Positions 1 through 64,000 of a stretch of 64,000 bases of DNA are shown here, piece after piece. A program made the translations under genes and the position numbers. The notes under the pieces were generated by a model. The model made no database searches. It was not told the DNA's origin and worked only from the letters and a program-made list of their open reading frames with translations. This stretch comes from Pseudoflavonifractor sp. GTDB taxonomy: Bacteria > Bacteroidota > Bacteroidia > Bacteroidales > Muribaculaceae. Location of the stretch: assembly GCA_023667145.1 (NCBI GenBank), contig JAMPAQ010000001.1, positions 1,042,912-1,106,911 of the forward strand. Reading direction: 5' to 3'. The stretch's first letter is position 1. Each line of letters begins with the position of its first letter.

Positions 1-2
1 TT

Positions 3-389
3 GATGGAATCAAATCTTATACGCTTGACAACTCCTCAAGAAACGCCTTACAACGAAAGATTCCATATCGGAAACACCACCGCAGTTATCCGGCAATGTT
101 GATAGGTAGACTTGGCGTAAGTCAAAATTACCGAGGAAAAGGGTTGGGCGTAGGAAGTCAGCTGATGCAGACACTAAAAGTCTTATGTGCAAATGAAAGT
201 GGCATTGGAATATGCCGTTATCTTCTTGTAGATGCCTACAATACGGAAGCAACGATACAATTTTATGTCAAGAATGGGTTCAAACCCCTATACAAAACTG
301 AAGCAAGCGAAAGGGAAATATTTGATATTCCAAAAGAAGATCATCTAAGAAGCCGAATGATGTATTTTGATCTTAAACTTCTATTTTGA
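3..389 (+). CDS. GNAT N-acetyltransferase, 5' truncated by window edge
   Basis: The reading frame is open from the first bases of the window, so only the C-terminal part of the gene is present. The segment LIGRLGVSQNYRGKGLGVG is the acetyl-CoA binding loop (motif A, R/Q-x-x-G-x-G/A) of GNAT acetyltransferases, and AYNTEATIQFYVKNGFKPL is the usual C-terminal motif B. The arrangement 'LIGRLGV...KG.G' is typical of the TacT/AtaT-like toxin branch, which acetylates charged tRNAs and normally follows a DUF1778 antitoxin gene. The upstream neighbour is outside the window, so a toxin role is only a possibility. An internal ATG at 96 would give a protein lacking half of the fold and is not favoured as the start. 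The gene looks AT-richer than its neighbours. Confidence 0.8.
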   Translation, partial: DGIKSYTLDNSSRNALQRKIPYRKHHRSYPAMLIGRLGVSQNYRGKGLGVGSQLMQTLKVLCANESGIGICRYLLVDAYNTEATIQFYVKNGFKPLYKTEASEREIFDIPKEDHLRSRMMYFDLKLLF

Positions 390-454
390 GAGTGACTGCG
401 TGACTTGCGGGAGGGGACGGAATGAATGTTGTGAAATAAAATTGGGGGTGGGTG

Positions 455-485
455 TTGGTCAATAATTAAAAAATCAGTAACTTTG
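455..485 (+). promoter_or_regulatory. Bacteroidetes-type promoter of rplS
   Basis: TTGG at 455-458 is followed after exactly 19 bases by TAACTTTG at 478-485, matching the Bacteroidetes -33/-7 consensus (TTTG-N19-TAnnTTTG). Transcription should start near 492, leaving a leader of about 75 nt before rplS. Confidence 0.75.
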
Positions 486-495
486 CAGCGGAATT

Positions 496-536
496 TCGCA
501 ATCTCTGGCAAGACAAGGCTGCTTGTTATATTGCGA
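496..536 (+). promoter_or_regulatory. Hairpin in rplS leader
   Basis: TCGCAAT at 496-502 can pair with ATTGCGA at 530-536, and inside it ACAAG at 513-517 pairs with CTTGT at 522-526. The element lies wholly in the rplS 5' leader. Many ribosomal protein genes are autoregulated through leader hairpins; that role here is inference. Confidence 0.45.
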
Positions 537-567
537 GTATTTATAAATCAATAAATTAACAGCAACA

Positions 568-921
568 ATGGACTTAATTAAAGTAGCCGAAGAAGCGTTT
601 GCGACAGGCAAGCAACATCCCGATTTTGGTCCCGGCGACACAATCACAGTCGCTTACCGCATCAAGGAGGGCAACAAGGAGCGTATCCAGCAGTATCGCG
701 GTGTAGTGATCCGTATCTCCGGCGAGGGTGACAAGAAGCGTTTTACCGTGCGCAAGATGAGCGACAATATCGGTGTTGAGCGTATCTTCCCCATCGAGTC
801 ACCGTTTATCGACTCAATCACAGTCAACAAGTATGGCAAGGTGCGTCGCGCCAAGCTCTACTACCTCCGCAAACTTACCGGCAAGAAAGCCCGTATCAAG
901 GAGCGCCGCGTGGTCAAATAA
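568..921 (+). CDS. rplS: 50S ribosomal protein L19
   Basis: This 117-residue protein is a full-length ribosomal protein L19, located at the 30S-50S interface of the ribosome. The start [11 protein letters not shown], the core [22 protein letters not shown] and the basic C-terminal segment [20 protein letters not shown] are characteristic of the family, and the length is normal (about 115-125). The gene stands alone: a promoter lies at 455-485, a hairpin sits in the leader, and a very strong terminator follows 20 bases after the stop. It is therefore probably monocistronic. Outside Bacteroidetes rplS often sits with rpsP-rimM-trmD; those genes are not nearby. Confidence 0.98.
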
Positions 922-941
922 AACGCCACAAGCACAAAACG

Positions 942-990
942 ATATCAAGACGGCATCGGTCTCACACGCAGACCGATGCCGTCTTGATAT
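942..990 (+). terminator. Strong hairpin terminator after rplS
   Basis: A perfect 21-bp stem (942-962 with 970-990) closes a 7-base loop (CACACGC). It lies 20 bases after the rplS stop and between convergent genes, so it could also stop transcription from the minus strand. There is no long T-tract on the plus side. Confidence 0.8.
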
Positions 991-1064
991 AATATCCGAC
1001 CAATCCTCCGATGAATCAGTGATGCTGAACCATCGGGGAATCACAATGTCATTGCCAGATGGGG

Positions 1065-1349
1065 TTACTGCCGATAGGTGATGCGCCGCGAACGTTTCCA
1101 CTGCCGGTAATGAAAATACAATTTCAAGGCCAGCAAGAACAGCACTCCGACAATTATCGCTCCAAATATGCCGATCATCGCGAAAGCGCCCTTAATCAGC
1201 AACGAGAACAGTGCGCCGCCGACCACAGCGCCCGCAACACCAATGACGATATCCATCAGACACCCTCGGGAATCGTCACTCGCGATGCTGGCCGCGATGG
1301 CCCCTATCACGATACCGACTCCTACATATATTATCCATTGCCACCACAT
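1065..1349 (-). CDS. GlsB/YeaQ/YmgE family small membrane protein
   Basis: This 94-residue, very hydrophobic protein has about three membrane segments separated by glycine-rich turns (YVGVGIVIGAIAASIA, VIGVAGAVVGGALFSLL, MIGIFGAIIVGVLFLLALKL). The pattern and the central SRGCLMDIVIGVAGAVVGG, where a glycine-rich segment follows a short charged loop, match the 'transglycosylase-associated' GlsB/YeaQ family (PF04226). These are stress-related inner-membrane proteins of unknown mechanism; the transglycosylase label is historical. The next minus-strand gene upstream ends only 12 bases away, so the two are probably co-transcribed. Confidence 0.85.
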   Translation of the reverse strand: MWWQWIIYVGVGIVIGAIAASIASDDSRGCLMDIVIGVAGAVVGGALFSLLIKGAFAMIGIFGAIIVGVLFLLALKLYFHYRQWKRSRRITYRQ

Positions 1350-1361
1350 GATTGTCCGGGA

Positions 1362-1559
1362 TTAGTCAGTCGTAGTGACAGTTGAGACGGTATTCTCTAT
1401 CTGCTCTCCGGCACGGTCGACATCGCCTTGCTCCACCGCGCCCCAATACTCAAATATAGTGAGCCACAATACCAATAATACGGCCAATATGATTACGCCT
1501 ATGACAAGCCATCGGCTTGTACGGCTTTTTTTCTTATTATGGTAAGTGTCATTTGCCAT
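1362..1559 (-). CDS. Small single-pass membrane protein
   Basis: This protein of about 65 residues starts MANDTYHNKKKSRTSRW and has one membrane span (LVIGVIILAVLLVLWLTIF) with a short acidic/Thr-rich tail outside. The basic N-terminus suggests an N-in, C-out orientation. I prefer the ATG at 1559; an in-frame TTG-type start at 1571 would add only MLSI. Its function is not recognised. It lies 12 bases upstream of the GlsB-like gene in the same direction, so the two may form a small envelope-stress pair. Confidence 0.65.
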   Translation of the reverse strand: MANDTYHNKKKSRTSRWLVIGVIILAVLLVLWLTIFEYWGAVEQGDVDRAGEQIENTVSTVTTTD

Positions 1560-1653
1560 GATTGATAACATTTATATTGAGACATTAATAAATAGTTACC
1601 ATTATAACGTCACACGACCATAATAGTTTAGGAGCGACCTTACCCGTCGCCGC

Positions 1654-2034
1654 TCAGCAACCAAGCACGCGCCGCAGGGAGTCGACCTGCACGTTCCACA
1701 ACTGGCGCGAGTCGGGTATATCCTCCGCTTCGGCAAAGTCGGTCACCACAAGGGTCGTACTGTCGGTCAGCTCATTGACCGTTATGCGCATCTCGAAATA
1801 GTCACGCGACGGGTCATCATCCCATCGAAACCGTATGTGCGAGCATGTACGGGCGCTTACCTGACGGGCTACCTGCGGATACTTGTTCCATGTAAACACA
1901 AATGTCTTCCCATCAGAAGTGACGGAATCGGCAAACCATTCCTTGAGACCAGAGGCCGATGATATGTAAGACCACAGGAGCGATACGGGTATACGCTTCA
2001 TGTCAAATTCCATGGTAAATTTCTCGCGTTCCAT
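1654..2034 (-). CDS. START-like domain protein (AHSA1-related)
   Basis: This 126-residue protein resembles the Bacteroidetes START-like family (START_2), helix-grip folds related to AHSA1/Bet v 1. Visible hallmarks are an N-terminal strand (KFTMEFDMKRIPVSLLWSYIS), the segment GLKEWFADSV, the strand FVFTWN, and a long C-terminal helix (SRQLWNVQVDSLRRVLG). Such proteins bind hydrophobic ligands in a deep cavity, but the ligand of this subfamily is not known to me. It is transcribed in the same direction as the two small membrane proteins but is separated from them by about 95 bases, so it may have its own promoter. Confidence 0.8.
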   Translation of the reverse strand: MEREKFTMEFDMKRIPVSLLWSYISSASGLKEWFADSVTSDGKTFVFTWNKYPQVARQVSARTCSHIRFRWDDDPSRDYFEMRITVNELTDSTTLVVTDFAEAEDIPDSRQLWNVQVDSLRRVLGC

Positions 2035-2234
2035 CTCTACTTATTATTGGAAATATCACACATCCGCGTTGACTGAGAGGCAGCGGGAAGTGCGGTAAGA
2101 AAAACAAGTGCGAAGTAATAATATTTTCATGAGATTTCAACCCGTCAGGGCGGGAAAAAAGAAATTTACGGAGCAATTAAACTATTTTTATAAAATTTCC
2201 ACATCACGTTATAACAAAAACGACTTTTTACGAC

Positions 2235-2242
2235 TAATTTTG
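2235..2242 (+). promoter_or_regulatory. -7 box of the pta-ackA operon
   Basis: TAATTTTG at 2235-2242 matches the Bacteroidetes -7 element. No clear TTG is seen 19 bases upstream. The start of pta is at 2333, which gives a leader of about 85 nt. Confidence 0.5.
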
Positions 2243-2332
2243 CAAGACCAAACATAACGTGCCGGCGATGGTCATCACAGGGCCGTCCCGACATGCGACA
2301 CAATTATTATACGACTCAAAATACTGATTGAA

Positions 2333-3346
2333 ATGGGACTTTTTGACAAACTAATCGCCAATGCGAAGCAACAGAAGCAACGCATCGTGCTGCCCGAGGG
2401 CGCAGAGCCCCGCACGCTTACAGCTGCCGACAAGATACTCGGAGAAGAGATAGCCGACATCATCCTCATTGGAGATCCCGACACCATAAAGACCATGGCA
2501 GCCGACCTCAAGCTCGACCATATAGGAGCCGCCACCATTGTCGATCCCGCCGATGAGGCAGTCATCGACCGCTATGCGCCACTATTCTACGAGCTGCGCA
2601 AGAGCAAGGGCATATCAATGGAGGAGGCCCGTCTCACAGCCGCCAATCCCCTGTATCTTGGATGCCTGATGGTAAAGGCCGGTGATGCCGACGGTCAGGT
2701 AGCCGGAGCGATGAACACGACCGGCAACGTGCTGCGTGCGGCATTTCAAGTCATAAAGACCCAACCCGGCATAAGCGTCGTGTCAGGGGCATTTGTCATG
2801 CTGCTGCCCGACGACCTTCACTTCGGCACAAACGGCTTGCTCATATTTGCGGACTGCGCTGTGGTTCCCGACCCGACCGCTCCCGAACTGGCCCAGATAG
2901 CCATCTCGGCCGCACAGACGGCGCGCAACATCGCCGGCATTGAACCACGTGTCGCCATCCTCAGCTTCTCGACTAAGGGAAGCGCCAAGCACGACCGTGT
3001 CAATAAGGTCATCGAGGCAACCAAGATAGCCCATGAGATGGAGCCGTCGCTCATACTTGACGGCGAGCTTCAGGCCGATGCCGCCATAGTACCCGGCGTG
3101 GCCAACCACAAGGCTCCTGAAAGTCCCCTTAACGGACGGGCCAACGTCCTCGTATTCCCATCGCTTGAGGTGGGCAACATAGCCTACAAGCTCGTGCAGC
3201 GCCTCGGCAACGTCGAGGCCGTGGGGCCGATCCTTCAAGGTCTCGCCGCCCCGGTCAACGACCTGTCGCGCGGATGCTTCCCCGAGGATATATTCAAGAC
3301 CATAGTGATAACCTGCAACCAGGCCATCGGTCTTGCAAAAAAATAA
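2333..3346 (+). CDS. pta: Phosphate acetyltransferase
   Basis: This 337-residue protein is the short, single-domain type of phosphotransacetylase, which converts acetyl-CoA and phosphate to acetyl phosphate and CoA. It starts MGLFDKLIANAKQQKQRIVLPEGAEPRTLTAA in the usual way, and contains the PTA_PTB domain segments DADGQVAGAMNTTGNVLRAA and FSTKGSAKHDRVNKV. It lacks the N-terminal DRTGG/BioD-like regulatory domains of the long enterobacterial Pta. ackA follows after 23 bases, so the pair is an operon making acetate and ATP, the standard overflow route of fermentative Bacteroidales. Confidence 0.97.
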   Translation: MGLFDKLIANAKQQKQRIVLPEGAEPRTLTAADKILGEEIADIILIGDPDTIKTMAADLKLDHIGAATIVDPADEAVIDRYAPLFYELRKSKGISMEEARLTAANPLYLGCLMVKAGDADGQVAGAMNTTGNVLRAAFQVIKTQPGISVVSGAFVMLLPDDLHFGTNGLLIFADCAVVPDPTAPELAQIAISAAQTARNIAGIEPRVAILSFSTKGSAKHDRVNKVIEATKIAHEMEPSLILDGELQADAAIVPGVANHKAPESPLNGRANVLVFPSLEVGNIAYKLVQRLGNVEAVGPILQGLAAPVNDLSRGCFPEDIFKTIVITCNQAIGLAKK

Positions 3347-3369
3347 GCCCAAACCGACAACCAAAATCA

Positions 3370-4587
3370 ATGACAATGAAGATACTCGTCCTTAACTGCG
3401 GAAGCAGTTCCGTAAAGTACAAGCTGATAGACATCGACAACCGAAAGACGCTTGCCGAAGGTGGCGCTGAGAAGATAGGTCTACACGACTCGTTCCTCAA
3501 GTTCAAACTCCCCGACGGAACAAAAAAGACCATCGAGGTCTCCATGCCCGACCATCACACCGCCATACTCACCATCCTCAACATCCTGACGAGCGACCAG
3601 TATGGTTGCATCAAGTCATTTGACGAGATAGATGCTGTAGGTCACCGCGTGGTGCATGGTGGAGAGAAGTTTAACAAGAGCGTCCTTATCGACAACAAGG
3701 TCATCGACAAAATCAAGGAGTGCTACGACATCGCCCCGCTGCACAACCCGGTAAACATGGCCGGCATACAGGCCATCACCGACCTCATGCCAAAGGTCCC
3801 GCAAGTCGCCGTATTTGACACGGCGTTTCATCAGACGATGCCTCAAGAAGCATATATGTATGCCCTGCCCTACGAGATGTATGAGAAGTATGGCATACGT
3901 CGTTACGGCTTCCACGGCACGAGCCACCGCTATGTCTCCGAGCGTGCCTGCCAATTCCTTGGCGTACCCTACGAAAGCCAGCGCATAATCACCTGTCACA
4001 TAGGCAACGGTGCTTCAATCACAGCCATAAAGGAGGGCAAGAGTATCGACACATCCATGGGACTCACCCCTGTCGAGGGACTGATGATGGGTACGCGTTC
4101 GGGAGATGTCGATCCCGGGGCGCTCTCATTCCTGATGGACAAGGAAGGACTTGATGCCAAGGGAGTGAATGACCTTGTCAACAAAAAAAGCGGTGTGGCC
4201 GGCATATCGGGATTGTCGAGCGACATGCGAGACATCGAGGCAGCCGTCGCCAATGGCGACAAGCGGGCGACCCTCGCTCTCGACATGTACAATCTCCATA
4301 TCGTGAAATATGTCGGTTCATACATCGCCGAACTCGATGGCGTTGACATCATCGTGTTTACCGGCGGTGTCGGCGAGAACCAAGCCGGCGTGCGTGAGAA
4401 CCTGTGTGACCATCTGTCGTTTATGGGAGTCAAGATTGACAAGCAGCTCAACGACAAGACACGTGGCACTGAGACACTGCTCTCAACGCCCGACAGCACA
4501 GTGAAAGTCGTGGTGATACCCACAGATGAGGAGCTTATGATAGCCCGCGACACAGAGACGATTGTCAAAGGCAACCAACCTAAATAA
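3370..4587 (+). CDS. ackA: Acetate kinase
   Basis: This protein of about 405 residues transfers phosphate between acetyl phosphate and ADP, giving acetate and ATP. ASKHA-fold signatures are all present: NCGSSSVKYK near residue 9, the GHRVVHGGE loop, DTAFHQTMP, RRYGFHGTSHRYV, GNGASI and FTGGVGEN. I take ATG 3370 (MTMKILVLNCG) as the start, with ATG 3376 equally possible. A longer frame beginning at 3274 overlaps pta and has no family support. It is translated as the second gene of the pta-ackA operon and ends before a strong terminator at 4611. Confidence 0.97.
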   Translation: MTMKILVLNCGSSSVKYKLIDIDNRKTLAEGGAEKIGLHDSFLKFKLPDGTKKTIEVSMPDHHTAILTILNILTSDQYGCIKSFDEIDAVGHRVVHGGEKFNKSVLIDNKVIDKIKECYDIAPLHNPVNMAGIQAITDLMPKVPQVAVFDTAFHQTMPQEAYMYALPYEMYEKYGIRRYGFHGTSHRYVSERACQFLGVPYESQRIITCHIGNGASITAIKEGKSIDTSMGLTPVEGLMMGTRSGDVDPGALSFLMDKEGLDAKGVNDLVNKKSGVAGISGLSSDMRDIEAAVANGDKRATLALDMYNLHIVKYVGSYIAELDGVDIIVFTGGVGENQAGVRENLCDHLSFMGVKIDKQLNDKTRGTETLLSTPDSTVKVVVIPTDEELMIARDTETIVKGNQPK

Positions 4588-4610
4588 GTCACGATTTACG
4601 ACATCCATAA

Positions 4611-4653
4611 AAGGCAAGCGGGCCACCTTTTCATCAGGTAGCCCGCTTGCCTT
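4611..4653. terminator. Bidirectional terminator between ackA and the LEA-like gene
   Basis: 4611-4627 pairs with 4637-4653 over 17 positions with one mismatch, closing a 9-base loop. It sits between convergent genes (ackA stop 4587, minus-strand gene stop 4676) and probably ends both. Confidence 0.8.
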
Positions 4654-4675
4654 ATGTATAGGTATAGGGGACTCG

Positions 4676-5110
4676 TCAATCAGCAGTCTTGTCGGCAGCG
4701 AGTTCCGAGGCTTTATCCTTAGCCTTGGCGCTTACACCGGCTGCGGCATCCTTCACCTTGTCGGCAGCAGAGCTGACAAGATTGTCGGTCTTGGCACCAA
4801 GGTCGGCGGCTTTCTCCTTGGCATTCTCCATAGCCTGTTGTGCCGCAATCTTTGCATTAGCAGCAGTCTCTTTGGCCTTTTCGGTGGCCGCTGCCGCCGT
4901 TTCCTTTGATTTCTCTACCGCATCATTAAGCGAATCCTTTGCATTCGCTGCGGCCTCTTTGGCCTTGTCAACGGCAGCCTGAGTGGCCTCCTTAGTAGAG
5001 TCAGATACATTCTGAGCCATCTCCTTGGTCTTATCCATTGCCGTCTGGGCGGCCTCTTTGGCCTTGTCGGCCATCTCGCGTGCCTCACGCTTCAGATCTT
5101 CAATACTCAT
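4676..5110 (-). CDS. Alanine/lysine-rich LEA-like 11-mer repeat protein
   Basis: This 144-residue protein is almost entirely Ala, Lys, Glu, Asp, Thr and Asn and has no Cys or Trp. From about residue 14 it can be divided into 11-residue repeats of the form D-K-A-K-E-A-A-x-x-A-x (for example DKAKEAAQTAM, DKTKEMAQNVS, DKAKEAAANAK). This is the pattern of group-3 late-embryogenesis-abundant (LEA) and apolipoprotein-like amphipathic helices. There is no signal peptide, so it is expected to be cytosolic. Related proteins in other bacteria are linked to desiccation, osmotic or membrane stress; that role here is inference. It is a single gene between ackA and ddh. Confidence 0.75.
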   Translation of the reverse strand: MSIEDLKREAREMADKAKEAAQTAMDKTKEMAQNVSDSTKEATQAAVDKAKEAAANAKDSLNDAVEKSKETAAAATEKAKETAANAKIAAQQAMENAKEKAADLGAKTDNLVSSAADKVKDAAAGVSAKAKDKASELAADKTAD

Positions 5111-5311
5111 AACTATATCATTTAATATTCAACATTCATTCGCAACAGGGAGTAGGGAATATAATCAATACCCTTCCCTCACTGTCATGATTGTATAACA
5201 TGCCATCTAACCATTGGTTTTGAAACACAGCAAATAACCACATTTCTTAAGCAAACATTAACCATCACACCCCGATTTTCAGTTAAATCATGACCAACGC
5301 CACAAGCGCTA

Positions 5312-5342
5312 TTGTGGCTGAGTGACAAAATTGTTATCTTTG
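5312..5342 (+). promoter_or_regulatory. Promoter of ddh-lgt
   Basis: TTGT at 5312-5315, a 19-base spacer, and TATCTTTG at 5335-5342 match the Bacteroidetes promoter. The ddh start codon lies 26 bases after the -7 box. Confidence 0.75.
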
Positions 5343-5368
5343 TCATGGTTTAATTATAATCCAACGGT

Positions 5369-6265
5369 ATGAAAAAGATCAGAGCTGCCATCATCGGATA
5401 TGGCAATATAGGCAAGTTTGTGCTTGAGGCACTACAGGATGCGCCCGACTTTGAGATAGCGGGCATCGTGAGACGCAACATCGACAATAACCCCGCCGAG
5501 TTGTCACCATATGCAGTGGTGACCGACATCCACGAGCTCGCGGATGTAGACGTGGCCATACTGTGTACCCCCACCCGTGAGGTCGAGAAACATGCAGCAG
5601 TATTGCTCGCCGAGGGCATCAACACCGTTGACAGCTACGACATACATACCAGCATAGCCAAACTTCGCGCCAATCTTGACAAGATAGCCAAGGAACACGG
5701 CACAGTGGCCATAATCTCGGCCGGATGGGATCCCGGGAGTGACTCGGTTGTACGTGCTCTCATGCAGGCCGCAGCCCCGAAGGGTGTGACATATACCAAC
5801 TTTGGTCCGGGCATGAGCATGGGACACACCGTGTGTGTCAAGTCCAAGCCGGGTGTCAAGAACGCGCTGTCGATGACCATACCTCTCGGAACAGGCATAC
5901 ACCGGCGCATGGTCTATGTAGAGCTTGAGGATGGATATAAGCTCGAAGACGTGGCCCGCGCGGTCAAGGAAGACCCATACTTTGCGAACGACGAGACCCA
6001 CGTGATGGCTGTGGCATCGGTCGATGAGGTGAAGGATATGGGACATGGAGTCAACATGGTGCGCAAGGGAGTCTCGGGCAAGACCCAGAACCAACGCTTT
6101 GAGTTTAACATGTCAATCAACAATCCCGCACTTACCGCACAGATACTTGTCGGGGTCGCACGTGCATCAATGAAGCAGCAGCCGGGAGCCTACACCATGA
6201 TTGAGATTCCCGTTATCGACCTTCTTTACGGTGACCGTGAGGAATTAGTGAAACATCTTGTCTAA
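5369..6265 (+). CDS. ddh: meso-Diaminopimelate D-dehydrogenase
   Basis: This 298-residue enzyme reductively aminates L-2-amino-6-oxopimelate (from tetrahydrodipicolinate) with NADPH and ammonia. The product is meso-diaminopimelate, used for lysine and peptidoglycan. The Rossmann motif GYGNIGK is at residues 10-16. The segments CTPTREVE, SAGWDPGSDSV and FGPGMSMGHTVCVKS are characteristic of Ddh, and the length is normal (about 300-325). It gives the cell the one-step variant of DAP synthesis, common in Bacteroidales. lgt starts 11 bases after its stop, so the two share a transcript, and both products feed envelope assembly. Confidence 0.95.
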   Translation: MKKIRAAIIGYGNIGKFVLEALQDAPDFEIAGIVRRNIDNNPAELSPYAVVTDIHELADVDVAILCTPTREVEKHAAVLLAEGINTVDSYDIHTSIAKLRANLDKIAKEHGTVAIISAGWDPGSDSVVRALMQAAAPKGVTYTNFGPGMSMGHTVCVKSKPGVKNALSMTIPLGTGIHRRMVYVELEDGYKLEDVARAVKEDPYFANDETHVMAVASVDEVKDMGHGVNMVRKGVSGKTQNQRFEFNMSINNPALTAQILVGVARASMKQQPGAYTMIEIPVIDLLYGDREELVKHLV

Positions 6266-6276
6266 TCACGGTCGGG

Positions 6277-7143
6277 ATGCTCGGATATGTCACATGGGCC
6301 GTAAGCCCTGAGATAATAAGTTCGCCGATTGCCATAAGATGGTATAGCCTGATGTTTGCCATCGGATTCATCGCCGGTTATGACATCGTGGCACGCATGT
6401 TCAAGCACGAGGGTGCTCCCGAGAAATGGCTCAGTATCCTGCTTGTCTATGTGGTTGTCGCCACCATCGTCGGCGCACGCCTCGGTCATGTATTCTTCTA
6501 TGAATGGGATGTCTACCGACAGAACCCTATCGAGATACTGTATGTGTGGAATGGTGGACTCGCAAGCCATGGCGGTACCATAGCCATAATACTCGCCGTG
6601 ATACTGTTCTCGATATTCACGACCAAGCGCAGCCCGCTATGGACCTTTGACCGCCTTGTCATAGCGATAGCGTTGGTCGGTGGCCTGATACGCATAGGCA
6701 ACCTGTTCAACTCCGAGATTTACGGGACAGCCACTACGCTGCCATGGGGATTCATGTTTGTCAACTCACGAGAGTGGCACGCCATGTATGAGGGACAGGC
6801 ATGTCATCCGACCCAAATATACGAGGCATTGTGCTACTTTGCCCTGTTCGGGCTGCTCATGTGGATGTATTGGAAGAAGAATGCCGAGGAACGACCCGGA
6901 CTGATATTGGGAATATTCTTTATCGGCATATTCCTGCCCCGGTTTCTCATTGAGTTTATCAAAAACGACCAGGTCGCGTTTGAGCATACCATGACACTCA
7001 ACATGGGACAATGGCTCAGCATACCGTTCATCATACTTGGCATCGGACTTGTCATATACGCCATGTCGCGTCCCAAGGTACAGCTTACGTTTCCCAATCG
7101 GTTTGCCGATGACACAAGCACAAAGCCGGTAAAGAAGCATTAA
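6277..7143 (+). CDS. lgt: Prolipoprotein diacylglyceryl transferase
   Basis: This 288-residue inner-membrane enzyme moves diacylglycerol from phosphatidylglycerol onto the lipobox cysteine of preprolipoproteins. About seven membrane spans are visible. The family signature GGLIRIGNLFNSEIYG is present, as is the HGG motif in GGLASHGGTIA with the functionally required His. The C-terminal FLPRFLIEFIKNDQ and the last span complete the fold. It lies 11 bases after ddh. Many likely substrates, lipoproteins with clear lipoboxes, are encoded in this same window. A hairpin terminator lies at 7191. Confidence 0.96.
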   Translation: MLGYVTWAVSPEIISSPIAIRWYSLMFAIGFIAGYDIVARMFKHEGAPEKWLSILLVYVVVATIVGARLGHVFFYEWDVYRQNPIEILYVWNGGLASHGGTIAIILAVILFSIFTTKRSPLWTFDRLVIAIALVGGLIRIGNLFNSEIYGTATTLPWGFMFVNSREWHAMYEGQACHPTQIYEALCYFALFGLLMWMYWKKNAEERPGLILGIFFIGIFLPRFLIEFIKNDQVAFEHTMTLNMGQWLSIPFIILGIGLVIYAMSRPKVQLTFPNRFADDTSTKPVKKH

Positions 7144-7190
7144 GAAGTTGTTAAACAACCGCTAAGACATTCGACCATCAACACCAAGAC

Positions 7191-7225
7191 AGTGCGGGTC
7201 AGGACAGATACTCCTGACCCGCACT
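7191..7225. terminator. Terminator after lgt
   Basis: A perfect 14-bp stem (7191-7204 with 7212-7225) with a 7-base loop lies 48 bases after the lgt stop and just before the end of the convergent lipoprotein gene. Confidence 0.75.
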
Positions 7226-7246
7226 GCTATAATGAGCCAAGTCATA

Positions 7247-7714
7247 TCATAAAGATATATCAGACACCACGACAAGGAGGCGATTGCCCGAAAGGGTCTC
7301 GGCGACAATCCACCATACACGTGACTCCTGATGCACTATCGCTAAGCCACGAAGCTGAAGCCGCTCTCCATCAATCTCAATTGCCGGGTTGATGAGACTG
7401 TTTCCTTGTATACCGTCGGAACTGAACCTCACATAGTGTCCATTGTCAATATTCCTGATCTCATAGTCACAGACCGGCTCGTCAGCTGACAGGAGCATGA
7501 TGCCGGGGACGCCATAGCGCAATGACAGGTCGTCAGACGACAGGCGAGGCGTGTCGTCGGCAAGGTCAGCATCAGGTACATCATAGAAATCATCGGGCAC
7601 AGGCTCAACGAAGTCAACAGCGCCGTGCGACCCATCGCGGGACACCTCATCCTTTGTGCAAGAACTGACTAAGACCAACAACACAAATACCGATAATAAA
7701 ATCCTTATCCTCAT
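7247..7714 (-). CDS. Hypothetical lipoprotein
   Basis: This 155-residue protein has a lipoprotein signal ending in LVSSC, with the lipid-modified Cys at 19. A short acidic, probably flexible stretch (about 20-60) follows, then a compact beta-rich region containing CDYEIRNIDNGHYVRFSS and RVWWIVAETLSGNRLLVVVSDI. I do not recognise the family. It starts 23 bases after the endonuclease-I-like gene and is the last gene of a minus-strand cassette with that gene and the GHL10 hydrolase. It is therefore probably anchored in the outer membrane or periplasm and works with those secreted proteins. Confidence 0.7.
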   Translation of the reverse strand: MRIRILLSVFVLLVLVSSCTKDEVSRDGSHGAVDFVEPVPDDFYDVPDADLADDTPRLSSDDLSLRYGVPGIMLLSADEPVCDYEIRNIDNGHYVRFSSDGIQGNSLINPAIEIDGERLQLRGLAIVHQESRVWWIVAETLSGNRLLVVVSDISL

Positions 7715-7737
7715 ATTCTACAACATCTGGCAAATGG

Positions 7738-8808
7738 TCATTCAACTATTATCGTAACGACTCCATGTCGTCCAGTGGTCTCAAATCCAATCTCGTGACA
7801 GCCCAAGCCAAGAGAAGATGCGGTGACAGAATCACCGTTGACCGCAACACCATCAATCGTCCACCGCGCACCATCGGGAACGAACGGCGAACGCAACCAT
7901 ATCTTATCGTCCAACCCATACCGCCCTCTCAACGGAACCGGGTTGTCGTCTACATCCGTATCTGCATCGGATGGAGTATCAGGATTGTCAGGTGTATCAG
8001 GGTTGACAACGCCTCCGACGTAGGGTGTCTCACGCTTGTCACCCCATATATAGTCGACGAGCCATGGCATATCGACAAACAGATTACGATTGCCCTGCAC
8101 CGAGGCGACAGCATCGACACGATGGCGTTCCCGTTCACTGACAGGGTCGGACTTATGCCACTGGAGCATAAGCTCTACAGCCCGCCGGTTAAGCGTGGGA
8201 TACTCATTATCAACAAAGAAATTGTAGGCAGTGCCATGCCACAGGGTGCATGGGTAAAGAGTCGCCATGTAGAATATGACGCGGGCTACATCGCCCTTTA
8301 GCTCATCAGCGGGTTCCCATGCAGCAATACTGCCTGAGAGACCTATGGATATGTTTCCTATGCGTGAGTTTACCACTTCAAGGCTTCCGGGAACGGCCCA
8401 GTCATCACGCCGTGACACTACATCAAGGTCACACGGCATCACATTGTAAAGGTCAAGGGAGACGGCAGCGCCCATAGCGGCATCATTGAACCACCACTCC
8501 GGCGGGACAACGTACCACAAGCTCATATCGACAGGGTTGGACACGCCATCAGCAGGAAAAGTGTGCTGTCCACCACCAAAGAGATCCGCCACTCCATACG
8601 ACGAGCCGTCACTGTCGGTAAGCCGGAATGCCTCCCACAAGCCACCGGTACCATATATGCCGACGCATGGATGAGACGGAATCATCCCGCGACCGACGGC
8701 AGACTTCAATGACGCACCACACAGCCCGGCATATCCGTCACCCATATCAGCCACCGCCGTGACAGCCGATGACAGCATCATTAACGAGAAGAGAAAGAGA
8801 TTTTTCAT
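7738..8808 (-). CDS. Secreted endonuclease-I family protein, catalytic residues replaced
   Basis: This 356-residue protein has a signal peptide (about 1-20). Its body matches the secreted endonuclease I / NucM family (PF04231): SGSIAAWEPADELKGDVARVIFYM, LMLQWHKSDPVSERE and QGNRNLFVDMPWLVDYIWG are hallmark blocks. The active-site blocks have changed. Where family members have REHSFPxSWW, this protein has LWYVVPPEWW (residues 97-106), so Glu-His became Trp-Tyr. DLHHL became DLYNV (119-123), the Asn after 'ERxR' is Val231, and IDHP became VDMP. It is therefore probably a non-nucleolytic descendant. A linker rich in PDTP repeats (about 268-285) leads to a C-terminal beta domain. The family call is firm; loss of activity is inference. 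Confidence 0.8.
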   Translation of the reverse strand: MKNLFLFSLMMLSSAVTAVADMGDGYAGLCGASLKSAVGRGMIPSHPCVGIYGTGGLWEAFRLTDSDGSSYGVADLFGGGQHTFPADGVSNPVDMSLWYVVPPEWWFNDAAMGAAVSLDLYNVMPCDLDVVSRRDDWAVPGSLEVVNSRIGNISIGLSGSIAAWEPADELKGDVARVIFYMATLYPCTLWHGTAYNFFVDNEYPTLNRRAVELMLQWHKSDPVSERERHRVDAVASVQGNRNLFVDMPWLVDYIWGDKRETPYVGGVVNPDTPDNPDTPSDADTDVDDNPVPLRGRYGLDDKIWLRSPFVPDGARWTIDGVAVNGDSVTASSLGLGCHEIGFETTGRHGVVTIIVE

Positions 8809-8862
8809 GTGTATATAATAATGTGATGGAGCTATCAGGACTAAGAAACCCGCAAAGACGAA

Positions 8863-10374
8863 TCAATGTCTGAGCTTATACGAACCGTCACGCTTTATCA
8901 CAAGCCGCCACTTGCCACGGTCTGACTCATTGTTGACACGGTCAACAGCCGTGACCACATACACGCCGGGAGTCCAATCGCGGGGAGTGTATGCCGGAGA
9001 TCCCACGATGCCGACTATAGCTGCCGGATTTTCAGTGTCGATGTCGCTCTCGCCGTCAAAACGATAGACGACATACCTCACCACATCGCTTGCCTTGTCA
9101 TGATGTCGCGACGACCGCCACGACAGCGTAATGCCGTCAAACCGCAAGTCTCTCACGGCATCCGGTTCACGGCTTTCTATCCATCTGTAGGGGGGGACAA
9201 GCGCCGGGGCTGCGTAATAGGAACGTCCGAGCGAGTCGGCGATGCCGTGCAGGTTGTCGGCAACGGGATAACCGGGCCACCAGCACGAGCCGTGCACATC
9301 CCCGGCACCGCGTGCAAGACTCATCTTGGCCCACAGCTGCGTGGGCGACGCACCGTCAGGAGTTTTCATGGTACGCTCAACGTCCTGACCGATGTACATG
9401 TGACGGCCATAACCATGTGAGGCCCACCAGTCGATGAGCACACGGTACGACGCCCGCTTATGGTCGAGTTCCCAATATACCTGAGGGAGCATATAGTCAA
9501 TCCAGCCCTCCCTCACCCACTTCAGCACATCGGCGTAGAGGTCCCCGTAGTTCTCAAGTCCCGATGTCAGACTTCCGTCGGGATGGCTTGACTTGTTGCG
9601 CCATATACCAAACGGACTTATGCCCAGCCTGACCCATGGCTTGGTATCGCGGATGACACCGTGCAACTCCTCGATGAGCATATCGACATTATGCCGCCGC
9701 CAGTCGGCGAGCTTCATTCCATTGCCATACTTCCTGTAGGCCGCTCCATCGGGAAAATTCTTCTTGGCTATCGGGTAGGGATAGAAATAATCATCAAGAT
9801 GGATAGCGTCAACATCATATCTCTTGACAATATCCCTCACCACATCGCAGATATACTGACGGTTTTCGGCAAGTCCCGGATTGAAATATATCTTACCACC
9901 GTAAGTGACAAACCGGTCGGGATGGCGATGATACACGTGTCCCTCGGGCAGACGTTCACGCGAGGATGTCGTTACCCTATAGGGGTTTATCCAAGCGTGG
10001 AGTTCCATGCCCCGGCGATGACACTCATCCACCATATATTCCAACGGGTCCCACGCCGGCGACGGAGCCGTACCGGCCTTTCCCGTCAGATAACGGCTCC
10101 AGGTCTCAACCTTTGAATCATAGAACGCATCGGCCGAGGGTCTTACCTGAAATATGACCGCATTTATACCGGCCGACTGTAGACGGTCGAGCACGCCGGC
10201 GAGAAACGCCTTGTTCTCCTCGGTCGTGCGCTTGGCGTAGTCAGTGCGATAGACCGTCTGGAGCCACGCACCCCGGAATTCCCTCTTGGGCATAATCTCA
10301 GCCGACAAGGTCACCGCCGTCAACGCCATGAGGAGCATGACGGCAAAAAGGCACTTAAAAACAGGATGCTTCAT
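8863..10374 (-). CDS. Secreted GHL10-type glycoside hydrolase-like protein with Fn3-like C-terminus
   Basis: This protein of about 503 residues has a signal peptide (MKHPVFKCLFAVMLLMALTA) and a TIM-barrel domain of the GHL10/DUF187 family (PF02638). Segments EFRGAWLQTVYRTD, GINAVIFQVRP, MELHAWINPYRVT, AIHLDDYFYPYP and LGISPFGIWRN are typical. The DDYFYP loop carries the likely acidic active-site residues. From about residue 400 an Fn3-like beta domain follows. Bacterial GHL10 proteins (YngK type) are thought to act on surface or cell-wall glycans, but the substrate is unproven. ATG 10374 starts the signal peptide cleanly; ATG 10383 would add MYC. It heads the cassette with the endonuclease-I-like gene (54 bases downstream). 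Confidence 0.85.
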   Translation of the reverse strand: MKHPVFKCLFAVMLLMALTAVTLSAEIMPKREFRGAWLQTVYRTDYAKRTTEENKAFLAGVLDRLQSAGINAVIFQVRPSADAFYDSKVETWSRYLTGKAGTAPSPAWDPLEYMVDECHRRGMELHAWINPYRVTTSSRERLPEGHVYHRHPDRFVTYGGKIYFNPGLAENRQYICDVVRDIVKRYDVDAIHLDDYFYPYPIAKKNFPDGAAYRKYGNGMKLADWRRHNVDMLIEELHGVIRDTKPWVRLGISPFGIWRNKSSHPDGSLTSGLENYGDLYADVLKWVREGWIDYMLPQVYWELDHKRASYRVLIDWWASHGYGRHMYIGQDVERTMKTPDGASPTQLWAKMSLARGAGDVHGSCWWPGYPVADNLHGIADSLGRSYYAAPALVPPYRWIESREPDAVRDLRFDGITLSWRSSRHHDKASDVVRYVVYRFDGESDIDTENPAAIVGIVGSPAYTPRDWTPGVYVVTAVDRVNNESDRGKWRLVIKRDGSYKLRH

Positions 10375-10463
10375 GCAGTACATTTACAATAATCTGAGAC
10401 ATGGTTATACTACTGCGAAGATAACGATTTTCAACCACATAAGCATCCATGCAGGGTCTCTGA

Positions 10464-10494
10464 TTTCATAAATCGGGAAAAAATCGTAATTTTG
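10464..10494 (+). promoter_or_regulatory. Promoter of fabI
   Basis: TTTC at 10464-10467, a 19-base spacer and TAATTTTG at 10487-10494 form a near-consensus Bacteroidetes promoter 26 bases before the fabI start. Confidence 0.7.
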
Positions 10495-10520
10495 TACCGT
10501 CATTAAAAAAACAAGACTTT

Positions 10521-11378
10521 ATGAACCATAACCTGCTTAAAGGAAAACGTGGAATCATCTTCGGTGCCCTCAACGAAATGAGTATAGCATGGAAGGTTGC
10601 CGAGCGGGCTGTCGAGGAGGGTGCGTCAATCACCCTCACCAACACACCCGTCGCCGTGCGCATGGGTGATGTGAGCAAGCTCGGAGAGAAACTCGGTGCT
10701 GAGATACTCCCTGCCGACGCGACCAATGTCGAGGACCTGGAGATGGTGTTTTCCAAATCAATGGAAATTCTTGGAGGCAAGATAGACTTTGTGCTCCACT
10801 CCATAGGCATGTCACCAAACGTGCGCAAGAAACGTCTTTATGACGACCTCGACTACGACCTGCTCAATAAGACACTCGACATCTCAGCCGTATCGTTCCA
10901 CAAGATGATACAGACGGCCAAGAAACTCGATGCCATAGCCGACCACGGGAGCATACTCGCCCTATCGTACATCGCGGCACAGCGCACGATGTTCGGATAC
11001 AACGACATGGCCGATGCCAAGGCTCTGCTTGAGTCGATAGCCCGCTCGTTCGGCTACATCTACGGACGCGAGAAGCAGGTGCGCATCAACACGATATCGC
11101 AGTCCCCCACCCTGACCACAGCCGGAAGCGGTGTCAAGGGTATGGAATCGCTCATGGACTTTGCCAACCGCATGTCGCCGCTTGGCAACGCATCGGCTGA
11201 CGAGTGTGCCGACTACTGCATCGTGATGTTCAGCGACCTCACACGCAAGGTAACGATGCAAAACCTCTATCATGACGGAGGCTTCTCATCCATGGGAATG
11301 AGTCTGCGTGCCATGGACCAGTATGAAAAGAGCTTTGACAATTACCGTAACCCCGATGGCACAATCCAGTATGGTTGA
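10521..11378 (+). CDS. fabI: Enoyl-[acyl-carrier-protein] reductase (NADH)
   Basis: This 285-residue FabI carries out the last reduction of each fatty-acid elongation cycle. It starts LLKGKRGIIFGALNEMSIAWKVA, the FabI-specific glycine-rich nucleotide loop, and has the segment LHSIGMSP. The catalytic block LSYIAAQRTMFGYNDMADAK contains the two tyrosines and the lysine that correspond to Tyr146, Tyr156 and Lys163 of E. coli FabI. The somewhat longer length (usually about 260) and the C-terminal tail MDQYEKSFDNYRNPDG are usual in Bacteroidales enzymes. It appears monocistronic, between a promoter at 10464 and a terminator at 11391. Confidence 0.96.
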   Translation: MNHNLLKGKRGIIFGALNEMSIAWKVAERAVEEGASITLTNTPVAVRMGDVSKLGEKLGAEILPADATNVEDLEMVFSKSMEILGGKIDFVLHSIGMSPNVRKKRLYDDLDYDLLNKTLDISAVSFHKMIQTAKKLDAIADHGSILALSYIAAQRTMFGYNDMADAKALLESIARSFGYIYGREKQVRINTISQSPTLTTAGSGVKGMESLMDFANRMSPLGNASADECADYCIVMFSDLTRKVTMQNLYHDGGFSSMGMSLRAMDQYEKSFDNYRNPDGTIQYG

Positions 11379-11390
11379 CCGATAGACGTA

Positions 11391-11439
11391 TCAATGAAAA
11401 AACGGGCTTAGACGGCAATCCAAGCCCGTTTTTCATTGA
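11391..11439. terminator. Terminator between fabI and a convergent lipoprotein gene
   Basis: An 18-base left arm (11392-11409) pairs with 11422-11438, with one extra A. The A-run on the left becomes a T-run on the right (GTTTTTC), so the hairpin can work on both strands. Confidence 0.8.
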
Positions 11440-11465
11440 TATATCCTTATACCATCTGCCGTCGA

Positions 11466-11936
11466 TTATTTACCGGCTTTCATCTCCGGCTTCACGACAC
11501 CGTGGGCATCCTCGGCACCGGCAGGGATATCGTCCTCACTCTCAACCACGGTTACAAAATATGACACCAGCGCCGTGGCGGGTGCAAAGCCGACAGCAAG
11601 GACGGGACACTCTATCTGCAACAGGTGGTTGCCGATGCGTGCAGACTCGGTGTCAAACGAGCATCCAAACGGAGCCTGTACCGTCGCTCCGGCAAACTCA
11701 TAATCCCAATAATATGTAGCGCCACCGAGCGACACGCCCTTAGTGACATTGTCACCGGCAATCACCGTTATGCCATCGACCGAGAGGATGTCACCCTGCA
11801 CCACATAGACAGTACCGTCAATCGAGACACCGCCCGACATCGTCACGTCAAAATTGACATCGGGTATCTTGTCGTCATCATCACACGCCGTAAGGATGAA
11901 CGGCAACACGAGCAATAGTAAAACGAGCTTTTTCAT
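11466..11936 (-). CDS. Hypothetical lipoprotein
   Basis: This 156-residue protein has a clear lipoprotein signal (FILTAC, Cys18) followed by an acidic DDDDK stretch. This acidic start resembles the Bacteroidetes signal that sends lipoproteins to the cell surface (Cys followed by acidic residues), so surface exposure is likely. The rest is beta-rich (DVTMSGGVSIDGTVYVVQGD, GATYYWDYEFAGAT, HLLQIECPV). I do not recognise a named family. It lies alone between fabI and clpB, both separated from it by hairpins, and is probably transcribed by itself. Confidence 0.65.
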   Translation of the reverse strand: MKKLVLLLLVLPFILTACDDDDKIPDVNFDVTMSGGVSIDGTVYVVQGDILSVDGITVIAGDNVTKGVSLGGATYYWDYEFAGATVQAPFGCSFDTESARIGNHLLQIECPVLAVGFAPATALVSYFVTVVESEDDIPAGAEDAHGVVKPEMKAGK

Positions 11937-12030
11937 AGTCCTTAATTTTATAGCTTTTATAGATTATCATACCGTTATATAATGGAAAACAACTATTTAA
12001 GCCAAAGGTTCGACAGACTGTAAACGACAT

Positions 12031-12055
12031 CGGCACCATCACGTGGATGGTGCCG
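12031..12055 (-). terminator. Possible terminator after clpB
   Basis: A perfect 10-bp stem (12031-12040 with 12046-12055) with a 5-base loop lies 66 bases beyond the clpB stop on the minus strand. No T-tract follows, so confidence is limited. Confidence 0.45.
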
Positions 12056-12120
12056 ACGGCATTCAATGGATTAGACTTTATGTTGACGGCTTGAGCCGAT
12101 TGGCACTACCGCGTCACCGG

Positions 12121-14709
12121 TCAATTGACAAACACGAGGTCATCGTCCTTGACATCAATGACAATAGGCTTGTCGGTGTTGACCTTTTGGGCAAGGATAT
12201 CCTTGGAGAGCTGATTGAGCACCATGCGGTGTATCACCCTCTTGACTGGACGTGCGCCAAACTCGGGGTCATATCCCTCCTTGGCGAGGAACGACAGGGC
12301 GGCGGGAGTGACATCGAGTGTCACGCCATTGCGCTCAAGCATCTTCTTGACCCCGGCAATCTGGATGCCGACAATCTCCTCAATCTCGCGCTCGTTGAGC
12401 GGTGTAAACATTATTATCTCGTCAATACGGTTGAGGAACTCGGGACGGATGGTCTGCTTAAGCATCTCGACCACTTCATTCTTAGTCTCCTCAATCAGGG
12501 TCTCGCGATTGTCATGGTTGAGTCCGGCAAGTTTCTCACGTATCACGTTAGAACCCATATTTGAGGTCATGATGATAATCGTGTTCTTGAAGTTGACAAG
12601 ACGACCCTTGTTGTCGGTGAGACGGCCATCATCGAGTACCTGTAGCAAGATGTTGAACACGTCGGGATGGGCTTTCTCAATCTCGTCAAACAAGACTACG
12701 GAATATGGCTTGCGGCGCACGGCCTCGGTCAGCTGGCCACCCTCGTCATATCCGACGTATCCCGGAGGCGCTCCTACGAGACGTGACACGGCATGTTTCT
12801 CCTGATACTCGCTCATGTCAATACGCGTCATCATGTTCTCGTCATCAAACAGGTACTCGGCAAGAGCCTTGGCAAGCTCCGTCTTTCCGACACCCGTAGT
12901 ACCCAGGAATATGAACGAACCGATGGGACGGCGCGGGTCGTTAAGCCCGGCGCGGCTGCGGCGCACGGCATCGGCAATCGCGCTGATAGCCTCCTCCTGT
13001 CCGACGACGCGTGAGTGAAGCTCCTCCTCAAGATGGAGCAATTTCTCCTTTTCGCTCTGCACCATCTTGGTGACAGGGATACCTGTCCATCGTGACACCA
13101 CATCGGCTATATCCTCGGCATCGACCTCCTCCTTGATGAGGGCTTTCTCGCCCTGCATCATCTTGAGCTGTTCCTGTATCTCCTCATTCTCGCGCTGCTT
13201 CTGCTGCACGCTCGAATAACGAATCTCGGCTACCCGGGCATAATCGCCCTCGCGCTCGGCACGGTCAGCCTCAAAGTTAAGTTGCTCGATGTCTATCTTA
13301 TTTTGCTGGATACGGTTTATCAGCTCTTTCTCAGCCTGCCACTTGGCCTTGTATTCCTTCTCCTCATCGCGGAGGTCGGCAAGCTCACGCTCAATGTTCT
13401 TTATCTTCTCATCGTCACCCTCACGCTTGATGGCCTCACGCTCAATCTCAAGCTGGGCTATCTTACGCGAGATCTCATCAAGAGCCTGTGGTACGGAGTC
13501 AATCTCCAACCGGAGCTTTGACGCCGCCTCATCCACGAGGTCAATGGCCTTGTCGGGGAGGAAACGGTCGGTTATATAACGCTCAGACAACTGCACAGCG
13601 GCTATAATCGCCTCATCGCGGATGCGAACCTTGTGATGGTTCTCATAGCGTTCCTTCAGTCCTCTAAGGATGGATATAGCGCTCATCTCGTCAGGCTCGT
13701 TGACCATCACCTTCTGGAATCGGCGCTCAAGAGCCTTATCTTTCTCAAAGTATTTCTGATATTCATCAAGTGTCGTGGCACCGATGCTGCGCAACTCGCC
13801 ACGGGCAAGCGCCGGCTTCAGGATATTGGCGGCATCCATAGCCCCCTCACCCTTTCCGGCACCGACAAGGGTATGAATCTCATCAATAAACAGGATAATC
13901 TCACCGTCAGCCTGTATCACCTCGTTGACAATGGCCTTGAGGCGTTCCTCAAACTCGCCCTTGTACTTGGCTCCGGCAACCAAAGCTCCCATATCGAGAG
14001 AGAAAATCTGCTTTGACCGCAGATTCTCAGGAACGTCCCCGCGTACGATACGCTGGGCAAGTCCCTCGGCTATAGCCGTCTTACCTGTACCCGGCTCACC
14101 TATGAGCATAGGATTGTTCTTGGTACGGCGGCTCAATATCTGCAACACGCGGCGTATCTCGTCGTCACGACCGATGACAGGATCGAGCTTGCCCGAGCGT
14201 GCTCGCTCATTAAGATTGATGGCATACTTGCTCAACGCATTGTAGGTGTCCTCGGCGCTCTGGTCGGTAGCCTTCTTACCCTTGCGCAGCTCCTCTATCG
14301 AGGCCGACAGCTCCTTTTCGGTAAACCCGAGGTCCTTCAGCATCGTCGAGGCCGGACTTGACACGAGAAATATGCCCATCAGCAAAGCCTCAAGGGTCAC
14401 ATACTCGTCACCAAGTCTCTTGGAATAGTCGATAGCCTTCTGAAGCACATCGTTGGACGAGCGGCTCAGATAGGGCTCGCCCCCCGACACCTTGGGCAAC
14501 GAGCTTATCTCACGGTCAATCGTCTGGTCAAGCAACGATGGGGAGATGCCCATCTTCTGGAATATGAATTTGACCAACGACTCACCCTCAGACATCACGC
14601 CCTTGAGTAAGTGGACCGGCTCAATGGCCTGCTGGCCGGCTCCACGTGTAATCTCGACCGCTTTTTGAATCGCCTCCTGGGATTTGATTGTAAAATTGTT
14701 GAAATTCAT
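12121..14709 (-). CDS. clpB: ATP-dependent disaggregase ClpB
   Basis: This 862-residue protein is a complete ClpB/Hsp104 chaperone, which pulls polypeptides out of aggregates together with DnaK. In order it has the Clp N-domain (about 1-145), a first AAA+ module with Walker A GEPGTGKT at residues 204-211, and the long coiled-coil middle domain (about 400-530). A second AAA+ module follows, with GTTGVGKT near 603-610 and the pore loop [10 protein letters not shown]. The middle domain and the lack of a ClpP-binding IGF loop separate it from ClpA/C. It is a single gene. A heat-shock promoter is expected, but none with a recognisable motif was found in the 160 bases upstream. Confidence 0.97.
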
Positions 14710-14806
14710 ATCTGATATATTTTATAGGTCGTTTCTTAAATCTTAACAAAAAGCCGCGTCTTAAAGTTGCAGGGAACACAAAATTCCACCGACATGCTCC
14801 CAACAC

Positions 14807-14837
14807 TTGCACAAGAGCGGGTCATTCACTATCTTTG
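14807..14837 (+). promoter_or_regulatory. Promoter of the eight-gene plus-strand run
   Basis: TTGC at 14807-14810, a 19-base spacer and TATCTTTG at 14830-14837 match the Bacteroidetes consensus. It lies 35 bases before the start at 14873, which rules out a longer reading from 14807. Confidence 0.78.
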
Positions 14838-14872
14838 TTTGTTCAAAAAGAGTGCCATCGCACACGATTGAC

Positions 14873-15745
14873 ATGAAAAAACTTATAACCGCCATAATAG
14901 CCGCCATAGCGGTATCGCCGTCGGCCTTGGCCGACAGGCTCTTCCCATACCCTGAGATTCCCGACAGCATAGACAACCTCTATGAGCGCTCCAATTACTT
15001 CGTGACACACTTTTGGGACAAATGTGACATCAAGACTGCCATGAAGTCACCCGAGCGGCTCGACTCGGCATTCCGCGACTACATATCGCTGATGCCCCAC
15101 GCGACAGCCGACACCGTGTTCACGGCCATTGACCGCCTATATACCTCAATCGGCAAGAATCCCGAGGCAGTGGTAGCCATAGGACGCATGGCCGAGGCCG
15201 GGCTATATGATGACACAGCCGAATACTGGAGCGACGAACTGTATCTGAGATTTATCAAGCCTGTCATCGACAACAAAAAGGTAAAGGCGACCGACAAGAT
15301 GAGATTTGAGCATCAGGCACGCATCCTGTCAAAGTCACAGGAAGGAATGACCGCACCCGACCTGTCATACACGACCCGCACCGGGCAGAAGCATGACCTC
15401 AAGGACCATACAGGTGAGTTCACCATCCTGTTTTTCAACGACCCTGGCTGTGACGAGTGCTCGATGATGAAACTCAGGCTCGATGCCGATGTCAAGGCAA
15501 CGGAGATGCAGCAGAATGGTCGACTCAAGATTATCAGCATAACTCCCGGCGAGGCCGATGCCGACTGGAAAGCGGCGGTGGACACCTACCCCGCCCAATG
15601 GGAGGTGGGAGCAGCCCCCGATGCCGACAGCATCTATGACCTGAGGCGCACTCCCAACCTCTATTTTCTCGACCATAACCGTAGGATATTAGCCAAGAAC
15701 CTGTCTCTCGACGTGCTGTTGCGCACATTGGGAGGCTTAAAATAG
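14873..15745 (+). CDS. DUF5106 / thioredoxin-like periplasmic protein
   Basis: This 290-residue protein has a signal peptide (MKKLITAIIAAIAVSPSALA) and an all-helical N-terminal domain (about 30-165: YERSNYFVTHFWDKCD...). The latter resembles the DUF5106 domain of Bacteroidales secreted thioredoxin-like proteins. A thioredoxin-like fold follows (TILFFNDPGCDECSMMKLRL) with CDEC as its C-x-x-C motif, and a strand RTPNLYFLDHNRRIL containing the cis-Pro-like position. It probably acts in periplasmic disulfide exchange or reduction. The start at 14873 is chosen because the promoter lies just upstream and the signal peptide begins there. It heads the run that continues with the DoxX protein 9 bases later. 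Confidence 0.8.
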   Translation: MKKLITAIIAAIAVSPSALADRLFPYPEIPDSIDNLYERSNYFVTHFWDKCDIKTAMKSPERLDSAFRDYISLMPHATADTVFTAIDRLYTSIGKNPEAVVAIGRMAEAGLYDDTAEYWSDELYLRFIKPVIDNKKVKATDKMRFEHQARILSKSQEGMTAPDLSYTTRTGQKHDLKDHTGEFTILFFNDPGCDECSMMKLRLDADVKATEMQQNGRLKIISITPGEADADWKAAVDTYPAQWEVGAAPDADSIYDLRRTPNLYFLDHNRRILAKNLSLDVLLRTLGGLK

Positions 15746-15754
15746 CATTCCCTC

Positions 15755-16261
15755 ATGAAACGTCTACGCATAAAACTGGAACGCCTCTTCATAAAGATCA
15801 CAGGATATACCTACACCAATCTCGGCCGGCTTTTCATCAGGCTCTTTGTCGGGCTGATGTTCATGCAGTTTGGCATACGCCATCTCATCCACTTCACCGA
15901 GATTTCCAACACATTTCCCGGTGCGCTCGGCATGTCACACGAGACATCGCTGATAGTGATGATCACAATCGAGCTTGTCTGCTCACTGTTCATCATGACC
16001 GGCTTCCTCACCCGGCTTGCCACTATCCCGCCCATATTGTCGATGATAGTGGCCGAGCACTACATCCTGGCCGACATGCAGACAGTCAGTCCCTATCTCA
16101 TTGACAGCGTACAGCCCGGTTACCTGCCGATAATGTTCATCGGCATATACTTCTACATCATCCTTGCCGGTCCCGGCAAGATATCGCTCGACTACTTCAT
16201 ATCCCTCTATCTGTTGTCAAGCCGTGGCAAGGATGACAACCGCATACTTGACGAGGCGTAA
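15755..16261 (+). CDS. DoxX family membrane protein
   Basis: This 168-residue protein has four membrane segments in the DoxX arrangement. The first carries LGRLFIRLFVGLMFMQFGIRHLIHF, the typical DoxX opening with a conserved Arg. SLIVMITIELVCSLFIMTGFLTRLATIPP is the second to third segment and ends in the common 'GFLTR' motif, and PIMFIGIYFYIILAGPGKISLDY is the last. Functions of DoxX proteins vary (thiosulfate:quinone oxidoreductase subunit, redox or stress), and none can be assigned here. It is 9 bases after the thioredoxin-like gene and 18 before mnmA, so it is clearly co-transcribed. Confidence 0.82.
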   Translation: MKRLRIKLERLFIKITGYTYTNLGRLFIRLFVGLMFMQFGIRHLIHFTEISNTFPGALGMSHETSLIVMITIELVCSLFIMTGFLTRLATIPPILSMIVAEHYILADMQTVSPYLIDSVQPGYLPIMFIGIYFYIILAGPGKISLDYFISLYLLSSRGKDDNRILDEA

Positions 16262-16279
16262 GGAACGCAATCATCCGTT

Positions 16280-17359
16280 ATGAGAATCGCCGTATTGATA
16301 TCGGGAGGAGTCGACAGCGCCGTCGTGGTAGACAAGCTCTACAACGAGGGGCATGACCTGCACCTGTTCTACATACGCATCGGCCTTGACACTGACGAGG
16401 GAGACTGCTCGGCCGAGGAGGATATAGAGATGTGCACCCTCATCGCCGCCAAATACGGGTTACCATTTGACGTGGTGTCGCTGCACGAGGAGTATTGGGA
16501 GAACGTCATGGATTATGCCTTGCGCACAGTGAGGGAGGGACTTACCCCCAACCCCGACATCATGTGCAACAAGATGATAAAGTTCGGCTACTTTGAGCGC
16601 CGCTGGGGGCATGAGTTTGACAAGACAGCCACGGGCCATTACGCGTCAACCGCCACCATCAACGGCACCACTTATCTTGCGACGGCCCTCGACCCGGTGA
16701 AAGACCAGACCGATTTCCTCGCCCGCATAGACTATAACCAACTATGTCATCTGATGTTTCCTCTCGGCGACATGCCCAAGTCATCCGTGAGGATACGGGC
16801 CATAGCGGCGGGGTTGCCAAACGCCTACCGTAAGGACAGCCAGGGAATATGCTTCCTCGGCAAAATCAACTACAACGATTTTATCAGACGTCATCTCGGT
16901 GAGAGACCCGGGGCAATCGTTGAGCTTGAGACAGGGCGCAAACTAGGCGAGCATCGCGGATTCTGGTTTCACACAATCGGTCAGCGCAAGGGTCTCGGAC
17001 TGTCGGGAGGGCCATGGTATGTGGTCAAGAAAAACGTCCATGACAACGTGGTCTATGTGAGCAACGGCTACGGGACAGAGAAACAGTACGGACGCACCCT
17101 CCATCTCGATGAGATGCACTTCATATCGGGAAATCCATGGAATGACGCAGAATTTCCGACCGACATACGCTTCAAGAACCGCCACATGCCCGAATTTCTG
17201 CACGGACGGCTCCACCACCTCGGTGAGCGGGAATATGTCATCGAGAGTGAGACCCCGGTACAAGGCATAGCGCCGGGACAGTTTGCGGTGATTTATGACA
17301 AGGATGCCCGACTCTGCTACGGCAGCGGCATTATAACAGGACAAAATAAAGAACTCTAA
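16280..17359 (+). CDS. mnmA: tRNA-specific 2-thiouridylase
   Basis: This 359-residue enzyme thiolates U34 of tRNA-Lys, -Glu and -Gln. The PP-loop SGGVDS is at residues 8-13. The catalytic cysteines lie in NPDIMCNK and DSQGICFLG, and the tRNA-binding segments FWFHTIGQRKGLGLSGGPWYVV and the C-terminal beta domain are present. The length is normal. Bacteroidales often carry two mnmA-like genes; this window shows one. It sits inside the eight-gene run, with another RNA-modifying gene, rsmE, three genes downstream. Confidence 0.95.
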   Translation: MRIAVLISGGVDSAVVVDKLYNEGHDLHLFYIRIGLDTDEGDCSAEEDIEMCTLIAAKYGLPFDVVSLHEEYWENVMDYALRTVREGLTPNPDIMCNKMIKFGYFERRWGHEFDKTATGHYASTATINGTTYLATALDPVKDQTDFLARIDYNQLCHLMFPLGDMPKSSVRIRAIAAGLPNAYRKDSQGICFLGKINYNDFIRRHLGERPGAIVELETGRKLGEHRGFWFHTIGQRKGLGLSGGPWYVVKKNVHDNVVYVSNGYGTEKQYGRTLHLDEMHFISGNPWNDAEFPTDIRFKNRHMPEFLHGRLHHLGEREYVIESETPVQGIAPGQFAVIYDKDARLCYGSGIITGQNKEL

Positions 17360-17377
17360 CATATAAGCGAACACGAC

Positions 17378-17992
17378 ATGGAAGACCGAGTCAAACTGCG
17401 CGTTATGGGAATATCCTACAGCTCCATAAGGAGTGGCTCTTATGCCGTGATATTGGCACAAGTCGACGGGCCATACCGCATACCGGTCGTTATCGGGGGC
17501 GCCGAGGCTCAGTCGATAGCGATAAAGATGGAAAACATCAAGCCCCCGAGACCTCTCACCCACGACCTCTTTGTGACATTTGCCCACGCATTCGGGGTCA
17601 CACTACGGGAGGTGTATATCAACAGTTTTGAGGACGGCATATTCTCGTCAGAGCTGACATTCAGCGACGGTGACCGTCAGATTGTCATCGACTCACGTAC
17701 ATCTGATGCCATTGCCATAGCCATACGCACTCACGCGCCAATCTACACATCGCGTGACATACTCGACCGCACGGGATTTCTCATGGAGGAGGATGACCGT
17801 CAGGATGACGACGAGGAGACGGTGAGCGCCGATGACGAGGATGAGTATACCCGCGAGCCAAAGGTCGAGAACTACTCAATCGAGGAACTCGAACGTACAC
17901 TCAACAAGCTCATCAGTGAGGAACAGTATGAGGAAGCCGCCCGCATAAGCAAGATACTCAACGCCAAACGCGGCGGTCAGACCAACCAATAG
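17378..17992 (+). CDS. Bifunctional nuclease (BFN/DUF151) with C-terminal UVR motif
   Basis: This 204-residue protein has a BFN domain (PF02577) at about residues 1-135. VKLRVMGISYSSIRSGSYAVIL, LPVVIGGAEAQSIA-like (here RIPVVIGGAEAQSIAIK) and DSRTSDAIAIAIRTHAPIY are diagnostic. A very acidic linker (EEDDRQDDDEETVSADDEDE) leads to a UVR motif at about 168-200 (YSIEELERTLNKLISEEQYEEAARISKIL), as found in UvrB/UvrC and ClpC. The BFN domain of a plant homologue cleaves DNA and RNA; the bacterial role is unclear. The UVR helix pair usually mediates protein contacts. It lies 18 bases after mnmA. Confidence 0.87.
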   Translation: MEDRVKLRVMGISYSSIRSGSYAVILAQVDGPYRIPVVIGGAEAQSIAIKMENIKPPRPLTHDLFVTFAHAFGVTLREVYINSFEDGIFSSELTFSDGDRQIVIDSRTSDAIAIAIRTHAPIYTSRDILDRTGFLMEEDDRQDDDEETVSADDEDEYTREPKVENYSIEELERTLNKLISEEQYEEAARISKILNAKRGGQTNQ

Positions 17993-18017
17993 CCAATCAT
18001 TAACACCTTAAATAATC

Positions 18018-19352
18018 ATGAACGGAATCAAAATCAAACTATCGGCCCTCAACTTCCTCCAGTTTGCGGTATGGGGCAGTTATCTCGTGTGTCTCGGGCA
18101 ATACCTCGGCCCGGCGGGTCTCGGCGACTATATCGCGTGGTTCTACTCGGTACAGGGACTCGTGTCAATCTTCATGCCGGCCATATTCGGCATAGTGGCC
18201 GACAAGTGGGTGCCGGCCCAAAGGCTGCTCGGAATAGCCCATATCATGGCCGCAATCTTCATGGGCGCGGCATGGTGGTACGGAGAGACCCATCCGACAC
18301 TGTCGTTCGCACCGTTTTTCACCCTCTACACATTGAGTGTCGCATTCTACATGCCCACCATAGCGCTGTCCAACACAGTGGCATTCCGTGTGCTCAAGAG
18401 CCACGGGATGGACACGGTAAAGGACTTCCCGCCTATACGTGTGCTCGGCACCGTGGGATTCATCGCGGCCATGTGGTTTGTCAACTGCGCCTATTTCCAC
18501 GATGGGACATTCGGCATGACCATCAGCGAGCTCAATCCCAATGCCGCCTACAGATTCCAGTATACCGACATGCAGCTGCTGACATGCGCAATCTTCGGCA
18601 TCACCCTCGGACTCTATAGCTTCACGATGCCCGACTGTCCCGTGACAGCAAACTGTGGCGGGAAACAGGATATATGGGAGATGCTGGGACTAAAGGCATT
18701 CAGACTGTTCCGCGACAGCCGCATGGCGGTGTTTTTCCTGTTCTCCATGCTGCTTGGCGTATCCTTGCAGATCACCAACGGTTTTGCCACGACATTCATA
18801 ACGAGTTTCAAGGGCATCGCGGAATATGCCAACACATTTGGAGCAAACAATGCCACCCTGCTCACCTCCCTGTCCCAGATATCGGAGGCCGGATGTATAT
18901 TGTTGATACCGTTCTTCCTACGCCGGTTCGGCATCAAGAAAGTGATGCTCATAGCGATGTTCGCGTGGGTACTCCGATTCGGATTCTTCGGCATCGGCAA
19001 CCCCGGTAGTGGCCTGTGGTTGCTCATCCTGTCGATGATTGTCTACGGAGTGGCGTTTGACTTCTTCAATGTCTCCGGGGCCCTGTTTGTCGAGCAGGAG
19101 ACCGATAACAGCGTCAAGGCATCGGCACAAGGACTGTTCATGCTGATGACCAACGGCATCGGCGCGTCCATCGGTACGCTGATCGCAGGCGACATAGTCA
19201 ACCGTTACTGCCATTGGGAGACCATCGACGGCGCATCATACATGGTGGGCGACTGGCAGACTCCATGGCTCATATTTGCCGGATACGCGCTGGTCGTTGC
19301 GCTGCTATTCGCGATATGCTTCCGTTACAAACATACACCCGTAACCGAATAA
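18018..19352 (+). CDS. MFS nucleoside:H+ symporter-family transporter
   Basis: This 444-residue protein has about twelve membrane segments and matches the Nuc_H_symport branch (NupG/XapB type) of the major facilitator superfamily. Supporting segments are the start IKIKLSALNFLQFAVWGSYLV, the first cytoplasmic loop GIVADKWVPAQRLLG, and PPIRVLGTVGFIAAMWFVN, all typical of the family in Bacteroidetes. It probably brings nucleosides in across the inner membrane with protons, but the substrate cannot be read from sequence. It lies between the nuclease-like gene (25 bases upstream) and rsmE (12 bases downstream). Confidence 0.87.
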   Translation: MNGIKIKLSALNFLQFAVWGSYLVCLGQYLGPAGLGDYIAWFYSVQGLVSIFMPAIFGIVADKWVPAQRLLGIAHIMAAIFMGAAWWYGETHPTLSFAPFFTLYTLSVAFYMPTIALSNTVAFRVLKSHGMDTVKDFPPIRVLGTVGFIAAMWFVNCAYFHDGTFGMTISELNPNAAYRFQYTDMQLLTCAIFGITLGLYSFTMPDCPVTANCGGKQDIWEMLGLKAFRLFRDSRMAVFFLFSMLLGVSLQITNGFATTFITSFKGIAEYANTFGANNATLLTSLSQISEAGCILLIPFFLRRFGIKKVMLIAMFAWVLRFGFFGIGNPGSGLWLLILSMIVYGVAFDFFNVSGALFVEQETDNSVKASAQGLFMLMTNGIGASIGTLIAGDIVNRYCHWETIDGASYMVGDWQTPWLIFAGYALVVALLFAICFRYKHTPVTE

Positions 19353-19364
19353 CCAATATAAGAC

Positions 19365-20084
19365 GTGATTCAGTTTTATGTCCCCGATATAGCGCAGACG
19401 CTGCGACTCCCCGAGAGCGAGTCGCAGCACTGCGTCAGGGTACTGCGCATGACACCGGGAGAGGAGATTGAGATCATCGACGGACACGGCATGAGATACC
19501 GATGCCGTCTCACAGCGGCTCATCCCAAACGGGCCGAGGTCGAGATAATAGAGAGTCTTCCCGCACCCCTCTCATGGCCGCAGACAATAACCGTGGCGGT
19601 CGCACCTACCAAACACAACGACAGGATGGAATGGCTCGTCGAGAAGCTGACGGAGATTGGAGTCAACCGTATAATCCCGATGCTGTGCCGCCACTCTGAG
19701 CGTAAGGAGATAAAGCGTGAGCGTCTTGAGAAGATCGCAGTGTCAGCGATGAAGCAGTCGCTTAAATCAGTCTTACCCACGATTGACGAGATGACCCCAG
19801 TCAGGGATATAATAACCGATGTCAAGGCCGCGCAACGGTACATCGCCTATTGTGATCCCTCGATACCACGCCGTCTGCTTGCAAGGGAATACCGTCCTGA
19901 GACCAACACCCTGATATTGATAGGTCCAGAGGGCGATTTCTCCACCGACGAGATAACCGTGGCACTCGACGCAGGGTTTGTCCCCGTCTCGCTCGGCGAC
20001 AACCGGCTGCGCACAGAGACAGCCGCCCTCGTGGCATGTGACACATGTCACATCATAGACCAACTGAACATAAAAAACCAATGA
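19365..20084 (+). CDS. rsmE: 16S rRNA (uracil-1498-N3)-methyltransferase
   Basis: This 239-residue SPOUT-class enzyme methylates N3 of U1498 in 16S rRNA. The N-terminal PUA-like part (QFYVPDIAQTLRLPESESQHCVRVLRMTPGEEIEIIDGHG) and the knotted C-terminal part are typical. The latter contains KLTEIGVNRIIPMLCRHSERK, LILIGPEGDFSTDEI and SLGDNRLRTETAALVA. The start is GTG at 19365, immediately before IQFYVPD; no ATG fits. Its stop overlaps the kdsA ATG in an ATGA arrangement at 20081-20084, which suggests coupled translation. Confidence 0.95.
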   Translation: MIQFYVPDIAQTLRLPESESQHCVRVLRMTPGEEIEIIDGHGMRYRCRLTAAHPKRAEVEIIESLPAPLSWPQTITVAVAPTKHNDRMEWLVEKLTEIGVNRIIPMLCRHSERKEIKRERLEKIAVSAMKQSLKSVLPTIDEMTPVRDIITDVKAAQRYIAYCDPSIPRRLLAREYRPETNTLILIGPEGDFSTDEITVALDAGFVPVSLGDNRLRTETAALVACDTCHIIDQLNIKNQ

Positions 20085-20908
20085 CAATGAATATGACCGA
20101 TTATCTTCTCTCCTCCAAGACCGGCAACTTCTTCTTGCTTGCCGGGCCGTGTGTCATCGAAGGGGAGGATATGGCAATGGACATCGCCGGTGTTATCACC
20201 GACATCACCCGACGGCTCGACATACCATACGTATTCAAGGGGTCTTACCGTAAGGCCAACCGCTCACGCATCGACTCATTCACCGGCATTGGCGACCTTG
20301 AGGCGCTTGCCATACTGCGCAAAGTCAGGGAGACCTACAATATACCTGTCGTAACCGACATCCATTCACCCGAGGAGGCCGAGATGGCGGCTGAATATGT
20401 CGACATATTGCAGATCCCGGCCTTCCTTTGCCGGCAGACCGACCTGCTCGTCGCGGCAGCCCGCACCGGCAAGATGGTCAACATCAAGAAAGGCCAATTC
20501 CTCTCTCCCGAGGCGATGGCCTTTGCCGTGCAAAAGGTACGTGATGCCGGGAACGACCAACCGGCCATAACCGAGCGCGGCACATCGTTCGGCTATACCG
20601 ACCTTATCGTAGACTATCGCGGCATCCCGGAAATGAAAAAGAATGGCTGTCCCGTCATACTCGACGCGACCCACTCACTCCAGCAACCCAACCAGCCCAA
20701 AGGCATCACAGGAGGCCGGCCTGACCTCATCGAGACAATAGCACGGGCGGGTATCGCCACGGGCGTTGACGGCCTGTTTATCGAGACCCACCGCAATCCG
20801 TCGGTGGCCAAGAGCGACGGGGCCAACATGCTGCCCCTCGACCGCCTTGGGAAATTACTTGAGAACCTTACGGCAATACGCCGGGTCATAAACGAGATTG
20901 ACCGATAA
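20081..20908 (+). CDS. kdsA: 3-deoxy-8-phosphooctulonate synthase
   Basis: This protein of about 275 residues condenses PEP with arabinose 5-phosphate to Kdo-8-phosphate, the first committed step to Kdo in lipopolysaccharide. Characteristic segments are FFLLAGPCVIEGEDMAMDIA, FKGSYRKANRS, VVTDIHSPEEAE, LQIPAFLCRQTDLL, VNIKKGQFLSP and ATHSLQQPN. The ATG at 20081 overlaps the rsmE stop; ATG 20087 or 20093 would also give a full domain. A longer reading from 20045 is not supported. The metal-site Cys is not at the position near the N-terminus that I would expect from metal-dependent KdsA, so the metal class is left open. Confidence 0.95.
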   Translation: MTMNMTDYLLSSKTGNFFLLAGPCVIEGEDMAMDIAGVITDITRRLDIPYVFKGSYRKANRSRIDSFTGIGDLEALAILRKVRETYNIPVVTDIHSPEEAEMAAEYVDILQIPAFLCRQTDLLVAAARTGKMVNIKKGQFLSPEAMAFAVQKVRDAGNDQPAITERGTSFGYTDLIVDYRGIPEMKKNGCPVILDATHSLQQPNQPKGITGGRPDLIETIARAGIATGVDGLFIETHRNPSVAKSDGANMLPLDRLGKLLENLTAIRRVINEIDR

Positions 20909-20943
20909 CCATACAATTACCTACATCGACAAATATTTAATCA

Positions 20944-22545
20944 ATGAAACTGAAAAGCGTCATCTTAGCCGCCATGATAGCGGCCACGCCCCTGACGGGA
21001 CTCGCACAGGGCCGCGACTCGGGACTCGACTCCCCCATCACCAAGGCGGTTATGGAGGTATACCGCAAGCAGATTGAGGAAAATCCCCAGGACTATGAGA
21101 CATACTTCCGACGTGCCAATGAGTATTACCGGCATAACGACTACCTGCGCGCACTCAGCGACATCGACAACGCCATCAAGTACACGCCCCACAAGGAGAG
21201 TGACATGCGCTTTCAGGAGTACACGCTCCGTGCCAACATATACACCGAGACAAAGCGCTATAAGGATGCCCTCGCCGACCTACGCGAGGCGCTGAAAATC
21301 GACCCTCGCTCATACGTGACTGTCTACCAAAAAGCCAACATGGACTTTGAGTTGGGCAACTATGCCGAGGCCAAGGAGGGATACCGGCTACTTCAACGGC
21401 TCAACAACCGCAGTCAGGAAGCGCTATTTGGCTTGGCGCGAGTGGCCGTGAAGGAGAATAACATCGGTCTCGCAGATGAATATGTCGAACAGGCCGTGGC
21501 AATGAATCCGGCAAGCAGCGAGGTCTACGTGCGCCGTGCGTCGGTCTACCGACTGATGGGCAACATCTCGGCTGCCGCCGACGACCTTATCCTCGCCATA
21601 TCGACCGACCGCCACAACAACAAGGCCCTGCAAGGGTTGGTGGACTTGAGCGACACCGACTATGCCACCGTCATCTCGGCACTCAGCAATGCCATCCGCC
21701 AGGCACCGCGTGTCGGAATGTTCTACTACATCCGTGCCGTCATCGCACAAGACCATTTCAAGTATGTTGCGGCGATAAACGACCTCAACAAGATCATAGC
21801 CGAGCGTCTCTACGACTATGCCGGACTGTACGCGTCGCTCGCCGAGTGTTATTATGCCCTCGGTAATTTCAGCGAGGCTCTCCACAACATCGACTATGCC
21901 ATCGGGTCAACCCGCTACAACACCGACTTCTATGTGGTCAAGGCGCGTATAAAGAATGCCATGGGTGCATACGATGCCGCGCTTGAGTGTGCCGAGACAG
22001 CGCTTGAGCGTAAGCCCGAGTTTGTCGAGGCAATGGAACAGAAAGCCCTCGCCCTCGTGGGACTGCGGCGCTATCAGGACGCAAGCGACACGCTCGGCGA
22101 GATGTCGCTCAACGACTCGGAGAATCCTTATTGCCTGATGCTGCGTGCATGGGTTCTCGCCGAATACCTCAAGCAGCCCGAGGCCGCAGCCTCTTTTTAT
22201 GACCGTGTGCTCGACATTGACATCCCGTGGGAAAACGTCAGGTCGCTGCGTGGCTTTGCCCTGCTCTATCTCGGACGCAATGAGGAGGCTCAGCGATGGA
22301 TGGAGGAGATACTGCGGTCGGCCACAAACGGAGACGGCGAGGAACAGTACTACGGCGCGTGCTTCTACGCTCAAGCCGGTGACAACGCCAAGGCGCTTGA
22401 GTGTATGGAGAGCGCCCTGAAGCTCGGATATGCCAACTACTACAACTGGAAGTACAACGACTATGCCCGCATCAACGTAGCACCCCTGCGTGGACTGTCA
22501 CAGTTTGACGACCTGCTCAAACGTTACGCTATAATCTTCCAATAG
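20944..22545 (+). CDS. Secreted tetratricopeptide-repeat protein
   Basis: This 533-residue protein has a signal peptide (MKLKSVILAAMIAATPLTGLAQG) followed by TPR units from about residue 30 to the end. The 34-residue pattern is clear in YETYFRRANEYYRHNDYLRALSDIDNAIKY, YKDALADLREALKIDP and ALGNFSEALHNIDYAI. About a dozen units are present, so the mature protein is a long superhelical scaffold in the periplasm or at the outer membrane. The partner is unknown. It is the last gene of the run that begins at 14873 (35 bases after kdsA) and is followed by a good terminator. Confidence 0.85.
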   Translation: MKLKSVILAAMIAATPLTGLAQGRDSGLDSPITKAVMEVYRKQIEENPQDYETYFRRANEYYRHNDYLRALSDIDNAIKYTPHKESDMRFQEYTLRANIYTETKRYKDALADLREALKIDPRSYVTVYQKANMDFELGNYAEAKEGYRLLQRLNNRSQEALFGLARVAVKENNIGLADEYVEQAVAMNPASSEVYVRRASVYRLMGNISAAADDLILAISTDRHNNKALQGLVDLSDTDYATVISALSNAIRQAPRVGMFYYIRAVIAQDHFKYVAAINDLNKIIAERLYDYAGLYASLAECYYALGNFSEALHNIDYAIGSTRYNTDFYVVKARIKNAMGAYDAALECAETALERKPEFVEAMEQKALALVGLRRYQDASDTLGEMSLNDSENPYCLMLRAWVLAEYLKQPEAAASFYDRVLDIDIPWENVRSLRGFALLYLGRNEEAQRWMEEILRSATNGDGEEQYYGACFYAQAGDNAKALECMESALKLGYANYYNWKYNDYARINVAPLRGLSQFDDLLKRYAIIFQ

Positions 22546-22584
22546 CCCTCCGGGTAACCGACAGGGGTTTCCACGGACATACGG

Positions 22585-22627
22585 AATCCGGCAGACAAAC
22601 CCGCTACGGCGGGACATCTGCCGGATT
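22585..22627 (+). terminator. Terminator of the eight-gene run
   Basis: An 11-bp outer stem (22585-22595 with 22617-22627) and a 5-bp inner stem (22600-22604 with 22609-22613, TACG loop) are followed by TTTCTTG. It is 39 bases after the TPR gene. Confidence 0.82.
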
Positions 22628-22731
22628 TCTTGTACACCCGCATAGGCAACAATACAGCATTGACGCGACACACGATGAAACATATTGCAGTGGCGGTTGT
22701 TGTAAGATTATAACCCGAAAAAGCCTTTGTC

Positions 22732-23151
22732 ATGAAAAAGTTATATATCCTCTTAGCGGTCATATTGGGGTGTGTCGCCTGTGACAATAATGCCTATGAC
22801 GAGTTGCCGGAGCAGATTGCAGCATTTGTAAGTGAATACTACCCCGACTCAAGGGTGTCAGCATACGGGGAGACAACTGACGGAGGCCATTATGTACAGA
22901 TACATAACGGGGCATATCTTGTGTTTGACAGCAAATACCGATGGACATCAATCAACGGCGAGGGTGAGGTGTTGCCACAGGTATTCCTGTTTGACGAACT
23001 GCCCCCATCACTTTACGAGTACTTGCAGGAGACCGAGAATCTCGACTACGTATACATGGCCTCACGCGACAACTTCAAGTATGAGTTGCAACTCAAATCG
23101 ACACGGCTTACCTACAACATCGACAGCGGGCGGCTCACCGGGGAGATGTAG
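22732..23151 (+). CDS. PepSY-like (DUF2874) lipoprotein
   Basis: This 139-residue lipoprotein (ILGCVAC, lipid Cys17) has a PepSY-like DUF2874-type domain. The segments LPEQIAAFVSEYYPDSRVSAYGE, YVQIHNGAYLVFDSKYRWTSINGEGEVLP and LPPSLYEYLQ follow the family's helix-strand pattern. Secreted PepSY-like proteins are thought to modulate extracytoplasmic enzymes, but the target is unknown. It is separated from the TPR gene by a terminator, so it has its own promoter. It ends only 11 bases from the end of a convergent gene, with no hairpin visible between them. Confidence 0.75.
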   Translation: MKKLYILLAVILGCVACDNNAYDELPEQIAAFVSEYYPDSRVSAYGETTDGGHYVQIHNGAYLVFDSKYRWTSINGEGEVLPQVFLFDELPPSLYEYLQETENLDYVYMASRDNFKYELQLKSTRLTYNIDSGRLTGEM

Positions 23152-23162
23152 CATTCCACTGA

Positions 23163-24134
23163 TTACCGGGATTCCCGATAGAGCCGTATACGGCTACGGT
23201 TGTAGAGCGGGAACTCAAGCGTGAGGACTGAGCCGTCAAAGGTCGCATGGGTCTCGCTATCCATAGGCATCAGCAGACTGTCATACCATGTCAGGTCAAA
23301 ATGATTGACAAACGGGGTTGCCCGAAGCCGTCCCTTGACCATACCGGGCGACCATGCCGCGTCATTGACACGTGCGCCGTCGATATATACCATCACGTAG
23401 CCATCACCATCCCTCAACAATGCCAGACGATAATCCCCACCAAGCCGCAGGACTGTGTCGTCGGTCTCACGGTCGAGATAGCGCCAATAGCCCTCCACGG
23501 GGTCTGACGATGATGCAAGACGTACAGCGATATCCTCTTGGGTCAATCCTGAATCCAATCCCGGCGTATGGTCAACCTCGGTCTCAACTACGGCCATATC
23601 GACATCAATATCACCCTCCGAGACTATCCTGACATGTCGTGGAGATTGCCACTTGCCCGGTATCACGCCAATAAATCGCGGGTCACCATTACCGGCATAC
23701 ACTCGGAGCATGCTGTCAGCACTCCACTCCATCGCCACGCTGTTATATCCATCGTAGCAATCAATACCACGACTCAATCTCTTGGTGAACAACACGCGGC
23801 TGTCATCATCCCTATCCTTACTCACCGACACTACGGCAAACCGCTCATCAAGGATGTCTCCAAAATCGGTATTGCCACATTGCAGCCGCAGCTCATACCT
23901 GATGCCGGACTTATGGTCAACCCAAGTCATGCCCCACCATTGTCGGCTCAAACCATGTCGGGGTGTATTGCCGAGGAGTGCCGCCCTGACCTCAACGACA
24001 CATGCCGTAGCGGCAGAATCGACACGCAGCATACTGTCTTTCGGCATCGTGGTACGCGTGACGTAATGGCGCATCAACTCCCCATGCGCGGTCATGACGA
24101 CCGACAGGAGAAAGAGGAGTGACAGCAGTCTCAT
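23163..24134 (-). CDS. Secreted protein of unknown function
   Basis: This protein of about 323 residues has a signal peptide (MRLLSLLFLLSVVMTAHG), which fixes the start at 24134; an upstream in-frame ATG at 24245 would overlap miaA. The central part (about 60-200) is beta-rich and could be a jelly-roll or lectin-like fold. The last hundred residues, starting VEGYWRYLDRETDDTVLRLGGDYRLALL, look like a small lipocalin-type barrel (G-x-W motif, repeated strands). I cannot name a family. It is the last gene of the minus-strand run, 13 bases after miaA, so its job may be in envelope upkeep. Confidence 0.65.
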   Translation of the reverse strand: MRLLSLLFLLSVVMTAHGELMRHYVTRTTMPKDSMLRVDSAATACVVEVRAALLGNTPRHGLSRQWWGMTWVDHKSGIRYELRLQCGNTDFGDILDERFAVVSVSKDRDDDSRVLFTKRLSRGIDCYDGYNSVAMEWSADSMLRVYAGNGDPRFIGVIPGKWQSPRHVRIVSEGDIDVDMAVVETEVDHTPGLDSGLTQEDIAVRLASSSDPVEGYWRYLDRETDDTVLRLGGDYRLALLRDGDGYVMVYIDGARVNDAAWSPGMVKGRLRATPFVNHFDLTWYDSLLMPMDSETHATFDGSVLTLEFPLYNRSRIRLYRESR

Positions 24135-24147
24135 GGCGGTAAGGACA

Positions 24148-25071
24148 TTACAGGTTACACATTGACAACACCTCGCTGACAAATTGATCGGATGGCAGTC
24201 TCCACGAGAGCCAATGAATGGGAAATCCCCGCCGTTCCATTCCACGGAACCATGTCATCTGACGCTTGGCAAACTGATGGATGGCAATCTCAAGCTCCCC
24301 GACCATAGTGTCATAATCCATTTGCCGGGTGACATAAAGGGTTATATATTTATACTCAAGACCATAGTAAATCAAGTCGTCTGGATGCACGCCATTGTCG
24401 ATAAGCCTCCTCACCTCCTCTACCATACCGCCGTCGAGGCGGTCGCGCAACCGTTGTGATATACGCCCGCGCCTACTGTCCCGGTCTATATCGACACCGA
24501 TGGTGACAACCCCGGTCATCGGATGAGGAGTGGCAGCGACAGCCTCCACGGGATGGGACTGATAGTAGCGCTGTATCTCTATGGCCCGTATAGCCCGCTT
24601 GCAGGTATCAACATCGGTGATGTTGTGGAGAGTCTTCATCTCTGACAGCATGGCCGTAAGCTCCGGCAGTGACTTTCCCTCAAGTTCGGCACGCAGAGCG
24701 CGGTCTTCCGGCACCTCGGGCAACCGCAACCCCTTGATGACCGACTCGACATAAAGCCCGGTGCCGCCGCACAGTATCGGCAGATGCCCCCGTGACCTTA
24801 TCTCCCCGTAGACGCGGTCAAAGTCACGCAGATACTCATACAGGTTATATTTGTATCCCGCATCACATATATCTACAAGATGGACTGGAACGTCGCCATA
24901 TTCCTCCATATCCTTGCCGGTACCTATATCCATCCCCCGGTATACCTGCCGGGAGTCGGCGCTTATAATCTCTCCTCCAACGGCCTGTGCCACATCGACG
25001 GCACGCCGGGTCTTACCCGAGGCTGTCGGGCCGGTTATCACAATCATGGAGGTCTTTCCGGCTGTCATCAT
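24148..25071 (-). CDS. miaA: tRNA dimethylallyltransferase
   Basis: This 307-residue enzyme adds the dimethylallyl group to A37 of tRNAs that read UNN codons. The P-loop GPTASGKT is at residues 14-21. SADSRQVYRGMDIGTGK, GGTGLYVESVIKGL and TCKRAIRAIEIQRYY are diagnostic, and the C-terminal YKYITLYVTRQMDYDTMVGELEIAIHQFAKRQMTWFRG completes the family signature. It lies 10 bases after a membrane-protein gene and 13 before the secreted protein, in the middle of the minus-strand run. Confidence 0.95.
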   Translation of the reverse strand: MMTAGKTSMIVITGPTASGKTRRAVDVAQAVGGEIISADSRQVYRGMDIGTGKDMEEYGDVPVHLVDICDAGYKYNLYEYLRDFDRVYGEIRSRGHLPILCGGTGLYVESVIKGLRLPEVPEDRALRAELEGKSLPELTAMLSEMKTLHNITDVDTCKRAIRAIEIQRYYQSHPVEAVAATPHPMTGVVTIGVDIDRDSRRGRISQRLRDRLDGGMVEEVRRLIDNGVHPDDLIYYGLEYKYITLYVTRQMDYDTMVGELEIAIHQFAKRQMTWFRGMERRGFPIHWLSWRLPSDQFVSEVLSMCNL

Positions 25072-25081
25072 GCGGTACGCG

Positions 25082-26404
25082 TCAATAATGGATGCCGTCT
25101 ACATACCGCCGCCAGAACTTGCGCAGGTGGAAAAACGGCTTATCCTCGTTGTTCATAGCGACAAAAAGCCATTCGGGGTCTCCGAAGTCCACATCAAGTT
25201 TCTCAATGTCACTGAGCCTGAAAGTGGGACGGTAATTCTTTATCTTATACAGCCGCTTGCCGTTGCGGTCGTATGCCTTACGGGCCATCGTCACCGTGTA
25301 GAGCCTCATAATCTCTGATGCGAGCATAGGGGCAAGGCGATTGGCGTTGAGCAATTGCTCAATCTGGGGCATGGTGAACCAACTGCCGCTTTTTCCCGAT
25401 GTCTCCATCTCATCCTTTTCAGGGAGGAAGCAGACATAGTGGTATACCGTGTCGAGGTTGCGATACACGGTATTCTGATATAGGAATTTAAGCGTATTGC
25501 GCCCAAGCAGCACTATGCGTGACAGGTAGGATCGGGCATCAAACGACGACACCCGCTCACGGTAAGGTATACGCATCAGCACCGGCGTGTCATACTTGCT
25601 CTCCGCTCCATATATGCTCTGCTTCTCATGCAGGTACATGTAGTCGCCGCTAAGTATGAGATAGCGCAACACGGTCGACCTGTCACGCCGGGAAAACTCA
25701 TCCTCTTCGACCGTATTGTAATAGACCGTCAGGCTAAAATAGCGGAAGCCGAGATATACGACCGACAGCAGCCAGAATATGACCGGGATGCCGACAAACA
25801 CAAAGCGGTCGGGGGTATTGATATTGACATTCTTATAAAACAGATAGTAGTACGAGACAGCAAATATGGTTTCAATCGTCGACAGCATAAACAGCAGACG
25901 GAGCTGATAGCGCCCCTCCTTGCTGTGCACGTTACCGAGAAATCCGCGCTCCACCCTGTCGCCGTTGCGCAGGGCGCAATCAACACAAAACGACATGCGG
26001 TGACCACGCAGGATTGCCCATCCCGACACTATCATTGCCACAGGCGAGGTGACAAGACAAGTGATAAACGGAATGTCACGATTGATGAGACCGCTCTCAA
26101 ACATGTGTTCGGGCATCAGTTTGAGGTACACGAGGTTTATCGCGACCATCACCATTGCCGAGCAGAACAATATCCGCGAACACACAAACGGAATCAGGTA
26201 ACACGACGGCGAATCGGACTGTCGCCCGCTACGCACGAAAAACAGCAACACCAGCTCCAGCCCGAGAGCCACCAATGGCAACCACATCTTTGAGATGTAG
26301 AGCGAGAGCACGACAACCAGGACTATCGAGGCGAGGCTCAATGTCCATCCGGTCCACATGGCCAATATGCCACGCTCGGCTATTTTGTTTCGTTCACGAG
26401 TCAT
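25082..26404 (-). CDS. Multi-pass membrane protein of unknown function
   Basis: This 440-residue protein has about six to seven membrane segments in its first half (for example LSLASIVLVVVLSLYI, LPLVALGLELVLLFFV, RILFCSAMVMVAINLVYL and VFVGIPVIFWLLSVVYLGF). A soluble C-terminal half of about 190 residues is rich in Tyr, Arg and Asp. Between the fourth and fifth spans a short loop holds a C-x-x-C pair (FCVDCALRNGDRVERG). I do not recognise the family. It lies between DPP IV (9 bases upstream) and miaA (10 bases downstream), which makes co-transcription certain but does not explain function. Confidence 0.65.
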   Translation of the reverse strand: MTRERNKIAERGILAMWTGWTLSLASIVLVVVLSLYISKMWLPLVALGLELVLLFFVRSGRQSDSPSCYLIPFVCSRILFCSAMVMVAINLVYLKLMPEHMFESGLINRDIPFITCLVTSPVAMIVSGWAILRGHRMSFCVDCALRNGDRVERGFLGNVHSKEGRYQLRLLFMLSTIETIFAVSYYYLFYKNVNINTPDRFVFVGIPVIFWLLSVVYLGFRYFSLTVYYNTVEEDEFSRRDRSTVLRYLILSGDYMYLHEKQSIYGAESKYDTPVLMRIPYRERVSSFDARSYLSRIVLLGRNTLKFLYQNTVYRNLDTVYHYVCFLPEKDEMETSGKSGSWFTMPQIEQLLNANRLAPMLASEIMRLYTVTMARKAYDRNGKRLYKIKNYRPTFRLSDIEKLDVDFGDPEWLFVAMNNEDKPFFHLRKFWRRYVDGIHY

Positions 26405-26413
26405 CGGATGCAG

Positions 26414-28621
26414 TTATTTATTATTCAATTTCTCATTAAAGTAATCGAGCATCTTGGCATAGACCATCAACCGCCCGTTGCAATAGTTGATTGAGTGATT
26501 CATGTTGGGGAACAGCAGCATGTCACAGGTCGTGCCCGCAGCAAGCAGATGGGACACATACTCAATCGTGTTGGCAGGATGGACATTATCGTCAGCCGTG
26601 CCGGTCATGATGAGGAGCGGGCATCTCATGTTGTCCACAAGGTTAATCGGTGCGCCATCATTATATCCCGACTCATTCTCATTGGGTGTCAGCATGAAAC
26701 GCTCGGTATATATCGTATCGTAGTAACGCCACGATGTCACGGGCGCCACCGCCACCGCAGCGGCATAGGGGCTGTCGGACTGCGACACGGCCATCAGTGT
26801 CTCGTATCCACCGTAGCTCCATCCGTGAATTCCGATACGCGATGAGTCGACATAAGGCAACGAGGCCATGTAGTGTGCGGCGGCAATCTGGTCGATTGTC
26901 TCATACTTGCCGAGATTGCGGTAGACGATATCCTCGAAAGCCCTACCACGACCGCCTGTGCCGCGTCCATCCACACATGCCACTATATAACCCTGCGTGG
27001 CATAGAATTGTTCCCAATCCATGCTCCATCGGTTGAGGACGGTCTGCGAACCCGGGCCGCTGTACTGGTACATGATGACGGGATATTTGTCTGACGGATT
27101 GAAATCCGATGGCTTAATGATATAGCCATTGAGGGTATAGCCGTCGGAGGTCATTGTGAAAAATTCCTTACGCGGAGCCGACTTATAGCGCGAGGCATAA
27201 TCGGTGTTATCCTCGACCACCCTCACTTTCTTGTGGTCGACGGTGTACAGCGTATAGACGGGCGGTGTATCGACATTGCTGTAACTAAGTGTATAGCATG
27301 TCATGAGCGGGTCGAATGTCGCGGTCGAGGTACCCTCAGCCTGTGACAGCTCCGATACGCGACCCTTGGCATCGACCGACCTCACGACGCGGTTGAGCGG
27401 ACCGGCGGTCGACTGATAATAATGCAGCCCTTTGGCAGCATCATATCCGTAATAGGCCGTCACGACATCCTCTCCCGTGGTTAGCTGGCGCATGAGCGAG
27501 CCGGTGTAGCTATACTGATACAGGTTCGAGTAGCCCGAACGCTCCGATGCGACGACAAAGAAGTCGGGATAAAACCGGGCCATCGCATACATCTCGGGGG
27601 CAATCCAGCCGGAACTGTTCTCATCGGTGTAGACCGAGCGTGCGACAGTCGACTTGGGGTTGACGGCATACAGCTCCATGCGGTTCTGAGCCCGGTTGAG
27701 GGCGACGACTGCAAGCCGCTCGGGACTTCCGGCATAGGATATGCGGGGTATATACTCAATCGAGGTGTCGGGCAAGGATATATCCTTGGTCTTGCGGGTC
27801 TCGACATCATAGCTGTGGAGCGAGACCTTGGAATTGGGTTCACCGGCGACAGGATACTTATAGGAGAACTGACCGGGATAGAGCGCGTAGCGGGTCATCG
27901 GGTCACATGCCCCCTCATACATAGTGAGGGAATACATGGGCACGGCTGACTCATTGTATTTGAGGAAACACAGTGTCGAGTTGTCGGGCGCCCACGCTAT
28001 TGATGATACGGTGCTGAATTCCTCCTGATAAACCCAATCGGGGACTCCATTGATTATCTCATTCTCCCGACCGTCGGTGGTGACGGCGACCTCAGTCTCA
28101 TAGTCGAGTTTCTTGATGTATATATTGTTATCGGCCACAAACGCCACCATGCGGGAATCGGGAGAGAACGCCGGGACTTGCTGCACGGGATGCGACTCAC
28201 TGAGCGGCTTGAGTATGTTGCGGTTTATCTCAAACACATAGTATGAGGCTCTGAACGAGTGACGGTACATGGTGCGCGAATCCTTATAGACAAGCAACTT
28301 CGTGCCGTCAGCGCTCATCGAGAATCCCTCTATCGCGTCAATCATGTTGTAACGTGTGGTTGCCACATCGAGTATCACCCCGGTCTCGATGCCGGTACGC
28401 GTATCGTAACTCAATATCCGCTTTTTATCTGACGACAACCGCAGATAAGACTTACCGTCAGGCATATAGACAATCCGTCCGGGCGATGACGGTATATTTT
28501 CGGGATAACAATATCGCGACAATTCCGATTGGGTATCTTGGGACAAGGCATAGGCGTTACCGGCAACCGTTGCTAACATCAAGGTGACAACGCCCGGCAA
28601 TATATATCTAAGGATTCTCAT
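26414..28621 (-). CDS. Dipeptidyl peptidase IV-type S9 peptidase
   Basis: This 735-residue secreted serine peptidase removes N-terminal dipeptides after Pro or Ala. It has a signal peptide (about 1-26), an eight-bladed propeller (DPPIV_N, about 60-460) with the substrate-anchoring Glu pair in WVYQEEFSTVSS, and an alpha/beta hydrolase domain. The catalytic triad is readable as Ser602 (GWSYGG), Asp677 (GTADDNVH) and His709 (NMNHS). Spacing and motifs follow the DPP IV branch rather than prolyl tripeptidyl peptidase, though that is a close alternative. It lies in the minus-strand run led by the ATP-grasp protein. Confidence 0.92.
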   Translation of the reverse strand: MRILRYILPGVVTLMLATVAGNAYALSQDTQSELSRYCYPENIPSSPGRIVYMPDGKSYLRLSSDKKRILSYDTRTGIETGVILDVATTRYNMIDAIEGFSMSADGTKLLVYKDSRTMYRHSFRASYYVFEINRNILKPLSESHPVQQVPAFSPDSRMVAFVADNNIYIKKLDYETEVAVTTDGRENEIINGVPDWVYQEEFSTVSSIAWAPDNSTLCFLKYNESAVPMYSLTMYEGACDPMTRYALYPGQFSYKYPVAGEPNSKVSLHSYDVETRKTKDISLPDTSIEYIPRISYAGSPERLAVVALNRAQNRMELYAVNPKSTVARSVYTDENSSGWIAPEMYAMARFYPDFFVVASERSGYSNLYQYSYTGSLMRQLTTGEDVVTAYYGYDAAKGLHYYQSTAGPLNRVVRSVDAKGRVSELSQAEGTSTATFDPLMTCYTLSYSNVDTPPVYTLYTVDHKKVRVVEDNTDYASRYKSAPRKEFFTMTSDGYTLNGYIIKPSDFNPSDKYPVIMYQYSGPGSQTVLNRWSMDWEQFYATQGYIVACVDGRGTGGRGRAFEDIVYRNLGKYETIDQIAAAHYMASLPYVDSSRIGIHGWSYGGYETLMAVSQSDSPYAAAVAVAPVTSWRYYDTIYTERFMLTPNENESGYNDGAPINLVDNMRCPLLIMTGTADDNVHPANTIEYVSHLLAAGTTCDMLLFPNMNHSINYCNGRLMVYAKMLDYFNEKLNNK

Positions 28622-28665
28622 TTATGTTGGTCATTACTATTATCGTACTGTTTCTTTTCTACCAA

Positions 28666-30309
28666 TCACCACAACGACATCTGCGCGTCACTGTCGGGGT
28701 GGGACTTACGGGCAGGTTCCTGATATCCGAAGTCGGCATCAGAGACTTGGGATGACTTGACACTCTTGTCGTCAGGCGGTGTCGAGAGCAGCCAATCCGT
28801 ATTGTCGATGGTGGGATCTATGGCGCTAATCTTGGCCTTGCGGCGTTTCTTAACAGGGGGAGCAGCCTCGGGAAGGTCCGCAAGTACGGGTGCATCGGCG
28901 GCACGACGTGCCTCAAGGTCAGCTTTAAGGCGGTCTATCTCGCTGCGCAGGTCATTCTCCGATGTCGCTTGTCCCATCAGGTTACGCTCGATAGTGTGTT
29001 TGAGCGAGAGCTTGTCAGCTTCAAGAGAGTCTATTTTCTCCTTGAGGGCCACAATCTCTGTCTGCAACGAAGATATACGGGCATCTTTCTTGTTTTTCAC
29101 CTCCTCAAACCTGTCGAGCTGCTCCTGTATCTCAGCTACAACCTGTAGCTCCTCACGCGCCTGGTCGAGTTCCTCACGCGTGGATTGCAACTCGCCGTTG
29201 AGCAAGCCGTATTTCTCGTTGAGAACCTCCAGGGAGTCAGCTGCGACTTTTTTCTCCTGTTGCAGTGTCTCAATCAATTCATCTTTTTGCGACAACGCTT
29301 CCGTAGCGGATGATGCCGAGGCATTGAGCTCGCTGATCATACGGTCTGAAACCATTATCTTGACTTTGAGTTCGTCTATCTGCTGACGATGCACATCCTC
29401 ATTGGCCGACATCTCGTCATGCAGCTGACCGTATGACATGGACAGTTTTGTATTCTCGGCGTTCATCGCGGTAACCTTCTTATTGAGGTCGGCTATCTCC
29501 TCCTCCTTCTGCCGCAATGTCTCGGTTGCCGCAGCCAGGGACTGGCTTATGCGCTCAAAGCGCGTCTCGTCTGTCTCGGCATTGTCATTACGCGCCTGAA
29601 GCTCGGTTATCGTCTGATTCAGGGTCTTGATTAACGTGTCTTTCTTGACAATCCGCGCCTCAAGCTCCTCAATCTTGCCGGCCATGGCATCATCATCCCT
29701 CACCGATGCCGCCTTTATCTTGTTGACGAGACTCTTGGTCTCAAGCTGATATTGCTCCTTTTCACTCTCAAGAGCGGTGACCTGGTTCTCAAGGTCATGC
29801 ACGCGGTCGCTTAGGGCTCGCTTCTGCCGGTCAAGACTCAACTGTTGCTGCCTCCACTCCCCGCGTGAGGCCTCCATTGTCTTATGCTCATCACGGAGCC
29901 GCGTCAGTTCCGACTCCATACGCGCCCGCTCATCGTCCCATCGGCGCGAGGCGCGTCGCCCGGTCTCAGCCGACACCTGTTGCAGGTATTCCTTCAATGA
30001 GGAGTCGAGCATATTGTAAAGATAGCGCCGCTGTGCCTCCACATCGACACACTGCCTTATGAAGTCAGGCAACGACTGATTGAAAACAGCAATCACGCCG
30101 TCAAACAACGACATGGGTAATTCCGGGGGGACACTGCCGTCAGACGGAGTCTCGGCCGTGGATACATCAGACGGCATGGCATCATCAGATGTCACCGCCG
30201 GCTCAGGGGCAAACGGATTAGGAGTATCATTATCGACCACATCATCGTTGTATTCTTCCTCATCGTCGGAAAAACCAAACGCTCTCTTTAGTGAATGGAT
30301 TAAAGCCAT
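28666..30309 (-). CDS. Large coiled-coil protein
   Basis: This 547-residue protein has an acidic, unstructured N-terminus (FSDDEEEYNDDVVDNDTPNPFAPE) and a short helical segment (LFDGVIAVFNQSLPDFIRQCVDVEAQRRYLYNML). Continuous heptad-rich coiled coil then runs from about residue 110 to 475, and a basic tail ends in VKKRRKAKI and a Ser/Asp-rich C-terminus. There is no signal peptide or membrane span. The architecture suggests a cytosolic scaffold or filament. It lies 14 bases after the receiver/ATP-grasp gene in the same run, so the two may act together. No named family is recognised. Confidence 0.75.
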   Translation of the reverse strand: MALIHSLKRAFGFSDDEEEYNDDVVDNDTPNPFAPEPAVTSDDAMPSDVSTAETPSDGSVPPELPMSLFDGVIAVFNQSLPDFIRQCVDVEAQRRYLYNMLDSSLKEYLQQVSAETGRRASRRWDDERARMESELTRLRDEHKTMEASRGEWRQQQLSLDRQKRALSDRVHDLENQVTALESEKEQYQLETKSLVNKIKAASVRDDDAMAGKIEELEARIVKKDTLIKTLNQTITELQARNDNAETDETRFERISQSLAAATETLRQKEEEIADLNKKVTAMNAENTKLSMSYGQLHDEMSANEDVHRQQIDELKVKIMVSDRMISELNASASSATEALSQKDELIETLQQEKKVAADSLEVLNEKYGLLNGELQSTREELDQAREELQVVAEIQEQLDRFEEVKNKKDARISSLQTEIVALKEKIDSLEADKLSLKHTIERNLMGQATSENDLRSEIDRLKADLEARRAADAPVLADLPEAAPPVKKRRKAKISAIDPTIDNTDWLLSTPPDDKSVKSSQVSDADFGYQEPARKSHPDSDAQMSLW

Positions 30310-30323
30310 GGTAAGTTTTATAT

Positions 30324-33305
30324 TTAGGAGGGAGAATTATCATTATCTTGCTGTGGCTTGGCAACGACCCCGACACCCTTTGTGCCGCTGATACCTATGG
30401 GCAGGGGCTTGTCAAACTTGACTATCCTGACCGACTCGCTCTCATAGACCGCGGGGCATGAGTCGAGATAGCCTATGTCATAGATCCCGTCATTGCTTGC
30501 CGGATTGATAGTGAAATATCCGACCCCAAAGGATGTCAGATTCTGGAAGAAGTGGGTACCCTGACTCGGCTCAATGCGGTAGTTGCTCAACGATGACTCG
30601 ACGATGAGCCGTGCCGAGGATATGTGCGGCCACTTGACGGGGATGCCAAGAGCCGTGTCGCTCGATCCCCACCGTCCGGGTCCGACGAGTATATAGCCCT
30701 CTCCACGCTCGGTGAACTGTCGGTTTATCTTCTCAATCTCGCGGGCTATCATCGGATTGTTGAAAGACGAGAAGTTCTCTGGACGCACGTAGACGATTGT
30801 ATCGACATTATCGATGTTGCCATGGCCGAGTGCGGTGTTGCTGCGCAGTATTACCTGATCGTCAGGGATGGACAGAACGCTCTCGTCGAGCAAGTCCTTG
30901 CGGTCGATTATCGGTCTTATCTGCAACCAATAGAGCTGACCCTTGCCTGTCTCGTTGACATTGATCATTCCGGCAAACTCTATCTCTACCGGGCGGTTCA
31001 TCGCCTCAGCCCCGGTCGTGAGCATGAAGTCAATCATCTCGGCGAGGGGATAGACCTTATGTTGCAACACGTTGGCAAATGTCACTACCCGCCGTCCGTC
31101 GCCCCATTCGCTGTCGCGTATGACCTGGTCGCGATAGTCAAAGGTCGATACCATATATTTCATCGCCCCTGTCTCGGCAGCATCCTGTACCTTGACCTTG
31201 GCGATATTGAAACCGTCATCAACCTTGAAATCGCTGTCGACATCACGCATGTTGAGCGCATAGAGACGCGTCTGGGTGTCACGCAACGCGAGATCAAGAG
31301 TCGAGGTCTGCAACACCTTGTCGGGATGCCGGGGCGAGAATCGCAGACTTAGACCGCCGTCAACTATGTACTTTCCAAGCCCGACAGCCACCTCGGCCAC
31401 TCCATCCTCTGCCTTCTCGTCATTGATAGGATAGTAGTTGAGCGAGCGGCCAACGCCCGAGAATGAGGGATAATAATAGCCATCGTGTTCAGCGCCGACA
31501 ACCTCCTGGATGATGACCGCCATCTTTTCCTGGTCGATGACATTGCTCGTGGCAGTCATGTAAGCCTTGGAGTCGGCATAGAATACCGACGCATAGACAC
31601 CCTTTATGGCATCGGACAACAGTCTCAACATCTTTTCGCGGTCCTCGATATGGGGTATCATATAGGTGGAATAGATACCGGCAAACGGCTGGTAGTGGGA
31701 ATCCTCAAGCAGACTTGAGCTACGGATTGCCAACGGTTTGTCGACCACGTCAAAGAGGGCAAGGAAATCCTCGGTCAGGCGCTCGGGGAGCTTTGCCTCA
31801 AGGAAGCGTTCGAGTATACGGTCATCGGGAATATCCGACAGCGCGAGAGGATAGAGCCCATTAGTCTCCATAAACTCATCAAACACATCGGTACACAGCA
31901 CCACCGTGCGGGGTATCGACAATGTCACGCCATCAAAATTATCACATATAGGATTTTTCTTTATTATCGAGTCAATGAACGCCAGGCCACGTCCCTTGCC
32001 ACCAAGCGAACCCTGGCCTATGCGTGCGAAATTGCTGTAGCGGTCAAAGCGGTCACGATGGAAGACGGCCACGACTCCGCGATTTTTCATCTTACGGTAT
32101 TTGACAATGAGGTCAAATATCAGCTTCCTGACAGCCGGAGCTTCGTCGAGCGACGCAAACCGATGGGCCTTGACCACGTCGGCTATAGGAAACATGGCGC
32201 GGGAGTAGAGCCACCGCGATATGTCATTGTAACCGGCATGATAGAACAACGAACGGGCCGAGATGTCAAATATATTGTTTTGCAGGTCCTTCAAGGTCTT
32301 TATGCGATAAAGCACCTCACCTGACTTAGGGTCACGGATGATGAAGTCACCAAATCCGAAGTTCTCACGTATCGCGTTACCCAGATCGACCGGCAGCTTC
32401 TTGGAATTCTTATCAAGGAACACTCCGTCAAACTCCTTTACCCGCGCCGCATTCTCATTCTCCGACGACTCGATTATGATGGGCACAAACGGATCTTTGG
32501 AGCGCAGGTACTTGGCCAGCTTGATACCGGCCTGGGAGTCCTTCTTGCCCTCACGCATGAATGACACATCGCTCACGACACCGAGCATGTTCTCGCCATA
32601 CTTCTCGTAAATGGCCACGGCCTCCTCGTAGTCACGGGCAAGCATCACCTTGGGACGCCCACGCATACGGAGCATACGTTCATGCTCGTTGAGCGCCTCG
32701 GTCGAGAATACCAATGACTGCTTGAGCAAGAACTTATACAAATGAGGCAAGACAGACGAATAAAACCTCACGGAGTCTTCCACAAGAAGAATGAACTGGA
32801 CTCCGACTTCATTTATGTCATTGTCGGCGTTCATCTTGTCCTCAAGCAGCTTGATGATGGCGAGCAGCAGGTCGACATTGCCAAGCCATGAGAATACGTA
32901 GTCCACGCCGGTGAAGTCCTCCTTTGACAGACGGCGCGACACCTCCTTGGAAAACGGAGTCAGGACCACAATCGGGGTAGTCGGATAAAGCATCTTTATC
33001 TCACGCGCCCCGGTAAATGTCTCGCTGACATCCACACCCGGCATGGCGATAACGAGGTCAAAACGCTTTTGAGCCATAGCGGCAAGCGCCTCTGATATAT
33101 GCGATACGCGTGTCACGCGTGGAGGTGAACTCAGGTTCAGAGCCACATATTCAAAATAGAGCTGCTCCTCTACCCTGCCATCCTCCTCCATCATGAAAGC
33201 GTCGTATGGCGATGCAATAAGCAGCACATTGAATATGCGCTCTTGCATAAGGTTCTGAAACTGCGTATCTTTCAAGGAAAGCCGGCTAAGGATATCTTCG
33301 TTCAT
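30324..33305 (-). CDS. Receiver-receiver-PEP synthase ATP-grasp fusion
   Basis: This 993-residue protein begins with two receiver-like domains. The first (about 25-150) lacks a phospho-Asp (FDLVIAMPGV). The second (about 168-315) starts FILLVEDSVR and keeps Asp246 in VVSDVSF and a Lys in LDKNSKK. The rest (about 400-960) is the N-terminal nucleotide-binding domain of PEP synthase/pyruvate phosphate dikinase: GSLGGKGRGLAF near 433, LAIRSSSLLEDS near 525 and GEGYILVGPGRWGSSD. The swivelling phospho-His domain and the C-terminal PEP barrel are missing. It may therefore be a signal-controlled ATP-dependent phosphotransferase with a protein or small-molecule target. The fusion is seen directly; its chemistry is inference. 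It heads a six-gene run. Confidence 0.82.
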   Translation of the reverse strand: MNEDILSRLSLKDTQFQNLMQERIFNVLLIASPYDAFMMEEDGRVEEQLYFEYVALNLSSPPRVTRVSHISEALAAMAQKRFDLVIAMPGVDVSETFTGAREIKMLYPTTPIVVLTPFSKEVSRRLSKEDFTGVDYVFSWLGNVDLLLAIIKLLEDKMNADNDINEVGVQFILLVEDSVRFYSSVLPHLYKFLLKQSLVFSTEALNEHERMLRMRGRPKVMLARDYEEAVAIYEKYGENMLGVVSDVSFMREGKKDSQAGIKLAKYLRSKDPFVPIIIESSENENAARVKEFDGVFLDKNSKKLPVDLGNAIRENFGFGDFIIRDPKSGEVLYRIKTLKDLQNNIFDISARSLFYHAGYNDISRWLYSRAMFPIADVVKAHRFASLDEAPAVRKLIFDLIVKYRKMKNRGVVAVFHRDRFDRYSNFARIGQGSLGGKGRGLAFIDSIIKKNPICDNFDGVTLSIPRTVVLCTDVFDEFMETNGLYPLALSDIPDDRILERFLEAKLPERLTEDFLALFDVVDKPLAIRSSSLLEDSHYQPFAGIYSTYMIPHIEDREKMLRLLSDAIKGVYASVFYADSKAYMTATSNVIDQEKMAVIIQEVVGAEHDGYYYPSFSGVGRSLNYYPINDEKAEDGVAEVAVGLGKYIVDGGLSLRFSPRHPDKVLQTSTLDLALRDTQTRLYALNMRDVDSDFKVDDGFNIAKVKVQDAAETGAMKYMVSTFDYRDQVIRDSEWGDGRRVVTFANVLQHKVYPLAEMIDFMLTTGAEAMNRPVEIEFAGMINVNETGKGQLYWLQIRPIIDRKDLLDESVLSIPDDQVILRSNTALGHGNIDNVDTIVYVRPENFSSFNNPMIAREIEKINRQFTERGEGYILVGPGRWGSSDTALGIPVKWPHISSARLIVESSLSNYRIEPSQGTHFFQNLTSFGVGYFTINPASNDGIYDIGYLDSCPAVYESESVRIVKFDKPLPIGISGTKGVGVVAKPQQDNDNSPS

Positions 33306-33349
33306 CTTCAGACGGGAAAAGTATAATTACTATATTCGGTATATTATGA

Positions 33350-33380
33350 CAAAGATATAGGTTTTAGGTGAGCTATGCAA
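33350..33380 (-). promoter_or_regulatory. Promoter of the six-gene minus-strand run
   Basis: Read on the minus strand, TTGC (33377-33380), 19 bases, then TATCTTTG (33350-33357) gives a consensus Bacteroidetes promoter, 44 bases before the start codon at 33305. Confidence 0.75.
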
Positions 33381-33447
33381 TAGCATGAAAAAGGTTTTTA
33401 TTAAGACTTTTTCATGACTACATGTCGGATAATTGGCTATGTTTTAG

Positions 33448-33455
33448 TATCTTTG
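33448..33455 (+). promoter_or_regulatory. -7 box of efp
   Basis: TATCTTTG at 33448-33455 matches the -7 element. The expected -33 position holds TCGG, a weak match. efp starts at 33529, so the leader is about 67 nt. Confidence 0.55.
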
Positions 33456-33528
33456 CAGCCTAAATTGACATTATCCACGCCGGATAATTGCAAATTTATG
33501 ATTATCACATTTTTAATAGAACATATTT

Positions 33529-34095
33529 ATGGCAACTACAGCTGATTTCAAAAACGGTATGTGCCTCGACATCGACGGCACCTACTATTTCATCGTTGAA
33601 TTCTTACACGTAAAGCCCGGCAAAGGCCCGGCCTTCGTGCGTACAAAGCTCAAGAACGTTAAGACCGGCCGCGTCATCGACAAGACATGGAACTCAGGCG
33701 TCAAGGTCGAGGAGGTGCGCATCGAGCGTCGCCCCTACCAGTTCCTCTACAAGGATGACATGGGCTACAATTTCATGCACACCGAGACATTTGAGCAGGT
33801 GGCCATTCCCGGTGAGGGCATCGACGGTGTCGAGTTCCTCAAGGAGGGTGACATCTGCGAGGCAATGGTACATGCCGCCTCAGACACCATCCTCACTTGC
33901 GAGATGCCGGTGAATGTCGTGCTTGAGATTACATACACCGAGCCGGGCATCAAGGGTGACACCGCTACCAATACTCTGAAGCCCGCCACAGTCGAGACTG
34001 GCGCCGAGGTAAGAGTACCGTTGTTCTGCAACATCGGCGACAAGGTGCGCATCGACACCCGCAACGGCAGCTACGTTGAGCGTGTTAAGGCTTAA
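33529..34095 (+). CDS. efp: Elongation factor P
   Basis: This 188-residue translation factor relieves ribosomes stalled at polyproline. The three-barrel fold is complete: the KOW-like domain I with Lys32 at the loop tip ([16 protein letters not shown]), domain II ([31 protein letters not shown]) and the C-terminal OB domain ([44 protein letters not shown]). Lys32 is the residue modified in other bacteria. No earP/rhamnosyl or epmA/B gene is in view, so the modification state is unknown. It is probably monocistronic, with a terminator right after. Confidence 0.97.
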
Positions 34096-34118
34096 CGGAA
34101 TCTCCCCACTTAAATGCA

Positions 34119-34157
34119 AAAAGGATGGGCGGCACCCAAATGCCGCCCATCTCTTTT
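34119..34157. terminator. Terminator between efp and the aquaporin gene
   Basis: A perfect 11-bp stem (34124-34134 with 34141-34151) with loop CCCAAA is preceded by an A-run and followed by TCTTTTAAT. It can serve both convergent genes. Confidence 0.82.
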
Positions 34158-34189
34158 AATATCATTCATGTATAACGCCTGTCGCTGAC

Positions 34190-34861
34190 TTACGCCTCCT
34201 TGGACCGGCCACCGATTATCGCCCACACTCCGGCTGCGATAGCCGCACCGACAAACGGGCCGACAATGAAAATCCAAAGCTGCTCAAGAGCAACACCACC
34301 GGCAAATATCGCCGGGCCAATCGAGCGGGCGGGATTGACAGAAGTCCCGGTATAGGCTATGCAGATCAGGTGAACCAACACCAGTGAAAGACCAATGGCA
34401 AGTCCGGCGAAGTTACCCGCGCCCTTAGTCGAGTCGGTCGTACCCAGCACAACAAGAATAAACACAAAAGTAAACACTATCTCCGAGATGACACCCCCGG
34501 CGATTGATACGCCCTCGGCACACGAGTTGGCACCCGTGCCGCTCAATCCCGAATTAGATGTGACGAGCCACAGGATAGCAGAACCGATTATGGCTCCGAT
34601 TACCTGAAAAATCATGTACATGACAGCATCCTTGCCGCTCATTCGCCGTGAGAGCCACACGCCGAGCGTGATTGCCGGATTGATATGGCAACCTGATATG
34701 CCTCCAATCGTATAGGCCAACGCCACGACCGCAAGGCCAAAGGCCAACGCCGTACCCACTACCGACCCGGCATCAACACCACAGTTGAGGCTGACAGCCG
34801 TACCGCATCCCATCAGGACCAACACCATAGTCCCGAACATTTCCGCTAAATACTTCTTCAT
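34190..34861 (-). CDS. Aquaporin (MIP family, AqpZ-like)
   Basis: This 223-residue inner-membrane channel has six membrane spans and the two half-helix NPA motifs, GCHINPAITLG and TSVNPARSIGPA. The short loops and the segment TSVNPARSIGPAIFAGG, with Arg after the second NPA, favour the water-selective AqpZ group over glycerol facilitators, which carry a longer insert and an Asp after the second NPA. The context offers no glycerol genes. It is transcribed alone, converging on efp; no clear promoter box was found upstream. Confidence 0.9.
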   Translation of the reverse strand: MKKYLAEMFGTMVLVLMGCGTAVSLNCGVDAGSVVGTALAFGLAVVALAYTIGGISGCHINPAITLGVWLSRRMSGKDAVMYMIFQVIGAIIGSAILWLVTSNSGLSGTGANSCAEGVSIAGGVISEIVFTFVFILVVLGTTDSTKGAGNFAGLAIGLSLVLVHLICIAYTGTSVNPARSIGPAIFAGGVALEQLWIFIVGPFVGAAIAAGVWAIIGGRSKEA

Positions 34862-35040
34862 AAATGTTCATTTGACATCCCGCAAGGGACTTGATTAATA
34901 ATATATTGATTAAACAGATTACTGTCGTACCGAACGAACCACTTCTGACCCGATGGGGAGAGCACCTTAAAATTAGTTATTAAACAACTTCTTAACGTTA
35001 TTATAACACTTGTTGACGGCAATCTGTTTTAACAAAAGAT

Positions 35041-35075
35041 AAAAAAGGATGCCGCAGTAACACCGGGCATCCTTT
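35041..35075 (-). terminator. Terminator of the wza-wzc operon
   Basis: 35044-35053 pairs perfectly with 35066-35075 (10 bp). On the minus strand the stem is followed by a run of T (complement of the A-run at 35041-35046). It lies 27 bases beyond the wzc stop. Confidence 0.8.
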
Positions 35076-35101
35076 CACCATTATTTTAATTATGAACACA
35101 A

Positions 35102-37528
35102 TCACTTCTTGAAGATGCGTCGTTTAAGACGCTTTAACCGCGACTTTAATGTCGGGGTCTCATCGTGGCCATAGCCATACCCGTAGTTGCCGTTACCATA
35201 CTTGCCATACTGTCCATAATGACCGTAGCGGCGATAAGCATAGCTGTTGCTCGTTATATCCACAGCGTTAAGTATCACATAGCAGTTGGGCAGACGGCCT
35301 GACGACACCGACTGATGGAGTACCTTGAGGCAGCGCTTGGTCGAATAATTTGCGCGGGTCACATACAGCTGGATATCGCTATGAGGGGCTATAAGGTAGG
35401 TATCTGAAATTATGCCCACGGGTGCCGAGTCGATGACGACCACATCAAACTCCTTGCGCAGACGCTCTACAAACTCGTCCATGCGGCGGCTCATCAGCAA
35501 CTCATTGGGATTGGGAGGCACAGGGCCACCGGGTATGACATAGAGATTGTCGTTGATTCCCGACGGCTTCAAAATCTCGCGCAAATCACTCACCTGGCCC
35601 GAGAGGAATGTCGTAACACCCGCGCGGTTATCCAAGCCAAACGAGTGGGCAAGTTTGGGTCGCCTGATATCAAGACCGACAACAACGGTCTTCTTACCTG
35701 CGACGGCAAAGGTCAGCGCAAGGTTGGCCGCGATGAAAGTCTTACCCTCGCCTGAGAGCGATGATGTCACAAGCAAAACTTTCTTCTGATTGTCAGCGAG
35801 GGCAAACTGTATGTTGTTTCTGACAAGACGGAAAAGCTCAGCTATCGGGGTAGAAGCCTTGTCACCGACAACAAAGGTCTGGTCTTGCGGAGCCTCGCAT
35901 ATCTCACCGAGTATGGGCAGCGAGGTAGCACGCTCCAAGTCTTCCTTATCCTTGAATATCGGGAAAATCATTCGCCGCAAGAACAATATTATCGCCGGCA
36001 ACAAGATGCCGATAATCAGTGCGACAAACATGTAGTTGCGCTTGAACGGTGCCACAAGACCGTTGTCTGACGGATTGTCGATAAATCGCGCCGTTGGGGT
36101 GGCAAGAGTCTTCTGAAGTGCGATTTCCTCACGTTTTTCCAACAAGAAGTTATATATGTTATCCTTGATGCGCTGCTCGCGGAATATGCCGGTAAGCTCA
36201 CGCTCATAGACAGGGATGTTGGACAAGCGGCCACTTATCGCGTTATCCTTACGGCGCAAATCGCCCTGACGGATGCGCACACTGTTGCGTGCATTTTCAA
36301 GACCGCGATATATCTCGCTCTTGGCACGGTTGATGTCGTCTTGCATTGTCTGTATGAGCGGGTTGTTCTCCGTACCCCCCTCAAGCAGGGCCGAACGCTG
36401 CGCCACCTTCTTATTGTAAGCCCCAATCATGGCATTGATAGCATCATTCTCGGTCAACACCGGCAGCGGCGAGTAATCATCCTGCTTGGCAAGGGACTTC
36501 TCCATGTCGTCAATAAGACGGTTTTGCAACTCCAACTCAGCAAGGCGCTCATCGGTTGCGTTCGTCTGATTAAAGTACATCGCAGCCTCTGATGATATAT
36601 CGGTCACGATGCGACGCTCACGGCGATACTGCTCTACCTCCTTTTCCACATCCTGCAACTCTCCGGCCACCAACGCGAGTCGGTCGATTATAAACGCCTC
36701 TGTCTGTATGGCCGAGAGGTTTTTCTCGGCTATGATGTCATGGTTGTAGATGTTGACCAGCGTCTTGATGATGTCAACACCCTCGCGGACAAGAGGGGTC
36801 ACACACGATATGCGCAGAATATTTGACGAGCGGCGCGATGGCTCTATATTTATCTTTGATGCGAGTTCAGCTGCAACCCAATTCGGATTTTGAATCTGAA
36901 TTTTAATTTTGTCATCAAAATTTGTAGCCGTGCGTGACGGTGCAAGGGTAAGCGTACCTTGGCTAAGTTCCACGGAAACAGGGAGCGAATCTGACACAAG
37001 TGTGCGTTTCTCCTCAACTCCTCCATAATGGGTAATAATCTCAAATCCATATTTTTTCCCTGACTTATCGGCCATCACCGTAATGGGAGATGACAGATTC
37101 CAAAGGCTAACGGAGTCAAGAGTTGCGACAACCGGATTCGTGCCATACACAGGCATATCGCGCAAAGGCTTAACTACCGAATAGGAATAAGACAAGCCCA
37201 ACGAATCCACAATCTTGACAAGATTGTTTCTCGACTTCAATATGGCAATCTCAGTCTGGTCGATATTGGCGTTTGAGAAAATCGCACTGTTTCCCAATAT
37301 CGCGGCACTTGACTGGGTGGCCTTGTCCTGACTCAGATATATGGATGCCCCGACAGAATATGTGGGGACAATAGTGGATACATAGTAATAGGCGACACCG
37401 AGACAAATCACGATGCTCAGCACAAACCATTTCCACTGTGCCAGATACTCAAAGATCAGTCCCTGGAGATCAAACGAATTACCGTCTGACTCCATCTCGG
37501 TCTCGTTATTTTCTTTATAATCGGTCAT
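35102..37528 (-). CDS. Polysaccharide copolymerase / tyrosine autokinase (Wzc-like)
   Basis: This 808-residue inner-membrane protein controls polymerisation and export of a surface polysaccharide. Its parts in order are a first membrane span (WKWFVLSIVICLGVAYYYVS), a large periplasmic Wzz-type region with coiled coil (about 240-450), and a second span (MFVALIIGILLPAIILFL). A BY-kinase domain follows, with Walker A SSLSGEGKT (Lys596), A' VVGLDIRRPKLA and B VVIDSAPVG. A C-terminal tyrosine cluster holds nine or more Tyr (SYAYRRYGHYGQYGKYG). Autophosphorylation of this tail normally controls oligomer state. It follows the wza-like gene by 24 bases. No glycosyltransferase genes are adjacent, which is unusual. 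Confidence 0.93.
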   Translation of the reverse strand: MTDYKENNETEMESDGNSFDLQGLIFEYLAQWKWFVLSIVICLGVAYYYVSTIVPTYSVGASIYLSQDKATQSSAAILGNSAIFSNANIDQTEIAILKSRNNLVKIVDSLGLSYSYSVVKPLRDMPVYGTNPVVATLDSVSLWNLSSPITVMADKSGKKYGFEIITHYGGVEEKRTLVSDSLPVSVELSQGTLTLAPSRTATNFDDKIKIQIQNPNWVAAELASKINIEPSRRSSNILRISCVTPLVREGVDIIKTLVNIYNHDIIAEKNLSAIQTEAFIIDRLALVAGELQDVEKEVEQYRRERRIVTDISSEAAMYFNQTNATDERLAELELQNRLIDDMEKSLAKQDDYSPLPVLTENDAINAMIGAYNKKVAQRSALLEGGTENNPLIQTMQDDINRAKSEIYRGLENARNSVRIRQGDLRRKDNAISGRLSNIPVYERELTGIFREQRIKDNIYNFLLEKREEIALQKTLATPTARFIDNPSDNGLVAPFKRNYMFVALIIGILLPAIILFLRRMIFPIFKDKEDLERATSLPILGEICEAPQDQTFVVGDKASTPIAELFRLVRNNIQFALADNQKKVLLVTSSLSGEGKTFIAANLALTFAVAGKKTVVVGLDIRRPKLAHSFGLDNRAGVTTFLSGQVSDLREILKPSGINDNLYVIPGGPVPPNPNELLMSRRMDEFVERLRKEFDVVVIDSAPVGIISDTYLIAPHSDIQLYVTRANYSTKRCLKVLHQSVSSGRLPNCYVILNAVDITSNSYAYRRYGHYGQYGKYGNGNYGYGYGHDETPTLKSRLKRLKRRIFKK

Positions 37529-37552
37529 TTCCTCGTGTATTAATGACTGTTT

Positions 37553-38389
37553 TTACTTACTTACCTTTGTCAAGGTTATGATGGTCATGGCCAAACCAAT
37601 TATTGAGGAGATGCCTCCTATGACGGTAAGTGTGGCACCAAACGCCGCGTTCATTGACCATGCGCCCTCGGCCATCGACCTATTAGGCTCGACATATATG
37701 ATGTCATTCTGCTGTAGGTTGAAATAGGGGGACAGCAGAATATTCTTGTCATGGATATTCAAGCGTGCTATCTCGCGACGACCGTCGGCAAATGTGCGTA
37801 TGAGCATTATGTTCTCACGCTTACCCTTGATATTCAGGTCACCGGCCTTGGCAACCGCCTCAAGTATGTTCATGCGCTCATTGTCAGAAGTTATGACACC
37901 ATTGCTACCGACAGCGCCAAGCATCGTGACCCTGAAATTCATGAAGCGGATCTCAACCGTCGGCTCATCGCGCAGATATTTGGGACACACCGACTTTTTA
38001 ATCAGCTCCTCAATCTGAGACTTATTCATTCCACCGACATGGAGAGTCCCGACTATAGGGAATTCAATATCACCATTGGTGTCAACAAGATAATATTGGG
38101 TAGAATTATTCCCATTATTAAACGACGTTGCATTACTCTCTACCTTCCCCTCCATATTGACATATCTATTCTTATTAAACGGCAGAACCGTTGTCATATT
38201 GGTGGCGGAAAGCTCTATATTAATCAGGTCGCCCGGCATTGCCACAGGCTCCGGAATGGGATTTATGCGTGCGAGCACCTCTGCCGGGATTGTCTCAGCA
38301 TCGACCATGTATGGGACTTTCTTTGGGGACGAGCAACTTGTGATGAAAAGCGCGGCACCAAGGAATGTGATAAAAAAGGCGTGTTTCAT
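37553..38389 (-). CDS. Polysaccharide export lipoprotein (Wza-like)
   Basis: This 278-residue outer-membrane lipoprotein (signal ending FITSC, Cys19) has the polysaccharide export (PES) domain: MPGDLINIELSA near residue 55 and YYLVDTNGDIEFPIVGTLHVGGMNKSQIEELIKK. An SLBB-like part follows (FRVTMLGAVGSNGVI...MNILEAVAKAGDLNIKGKRENIMLIR). The C-terminus is a membrane helix (ATLTVIGGISSIIGLAMTIITL), as in many Bacteroidetes homologues. It forms the outer part of the channel that works with the Wzc-like partner 24 bases downstream. Confidence 0.93.
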   Translation of the reverse strand: MKHAFFITFLGAALFITSCSSPKKVPYMVDAETIPAEVLARINPIPEPVAMPGDLINIELSATNMTTVLPFNKNRYVNMEGKVESNATSFNNGNNSTQYYLVDTNGDIEFPIVGTLHVGGMNKSQIEELIKKSVCPKYLRDEPTVEIRFMNFRVTMLGAVGSNGVITSDNERMNILEAVAKAGDLNIKGKRENIMLIRTFADGRREIARLNIHDKNILLSPYFNLQQNDIIYVEPNRSMAEGAWSMNAAFGATLTVIGGISSIIGLAMTIITLTKVSK

Positions 38390-38419
38390 TTTGTTTGTCT
38401 ACATGTAATTAACAGCTTG

Positions 38420-38427
38420 CAAAGTTA
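38420..38427 (-). promoter_or_regulatory. -7 box of the wza-wzc operon
   Basis: On the minus strand TAACTTTG (38420-38427) lies 30 bases before the wza-like start, with TTGG about 20 bases further upstream (complement of 38448-38451). Confidence 0.6.
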
Positions 38428-38608
38428 AACATTTTTATATTACAATTCCAACTTTTACCGTGCCATATTTTTGGCCAAAAATCAATATCTGCTATTTTTA
38501 GACGGGAACGCGACCAGCGCCAATTATCCATGGCCAACCAGGATAACAAGGTATCGCACAACAATTGTGACGCTTCGGACGTATTATGTATAAAAAACCG
38601 CTTACGAT

Positions 38609-39196
38609 ATGGCATCATTACCCGAACGGCACCCCTGGGCGCCATACATTCCAGAACATGCACGTGTGTGGATACTCGGCACATTCCCGCCCAAGCCAAA
38701 CAGGTGGTCGATGAATTTCTATTACCCCAACCGCATAAACGACTTCTGGCGCATCATCGGCCTGATTTTCAAAGGCGACAAGGATGCCCTTTATGACCCT
38801 GAGGCCAAGACATTCAGGCTCGATGAAATCAAGAAGATACTAAACCGCTATGGCATAGCGCTCGGCGACTCGGCGAGGGCCGTGAACCGGCTGAAAGACA
38901 ACGCGTCTGACAAATTTCTTGAGATTGTCGAGCCGGTACCGTTATATGATGTGCTCACCATGATGCCCGAATGTCACGACCTCGCATCGACCGGCGAGAA
39001 AGCCGCCGCAGTAATAGCGGAGATAACGGGGACATCAATTCCCAAAATCGGCGAATACGCCAGTGTGACAAGGGATGACGGCTCACAGCTTAGGATATGG
39101 CGGATGCCATCAACATCACGGGCATATCCGTTGCCATTGCCTCAAAAGGCCGCATACTATGAGAAGCTATTCCGGGCGACAGGCATATTAAAATGA
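38609..39196 (+). CDS. Uracil-DNA glycosylase superfamily protein
   Basis: This 195-residue protein opens with HPWAPYIPEHARVWILGTFPPKPNRWSMNFYYPNRINDFWRIIG. This matches the Bacteroidetes branch of the uracil-DNA glycosylase superfamily, where the first motif (LGTFPP/GxxPG) forms the base-binding pocket. A C-terminal WRMPSTSRAYPLPLPQKAAYYEKL corresponds to the late motif that inserts into the minor groove. It would remove uracil or a related damaged base, but the exact substrate is not clear. The gene stands alone between the export pair and dedA; no strong promoter motif was found. Confidence 0.72.
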   Translation: MASLPERHPWAPYIPEHARVWILGTFPPKPNRWSMNFYYPNRINDFWRIIGLIFKGDKDALYDPEAKTFRLDEIKKILNRYGIALGDSARAVNRLKDNASDKFLEIVEPVPLYDVLTMMPECHDLASTGEKAAAVIAEITGTSIPKIGEYASVTRDDGSQLRIWRMPSTSRAYPLPLPQKAAYYEKLFRATGILK

Positions 39197-39246
39197 CATT
39201 TCAGCACTACATGTACGCCATATTTTGATTTCACTGATTTTTCACA

Positions 39247-39277
39247 TTGCATATTTGTAGATATTGAGCTACCTTTG
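39247..39277 (+). promoter_or_regulatory. Promoter of dedA-rpe-ftsK-lolA-trxB
   Basis: TTGC at 39247-39250, a 19-base spacer and TACCTTTG at 39270-39277 fit the consensus. The dedA start is 48 bases downstream. Confidence 0.72.
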
Positions 39278-39325
39278 TACATCTATTAAATTATCAATGA
39301 CGTTAAACCATATACAGACTTCAAT

Positions 39326-40012
39326 ATGCTCGACATGATTCCCTTGGCAATCTTCGATGCCTCCACGTTTTTCCAGTGGTTTGTCGATAATGCCAACTAT
39401 CTTTTTGTCTTCACGTTCATGGTGATAGAGAGTTCGTTCATCCCCTTCCCGTCAGAGGTAGTGGTACCACCGGCGGCCTATCTGGCCTGTACAAAGGGGG
39501 ATATGAACATATTTCTCGTCGTCCTCGTCGCCACCGCCGGCGCGATAGTCGGGGCGCTCATCAATTACTACATAGCCCTCTGGATCGGACGGCCGATAGT
39601 GTACAAGTTTGCCAACAGCCGCATCGGACATGCCTGTCTCATCGACCAAGCAAAGGTTGAGAAAGCCGAGAAATATTTTGATGACCACGGAGCCGTGTCC
39701 ACCTTTATCGGGCGTCTCATCCCCGCAGTCAGACAGCTCATCTCAATACCGGCGGGACTTGCCAAGATGAATGTAGGCGTATTCGTATTATTTACAGGAC
39801 TTGGAGCGCTGGTATGGAACGGCATCCTCGGCGCACTCGGCTACTGGCTCGGAAAGACGGTCCCGCTCTCACAGTTGTTTGCAAAGGTTGAGGAATATAA
39901 CGACTACCTCACCTACTTCGGACTCGCCATCGGCGCATTTTGCATCGGATTCATCCTTTGGAACGCATTCAAGCCACGCGAGGACAAGGCAACTCCAACA
40001 GATGCCATCTGA
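39326..40012 (+). CDS. DedA family membrane protein
   Basis: This 228-residue protein matches the DedA/SNARE-associated family (PF09335). It has ESSFIPFPSEVVVPPAAYLA early, the re-entrant loop LINYYIALWIGRPIVYKFANS, and FIGRLIPAVRQLISIPAGLAKMN, the diagnostic F-x-R-x-x-P-x-x-R-x-x-x-x-x-x-A-G block. Family members are lipid scramblases or flippases, including undecaprenyl-phosphate and phosphatidylethanolamine transporters, and are needed for envelope integrity. It leads a five-gene run; rpe starts 21 bases later. Confidence 0.92.
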   Translation: MLDMIPLAIFDASTFFQWFVDNANYLFVFTFMVIESSFIPFPSEVVVPPAAYLACTKGDMNIFLVVLVATAGAIVGALINYYIALWIGRPIVYKFANSRIGHACLIDQAKVEKAEKYFDDHGAVSTFIGRLIPAVRQLISIPAGLAKMNVGVFVLFTGLGALVWNGILGALGYWLGKTVPLSQLFAKVEEYNDYLTYFGLAIGAFCIGFILWNAFKPREDKATPTDAI

Positions 40013-40033
40013 CAACATTAAACCAACCACATT

Positions 40034-40678
40034 ATGCAGATTTCCCCATCGTTATTGTCAGCCGACTTTGCCAATCTGGCACGCGACATCGACATGATAA
40101 ACCACTCCGAGGCATCCATGCTCCATCTCGACGTGATGGACGGTGTCTTCGTGCCAAACATATCGTTTGGATTCCCGGTGATGAAAGCCGTGCAGAAGTA
40201 TTGCACCAAGCCACTCGACGTACATCTCATGATTGTAGAGCCTCAGAAGTACGTATCGCAGGTACGTGACTGCGGGGCAGCGATAATGAATGTCCACTAC
40301 GAGGTATGCCCTCACCTCGACCGCGTCGTGCAGCAAATCAAGCAAGCCGGCATGAAAGCCGCCGTGACACTCAATCCCGCGACACCAGTGGAAATGCTTG
40401 AGGATATAATCAATGAACTTGACATGGTGTTGCTCATGTCGGTAAATCCAGGATTTGGAGGGCAAAAGTTTATCAACAATACCTTGCGGAAAGTGACACG
40501 AATGAGAGAACTCATCGCTGCGACGGGGGCTGAGGCAATGATAGAGGTCGATGGTGGGGTCAACTTGGAGACAGGGAGCGCCCTCGCCCATGCCGGGGCT
40601 GACATCCTCGTCGCCGGCAACTACGTGTTCTCATCGTCTGACCCTATTAAGACCATACATGAGTTGGCAGCGCTCTAA
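40034..40678 (+). CDS. rpe: Ribulose-phosphate 3-epimerase
   Basis: This 214-residue TIM-barrel enzyme interconverts ribulose 5-phosphate and xylulose 5-phosphate in the pentose phosphate pathway. Signature blocks are SPSLLSADFANL, LHLDVMDGVFVPNISFG (metal-binding His and Asp), PLDVHLMIVEP, LMSVNPGFGGQKFI and EVDGGVNLETG. The length is normal. It sits between dedA and ftsK in a run whose members are otherwise unrelated in function. Confidence 0.97.
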   Translation: MQISPSLLSADFANLARDIDMINHSEASMLHLDVMDGVFVPNISFGFPVMKAVQKYCTKPLDVHLMIVEPQKYVSQVRDCGAAIMNVHYEVCPHLDRVVQQIKQAGMKAAVTLNPATPVEMLEDIINELDMVLLMSVNPGFGGQKFINNTLRKVTRMRELIAATGAEAMIEVDGGVNLETGSALAHAGADILVAGNYVFSSSDPIKTIHELAAL

Positions 40679-40714
40679 GACATCGCCGAAAGACAAAGCA
40701 TAAGGACACCACAC

Positions 40715-43360
40715 ATGATCAGATCCACCATACATACCGACAACTTCGATCCTGACAGCATAAACTACTATGACAACCGTAGGGCTGACAGGGACAATCT
40801 TACTGACATCGACGACCCCACGGACAACAGGACGCGTGAGAAGAAACGCCGTACTGACCCCAAGCGGACAAAAAAAGCGAAGAAAGAGCCGGCGATAAAA
40901 CGGTTCCTGACCGATAAGCGACTCAAGATATTTCTCGGCATCATTCTTCTGCTCGTAGGCGTTTACCTGCTCATATCGTCAATTTCATTCCTGTCATCCG
41001 GGGCCGATGACCAAAGCCGGGTACTCAACAACACCATTGAGCAAATGGCCCTGTCAACCACCCCTGTCAACAATGCCGGGGGACCACTGGGAGCCTTTCT
41101 ATCTCAGCAGATTGTCACCGAGGCAATCGGCATTGGTGCTTTTGTCCTTATATTTTATGTGATCGCCCTTGGCCTGTCGCTTGTCGGACTCAGGCACTAC
41201 CGCTTCTGGGCGCTCACGTTCAAGAGCCTCATATTGACAGTGACACTTTCCACGGTCATCGGACTTGTGACGTTCCAGCTGTCAGGCCCGATGTACTGGG
41301 GTGGATACTACGGTTATTATATAAACGACTACCTGCTGTCACACACGGGAGTATGGGGAGCCTTGGCTGTAAGCATAGCGCTGACATCACTCGTCATATT
41401 GATATTTTTCAATGAGCTGTCACGCGCATACATCGCATCACGCCGTAAAGTAAAGGCCCAGCGCGAGAGGATACGCCGTCTCAAGGAGGCCAAGGAGGAG
41501 GAACAGCGCATTGTCGAGCAATCCATGCGCGAGACGGCCATTGACGCCGAGAAACAGCCGGAGGAATCAGAACAGGCCACCACCGCCACAAACGACAGTC
41601 ACGAGAACGTCGACTTTGATCCCGCTGATCTCACCGACATTGACGACAGCACCGACAGCGATACTCTTATTGACACCGTCATGACGACTGACGACACGTC
41701 GCGACATCACCAACAGCCCTTAGTGGTAAGTTCGGAAGAATCCGCCAGCAAGGCAATTGTCATCAGGGACACGATTCGCGTTAATGATGCCGATGAGCCG
41801 GCTGAACCGACAATGGTAGTGAACACCACCGTGATAGAGGAGGCCAGCGAGATTGCATCTGACACCTACGACCCGACAGCCGAATTGTCGAGATACCGCT
41901 TCCCCTCAATCGACCTGCTCAACGAGGTGGCCGTAAAGGAGACAAGCGTTGACCTACAGGAACAGGAAGAGAACAAGGAACGCATCACCAAGACCCTCGC
42001 CGACTACGAGATACCGATCTCACACATAGAGGCGACCGTAGGGCCTACAGTCACCCTCTACGAGATAATCCCTGCCGAGGGAGTCCGTATCGCCAAGATA
42101 AAACGGCTTGAGGACGACATCGCGTTGAGCCTCGCGGCCAAGGGCATACGCATCATCGCCCCCATCCCGGGCAAAGGCACTATCGGTATCGAGGTGCCAA
42201 ACAAAGACCCGCAGACAGTCTCGATACGCTCGGTCATCGGGTCCCGTAAGTTTCAGGAATGTAAGATGGACCTCCCCATGGCTATGGGTGCTACCATATC
42301 AAATGAGGTGTTCATAGCCGACCTTGCCAAGATGCCCCACCTGCTCGTCGCCGGTGCCACCGGTCAAGGTAAATCGGTCGGACTAAATACCATCATAGCC
42401 TCATTGCTCTACAAGAAACACCCCGCCGAGTTGAAGTTTGTACTTGTCGACCCAAAGATGGTGGAGTTCAGCCTGTACCGTAAACTTGAACGCCACTATC
42501 TTGCCAAGCTGCCCGACGAGGAGGATGCCATCATCACCGAGCCGTCCAAGGTCGTCGCGACCCTCAATTCACTCTGCATCGAGATGGACAACCGTTACAG
42601 TCTGTTGCGCGATGCCGATGTACGCTCCACCAAGGAATACAACGCAAAGTTTGTCTCCCGACGTCTCAATCCCGAGAAAGGACACCGCTATCTGCCTTAC
42701 ATCGTCGTGATAGTCGATGAGTTTGCCGACCTCATCATGACAGCCGGCAAAGAGATTGAGACCCCGATAGCCCGTATAGCCCAGAAAGCCCGCGCCGTGG
42801 GGATGCACATGATCATCGCCACACAACGACCATCGACCAATGTCATAACAGGTGTCATCAAAGCCAACTTCCCGGGCCGCATCGCGTTCCGCGTGTCACA
42901 GATGGTCGATTCAAAGACAATCCTCGACCGTACGGGAGCCAACCAGCTCATAGGCCGAGGCGACATGCTGTTCAGCAACAATGGCGAGATGGAGCGCGTG
43001 CAGTGCGCGTTTATCGACACTCCCGAGGTCGTGGCTATCTGTGACTGCATCGACGAGCAGATAGGATATGACCATGCCTACCTGCTACCCGACTACGTCC
43101 CCGACTCCGACGGTGGCGGTTCCATGAGCAACGTGGCCGACCGTGACCCGCTGTTTGAGGAGGCCGCACGGTTTATCATATCATCCAACACGGCTTCAAC
43201 GTCATCGCTTCAGCGCCGATATTCCATCGGCTACAACCGGGCGGGCAAAATCATGGACCAAATGGAGGCTGCCGGCATCGTAGGCCCTGCCCAGGGAGGC
43301 AAGCCGCGTCAGGTACTCCTTGACTCACTGCAACTTGAACGGCTTCTTGAGACATTCTGA
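40715..43360 (+). CDS. ftsK: DNA translocase FtsK/SpoIIIE
   Basis: This 881-residue protein pumps chromosome termini across the closing septum and activates XerCD at dif. It has four membrane spans (about 70-250), a charged linker rich in Asp/Glu/Thr (about 250-400), and the alpha-beta motor. Walker A is GATGQGKS at residues 547-554 and Walker B is YIVVIVDEFADLIM. The C-terminal winged-helix gamma domain (SSLQRRYSIGYNRAGKIMDQMEAAGIVG) reads the KOPS-type polarity sequences. Lengths of 750-900 are usual in Bacteroidetes. It is the third gene of the dedA run. Confidence 0.96.
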   Translation: MIRSTIHTDNFDPDSINYYDNRRADRDNLTDIDDPTDNRTREKKRRTDPKRTKKAKKEPAIKRFLTDKRLKIFLGIILLLVGVYLLISSISFLSSGADDQSRVLNNTIEQMALSTTPVNNAGGPLGAFLSQQIVTEAIGIGAFVLIFYVIALGLSLVGLRHYRFWALTFKSLILTVTLSTVIGLVTFQLSGPMYWGGYYGYYINDYLLSHTGVWGALAVSIALTSLVILIFFNELSRAYIASRRKVKAQRERIRRLKEAKEEEQRIVEQSMRETAIDAEKQPEESEQATTATNDSHENVDFDPADLTDIDDSTDSDTLIDTVMTTDDTSRHHQQPLVVSSEESASKAIVIRDTIRVNDADEPAEPTMVVNTTVIEEASEIASDTYDPTAELSRYRFPSIDLLNEVAVKETSVDLQEQEENKERITKTLADYEIPISHIEATVGPTVTLYEIIPAEGVRIAKIKRLEDDIALSLAAKGIRIIAPIPGKGTIGIEVPNKDPQTVSIRSVIGSRKFQECKMDLPMAMGATISNEVFIADLAKMPHLLVAGATGQGKSVGLNTIIASLLYKKHPAELKFVLVDPKMVEFSLYRKLERHYLAKLPDEEDAIITEPSKVVATLNSLCIEMDNRYSLLRDADVRSTKEYNAKFVSRRLNPEKGHRYLPYIVVIVDEFADLIMTAGKEIETPIARIAQKARAVGMHMIIATQRPSTNVITGVIKANFPGRIAFRVSQMVDSKTILDRTGANQLIGRGDMLFSNNGEMERVQCAFIDTPEVVAICDCIDEQIGYDHAYLLPDYVPDSDGGGSMSNVADRDPLFEEAARFIISSNTASTSSLQRRYSIGYNRAGKIMDQMEAAGIVGPAQGGKPRQVLLDSLQLERLLETF

Positions 43361-43404
43361 CAAATCAATCAAGAACAATATCGGCACTGCAATGTTTATC
43401 AACT

Positions 43405-44013
43405 ATGATTAAACGTACCCTACTATCACTGCTGCTCTCGGTTGTGGCCGTCACTGTCCTGGCCACCACCGCTGACGATGTACTCAAGTCAGCAGCCGAC
43501 AAATACCAACGGTTGAAGACCATCTCGGCCTCATACTCCATAACCTCGGGCAACGAGACTGCCGCCGGCACCATTGTGACGAGCGGAGACAAGTTTCACA
43601 TCACCTCGCCACAACTGACGACATGGTATGACGGACGTACCCAATGGACCTACAGCCCATCGTCGGGCGAGGTCAACATCACCGAGCCGACAGCCGAGGA
43701 GCTGCAACAAGTCAACCCGTTTGCCATCATCAGCGCGTTCCGCAAGACCTACCTTGGGACAATGCTCAGGTCGGCGGCGGGGACCCACAAGATACAATTG
43801 CTGCCGGTGGACAAGAGGGCATCAATCCGCAAGGCTGTCATCACGTTTGACTCAAAGAGCCTCTACCCTACCCTCATACAGCTCACCACCGACAATAACA
43901 CTACGGCTACAATAAAGGTGTCGGGTGTCGTGGCAGGTAAAAAATACCCGGCATCGACATTCGTATTTGACAAGAAAAAATATCCGAGGGCAGAGATTAT
44001 CGACCTGCGATGA
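43405..44013 (+). CDS. LolA-like outer-membrane lipoprotein carrier
   Basis: This 202-residue periplasmic protein has a signal peptide (about 1-21) followed by a LolA-type fold: ADDVLKSAADKYQRLKTISASYSI, the strand GDKFHITSPQLTTWYDGRTQWTYSPSSGEVNITEP and a later strand pair. LolA carries outer-membrane lipoproteins across the periplasm. In Bacteroidetes this gene usually follows ftsK, as here (44 bases). The E. coli name is not transferred because the family is divergent. Confidence 0.82.
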   Translation: MIKRTLLSLLLSVVAVTVLATTADDVLKSAADKYQRLKTISASYSITSGNETAAGTIVTSGDKFHITSPQLTTWYDGRTQWTYSPSSGEVNITEPTAEELQQVNPFAIISAFRKTYLGTMLRSAAGTHKIQLLPVDKRASIRKAVITFDSKSLYPTLIQLTTDNNTTATIKVSGVVAGKKYPASTFVFDKKKYPRAEIIDLR

Positions 44014-44053
44014 CCATGCTCTCACGATAATAAACAATTAAATCTTAGATACA

Positions 44054-44995
44054 ATGGCCACTAACAAAACACGATGTCTGATTATCGGTTCGGGTCCGGC
44101 CGGCTATACGGCAGCCATATATGCCGCGAGAGCCAACAACAGCCCCATACTATATGAGGGAATGCAACCTGGCGGACAACTCACCACGACAACCGAAGTC
44201 GAGAACTTTCCCGGCTATCCCGAGGGTGTGGATGGCAACCAGATGATGGACGACATGAAGCGTCAGGCGGCACGTTACGGTGCCGACATACGTTACGGCA
44301 CGGTCACCGCCGTGGATTTCACGAAACATCCCCTTGAGGCAACAATCGACGACGGAACGGTCATCGAGGCTGACACGGTGATAGTGGCGACGGGTGCCTC
44401 AGCCAAATACCTCGGCATCCCCGACGAACAGAAATATAACGGGCTCGGGGTTTCGGCCTGTGCGACTTGCGACGGATTTTTCTATCGCGGGAAGACTGTC
44501 GCTGTCGTTGGCGGCGGCGACACAGCCTGTGAGGAGGCCGACTATCTCAGTAACCTCGCGTCAAAGGTCTACATGATTGTGCGCAAGGACTACCTGAGGG
44601 CATCCCACACGATGCGCCGCCGCATAGAGGAGAATCCCAAGATCGAGGTATTGTTCAACACCACGACAAAGGGCCTTTTTGGGAAAGACGCGCTTGAGGG
44701 CGCCAACCTCATACAATTTGCAGGGACCCCCGACGAAAAGGAAATCCAGATAAACATCGACGGCTTTTTCCTTGCCATAGGCCACAAGCCCAACACCGAA
44801 CTGTTCCAGGGAGGCATACTTGAGCTTGACAAGGATGGATATATCGTGACCCATGGCAAGTCGACCGCGACAAGCCGTCCCGGAGTCTTTGCCGCCGGTG
44901 ATGTGGCCGACCCACACTATCAGCAGGCGATCACGGCAGCAGCCTCAGGATGCCGTGCGGCCATAGATGCCGAGCATTACATCTTGTCAAGATAG
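44054..44995 (+). CDS. trxB: Thioredoxin-disulfide reductase
   Basis: This 313-residue flavoenzyme passes electrons from NADPH to thioredoxin. The FAD motif GSGPAGYTAAIYAAR is near residues 12-26, the redox pair is C136-A-T-C139 in SACATCDGFF, and the NADPH motif VGGGDTACEEA follows. The C-terminal FAD-contact block GVFAAGDVADPHYQQAITAAASGCRAA is also present. It is the last gene of the dedA run and ends 8 bases from a convergent acetyltransferase gene, with no hairpin between them. Confidence 0.97.
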   Translation: MATNKTRCLIIGSGPAGYTAAIYAARANNSPILYEGMQPGGQLTTTTEVENFPGYPEGVDGNQMMDDMKRQAARYGADIRYGTVTAVDFTKHPLEATIDDGTVIEADTVIVATGASAKYLGIPDEQKYNGLGVSACATCDGFFYRGKTVAVVGGGDTACEEADYLSNLASKVYMIVRKDYLRASHTMRRRIEENPKIEVLFNTTTKGLFGKDALEGANLIQFAGTPDEKEIQINIDGFFLAIGHKPNTELFQGGILELDKDGYIVTHGKSTATSRPGVFAAGDVADPHYQQAITAAASGCRAAIDAEHYILSR

Positions 44996-45003
44996 GCACG
45001 CGT

Positions 45004-45528
45004 CTACAACATCAGTTGAAGCATGAAGGCATCCTCATAACGGGTGCCTTTTTTCAGCCACGACCGCAACCTCCCGCATATCTTGTAACCGCACTTACGG
45101 AACAGCCCTATTGACGGCTCATTGGAAGCCGGAATCACGGCTACGAGCTGGTGTAGTCCAAGATAACCACGTGAATACCCGGCAATCAGCTCCAATGCAG
45201 CCGTGCCATATCCCTGCCGCGAGTACCTGCGGTCAATCAATATACCGACGGCAGAGCGCGAGTTAAACGGGTCAAAGTCATAGAAGTCAAGAGTACCGAC
45301 AGACGCGCCATCGGCGACCGACTCAATCATCAGCCGCAACTGACGGGCAGAGAATATGTTCCCATCATAGCTCTCTATGTAGTCCCACAATTGCTTGCGC
45401 GAAAATGGAGCGATGCTGTTGCCCACCTCCCACAACGAGGTGTCATTCTCCCATCGGTACAGGCAGTCAAGGTCGGTGGGCTCAAGCGCCCGCAGCCTGA
45501 CGATGTCATTTTCAAGGTATCCGCTCAT
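45004..45528 (-). CDS. GNAT acetyltransferase (RimJ/RimL type)
   Basis: This 174-residue protein opens with LENDIVRLRALEPTDLDCLYRWENDTSLWEVGN, the usual start of RimJ/RimL/SpeG-type N-acetyltransferases. It carries the acetyl-CoA loop DRRYSRQGYGTAALELIAGYS and the closing motif VIPASNEPSIGLFRKCGYKICGRLRSW. The substrate, which could be a protein N-terminus, a polyamine or a small amine, cannot be told. It is transcribed toward trxB and follows recR by about 32 bases, so the two may share a transcript. Confidence 0.87.
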   Translation of the reverse strand: MSGYLENDIVRLRALEPTDLDCLYRWENDTSLWEVGNSIAPFSRKQLWDYIESYDGNIFSARQLRLMIESVADGASVGTLDFYDFDPFNSRSAVGILIDRRYSRQGYGTAALELIAGYSRGYLGLHQLVAVIPASNEPSIGLFRKCGYKICGRLRSWLKKGTRYEDAFMLQLML

Positions 45529-45560
45529 AGGCCGTCACGTTTAATCACAATCCAGTCAGG

Positions 45561-46190
45561 TCAGTCACGATTGCCGAATGTCGATGCAAACGGTATGCGG
45601 TTAAGCAACGACCGTCCGAGGGTTATCTCATCAGTATACTCAATCTCGTTACCCACTGACACACCCCGCGCCAACTGAGTGATGGTCACAGGCAACGTGC
45701 CAAGGCGGCGATAGATATAAAAGCCCGTGGTATCCCCCTCCATCGTGGGACTCAAGGCGAGTATAATCTCCTTGACATCTCCGGCCTCAACGCGACTGAT
45801 GAGGGAGTCAATCTCAAGTTGATCAGGGCCTATGCCGTCCATTGGGGAAATCACCCCCCCGAGCACATGATATACCCCGGCATACTGCCTCGTATTCTCT
45901 ATGCTCATCACGTCCTTGACACTCTCGACCACACACACCGTCGACTTGTCGCGGCGGGGGTCGGAACACACGGCACACAGCTCTGTCTCCGATATGTTAT
46001 GGCACATACCGCAATACCTGACGTTACGTCTCATGTCAATTATGGCCTGACCGAGGGCGACACCGCTTTTCTCCTCCTGCCGCAATATGTGCAACGCGAG
46101 CCTAAGGGCTGTCTTGCGCCCGATGCCGGGTAGCCTTGACAGCTCGTTGACCGCATTTTCGAGATGTGTTGATGCAAATTCCTGCTCCAT
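45561..46190 (-). CDS. recR: Recombination mediator RecR
   Basis: This 209-residue protein helps RecF/RecO load RecA at gaps. In order it has a helix-hairpin-helix ([20 protein letters not shown]), a C4 zinc finger ([19 protein letters not shown]), a Toprim domain ([16 protein letters not shown]...[19 protein letters not shown]) and the C-terminal wrap segment [26 protein letters not shown] -7 box (TATATTTG on the minus strand, 46198-46205) lies only about 8 bases before the ATG, so the mRNA may be nearly leaderless. Confidence 0.96.
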
Positions 46191-46197
46191 AGTGATA

Positions 46198-46205
46198 CAA
46201 ATATA
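46198..46205 (-). promoter_or_regulatory. -7 box just upstream of recR
   Basis: TATATTTG on the minus strand matches TAnnTTTG but has no good TTG 19 bases further up. It is close enough to the start codon that the transcript would have almost no leader. Confidence 0.4.
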
Positions 46206-46244
46206 AGCATTATATTCGGGTCGGTGGACATATAAATAAAGAAT

Positions 46245-46275
46245 TTTGGGAATACACGATTAATTGCTAATTTTG
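46245..46275 (+). promoter_or_regulatory. Promoter of panC-panD
   Basis: TTTG at 46245-46248, a 19-base spacer and TAATTTTG at 46268-46275 are a perfect Bacteroidetes consensus, 28 bases before the panC start. Confidence 0.82.
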
Positions 46276-46303
46276 CAGCCGATAAAACATCGTCAACTGA
46301 AAG

Positions 46304-47152
46304 ATGAGAATTATACGCAAAGTCGATGAGTTGCGCCGCGCTGTCGCCGACGCTCGCGCCGAGGGCCGTTCGGTAGGACTCGTGCCCACGATGGGTGCGC
46401 TCCACGCCGGACACGTGTCACTGATTGACCGGGCCCGCGCCGAAAACGACATGGTAGTGGTGAGCGTGTTTGTCAACCCCACCCAGTTTAACAACCCCGA
46501 TGACCTGCGCACCTATCCGCGCACCGAAGATGCCGATTGCTCTAAGCTGACGGCTGCCGGCGTGGACGTGGCGTTCATACCATCGGTCGAGGAGATTTAC
46601 CCCGAACCCGACACACGGATCTTTGATCTCGGGCCGGTGGCTGAGGTGATGGAGGGAGCCATGAGACCGGGACACTTCAACGGTGTGGCACAGATTGTCA
46701 GCAAACTATTCTCAATGGTCACCCCCGACCGCGCATATTTTGGCGAGAAGGACTTCCAGCAGATAGCGGTCATCAAGCGCATGGTCGAGCTTGAGGGATT
46801 TGACATCGACATCGTCGAGTGTCCCATCAAACGCCATGACGACGGACTTGCCATGAGCAGCCGCAACGTAAGGCTCACCCCTGAGCAGCGTGCCATAGCC
46901 CCCAACATCGCCCGCGTGCTCAACGAGAGCATCAGCTATGCCGCAACCCACAGCGTCGATGATACAAAACAGTTTGTCACCGACTCGCTCAATGCCATCG
47001 ACGGCATCGAGGTCGAGTATTACGAGATAGTCGATACGCTCACCATGCAGCCGGTCAAGGAGTGGACTGATGCAGTGGCCACCGTAGGATGTGTCACCGC
47101 CTACATGGGCGATGTGCGCCTCATTGACAACATCAAATACCCGGCGAGATGA
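46304..47152 (+). CDS. panC: Pantothenate synthetase
   Basis: This 282-residue enzyme joins pantoate and beta-alanine with ATP to form pantothenate. The nucleotidyl-transfer motif [10 protein letters not shown] is at residues 28-37, VFVNPTQFN and [16 protein letters not shown] are family blocks, and [14 protein letters not shown] corresponds to the KMSKS-like loop. The stop overlaps the panD start in an ATGA arrangement (47149-47152), so translation of the two is coupled and beta-alanine supply is matched to its use. Confidence 0.97.
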
Positions 47153-47517
47153 TGCAGATAGAGGTTGTAAAGTCCAAGATACACCGTGTCACTGTCACGG
47201 AGGCATGTCTCGACTACATAGGCTCGATAACGATTGACGAGGACCTGATGGACGCGGCCAATATCATAGCCGGCGAAAGGGTCTACATAGTCAACAACAA
47301 CAATGGCGAGCGGTTTGACACTTACGCCATAAAAGGTAAGCGCGGTTCGGGAACCATCTGCCTCAACGGAGCCGCTGCCCGCAAGGTGCAGCGCGGCGAC
47401 ATCGTCATAATCATGAGCTATGCCATGATGCCGTTTGAGGAGGCCAAGGAATTCAAGCCGTGGGTCATATTCCCCGACACGGCGACCAACCGGCTGCTGA
47501 AGACCGACGCGCAGTGA
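47149..47517 (+). CDS. panD: Aspartate 1-decarboxylase proenzyme
   Basis: This protein of about 121 residues makes beta-alanine from aspartate. It is made as a proenzyme that cleaves itself between Gly24 and Ser25 to create a pyruvoyl group. Starting at the second ATG (47152, [13 protein letters not shown]), the cleavage pair in DYIGSITID falls exactly at 24-25, so that start is likely the native one, although ATG 47149 overlaps the panC stop. [30 protein letters not shown] is the typical C-terminal core. Confidence 0.96.
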
Positions 47518-47549
47518 CCTTATAAATATTGAATAATACATAAGTATAT

Positions 47550-48881
47550 ATGTTTGAAAATCTAAGCGAAAGACTTGAACGCAGCTTCAAAATACTCAAA
47601 GGCCAGGGTAAGATTACCGAGATAAACGTGGCCGACACCCTCAAGGACGTGCGCCGGGCACTTATCGAGGCCGATGTCAACTACAAGGTCGCAAAACAGT
47701 TTACCGACACCGTAAAGGCCAAGGCCCTCGGACAAAACGTGATCAACGCCATCAAGCCTCAGGAGCTGATGGTAAAGATTGTGCATGACGAGTTGTCGAG
47801 TCTCATGGGTGGACAAGCCGCCACACTCAATCTCGCGGGCAATCCTACCGTGATACTCATGTCGGGACTCCAGGGCTCGGGTAAGACGACCCTCTCGGGA
47901 AAACTCGCAAAGAAGCTCAAGAGCGAGAAGGGCAAGCGTCCCCTGCTTGTGGCCTGTGACGTTTATCGTCCCGCCGCCATCGAGCAGCTCAAGGTGCTCG
48001 GGGAGCAGATAGAAGTCCCGGTCTATAGCGAGCCGGAAAGCAAAGACCCGGTGTCTATCGCCCAAAATGCGATAAAGTATGCCAAGGCCAATCATCTCGA
48101 CCTCGTCGTTGTCGATACCGCCGGTCGTCTTGCTGTCGATGAGCAGATGATGGATGAGATTGAGGCCATCAAGAAAGCTATAAAGCCCAACGAGACCCTG
48201 TTTGTCGTCGACTCGATGACAGGTCAGGATGCCGTCAATACGGCCAAGGAGTTTAACGACCGTCTTGATTTTGACGGAGTCGTACTTACGAAGCTCGATG
48301 GCGACACCCGTGGTGGTGCGGCGCTGTCAATCCGCATTGTCGTTGACAAGCCCATAAAATTTGTCGGAACGGGAGAGAAACTCGACGCGCTCGACCTTTT
48401 CCATCCGTCACGTATGGCCGACCGAATCCTCGGCATGGGCGACATCGTGTCGCTCGTTGAGAAAGCCCAGCAGCAATTTGACGAGAAAGAAGCTCGTGAA
48501 CTTCAGCGCAAGATAGCCAAGAACCAGTTTAACTTCAATGACTTCCTCAACCAGATACAGCAGATCAAGAAGATGGGCAATCTCAAGGATCTCGCGTCAA
48601 TGATACCGGGAGTGGGCAAGGCCATCAAGGACCTTGACATTGACGACAACGCGTTCAAGGGCATTGAGGCGATAATCCGCTCCATGACAGAGGCCGAGCG
48701 CACCAACCCCGAGATTATAAACGGAAGCCGCCGCCAACGCATCGCCAAGGGATCAGGCACATCCATTCAGGAGGTCAACCGTCTGCTCAAGCAGTTTGAG
48801 GAGACGCGCAAGATGATGAAGATGGCCACCACGATGAAAAATCCGATGAAGATGATGCGCGGTATGCGTCGTCCCCATTGA
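47550..48881 (+). CDS. ffh: Signal recognition particle protein Ffh
   Basis: This 443-residue GTPase binds signal sequences of nascent inner-membrane proteins and hands ribosomes to FtsY. It has the four-helix N domain, the G domain with GLQGSGKTT near residue 107, DTAGR and TKLDGD, and the methionine-rich M domain. The C-terminal end KMMKMATTMKNPMKMMRGMRRPH carries many Met residues. The length is typical. It follows panD by 32 bases and precedes folD by 28, so it may be part of a longer panC-panD-ffh-folD-capA transcript. Confidence 0.97.
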   Translation: MFENLSERLERSFKILKGQGKITEINVADTLKDVRRALIEADVNYKVAKQFTDTVKAKALGQNVINAIKPQELMVKIVHDELSSLMGGQAATLNLAGNPTVILMSGLQGSGKTTLSGKLAKKLKSEKGKRPLLVACDVYRPAAIEQLKVLGEQIEVPVYSEPESKDPVSIAQNAIKYAKANHLDLVVVDTAGRLAVDEQMMDEIEAIKKAIKPNETLFVVDSMTGQDAVNTAKEFNDRLDFDGVVLTKLDGDTRGGAALSIRIVVDKPIKFVGTGEKLDALDLFHPSRMADRILGMGDIVSLVEKAQQQFDEKEARELQRKIAKNQFNFNDFLNQIQQIKKMGNLKDLASMIPGVGKAIKDLDIDDNAFKGIEAIIRSMTEAERTNPEIINGSRRQRIAKGSGTSIQEVNRLLKQFEETRKMMKMATTMKNPMKMMRGMRRPH

Positions 48882-48909
48882 TATACCAACGTAACCAACT
48901 GATAGCCTC

Positions 48910-49788
48910 ATGGAACTGATAGACGGAAAGAAAGTCGCCGACGACATAAAGAATGAGATTGCCGCCACCGTAGAGCAGATGGTAGCCGAAGGGAAAAAAC
49001 GGCCTCATCTTGCCGCGATACTTGTCGGGCACGATGGTGGCAGCGAGACCTACGTCGCCCACAAGGTAAAGGCGTGTGAGCAATGCGGGTTCAAATCGAC
49101 ACTGTTGCGGTTTGAGGACGACATCACTGAGGAGGAGTTGCTCGCGACAATACAGCAACTCAACAATGATGCCGACATAGACGGTTTCATCGTACAATTG
49201 CCACTTCCACGCCACATCTCGGAGCAAAAGGTCATCGAGGCCATCGACTACCGTAAGGATGTCGATGGATTCCACCCCATCAATGTGGGGCGCATGTCAA
49301 TCGGACTCCCCTGCTACGTCTCGGCGACTCCCGCCGGCATCATGGAACTGCTTGCCCGATACAACGTGCCGACCAAGGGTGCCCGGTGTGTGGTACTGGG
49401 CCGGAGCAACATCGTGGGCAAGCCTGTCGCAACACTTATGATGCAGAAAGCCATACCGGGTGATGCCACCGTGACAGTATGTCACAGCGCGACACGCGAC
49501 ATCAAGGATATATGTCGTGAGGCCGACATCATAATAGCAGCCCTTGGCCGTCCCGGTTTTGTGACCGAGGATATGGTAAAGCCTGGTGCTGTCATCATAG
49601 ACGTGGGTACGACCCGTGTACCTGATGCGACACGCAAGAGCGGCTTCCGCCTGCGCGGAGATGTCGATTTTGACAACGTCGCGCCTAAATGCTCGCTTAT
49701 CACCCCGGTTCCCGGAGGCGTAGGACCCATGACCATCTGCTCGCTGATGAAGAATACCCTTCTCGCGGCACAGCACGAGATTTACTAA
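48910..49788 (+). CDS. folD: Methylenetetrahydrofolate dehydrogenase/cyclohydrolase
   Basis: This 292-residue bifunctional enzyme converts 5,10-methylene-THF to 10-formyl-THF with NADP. The catalytic segment [16 protein letters not shown] has the conserved Tyr and Lys, [12 protein letters not shown] is the substrate loop, and [12 protein letters not shown] and [20 protein letters not shown] form the NADP-binding half. The length fits. It lies 28 bases after ffh and 22 before the capA-like gene. Confidence 0.97.
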
Positions 49789-49810
49789 ACAGCACCCCCC
49801 GCCGGCACTC

Positions 49811-50902
49811 ATGACACTCCTGTCAATACTGCTGTTCTCATTGATGAGCCTCATAGACGGTTTTTCCGAGGAGGCCGAGATACTGTTTGCGGGAGATGCC
49901 ATGCAACATCAAGGACAGCTCGACGCCGCACGTCGGGCTATCGGTGTCTATGACTACTCGGGATGCTTTGACGCTGTCGCTCCATATATCAAGGGCGCGG
50001 ACTATGCTGTGGTAAATCTTGAGACACCGCTGGGCTACCGCAATTTTTCGGGCTATCCCTGCTTCAATGCCCCCGCGTCATATGCCAAGGCGCTACATGA
50101 CGCGGGATTTGACCTGATGCTCACGGCCAACAACCATTGTCTTGACAGGCGCGATGCCGGGGTGCACAATACTATTGCCATTCTCGACAGTCTCGATATT
50201 CCACACCTCGGCACATACCGCAATCAGAGGGAACGGCAGACGGCGCTACCGTTGATTATCGACATCAAGGGATTCAAGACCGCATTTCTCAACTACACTT
50301 ACGGGACCAATGGCATCACGATACAGGGCGATGCCGTGGTCGATTATATCGACCGCGAACTTATCGCCGCTGACATCAAGGCCGCAAGGACTGCCGGGGC
50401 CGAACTTGTCGCTGTCTGCATCCACTGGGGTAACGAATACCAGCTACTACCCCATCCCTCCCAGAAACGGCTCGCTGACGCGCTCACCGACATGGGTGTC
50501 GACATGATAATCGGTAGCCATCCACATGTAATACAGCCAATGGAGATACGCCACAGCGAAACGCATGACAAGGACGTGTTGCTCGTATACTCGCTCGGAA
50601 ACTTCATTTCCAACATGAAGACCCGGGATACACGTGGGGGAGCGATAGTGAGGGTAAGAGTCCATCGCGATCACGAGGGGACTCCACGCATCAAGGATGC
50701 CGATTATCGCTTGGTGTTTACCGTCCCGGGCATAATAGGGAAAACCAACTACCGTCTCATGCCGGTGGAAGAAGTGTCAGCATCAGCCCCCGATTGGACT
50801 TCAAGAAGCGCCGAGTTCAACCACGCCGCCACGGCGATATTCAACCGCCACAACATCCGCGTCCCCCGCGACACAACCTCCCGCCCCTCTCCCACACGCT
50901 AA
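49811..50902 (+). CDS. CapA-family protein (poly-gamma-glutamate/capsule type)
   Basis: This 363-residue protein has a signal peptide (MTLLSILLFSLMSLIDGFS) and the PGA_cap metallophosphoesterase-like domain. EILFAGDAMQHQGQ, VNLETPLG, LMLTANNHCLDR, VCIHWGNEY and IIGSHPHVIQPMEI carry the usual Asp, Asn and His metal ligands. In Bacillus CapA/PgsA takes part in poly-gamma-glutamate assembly. In Gram-negatives its role is uncertain and may be hydrolytic, on cell-wall or phosphate-ester substrates. It follows folD by 22 bases; a palindrome 51 bases after its stop may end transcription. Confidence 0.85.
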   Translation: MTLLSILLFSLMSLIDGFSEEAEILFAGDAMQHQGQLDAARRAIGVYDYSGCFDAVAPYIKGADYAVVNLETPLGYRNFSGYPCFNAPASYAKALHDAGFDLMLTANNHCLDRRDAGVHNTIAILDSLDIPHLGTYRNQRERQTALPLIIDIKGFKTAFLNYTYGTNGITIQGDAVVDYIDRELIAADIKAARTAGAELVAVCIHWGNEYQLLPHPSQKRLADALTDMGVDMIIGSHPHVIQPMEIRHSETHDKDVLLVYSLGNFISNMKTRDTRGGAIVRVRVHRDHEGTPRIKDADYRLVFTVPGIIGKTNYRLMPVEEVSASAPDWTSRSAEFNHAATAIFNRHNIRVPRDTTSRPSPTR

Positions 50903-50953
50903 CCACCCCACTCCCCCTGCTAAGCCAGATTACAGACCGCCATCAACGATGAT

Positions 50954-50974
50954 GTATCTCTTGCCAAGAGATAC
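50954..50974. repeat. Palindrome copy 1 (10+1+10)
   Basis: GTATCTCTTG is followed by one central C and its exact complement CAAGAGATAC. The same 21-bp palindrome, with G in the centre, recurs at 51132-51152. It lies 51 bases after the capA-like stop. Confidence 0.85.
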
Positions 50975-51129
50975 GCTTTGATTTTACAAATGTATGATAT
51001 TTTGTCTAATAATCAAACGATTATACTATTAAAACACACCTCTCATGTTTGGCCAATTGTAAAACACAATAGAAAAAGTATAACATGGCGTTCATCTACA
51101 GTGCGGATAATCAGTGATATAGGTCTGTA

Positions 51130-51154
51130 GTGTATCTCTTGGCAAGAGATACAC
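51130..51154. repeat. Palindrome copy 2 (12+1+12), next to the DUF6056 start
   Basis: The same core as at 50954 is extended to 12 bp on each side (GTGTATCTCTTG and its complement). It ends 14 bases before the ATG at 51169, where it could be an operator or a hairpin that hides the ribosome start site. Confidence 0.85.
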
Positions 51155-51168
51155 AATAGATTTATCAC

Positions 51169-52830
51169 ATGACAACAAAGTTATTAAGAACCAATCATTT
51201 ATTAGTATTTGCCATACTGGCAATCTCAACAATCGTATTCTTTTTAAGATCAACATATACCGAGCCGACAAGCGATGACTTGTTATACTCGTTTATCCTT
51301 GATGACCATGGTTTAGGGGAGAATGATTTTGACAAAAAGGTTGAATCACTCAATGATGCTATCAATTCTCAAGTGCCGCAATACTTTTATCATTCTGGAA
51401 GATTACCTATACACGTGTTGGTTCAGATGTTCGCGGGTCCTTGGGGACGCACTGCGTGGAACATATTCTCGACTATAATATTCGCAGCCTCAATTTGCCT
51501 TTTCATACGCTTGACTGTCAGGAGAAACTTAAGACAGAGTCCCGTTATATGGTTCATAGCTGCCGTAACATTCCTATATCTGTTCCAAAGCAATTCGCTG
51601 ATATGGTATTCTATCGCTGGCGGGATGAATTATTTGTTCCCACTCTTCCTATCGCTCATCTTCATATTGTTGTTAAGACAAGTATCCGACAGACAGACAA
51701 ATAACATGGTTCTCATAATTTGTGCTCTTGTCGGTTTCGCCATGGGATGGTGTCAGGAATGTTATTCGATACCCCTCGCGGCCACCACATTCATTTACGC
51801 TCTCATGAAGCGTCAGTCTGTCAACCGTTTTCAGACGACTATGTTTATCACACTATGGATTGGCACCGCCATACTGGTACTTGCTCCGGGGAACTTCGCC
51901 CGTCTCGGAGGCAGCGCATCACGTATTGACACTATCATAAACGGCATCATTCTTCTCTTAGGGACAAAACTATTCTGGATTTTTCTCATCCTACTGGCTA
52001 TATCCGCGTCAAGAAAGAACATTGATATACGAGAGTTTCTACGCAAAAACATGTTTCTCGTATCATGTCTTGGATTCTCATTGCTTCTTGGTTTTACCGC
52101 CAATACCTTACCACAGTCCTTCAATGGGATAGCCTTATTCTCTGCCCTGCTCTCATTCCGGCTGATATCGTTTATCACCAAGACAGACCTTGACAGTCCC
52201 AAATGTTCAGTCATCACTGCGGGGTTGCTTATACTGTTAGCCTGTCATCAGGCCGACATCATCGTCAATCAACACAAAATAAAGGTAGCGAGTGCCGCCG
52301 CTATTAAACAAATCAAGTCCACAGGTACTTTTGCCATCCCCAACATTAATCTTACAGCGACAAGCAGTCCATTTGTCAACAACTGGTTTGATACTACCGT
52401 GCCAAGATGGGTATTCTTTACACTCAAAGCATTCTACTACGACAACAACATCACATATACGAGCAGTAGGAACGACCTGATTGCCTTGCACCAGACCGAC
52501 TATGGATTCTATACCTCACCTGATGACTTCCTTATCCCCGCAAATCATATTCCCGGCGATACACCGCTCTATATGGGTGACAATTATATATGGGCCAGAG
52601 CCGATGAAATAAATCCAGGAGACAAATACAAGTACACATATTATCCAATCTCCCCTAATGATACAGACAATCCTCTGCTCAAGGTAAAATTTGCGTTATT
52701 CCCCAATGCTTATGAAAATGAGGGGACCGTAGTGCTTCCCGACACCAACTGTATCAAGATAGATAGCTGCTACAGGGTGTTCCCGAAGCCCGGTATCCGC
52801 AAAATCAAATCAATAGAGATGCTCAGGTAG
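51169..52830 (+). CDS. DUF6056-type multi-pass membrane protein
   Basis: This 553-residue protein has about eleven membrane spans in its first 380 residues and a soluble C-terminal domain of about 170 residues. The first extracytoplasmic loop holds EPTSDDLLYSFIL with adjacent Asp residues, a feature of lipid-linked (GT-C type) glycosyltransferases, and the whole matches the DUF6056 pattern as I know it. It may transfer sugars from lipid carriers onto surface glycans; that is inference. The gene is clearly AT-richer than its neighbours, lies between unrelated housekeeping genes and follows two palindromes, which suggests acquisition. Confidence 0.7.
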   Translation: MTTKLLRTNHLLVFAILAISTIVFFLRSTYTEPTSDDLLYSFILDDHGLGENDFDKKVESLNDAINSQVPQYFYHSGRLPIHVLVQMFAGPWGRTAWNIFSTIIFAASICLFIRLTVRRNLRQSPVIWFIAAVTFLYLFQSNSLIWYSIAGGMNYLFPLFLSLIFILLLRQVSDRQTNNMVLIICALVGFAMGWCQECYSIPLAATTFIYALMKRQSVNRFQTTMFITLWIGTAILVLAPGNFARLGGSASRIDTIINGIILLLGTKLFWIFLILLAISASRKNIDIREFLRKNMFLVSCLGFSLLLGFTANTLPQSFNGIALFSALLSFRLISFITKTDLDSPKCSVITAGLLILLACHQADIIVNQHKIKVASAAAIKQIKSTGTFAIPNINLTATSSPFVNNWFDTTVPRWVFFTLKAFYYDNNITYTSSRNDLIALHQTDYGFYTSPDDFLIPANHIPGDTPLYMGDNYIWARADEINPGDKYKYTYYPISPNDTDNPLLKVKFALFPNAYENEGTVVLPDTNCIKIDSCYRVFPKPGIRKIKSIEMLR

Positions 52831-52859
52831 TACCACTACGACGATACACATAATCCTAT

Positions 52860-52887
52860 ACACTCCGGGGCAAATAGCTCGGAGTGT
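52860..52887 (+). terminator. Short hairpin after the DUF6056 gene
   Basis: 52860-52867 pairs with 52880-52887 (8 bp) and is followed by TTG. It lies 30 bases after the stop and overlaps the -33 element of dnaG. Confidence 0.6.
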
Positions 52888-52917
52888 TTGCCAATCCAAA
52901 TATTTGTGGTAATTTTG
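52887..52917 (+). promoter_or_regulatory. Promoter of dnaG
   Basis: TTTG at 52887-52890, a 19-base spacer and TAATTTTG at 52910-52917 are a perfect consensus. Because it lies inside a longer reading frame that begins at 52884, it supports the dnaG start at 52995. Confidence 0.82.
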
Positions 52918-52994
52918 GTTTGCTGATTTATATTCAGCGACCGTCATCGGTACTCTATGACTGTGACGGACAAGACCCGATTGGTAAAGGATTT

Positions 52995-55184
52995 ATGAAA
53001 AAGATTGACCGACAGACCGTACAGCGAATACTCGACACTGCCGACATCGTGGAGGTGGTGAGCGACTTCGTGCATCTCAAGCGACGTGGGTCAGGATATA
53101 TCGGATTATGTCCGTTTCACAATGAGAGGACCCCATCTTTTTCCGTATCCAAGACAAAAAATATCTGCAAGTGTTTCTCGTGTGGCAAGGGGGGCAGCCC
53201 GGTCAACTTCATCATGGAGCATGAACAGCTCAGCTACAATGAGGCCCTGCGCTATCTCGCCAAGAAGTACAATATCGAGATACAGGAACACGAGATGAGC
53301 GACGAGGAACGCCGTCAGGAGAGCGAGCGGGAGAGCATGTTGGCCATCAACGAGTTTGCGATGCAGCACTTCGAGCACAATCTCACCGACACTGCCGACG
53401 GTCGCGACATCGGACTTGCATATTTCCACGAACGCGGCATCAACGAGGCTATGATAAGGCGCTTCCATCTCGGATACTCCCTCGACCGCCGCAACGACCT
53501 CCACGACGCGGCCATCGCCAAGGGATACAGCGAGAAATATCTTGTTGATACCGGTCTATGCTCACGCAATGACCGTGGACAGGTCTATGACCGGTTCAAG
53601 AGCCGCGTGATGTACCCGATATTCTCGGTCTCAGGCAAGGTCATCGCGTTTGGCGGACGCACACTGCGTTCTGACAAGACTGTCGCCAAGTATGTCAACT
53701 CGCCCGAATCGACAATCTACAGCAAGAGCCGTGAGCTCTATGGACTCTATCAGGCCAAGCAGGCTATTGTCAGGCACGACAAGTGTATCCTCGTCGAGGG
53801 ATATATGGATGTCATATCGATGCACCAGTCAGGGGTCGAGAATGTGGTGGCCTCCTCGGGTACATCGTTGACCGAGGGACAGATAAGGCTCATCCACCGT
53901 TTCACCGACAATGTGACAGTCATTTACGACGGCGACGCCGCCGGCATCAAGGCATCCTTGCGCGGCATCGACATGCTGCTTGCCGAGGGGCTGAACGTGA
54001 GGGTACTGTTGCTCCCCGATGGAGACGACCCTGACTCATTTGCCCAGAGCCACTCGGCAACTGAGCTTGAGGAGTATCTTGCAACCCACGAGACCGATTT
54101 CATAAGATTCAAGACCGACATCCTGTTGCGCGGGACGGCCAATGACCCGATACAGCGGGCCAAGGTAATCAACGACATCGTCAGCTCGATATCGGTCATC
54201 CCCGATGAGATCACGCGCAGTGTCTACATCAAGGAATGTAGCCGTATGCTTGAGATTGGCGAGAAAGTGCTCGCGGCACAAGTGGCCCGCCTTTTTGCCG
54301 AAAAGGCCGAGAAGCAGCGACGTGACAGCGAATATCGCCGTGCGACCGACGATACGCTCACACCCGCCTCCAACGCGACAAACCAGTCAGATACGACAGC
54401 CCGGACACCCCATACAGAGGAGAATGTCATCGAAAACAAGGATGACGCGTCGCGGCTGTTGCCATACGAGATGGCGGTGCTGCGTCATGTCCTCAAATAC
54501 GGGATGCTCGATTTTTGCGAGGTAGCCGAAGCTGATGGTTCCACGCGACCCATGAATGTCCTCGACTACGTCACGATGACCCTGCGTGAGGACGACATAT
54601 CGTTCTCAAACGACATGGTCAGACATGCCTTCGACGAGGCACGGAGAGTCAGCATGGCCGATTGGCCCGAGGCGATAGCACGATTCCGAGCCGAGGCCGA
54701 GACCGACCGCAGCCGGTACATAGTCGGCATGGAGGAGTCACTGCGCTCATCCGATGTCGACGTGGCAACCATCCAGCGCAAGGAGCGCGAGCTGATATCA
54801 ATCGCCGACCAACGCCGTGACGAGGCCATCGCCGATTTTGCCGCGTCATTCATACAGCGCTCGCTCATCAACCATCCCGACGACCATATCAGGGCCATAA
54901 CCCTCGACCTCGTCAGCGAGAAATACGTTCTCAGCAAAGTCCACACAAAATACGCCCACATCGAGACCGAGCGCGACCGCCTCGCCGACCTCGTGCCGAG
55001 GGCGGTCTTTGAGCTGAAGGATGCCATCCTCGACTGTGAGATACGTCAAGTGCGCGACCGTCTGCGACAGACCTCCGACCCATCTGACATACACACACTG
55101 ATGTCGCGCCACATCGAGCTGGCACGCATCAAGGCCGAGTTTGCCCGCTACCTCGGCGACCGCATCGTCGCCCCCCGCGACTGA
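52995..55184 (+). CDS. dnaG: DNA primase DnaG
   Basis: This 729-residue enzyme makes RNA primers for replication. The CHC2 zinc finger is at Cys39, His42, Cys60 and Cys63 (LCPFHNERTPSF...CKCFSCGKGG). The RNA polymerase core carries the Toprim motif VEGYMDVISMHQSGVENVVASSGTSLT and VIYDGDAAGIKASLRG. A Ser/Thr-rich linker (about 450-480) precedes a helical C-terminal region that should bind DnaB helicase. It is longer than the usual 580-660 residues because of that tail, as is normal in Bacteroidales. A clean promoter at 52887 fixes the start. Confidence 0.96.
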   Translation: MKKIDRQTVQRILDTADIVEVVSDFVHLKRRGSGYIGLCPFHNERTPSFSVSKTKNICKCFSCGKGGSPVNFIMEHEQLSYNEALRYLAKKYNIEIQEHEMSDEERRQESERESMLAINEFAMQHFEHNLTDTADGRDIGLAYFHERGINEAMIRRFHLGYSLDRRNDLHDAAIAKGYSEKYLVDTGLCSRNDRGQVYDRFKSRVMYPIFSVSGKVIAFGGRTLRSDKTVAKYVNSPESTIYSKSRELYGLYQAKQAIVRHDKCILVEGYMDVISMHQSGVENVVASSGTSLTEGQIRLIHRFTDNVTVIYDGDAAGIKASLRGIDMLLAEGLNVRVLLLPDGDDPDSFAQSHSATELEEYLATHETDFIRFKTDILLRGTANDPIQRAKVINDIVSSISVIPDEITRSVYIKECSRMLEIGEKVLAAQVARLFAEKAEKQRRDSEYRRATDDTLTPASNATNQSDTTARTPHTEENVIENKDDASRLLPYEMAVLRHVLKYGMLDFCEVAEADGSTRPMNVLDYVTMTLREDDISFSNDMVRHAFDEARRVSMADWPEAIARFRAEAETDRSRYIVGMEESLRSSDVDVATIQRKERELISIADQRRDEAIADFAASFIQRSLINHPDDHIRAITLDLVSEKYVLSKVHTKYAHIETERDRLADLVPRAVFELKDAILDCEIRQVRDRLRQTSDPSDIHTLMSRHIELARIKAEFARYLGDRIVAPRD

Positions 55185-55507
55185 CTCACGACATCCCGTA
55201 CCAATTGTATGGGGATTCAAAACCTATATAATAATCACGAATTAGATTACAGAATTTTGTCTCCCGAAAGCGTGCAGGAACTTTTTCGGGGAAAAGTTTG
55301 TTTATTCGGTAATTGGTGTTAACTTTGCAACACCATTGAGGAAAGCATACCCGATATCACGTCCAAAGCCGTAAGCGGGCGATTGCCGACCTCCAACTCC
55401 AACCACCATTTACTATTTATCAACTCTTTGACAGAGAATAGTGTGCCAACGCACACGACAAAGTCTAAACGGACATCTCATTATACATTATACCCCCTTA
55501 ATTGTTT
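55185..55507. other. Intergenic stretch holding the rho promoter and long leader
   Basis: These 323 bases hold no gene that I can support. The only clear element is the rho promoter at 55297-55327; the remaining 180 bases form the rho leader. Confidence 0.7.
55297..55327 (+). promoter_or_regulatory. Promoter of rho
   Basis: TTTG at 55297-55300, a 19-base spacer and TAACTTTG at 55320-55327 are a perfect consensus. The leader to the start codon is about 175 nt, long enough for the Rho-dependent autoregulation known in E. coli. Confidence 0.82.
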
Positions 55508-57568
55508 ATGTACAATATTTCAGATCTCAACGCAATGAGCGACAACGAGCTCAAAACGATTGCAGAATCCATGGGAATCAAGAAAGTCGATTCCGCAGAA
55601 AAGGACGACATCATCTACAAGATACTCGACCAACAGGCCATCGACGTGGCCTCATCGGCCGAGAAAAAACGCCGCACAGCCACCAAGGAGCCTAAGCCAC
55701 GGAAAGAGAGGCAAGCCAAGACACCACAACAGACAAGCGACTCCACTCCGGCCACTGACGACCAGCCTACAGCCGATGCGTCCAAGGAGCCCAAGCGGCG
55801 AGGCCGCAAACCCGGTCAAAAAAATGCCAGCAATGCGGAAAGTCAGGCGGTATCAGAGGCCGTACAGCCGGAGCAGACCGATACAGCTAATGACAATGCC
55901 AATCCTGACACAGCAAGCGGCGAGCCGGCAAGGGAACCCCGCAAACGTGGTCGCAAACCGGCCAATCGCAATACTGCCGACAACAATCAGGAGATAATGC
56001 CGCAACTGCCGACCATTATCGAACAACCTACCGCCGACAGTCACGAGGAGCAGCCCATACCGACATCCGACAACGACCAAGAGGATGGAGACAACACGAC
56101 ACAGGACCGCCCCACTGACACAGTGAACAATTCACCCGTGAACGAGAATCCCGAGGCCGTGCAACTCCAGGAGGACGCTCAGCGTCAACAGGGGCAATCG
56201 AAGTTCAGCCCCAAGAATAACCCCTCGCTCGTCTCATTCTTCCCGCGTGCCGAGGGGCGGCGCTTTGTACCTCGCTCACAGCGTGAGAAAGAGGAGGCCG
56301 CTGCAGCAGCCGCGATTGCCGCTGCAAGCGCCCCCATCATCATCCATGAGCCGGGACAAGAACCCAAGCAAAATAAACAGCAGAAAAAGCAAAAGAACCG
56401 CAACCAGCAGCCACAGCTACAGCAGCCACAGTCGGTGTCACAATACAACTTTGACGGACTACTCAACTCGGTTGGTGTCCTTGAGTTGATGCCTGATGGA
56501 TATGGATTCCTACGGTCGAGCGACTACAACTACCTGTCATCGCCCGACGACGTGTATGTCACCCCGCAGCAGGTAAAGACCTACGGACTCAAGACCGGCG
56601 ATGTAGTCGAGTGTACAATACGGCCGCCCAAGGAGGGAGAGAAATATTTCCCGCTGAGCAACGTGCTCAAGGTCAACGGACGCAACCCGGAGTATATCCG
56701 CGACCGTGTCCCCTTTGAGCATCTCACCCCGCTTTTCCCCGATGAGAAGTTTGACCTCACATCAGGTCGGTCGTGCAACCTCTCGACTCGCGTGGTCGAT
56801 ATGTTCGCCCCCATCGGCAAGGGTCAGCGAGCACTCATAGTCGCACCGCCTAAGACGGGTAAGACAATACTGCTCAAGGATATAGCCAATGCGATTGCAG
56901 AGAACCATCCCGACACATACATCATCATACTCCTCATCGACGAGCGTCCCGAGGAAGTCACCGACATGTCACGTTCGGTCAATGCCGAGGTTATCGCCTC
57001 GACATTTGACGAGCCCGCCGACCGTCACGTCAAGATTGCCTCAATAGTGCTTGAGAAGGCAAAGCGTATGGTCGAGTGTGGTCATGACGTAGTCATATTG
57101 CTTGACTCGATCACCCGTCTCGCTCGCGCCTACAACACCGTCTCCCCCGCGTCAGGCAAGATACTGTCGGGAGGTGTCGATGCCAACGCGTTGCAGAAAC
57201 CTAAGAGATTCTTTGGTGCCGCCCGTAACATCGAGCGTGGAGGGTCGTTGACAATCATCGCCACAGCCCTCACCGAGACATCGTCAAAGATGGACGAGGT
57301 GATATTTGAGGAGTTCAAGGGAACCGGCAACATGGAGCTGCAACTCGACCGCAAGCTGTCCAACAAGCGCATCTTCCCTGCCGTCGACATCACCGCCTCC
57401 TCGACACGACGCGATGACTTGCTGCTGCGTCCCGAGACCCTTAACCGCATGTGGATCATGCGCCGCTTCCTCTCCGACCGCAACTCCATCGAGGCGATGG
57501 AGTTTATCAAGGACCGCATGGAGCGCACGACCGACAACGAGGAGCTGCTCCGCACCATGGGCGATTGA
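55508..57568 (+). CDS. rho: Transcription termination factor Rho with long disordered insert
   Basis: This hexameric RNA helicase of about 686 residues ends transcription. It has an N-terminal SAP-like helix pair ([42 protein letters not shown]) and a region of about 260 residues (about 55-310) rich in Lys, Arg, Pro, Gln, Asn, Asp and Glu. That region includes three KRGRKP-type basic motifs. The RNA-binding OB fold ([26 protein letters not shown]) and the ATPase core follow, with APPKTGKT at 446-453, [13 protein letters not shown] and [21 protein letters not shown]. The ATG at 55508 is preferred over an in-frame TTG at 55502. The insert makes it far longer than the usual 420 residues, as in other Bacteroidetes. 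Confidence 0.96.
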
Positions 57569-57598
57569 CCCCACAACGTTATCCGACACATCATCAAC

Positions 57599-57634
57599 AG
57601 TCCCGTCGCCCATACGAGGCGGCGGGACTTTTTT
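57599..57634 (+). terminator. Intrinsic terminator after rho
   Basis: 57599-57610 pairs with 57618-57629 (12 positions, one G-T wobble) and is followed by TTTTTT. It is a classical Rho-independent terminator at the end of the rho gene itself. Confidence 0.87.
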
Positions 57635-57755
57635 GTCACTACTTGTTTAGGCAAAAGTTAGATAAATTCGCGTCTATTCGCAAGACATACTACTGCAAAT
57701 CAATGGTATACTATTGTATAGCATTTAGATTTCACCTGCTCAGACACGCGATTGC

Positions 57756-57786
57756 TTTCCCACACATATAAAGTCGATTAATTTTG
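57756..57786 (+). promoter_or_regulatory. Promoter of the GH97 gene
   Basis: TTTC at 57756-57759, a 19-base spacer and TAATTTTG at 57779-57786, the same arrangement as at fabI. The start codon is 52 bases further on. Confidence 0.65.
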
Positions 57787-57838
57787 CAATCACAATATAC
57801 AGAGATAATACACTTGTCATCTATCACACCAAACTATC

Positions 57839-59869
57839 ATGAGAACAGGATATACAAAATCTCGCGGCACACGCCTCATCGCTTCCTTGGCAATCGTTCC
57901 CGCCATCATGCTCTCAGGCTGTGGCTCGGCCTCAGTCTACACGCTCAACTCACCCGATGGAAAAACCCGCATCACCGTAAAGGAAGATAAGGGACATCTC
58001 TTTTATAGTGTCACCCGTGACGGCAAGCCGGTCATCAACGATTCACGGCTCTCCATGCGGTTACGCGAGGGCAATCTCGGCGATGATGTCAGCATAACGG
58101 GCACACACCGGGCATCATTCGACGAAAACTGGGATCAGCCATGGGGCGAGGAAGTCACCATACGCAACAACTATAACGAGCTGACAGTGGATCTCGCCGA
58201 AAAAGGAGATGCCGAAAAGAAGTTCTCTGTCATTTTCCGGGCATTTGACGATGGTGTTGGATTCCGTTACGCTGTCCCGGAGCAGAAAAATCTCAGCGAA
58301 GTGACAATTGATGACGAGGATACGCAATTTGCCATCGCCTCCGATGCCACGACATGGTCTATTCCATGGAATCATCCATACTATGAGGCTCTCTATCGCA
58401 AGGCATCACTCAGTGAGATGAGCGACACTGTGGCCGCACCGCTGACCATGCGACTCAATGACTCACTCTACGTGACCATACACGAAGCCGCACTCACCGA
58501 CTACGCGTCGATGAACCTTTTCCGTCCCGATTCCTCCAATCGGCTTGCCTCCTATCTCACGCCATGGTCGACGGGGGAAAAAGTGCGCACACGGACACCA
58601 TTCGTTACACCATGGCGCACTGTGATAATCGCCGAAAAACCCGGAGACCTCATGCTGTCGAGACTGATGCTCAACCTCAACGAACCATGCGCCATCGACG
58701 ACACCTCATGGATAGAACCGGGGCGCTATATCGGTATATGGTGGGCAATCCACATGAAAGACTACACATGGCATCAGGGCCCCAAGCATGGAGCCAATAC
58801 CGCCAACACCAAACGTTACATCGACTTTGCGGCAGCCAACGGCTATCAGGGCGTGCTGGTCGAGGGTTGGAATTACGGATGGGATGGTGACTGGACAGCC
58901 CATGGGCATCCTATATCATTCACACGTCCATATCCCGACTTTGATATAAAGGAAATCACCGACTACGCCCGCAGCAAGGGTGTGAGGCTCGTAGGCCATC
59001 ATGAGACCGGCGGCAATGCCTCGGCCTATGAGAATCAGATTGACAGCGCCATGTCCATGTATGCCTCCATGGGGGTAAACGCCGTCAAGACAGGATATGT
59101 CAACAATCTTCTTGACAACAAGGAGCTGCACGGAAGCCAATACGGCGTGCGCCACTACCGCAAGGTGATTGAGACTGCCGCGCGACATCACATAATGATT
59201 GATAACCACGAGCCGGTGATGCCGACGGGTCTGCAACGCACCTATCCCAACCTCATGACACAGGAAGGTGTGCGCGGTCAGGAGTATGACGCATGGTCAC
59301 CCGATGGCGGCAACCCACCCGAACACACTGTCACCATCCCATTCACCCGCTGTCTCGCCGGACCCGTAGATTTCACGCCCGGTACATTCAATTTCACTAA
59401 TACAGCCGTCCCCACCACGCGCCCAAACACCACATTGGCCAAGCAACTGGCCCTGTCGGTGGTGATATTCAGCCCATTACAGATGTCGTCTGACAAGATT
59501 GAGAACTACGAGGGCCGTCCCGAACTTGAGTTCATCGCCAATTGTCCCGCGACATGGAGCCAGACCGTAGTACCTCACGCATCGATTGGCGAATACGTCA
59601 CTGTCGCACGCAAGAGTTGCGATGACGGCTCATGGTGGATAGGCAGCATCACAAACACCGAGCCGCGAGACCTCACCCTACAACTGTCTTTTCTCGATAA
59701 GGACCGCAAGTACAAGGCTAAGATTTTTGCCGACGGCGAGGATGCCGATTATACCGACAACCCTTACCCTGTCGAGATAACCGAGATAGAGGTCGACAGC
59801 ACCTCCGAACTCCCCCTCCACCTCGCCCGCAGCGGCGGCGCCGCCATCATGATCCACCCTGCATCATGA
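57839..59869 (+). CDS. Glycoside hydrolase family 97 lipoprotein (SusB-like)
   Basis: This 676-residue protein has a lipoprotein signal ending LSGC (Cys28), an N-terminal beta-sandwich (about 30-290), a TIM barrel (about 300-570) and a C-terminal beta domain. SusB of B. thetaiotaomicron uses Glu439, Glu508 and Glu532. Glu389 (GHHETGG), Glu458 (NHEP) and Glu482 (GQEY) occur here with exactly the same spacing (69 and 24), so this is probably an inverting alpha-glucosidase acting on starch- or maltodextrin-type substrates. It stands without SusC/SusD partners in view. The motifs are seen directly; the SusB numbering is from memory. Confidence 0.92.
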   Translation: MRTGYTKSRGTRLIASLAIVPAIMLSGCGSASVYTLNSPDGKTRITVKEDKGHLFYSVTRDGKPVINDSRLSMRLREGNLGDDVSITGTHRASFDENWDQPWGEEVTIRNNYNELTVDLAEKGDAEKKFSVIFRAFDDGVGFRYAVPEQKNLSEVTIDDEDTQFAIASDATTWSIPWNHPYYEALYRKASLSEMSDTVAAPLTMRLNDSLYVTIHEAALTDYASMNLFRPDSSNRLASYLTPWSTGEKVRTRTPFVTPWRTVIIAEKPGDLMLSRLMLNLNEPCAIDDTSWIEPGRYIGIWWAIHMKDYTWHQGPKHGANTANTKRYIDFAAANGYQGVLVEGWNYGWDGDWTAHGHPISFTRPYPDFDIKEITDYARSKGVRLVGHHETGGNASAYENQIDSAMSMYASMGVNAVKTGYVNNLLDNKELHGSQYGVRHYRKVIETAARHHIMIDNHEPVMPTGLQRTYPNLMTQEGVRGQEYDAWSPDGGNPPEHTVTIPFTRCLAGPVDFTPGTFNFTNTAVPTTRPNTTLAKQLALSVVIFSPLQMSSDKIENYEGRPELEFIANCPATWSQTVVPHASIGEYVTVARKSCDDGSWWIGSITNTEPRDLTLQLSFLDKDRKYKAKIFADGEDADYTDNPYPVEITEIEVDSTSELPLHLARSGGAAIMIHPAS

Positions 59870-59961
59870 CACTCCCCGCACCATCCCCCGACACAGCCGA
59901 CCGAAAGCCCTGACATTGGCCAATAATAGGATGGTAACATTAAAAGGAGGCCGTACCAAAC

Positions 59962-60007
59962 GAACTGCACCCCAAAAGTCATTTGTCTAACTTTTGGGGT
60001 GCAGTTC
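59962..60007. repeat. 18-bp perfect inverted repeat beside the IS remnant
   Basis: 59962-59979 is the exact complement of 59990-60007 (GAACTGCACCCCAAAAGT and its reverse), with a 10-base centre. It lies between the GH97 gene and the transposase remnant, has no T-tract, and could be paired insertion-sequence ends or a terminator. Confidence 0.65.
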
Positions 60008-60142
60008 ATGCCATCCCACCCCTAAAATCAATGCAATTAAAATAAGAGTCTGTTTACTTTTAACTGCGATTAAACGTTAGATATGTTTTGTCAAGTGTTT
60101 GATAGTTGCAAAGTCAATCATATCTTCTGCGGATTCCTCAGT

Positions 60143-60810
60143 CTACTCATAATTTTGAGTGGGTCTGCGGAACCCGCCAAGCCATGCATACCTTGTCCCT
60201 ACCACAAGTCCATAGGCAAGTCTGGAGTCATGTCTGCCGACAGGATCAACCCGTCTGCCAAGGATGAATCCGTTTCGGTCAACAACAATACTCCGCTTGA
60301 TGCCCTTTACTTTTTTATTGACACCAAACCCGTTGTCGCTCTTTCGGTTACCCCATTTGACGCTCTGGGTGTCAAGTACCCCGACAGATGGAGTCCCATT
60401 CTGTTTTCTGCTTCTGCGGATTCGCTTGATAGCTCTTTCGATGAAATGCCCTATCCGTCCATTCTTCCGCCATTTGCGGAAGAATTTATATACAGACTGC
60501 CACTTGAGAAAGTCCTTTGGAAGCATACGCCATTGGCAACCGCTGACCAACACATACAGGATTGCCTCAAAGATGAGGCAGAGGGAATATTTGCGTTTGC
60601 GACAATCATTTTCAAAGAGGTAGGTTCACCTACCCATATTCTGCGTTGTTGCAATTTGGGCAAAAGAAAAAAGCACTGAATATCAACTGATTTCAGTGCT
60701 TTGCTGAGATTTTCAAATCCCATCTGTGATTCGCCTGGAGCCATTAAACTCCGACGCTGTATCGTGAGTATCAGGGAGTTATGAGAAGCCATCTGTTGTG
60801 ACTCACGCAT
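60143..60810 (-). pseudogene. IS5-family transposase remnant
   Basis: On the minus strand the frame ending at 60143 reads CRKRKYSLCLIFEAILYVLVSGCQWRMLPKDFLKWQSVYKFFRKW, then VGVLDTQSVKWG and a strand around VVDRNGFILG. These are the N-terminal (G-C-Q-W-R-x-L-P) and first DDE-Asp (DTQSV) regions of IS5-type transposases. The upstream part (SKALKSVDIQCFFLLPKLQQRRIWVGEPTSL, from 60810) is in another frame, joined near 60610 by a -1 shift. The C-terminus breaks off after HDSRLAYGLVVG, before the second Asp and the Glu. A -7 box (TAACTTTG, minus strand) lies at 60862-60869. The gene cannot be functional in its present form. Confidence 0.72.
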
Positions 60811-60861
60811 ATCTCACGCTCATACTTCAATGTTCTTCACCGGAATGCAATTCCGTTATTG

Positions 60862-60869
60862 CAAAGTTA
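60862..60869 (-). promoter_or_regulatory. -7 box upstream of the transposase remnant
   Basis: TAACTTTG on the minus strand matches the -7 element and lies 52 bases before the ATG at 60810. No TTG is found at the -33 position. Confidence 0.4.
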
Positions 60870-60942
60870 ATAAATTATTTCCAATCCTCCATCGCTCAGC
60901 GTGTTAAAAATCCTTTGGTTCATCTTCGGCGGGGACGGAGGC

Positions 60943-62256
60943 TTATGATTCCATATCATCAAGCGAAAGACCTACATAGCCGATTTTCCAACCTTTCTGT
61001 TTCCGGCAGATGGTTTCGGACTTCGCTTCAAGTTTGTGGAGGTCTATCCGATTTTTGTTTCGCTTGATCTCGCCGATGATGATTTCGCGGTCTGCCTCAT
61101 TTACGGCAATCAGGTCAATCTCGTTGCGGCCGTCTTTTTCCCAATAGTTCGTCACGATGTTGTAAAGTCCGGTTTCGCGGTAGAACTGACGGAAGTAGCG
61201 TTCAAGTATCCAGCCGGAGAATGTGTCGTAGTCAGCACCAACTTTCTCACGCACATAATTCAGATTGCCAATTTCCACGGCACTGCGGTATTTATAGATG
61301 AACCGAAACCAGAAGTTGAGGAAATTGTCTTTGATGCCATATTTCACATTGCGGCTTCCCGGTGCGGCAAGATATGGACGATAGCGGTAAAGAAGGTCGT
61401 AGGTGTTTTCGAGTTTGTCAAGATAACCTCCGGCCTCAATGCCTGTATAGGATTTGATCTCTCCTCGCTCGTTGAACCCTGACGCTATTGCGGAAAGGAT
61501 TGAAAAATAGTTGCCGTAATCTTTGCCAAACTCATCAGACAGCAGTTCTTTCCCCTCCTCAATAAAATAGGAGCCAAAAGAGAGGACAGAGTCCAGAATC
61601 TTATCCTTGGTGAAAGCTCCGGTCTGCACTAATTGCTCTACATATTTTGCGACACCGCCTGTTATCATGTACATTGCCAACAAGTCGTCCGGAGTATAAT
61701 CGGGATTGTTGTCGTGCATAATCTCACTCAGTGTCCGCAGCGGAAATTCACGCAGACGCATTCTTGAAGTAGCACGTCCATAAAGAGGCTCCTTGCGGTC
61801 ATCGAAGATTTTTGTCATCATCGAGTATAGCGAGCCACATATTATAAGGTTTATCCGAGCTTCTTGTTTATTGGAGTCCCATACATTCTGCATCTCGCTG
61901 AAGAATGCCTCGTTGACATACTTGAAGTTCTGAAATTCATCGAACACAAGCGTGAAGTGTCGTCGTCTGGCAATCTGCATTATGGCAGAAAAGAGCTTTG
62001 CCATGCTTGTAAATTCGCCAATCTCCTCACCAAGACGGTCACGGATAGTATCGGCAAGCTCCGCACAAAGGAGAGTTTCGCTTTTCCTTGCTACAAAGAA
62101 GTAAATCATATCGTCAGCACCATAAGCGTGCTTTATAAGCGTGGTTTTGCCTATGCGTCTGCGACCGGTGATTACTGTCATCTGCGCGTATTGCCTCGAT
62201 GTTTCCTCAATTTTTCTGAGCGTCTGTGTTTCTATTTCTCTGTCGTAGAATTTCAT
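60943..62256 (-). CDS. AAA ATPase with DUF234-type nuclease-like C-terminus
   Basis: This 437-residue protein belongs to the 'archaeal-type' ATPase family (PF01637 plus DUF234). Walker A GRRRIGKT is at residues 31-38, Walker B LVFDEFQN near 103, and the sensor-like block LIICGSLYSMMTKIF follows. The middle is a winged-helix region (about 245-300), and the C-terminal DUF234 domain carries a PD-(D/E)xK-like signature (Glu-Ile-Asp-Leu-Ile ... Ile-Ile-Gly-Glu-Ile-Lys). These genes are frequent in gut Bacteroidales, often near mobile DNA, and their role is unproven. A strong promoter lies upstream, with a 31-bp dyad over the transcription start. Confidence 0.88.
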   Translation of the reverse strand: MKFYDREIETQTLRKIEETSRQYAQMTVITGRRRIGKTTLIKHAYGADDMIYFFVARKSETLLCAELADTIRDRLGEEIGEFTSMAKLFSAIMQIARRRHFTLVFDEFQNFKYVNEAFFSEMQNVWDSNKQEARINLIICGSLYSMMTKIFDDRKEPLYGRATSRMRLREFPLRTLSEIMHDNNPDYTPDDLLAMYMITGGVAKYVEQLVQTGAFTKDKILDSVLSFGSYFIEEGKELLSDEFGKDYGNYFSILSAIASGFNERGEIKSYTGIEAGGYLDKLENTYDLLYRYRPYLAAPGSRNVKYGIKDNFLNFWFRFIYKYRSAVEIGNLNYVREKVGADYDTFSGWILERYFRQFYRETGLYNIVTNYWEKDGRNEIDLIAVNEADREIIIGEIKRNKNRIDLHKLEAKSETICRKQKGWKIGYVGLSLDDMES

Positions 62257-62261
62257 ATTAC

Positions 62262-62292
62262 TGCAACGGCTGTTACTGTAACCGCTGTTGCA
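62262..62292. promoter_or_regulatory. Palindrome over the transcription start of the ATPase gene
   Basis: A 31-bp dyad centred on 62277 has arms TGCAAC/GTTGCA (62262-62267 and 62287-62292) and GTTAC/GTAAC (62272-62276 and 62278-62282). It touches the -7 box and covers the likely start of transcription, so it suits an operator or a 5' mRNA hairpin. Confidence 0.65.
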
Positions 62293-62321
62293 AAATTACA
62301 CAAAAGCCATAAGACTACCAA
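62291..62321 (-). promoter_or_regulatory. Promoter of the DUF234 ATPase gene
   Basis: On the minus strand TTGG (62318-62321), 19 bases and TAATTTTG (62291-62298) form a consensus promoter 35 bases before the start codon at 62256. Confidence 0.78.
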
Positions 62322-62435
62322 ATTTCCCAATACCGATTGACAGATTATTTAGTGTTAAAAACTTAGGAGAGGCACGACTTCACTACTTAATATTTCCAGA
62401 GGATTCATTGTTTGCTCGGCTATTACAAAACATCT

Positions 62436-62490
62436 TGTTCAAAAATATCGAATTGTTCAATCGTATTGAACTGCAATATTATATTGAACA
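62436..62490. repeat. 55-bp dyad of four GTTCAA half-sites, 18-bp spaced
   Basis: GTTCAA occurs at 62437-62442 and 62455-62460, and its complement TTGAAC at 62466-62471 and 62484-62489. Both pairs are exactly 18 bp apart and the whole is symmetric about 62463. The outer half-sites extend to TGTTCAA/TTGAACA. It looks like a binding array for a dimeric or tetrameric DNA-binding protein. Confidence 0.7.
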
Positions 62491-62517
62491 GGCCCAAGCA
62501 AGGCACAGGATACCCAT

Positions 62518-62586
62518 ACTTCCTGATTTGTGAGTAGTTCACTTTCTCATTTGTGAGGTTTTGACTTCCTGATTTATGAATAACCT
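62518..62586. repeat. Three tandem 23-bp iteron-like repeats
   Basis: ACTTCCTGATTTGTGAG (62518), ACTTTCTCATTTGTGAG (62541) and ACTTCCTGATTTATGAA (62564) begin at exact 23-bp intervals, with variable 6-bp ends. Copy 2 differs from copy 1 at two of 17 positions, and copy 3 also at two. Iterons of this size often bind a replication, transfer or excision protein. Confidence 0.75.
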
Positions 62587-62611
62587 ACAATATTCACTGG
62601 CGAAACGAGGC

Positions 62612-62838
62612 GGAGATGCAACGCTTGGCTGTGCTGGGTTGAGTGCCGTCAAAAGGTGACGGGCTGCGCCTGACACCCATTGACCGCACTCTGCATAGTA
62701 AAAGCGGGCTAAACACCGGTAGCCTCAACGCCGCGTGAGGATGCGCCGGGGACGTCGCTGTACCTCGCACGACTCAGATCGGCAACCCGTGTTCTTCACG
62801 CCCGCTTCATAGTTCTTTTCATAGGTCGTTGCATCTCC
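62612..62838 (+). ncRNA. Candidate structured RNA of about 227 nt
   Basis: The ends of this GC-rich stretch are a perfect 12-bp complement (62612-62623 with 62827-62838). Inside it 62703-62709 pairs with 62800-62806 (AGCGGGC/GCCCGCT), and local hairpins form at 62646-62662 (CCGTC-type, 5 bp) and 62723-62740 (CCTCA/TGAGG). No reading frame of note is present. Nested long-range pairs around local hairpins are what a folded RNA shows. The strand is assigned only because the downstream genes read plus. No known RNA family was recognised. Confidence 0.5.
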
Positions 62839-62865
62839 ACATCGTTGTCAGGGATACCATTTTCG

Positions 62866-63162
62866 TATGTCTGTCATTCAGTGTCACCCTGCGGGGCTGC
62901 GCTGGCTCTACTTTCATGCTGATTATAAGCGGAGTTCAAAGTATGTTCGCTCGTGGCGATGAACGTGCCGGAACGGGGTATTCTTTGCCTTCCGGCTGAA
63001 AAAATCTCCACACTTCCCGGTGGTCAGGTAGTATTTTTTAAGCCGTGAGGCGAACACCCCTTTGCTTTCCGTCACGCTGCGGGTTCATCGAGCGAACAAA
63101 CTTCAAACTGCGATTATACGCATTAAAAAAATATCGCCTTATGACACTGAATGACAGACATA
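62866..63162. repeat. Large inverted repeat (21-bp perfect arms) enclosing further stems
   Basis: 62866-62886 is the exact complement of 63142-63162. Inside, TGTTCGCTCG (62944-62953) pairs with 63089-63098, ATGAAC (62959-62964) with 63083-63088, and GCCGGAA (62967-62973) forms a hairpin with 62990-62996. The right arm overlaps the first codons of the gene starting at 63141. A cruciform, an oriT-like site or a regulatory leader are possible. Confidence 0.75.
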
Positions 63163-63356
63163 TTAAAAATTCGAGCTTCACTCCTTCACCAGCTCAAACC
63201 GCATTAAAAAAGGTGGCAAAGGTGGTTGTGGTTATCCTCGGTGCTATTGTCGGTCTGATGGTGTGGGCGGTTGTAAAGCCGATATTCCGAGGTGTGGGGT
63301 GGCTAATCTCCATGCTGACGATGATGGCGATAATCTATTGGTTAATAACATTCTAA
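63141..63356 (+). CDS. Small membrane protein of a mobile element
   Basis: This 71-residue protein (MTLNDRHIKNSSFTPSPAQTALKKVAK) has one or two membrane segments (VVVVILGAIVGLMVWAVV and LISMLTMMAIIYWLI). The family is not recognised. The ATG at 63141 lies inside the right arm of the large inverted repeat, so RNA folding could control its translation. A longer frame from 63045 would run through the repeat and has no support. pcfK follows after 12 bases, which makes it the first gene of that operon. Confidence 0.6.
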   Translation: MTLNDRHIKNSSFTPSPAQTALKKVAKVVVVILGAIVGLMVWAVVKPIFRGVGWLISMLTMMAIIYWLITF

Positions 63357-63368
63357 AATATTACGACT

Positions 63369-63824
63369 ATGGCAAAGACAATGAAATCAAACGACTCTGC
63401 AATCGCAGTAATGCAGCAGATGTTGCAGGAGCGTTGCATCGCTGAACTGATGTTCGCAATCAAAATGGCTAATCCCTCAAAGTCAATGGAGGGCGCAATA
63501 AACTACCTATGCTCCCAAATCCAAAAGAGCGGACTATGCGTGGTTGACAATGATACCGTGATGAACCTTCTGGTACATTACTTTGACGAGAACGAGATTG
63601 AGGAAGGCGCAAAGGTAAACTGCAACATAGTTGTCAGCAAGCCGGAACTTTCCGAGGAAGATAAAGCCAATCTCAAAGAGAAGGCAATGGAGCAGTACAA
63701 GGAAGAACAGCTCCGAGAACTCCGCAGACAGAGCCAACCGAAGGCGACCGCACCCAAGCATACCGCCACCGCACCGAAAGCAGGAGCAGAAATCAATGTT
63801 CAACCAAGTCTTTTTGACCTCTAA
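63369..63824 (+). CDS. PcfK-like protein
   Basis: This 151-residue protein matches the PcfK-like family (PF14058) of Bacteroidales conjugative and mobilizable elements. The N-terminal helical part MAKTMKSNDSAIAVMQQMLQERCIAELMFAIKMANPSKSMEGAINYLCSQ and the central CNIVVSKPELSEEDKANLKEKAMEQYKEEQ are typical. The Pro/Ala/Thr-rich tail ends in a QPSLFDL motif, similar to short C-terminal sliding-clamp-binding peptides (Q-x-x-L-F). It is followed 11 bases later by pcfJ, and the pair is a reliable marker of mobile elements; its biochemical role is unknown. Confidence 0.82.
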   Translation: MAKTMKSNDSAIAVMQQMLQERCIAELMFAIKMANPSKSMEGAINYLCSQIQKSGLCVVDNDTVMNLLVHYFDENEIEEGAKVNCNIVVSKPELSEEDKANLKEKAMEQYKEEQLRELRRQSQPKATAPKHTATAPKAGAEINVQPSLFDL

Positions 63825-63835
63825 AACTTACGGAT

Positions 63836-64000
63836 ATGTTAGCAAGAACTAAAAATCAGAAGAATATAATGTCAGCGGGAGGGTATCTTCGCCCTCTCAC
63901 TGCCAAGCAGAAAGAATGGGCTTTCCTCAACAGCGTTGAACATTTCGCCTATCGCCACCCAAAATCCCACAAATGTACCTGTATGGACTGCGGTCATCAG
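63836..64000 (+). CDS. PcfJ-like protein, 3' truncated by window edge
   Basis: The first 55 codons run in frame to the last base of the window. MLARTKNQKNIMSAGGYLRPLTAKQKEWAFLNSVEHFAYRHPKSHKCTCMDCGHQ fits the N-terminus of PcfJ-like proteins (PF14284), including the C-x-C-x-x-C cluster of the zinc-binding part. It follows pcfK by 11 bases. The gene should continue for several hundred codons beyond the window. Confidence 0.8.
   Translation, partial: MLARTKNQKNIMSAGGYLRPLTAKQKEWAFLNSVEHFAYRHPKSHKCTCMDCGHQ

Follow-up and report, generated by a model that had tools for sequence, protein, structure and literature searches.

An evolutionarily maintained folded element that accompanies pcfK/pcfJ in conjugative elements of gut bacteria

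The pcfK/pcfJ locus

The right end of the window (the whole 64,000-nt stretch of a Muribaculaceae contig analysed here) carries the start of a pcfK/pcfJ operon, preceded by two folded stretches that we call domains A and B (Table 1). The small ORF that opens the operon has no Pfam match. A complete pcfJ is found in a related locus (L032:2748-4019); the protein has an N-terminal zinc ribbon with four invariant cysteines and weak zinc-ribbon matches, and for its predicted structure (pLDDT 79.6, pTM 0.41) the best PDB match was no better than E 0.08. Further on, genes for TraO, a Toprim protein and TraQ, together with a lysozyme gene on the opposite strand, mark the locus as the remnant of a Bacteroidales conjugative element, an ICE with genes of the Tra and primase-like (Toprim) kinds. 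In two ICEs 22-27 kb separate domain A from the relaxase gene, where tra and mob genes diverge, and at such a distance domain A was rejected as a candidate oriT.

Table 1. Features at the right end of the window. For the two folded domains the strand given is the one that folds better; the pcfK operon reads on the plus strand.
Feature	Position	Strand	Partner or extent	Basis
Domain A	62596-62841	minus	folded element closed by helix P1	
P1 helix, 5' arm	62612-62623		pairs with 62827-62838	sequence, covariation, arm diversity
P1 helix, 3' arm	62827-62838		pairs with 62612-62623	sequence, covariation, arm diversity
Local hairpin, GAGTGCCGTC...GACCGCACTC	62641-62691			two consensus helices, 95% of cells paired
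P3 long-range helix, 5' arm	62703-62709		pairs with 62800-62806	sequence
P3 long-range helix, 3' arm	62800-62806		pairs with 62703-62709	sequence
P4 helix, 5' arm (AACAC)	62712-62716		pairs with GTGTT, 62789-62793	consensus fold
P4 helix, 3' arm (GTGTT)	62789-62793		pairs with AACAC, 62712-62716	consensus fold
Inner hairpin with apical tetraloop	62734-62771			two consensus helices
Domain B, hairpin of about 300 nt before pcfK	62860-63168	minus	outer arms 62860-62886 and 63142-63168	
Small membrane-protein ORF (71 aa), first gene of the operon	63141-63356	plus		open frame; kept upstream of pcfK in relatives
pcfK	63369-63824	plus		PF14058, E 4.8e-29
pcfJ	63836-64000	plus	cut by the window edge	PF14284, E 8.4e-36

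The DNA to the left of domain A is changing cargo, often defence or toxin-antitoxin-like genes (names given partly by eye, with RloB and HipA putative). A pair of AAA-ATPase and RloB-like genes, recognised by eye, stands directly left of A in different genera (L049:5896-8775, L048:129-1828, L036:2268-4001, L040:45-1903), possibly as a defence hotspot, and integrase genes or fragments (Arm-DNA-bind_5/SAM-like, Phage_integrase) are found near some copies. In the window itself, an ORF resembling an IS5-type transposase fragment (60143-60553, minus strand) lies between chromosomal genes and a DUF234 ATPase gene. One otherwise similar ICE (L052:2553-19364) contains three IS copies, IS66-like by eye, of which two interrupt pcfK/pcfJ and one lies beside mobilization genes.

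Fold, distribution and extent of the conserved unit

Our covariance model of domain A matches the window at 62611-62838 with 171.8 bits. Both long-range helices on which the sequence-only reading was built are perfect, namely the 12-bp closing helix P1 (GGAGATGCAACG with CGTTGCATCTCC) and the 7-bp helix P3, whose equivalents in relatives use other letters (by eye). The consensus helix that holds P4 has double changes in 6 of its 10 pairs, and the apical tetraloop of the inner hairpin, GGGA in the window, is GTGA or GAGA in relatives, a GNRA-type loop that is on the plus strand. When compared with dinucleotide shuffles, the fold has a z of -4.5 on the plus strand and -6.2 on the minus strand, with none of 200 shuffles as good. 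Inside the local hairpin, a C/C mismatch (G/G on the other strand; 62646-62650 with 62682-62686) sits within a paired helix and is kept in nearly all relatives; it is possibly a protein contact or a bulge motif.

The sequence-only reading had named covariation of the helices in homologous elements as the test on which it would stand or fall, and the comparison came out strongly in its favour. An alignment of 20 relatives yields a consensus fold of 50 pairs, in which 93.3% of cells are paired and 26 pairs have changed on both sides; compensated cells number 147, where shuffles give 50.9 (sd 5.7) and slid partners 12-30. In relatives P1 is rebuilt with unrelated letters (AGAGAGGGAGCGGTC/GACCGCTCCCTCACT; AGAGGCGTGGCGGCTC/GAGCCGCCACGCCACT): the 72 distinct full-length copies of A that we analysed have 53 distinct 5' arms and a median of 11 Watson-Crick pairs, where shuffled ends mostly give 5-7. 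Evolution has maintained the stretch 62612-62838 as a folded nucleic-acid element, which goes with the pcfK/pcfJ pair in conjugative elements of gut bacteria.

Domain B covaries as well, with at least two Watson-Crick types at 34 of 78 pairs. Its arms match each other over 27 bp at 92.6%, and the first codons of the operon, including the start codon, lie within its 3' arm. Promoter inversion through this inverted repeat was considered and rejected, B being inverted in no relative.

Parts of the region were found by nucleotide search in 46 of 297 Muribaculaceae genomes, and the covariance model of A gave well over 100 matches, in 65 of the 297 genomes and 15 of the family's 30 genera; in the rest of the order, 393 genomes of 207 genera from other families, it had no match. 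Plasmid and phage collections contained no similar DNA, and no description of the folded element was found in the literature that we searched. That the sequence-only reading recognised no known family agrees with Rfam 15, in which, across 55000-64000 of the window and 11 homologous loci, tRNAs alone reached the gathering score and relaxed thresholds returned nothing relevant. The proposed link to pcfK/pcfJ was borne out too: A lies upstream and in the same orientation in 22 of 22 full-length Muribaculaceae-type pcfJ loci, collected by PcfJ protein alone and preceded by over 2 kb of DNA. A is absent upstream of four distant PcfJ loci in Bacteroidaceae/Prevotellaceae, where the DNA upstream of pcfK/pcfJ has neither a covariance-model match nor a convincing structured stretch. 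Most copies with enough flanking DNA are followed on the same strand by the small ORF, pcfK and pcfJ, typically about 0.3-1 kb off, and as a rule there is one copy ahead of pcfK/pcfJ; some copies stand alone, and in some others, for example L036 and L103, foreign genes separate A from B. A Muribaculaceae-type pcfJ also turned up on a contig assigned to a MAG of uncultured Clostridia (L195), by binning error or by transfer.

The helices of the sequence-only reading were confirmed, but its limits for the element, 62612-62838, were not. Measured from the model start, the similarity of near-identical copies ends some 15 nt to the left and some 245 or 325 nt to the right, and the flanks on both sides are unrelated between copies. 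The unit therefore consists of domain A (about 260 bp), in most cases followed by another hairpin, C (about 85 bp), for a full length of about 340 bp. In pairwise comparisons the left edge is sharp, about 15 nt before the model match. Hairpin C is missing from the window copy and its nearest relatives and present in most relatives; the alignment of the whole of domain C was too poor for one consensus, and consensus folds were obtained for subfamilies only. The iterons that had been taken as neighbours of the element sit in flanking DNA that is not common to relatives. What adjoins it at 62528-62580 is three short imperfect repeats (TCCTGATTTGTGAG-like), which are absent from relatives and therefore belong to host or cargo DNA outside the conserved unit.

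Some copies depart from this arrangement. Shortened copies joined to unrelated DNA occur at L033:874-925, L034:1971-2023, L035:2015, L039:2012, L042:1978 and L110:5107, the one in L042 beside integrase-gene fragments and the one in L110 fused into the small ORF through a deletion. The breakpoints of incomplete copies were rejected as nick sites, since they are scattered and in some cases result from simple deletion into the small ORF. Elsewhere, two copies in the same orientation bracket cargo (L093:5239-8535; L094:5435-8045; L103:5203-13071; L105:3155-13419), with ThrE/LysR genes and apparent metal-efflux genes among it, and the same type of cargo adjoins A in another genome (L109). A degenerate copy (L117:5062-5246) is found at a distance of about 100 bp from its genome's tmRNA gene (G007:C2:22040-22440), which suggests that the element integrated at ssrA.

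Strand preference and promoter motifs

The sequence-only reading took the fold to be that of an RNA. A maintained fold is what we find, but RNA read with the pcfK operon is not what it favours, since the opposite strand folds better in most copies. A is more stable on the strand opposite pcfK in 54 of 72 copies with RNA parameters and 61 of 72 with DNA parameters (17 of 19 representatives at 85% identity), and B in 23 of 23; since the copies share ancestry, they do not count as independent cases, and the strand preference of A is moderate. Our single-strand DNA control, Frpo of F-type plasmids, favours the template-strand side in 20 of 20 copies, the same side relative to the gene as A and B. 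The reverse lean is seen in two RNA controls from Muribaculaceae, of which only 0 of 25 copies of RNase P RNA and 7 of 28 of tmRNA fold better on the strand opposite to the gene.

The union of predicted pairs gives the same picture, its G-U to A-C cells standing at 126:226 for A, 25:179 for B and 24:139 for Frpo, as against 335:122 for RNase P RNA and 288:149 for tmRNA. Neither A nor B combines an excess of G-U over A-C with a better fold on the pcfK-transcribed strand, as a structured RNA transcribed with pcfK should. It should be noted that a count limited to pairs predicted on both strands, which gave 28:28 for A and 90:18 for RNase P RNA, was dropped because tmRNA, a true RNA, gave 28:30; we relied on strand energies and union counts instead. 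The fold data fit single-stranded DNA or a minus-strand RNA, and they speak against an RNA read with pcfK.

Of 20 ordinary genes in the window, 10 are preceded by the Bacteroidetes -33/-7 motif in our scan (1.3 expected). The motif is absent from A+C on either strand (0/72 copies); beyond C it occurs on the minus strand in 2 of 72 (1.2 expected), and upstream of A in 5 of 72, not clearly above chance (3.1 expected). B has it in 0 of 27 copies on the plus strand and 3 of 27 on the minus strand (1.9 expected). Since both flanks of the unit change between copies, the promoter of a dedicated RNA would have to be inside the unit. To judge from these motif counts, neither a dedicated RNA nor the operon appears to have a recognisable promoter of this kind, which is supporting evidence only, as half of the ordinary genes lack the motif in the same scan.

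A proposed single-strand DNA element and its rivals

Our proposal, which we rate slightly short of an even chance, is that RNA synthesis starts at cis-acting elements of single-strand DNA in the Muribaculaceae ICE: domain A, together with C in copies that have it, and domain B. A fold that favours the template strand, the lack of a standard promoter and the obligate coupling to the operon fit an element that acts when single-stranded. A, C and B would fold once the template strand of pcfK/pcfJ becomes single-stranded, in conjugative transfer or rolling-circle replication, and the folded domains would then offer duplex and loop structure where RNA synthesis begins; the product could be a primer RNA for the second strand and/or the mRNA made early from the operon of small ORF, pcfK and pcfJ. 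Were transfer to start where the tra and mob genes diverge and proceed in the direction of pcfJ, as we predict, the strand opposite pcfK would be the one transferred. That DNA is the molecule at work, that this strand is the one transferred and that synthesis starts on it is what we infer from these features. Several observations weigh against the proposal: the GNRA-type loop is on the plus strand; an antisense RNA would show the same strand lean, which for A is moderate; the relaxase gene of two ICEs lies 22-27 kb from A, so that a place in the leading region would be conjectural; and there is no Frpo-like sequence or promoter motif in the stems, so that the Frpo mechanism is brought in by analogy.

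A structured noncoding RNA made from A and/or B in the direction opposite to pcfK would show the same lean, both in energies and in the G-U and A-C counts. If B were transcribed in this way, the RNA would run antisense to the beginning of the operon and could control pcfK/pcfJ, much as the antisense RNA FinP controls traJ. Alternatively, such an RNA could act in transfer like the sgm-sRNA, a precedent for an element-encoded RNA needed in mobilization (PMC9299015). However, the minus-strand motif is missing from all 72 copies of A+C and not above chance beyond C or in B, and the GNRA-type loop is on the other strand, which leaves this explanation improbable in our view. The loop would be correctly placed in a sense leader of the pcfK operon, with B as a riboregulator that sequesters the first start codon and A as an upstream leader domain; in its favour are also the start codon within the 3' arm of B, the covariation of the B arms and the orientation of all linked copies, which is that of pcfK. 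Yet the plus strand folds worse in 23 of 23 copies of B and 61 of 72 of A, foreign genes come between A and B in some copies (such as L036 and L103), and the motif upstream of A is not clearly above its expected count, so that we regard a sense leader as quite improbable. Overall, A and B are more likely a switch that acts on single-stranded DNA during transfer than an RNA leader.

It is also conceivable, if very unlikely, that A+C is an attachment site of folded single-stranded DNA in the manner of integron attC, at which the ICE takes up cargo modules. The unit has sharp edges (about -15 to +245/+325) between unrelated flanks, and same-orientation copies bracket cargo (ThrE/LysR, efflux, GNAT) in L093, L094 and L103. 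Against this, a single copy upstream of pcfK/pcfJ is the rule, and shortened copies break at scattered points, some of them plain deletions. An attC-like site with an internal crossover was rejected: there are only two mosaic pairs among the 72 copies, with no recurrent crossover inside A. A does resemble attC in being a covarying folded DNA unit repeated beside changing cargo, but it is larger and usually present once per element.

Among known systems, single-strand DNA initiation elements are the closest in kind to the element described here. Such promoters of F-type plasmids, Frpo/ssi, were reportedly described by Masai and Arai in 1997. Frpo is a single-strand DNA promoter that starts primer RNA or early mRNA (PMC11541004). 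Like Frpo/ssi, the element is made up of inverted repeats that span a few hundred nt immediately before conjugative-element genes, and its fold favours the template strand of the downstream genes, as we measured in 20 Frpo copies; this second likeness is one of strand preference alone. In contrast to Frpo, it has branched domains (A and C) besides one long hairpin (B), and it occurs in another phylum and another type of element; no plasmid record matches 62560-63200, although the collection includes thousands of Frpo copies, and the -35/-10 promoter elements found in the Frpo stem have no counterpart in our motif scan (0/72 in A+C, 0/27 on the plus strand of B). Given the different sequence, architecture and host and the lack of a promoter motif in the stems, we do not class the element as Frpo. 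The sso1 of ICEBs1 is likewise an orientation-specific stem-loop DNA of an ICE, in which structure can outweigh sequence (PMC4595007). The likeness in function is here an analogy, and A and B are larger than sso, with no sequence relation shown and a tight coupling to pcfK/pcfJ. Finally, the sgm-sRNA of SGI1, an experimentally shown RNA next to oriT (PMC9299015), is also a non-coding determinant of an integrative element that is linked to transfer genes; A and B differ in being known from sequence alone and in a fold that favours the strand opposite to the genes.

To go further, A and B might represent a new class of single-strand DNA element, with a branched A+C and a long hairpin B, that starts RNA synthesis on the incoming strand of Bacteroidales ICEs without a standard promoter and is recognised by the element's own proteins, PcfK and PcfJ being establishment proteins that are expressed first. 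We regard this fuller version as doubtful. Candidate recognisers of the folded elements would be PcfJ, with its zinc ribbon, and the Toprim/primase-like protein encoded nearby. We know of no role for PcfK/PcfJ in conjugative elements of gut Bacteroidales, and the start of expression and of second-strand synthesis in these elements is undescribed in the literature that we searched. If A and B were instead an antisense RNA, they would make up a large RNA family missing from Rfam. As a fold that is coupled to pcfK/pcfJ and has a strand preference like that of Frpo, they may offer a direct place to study early expression.
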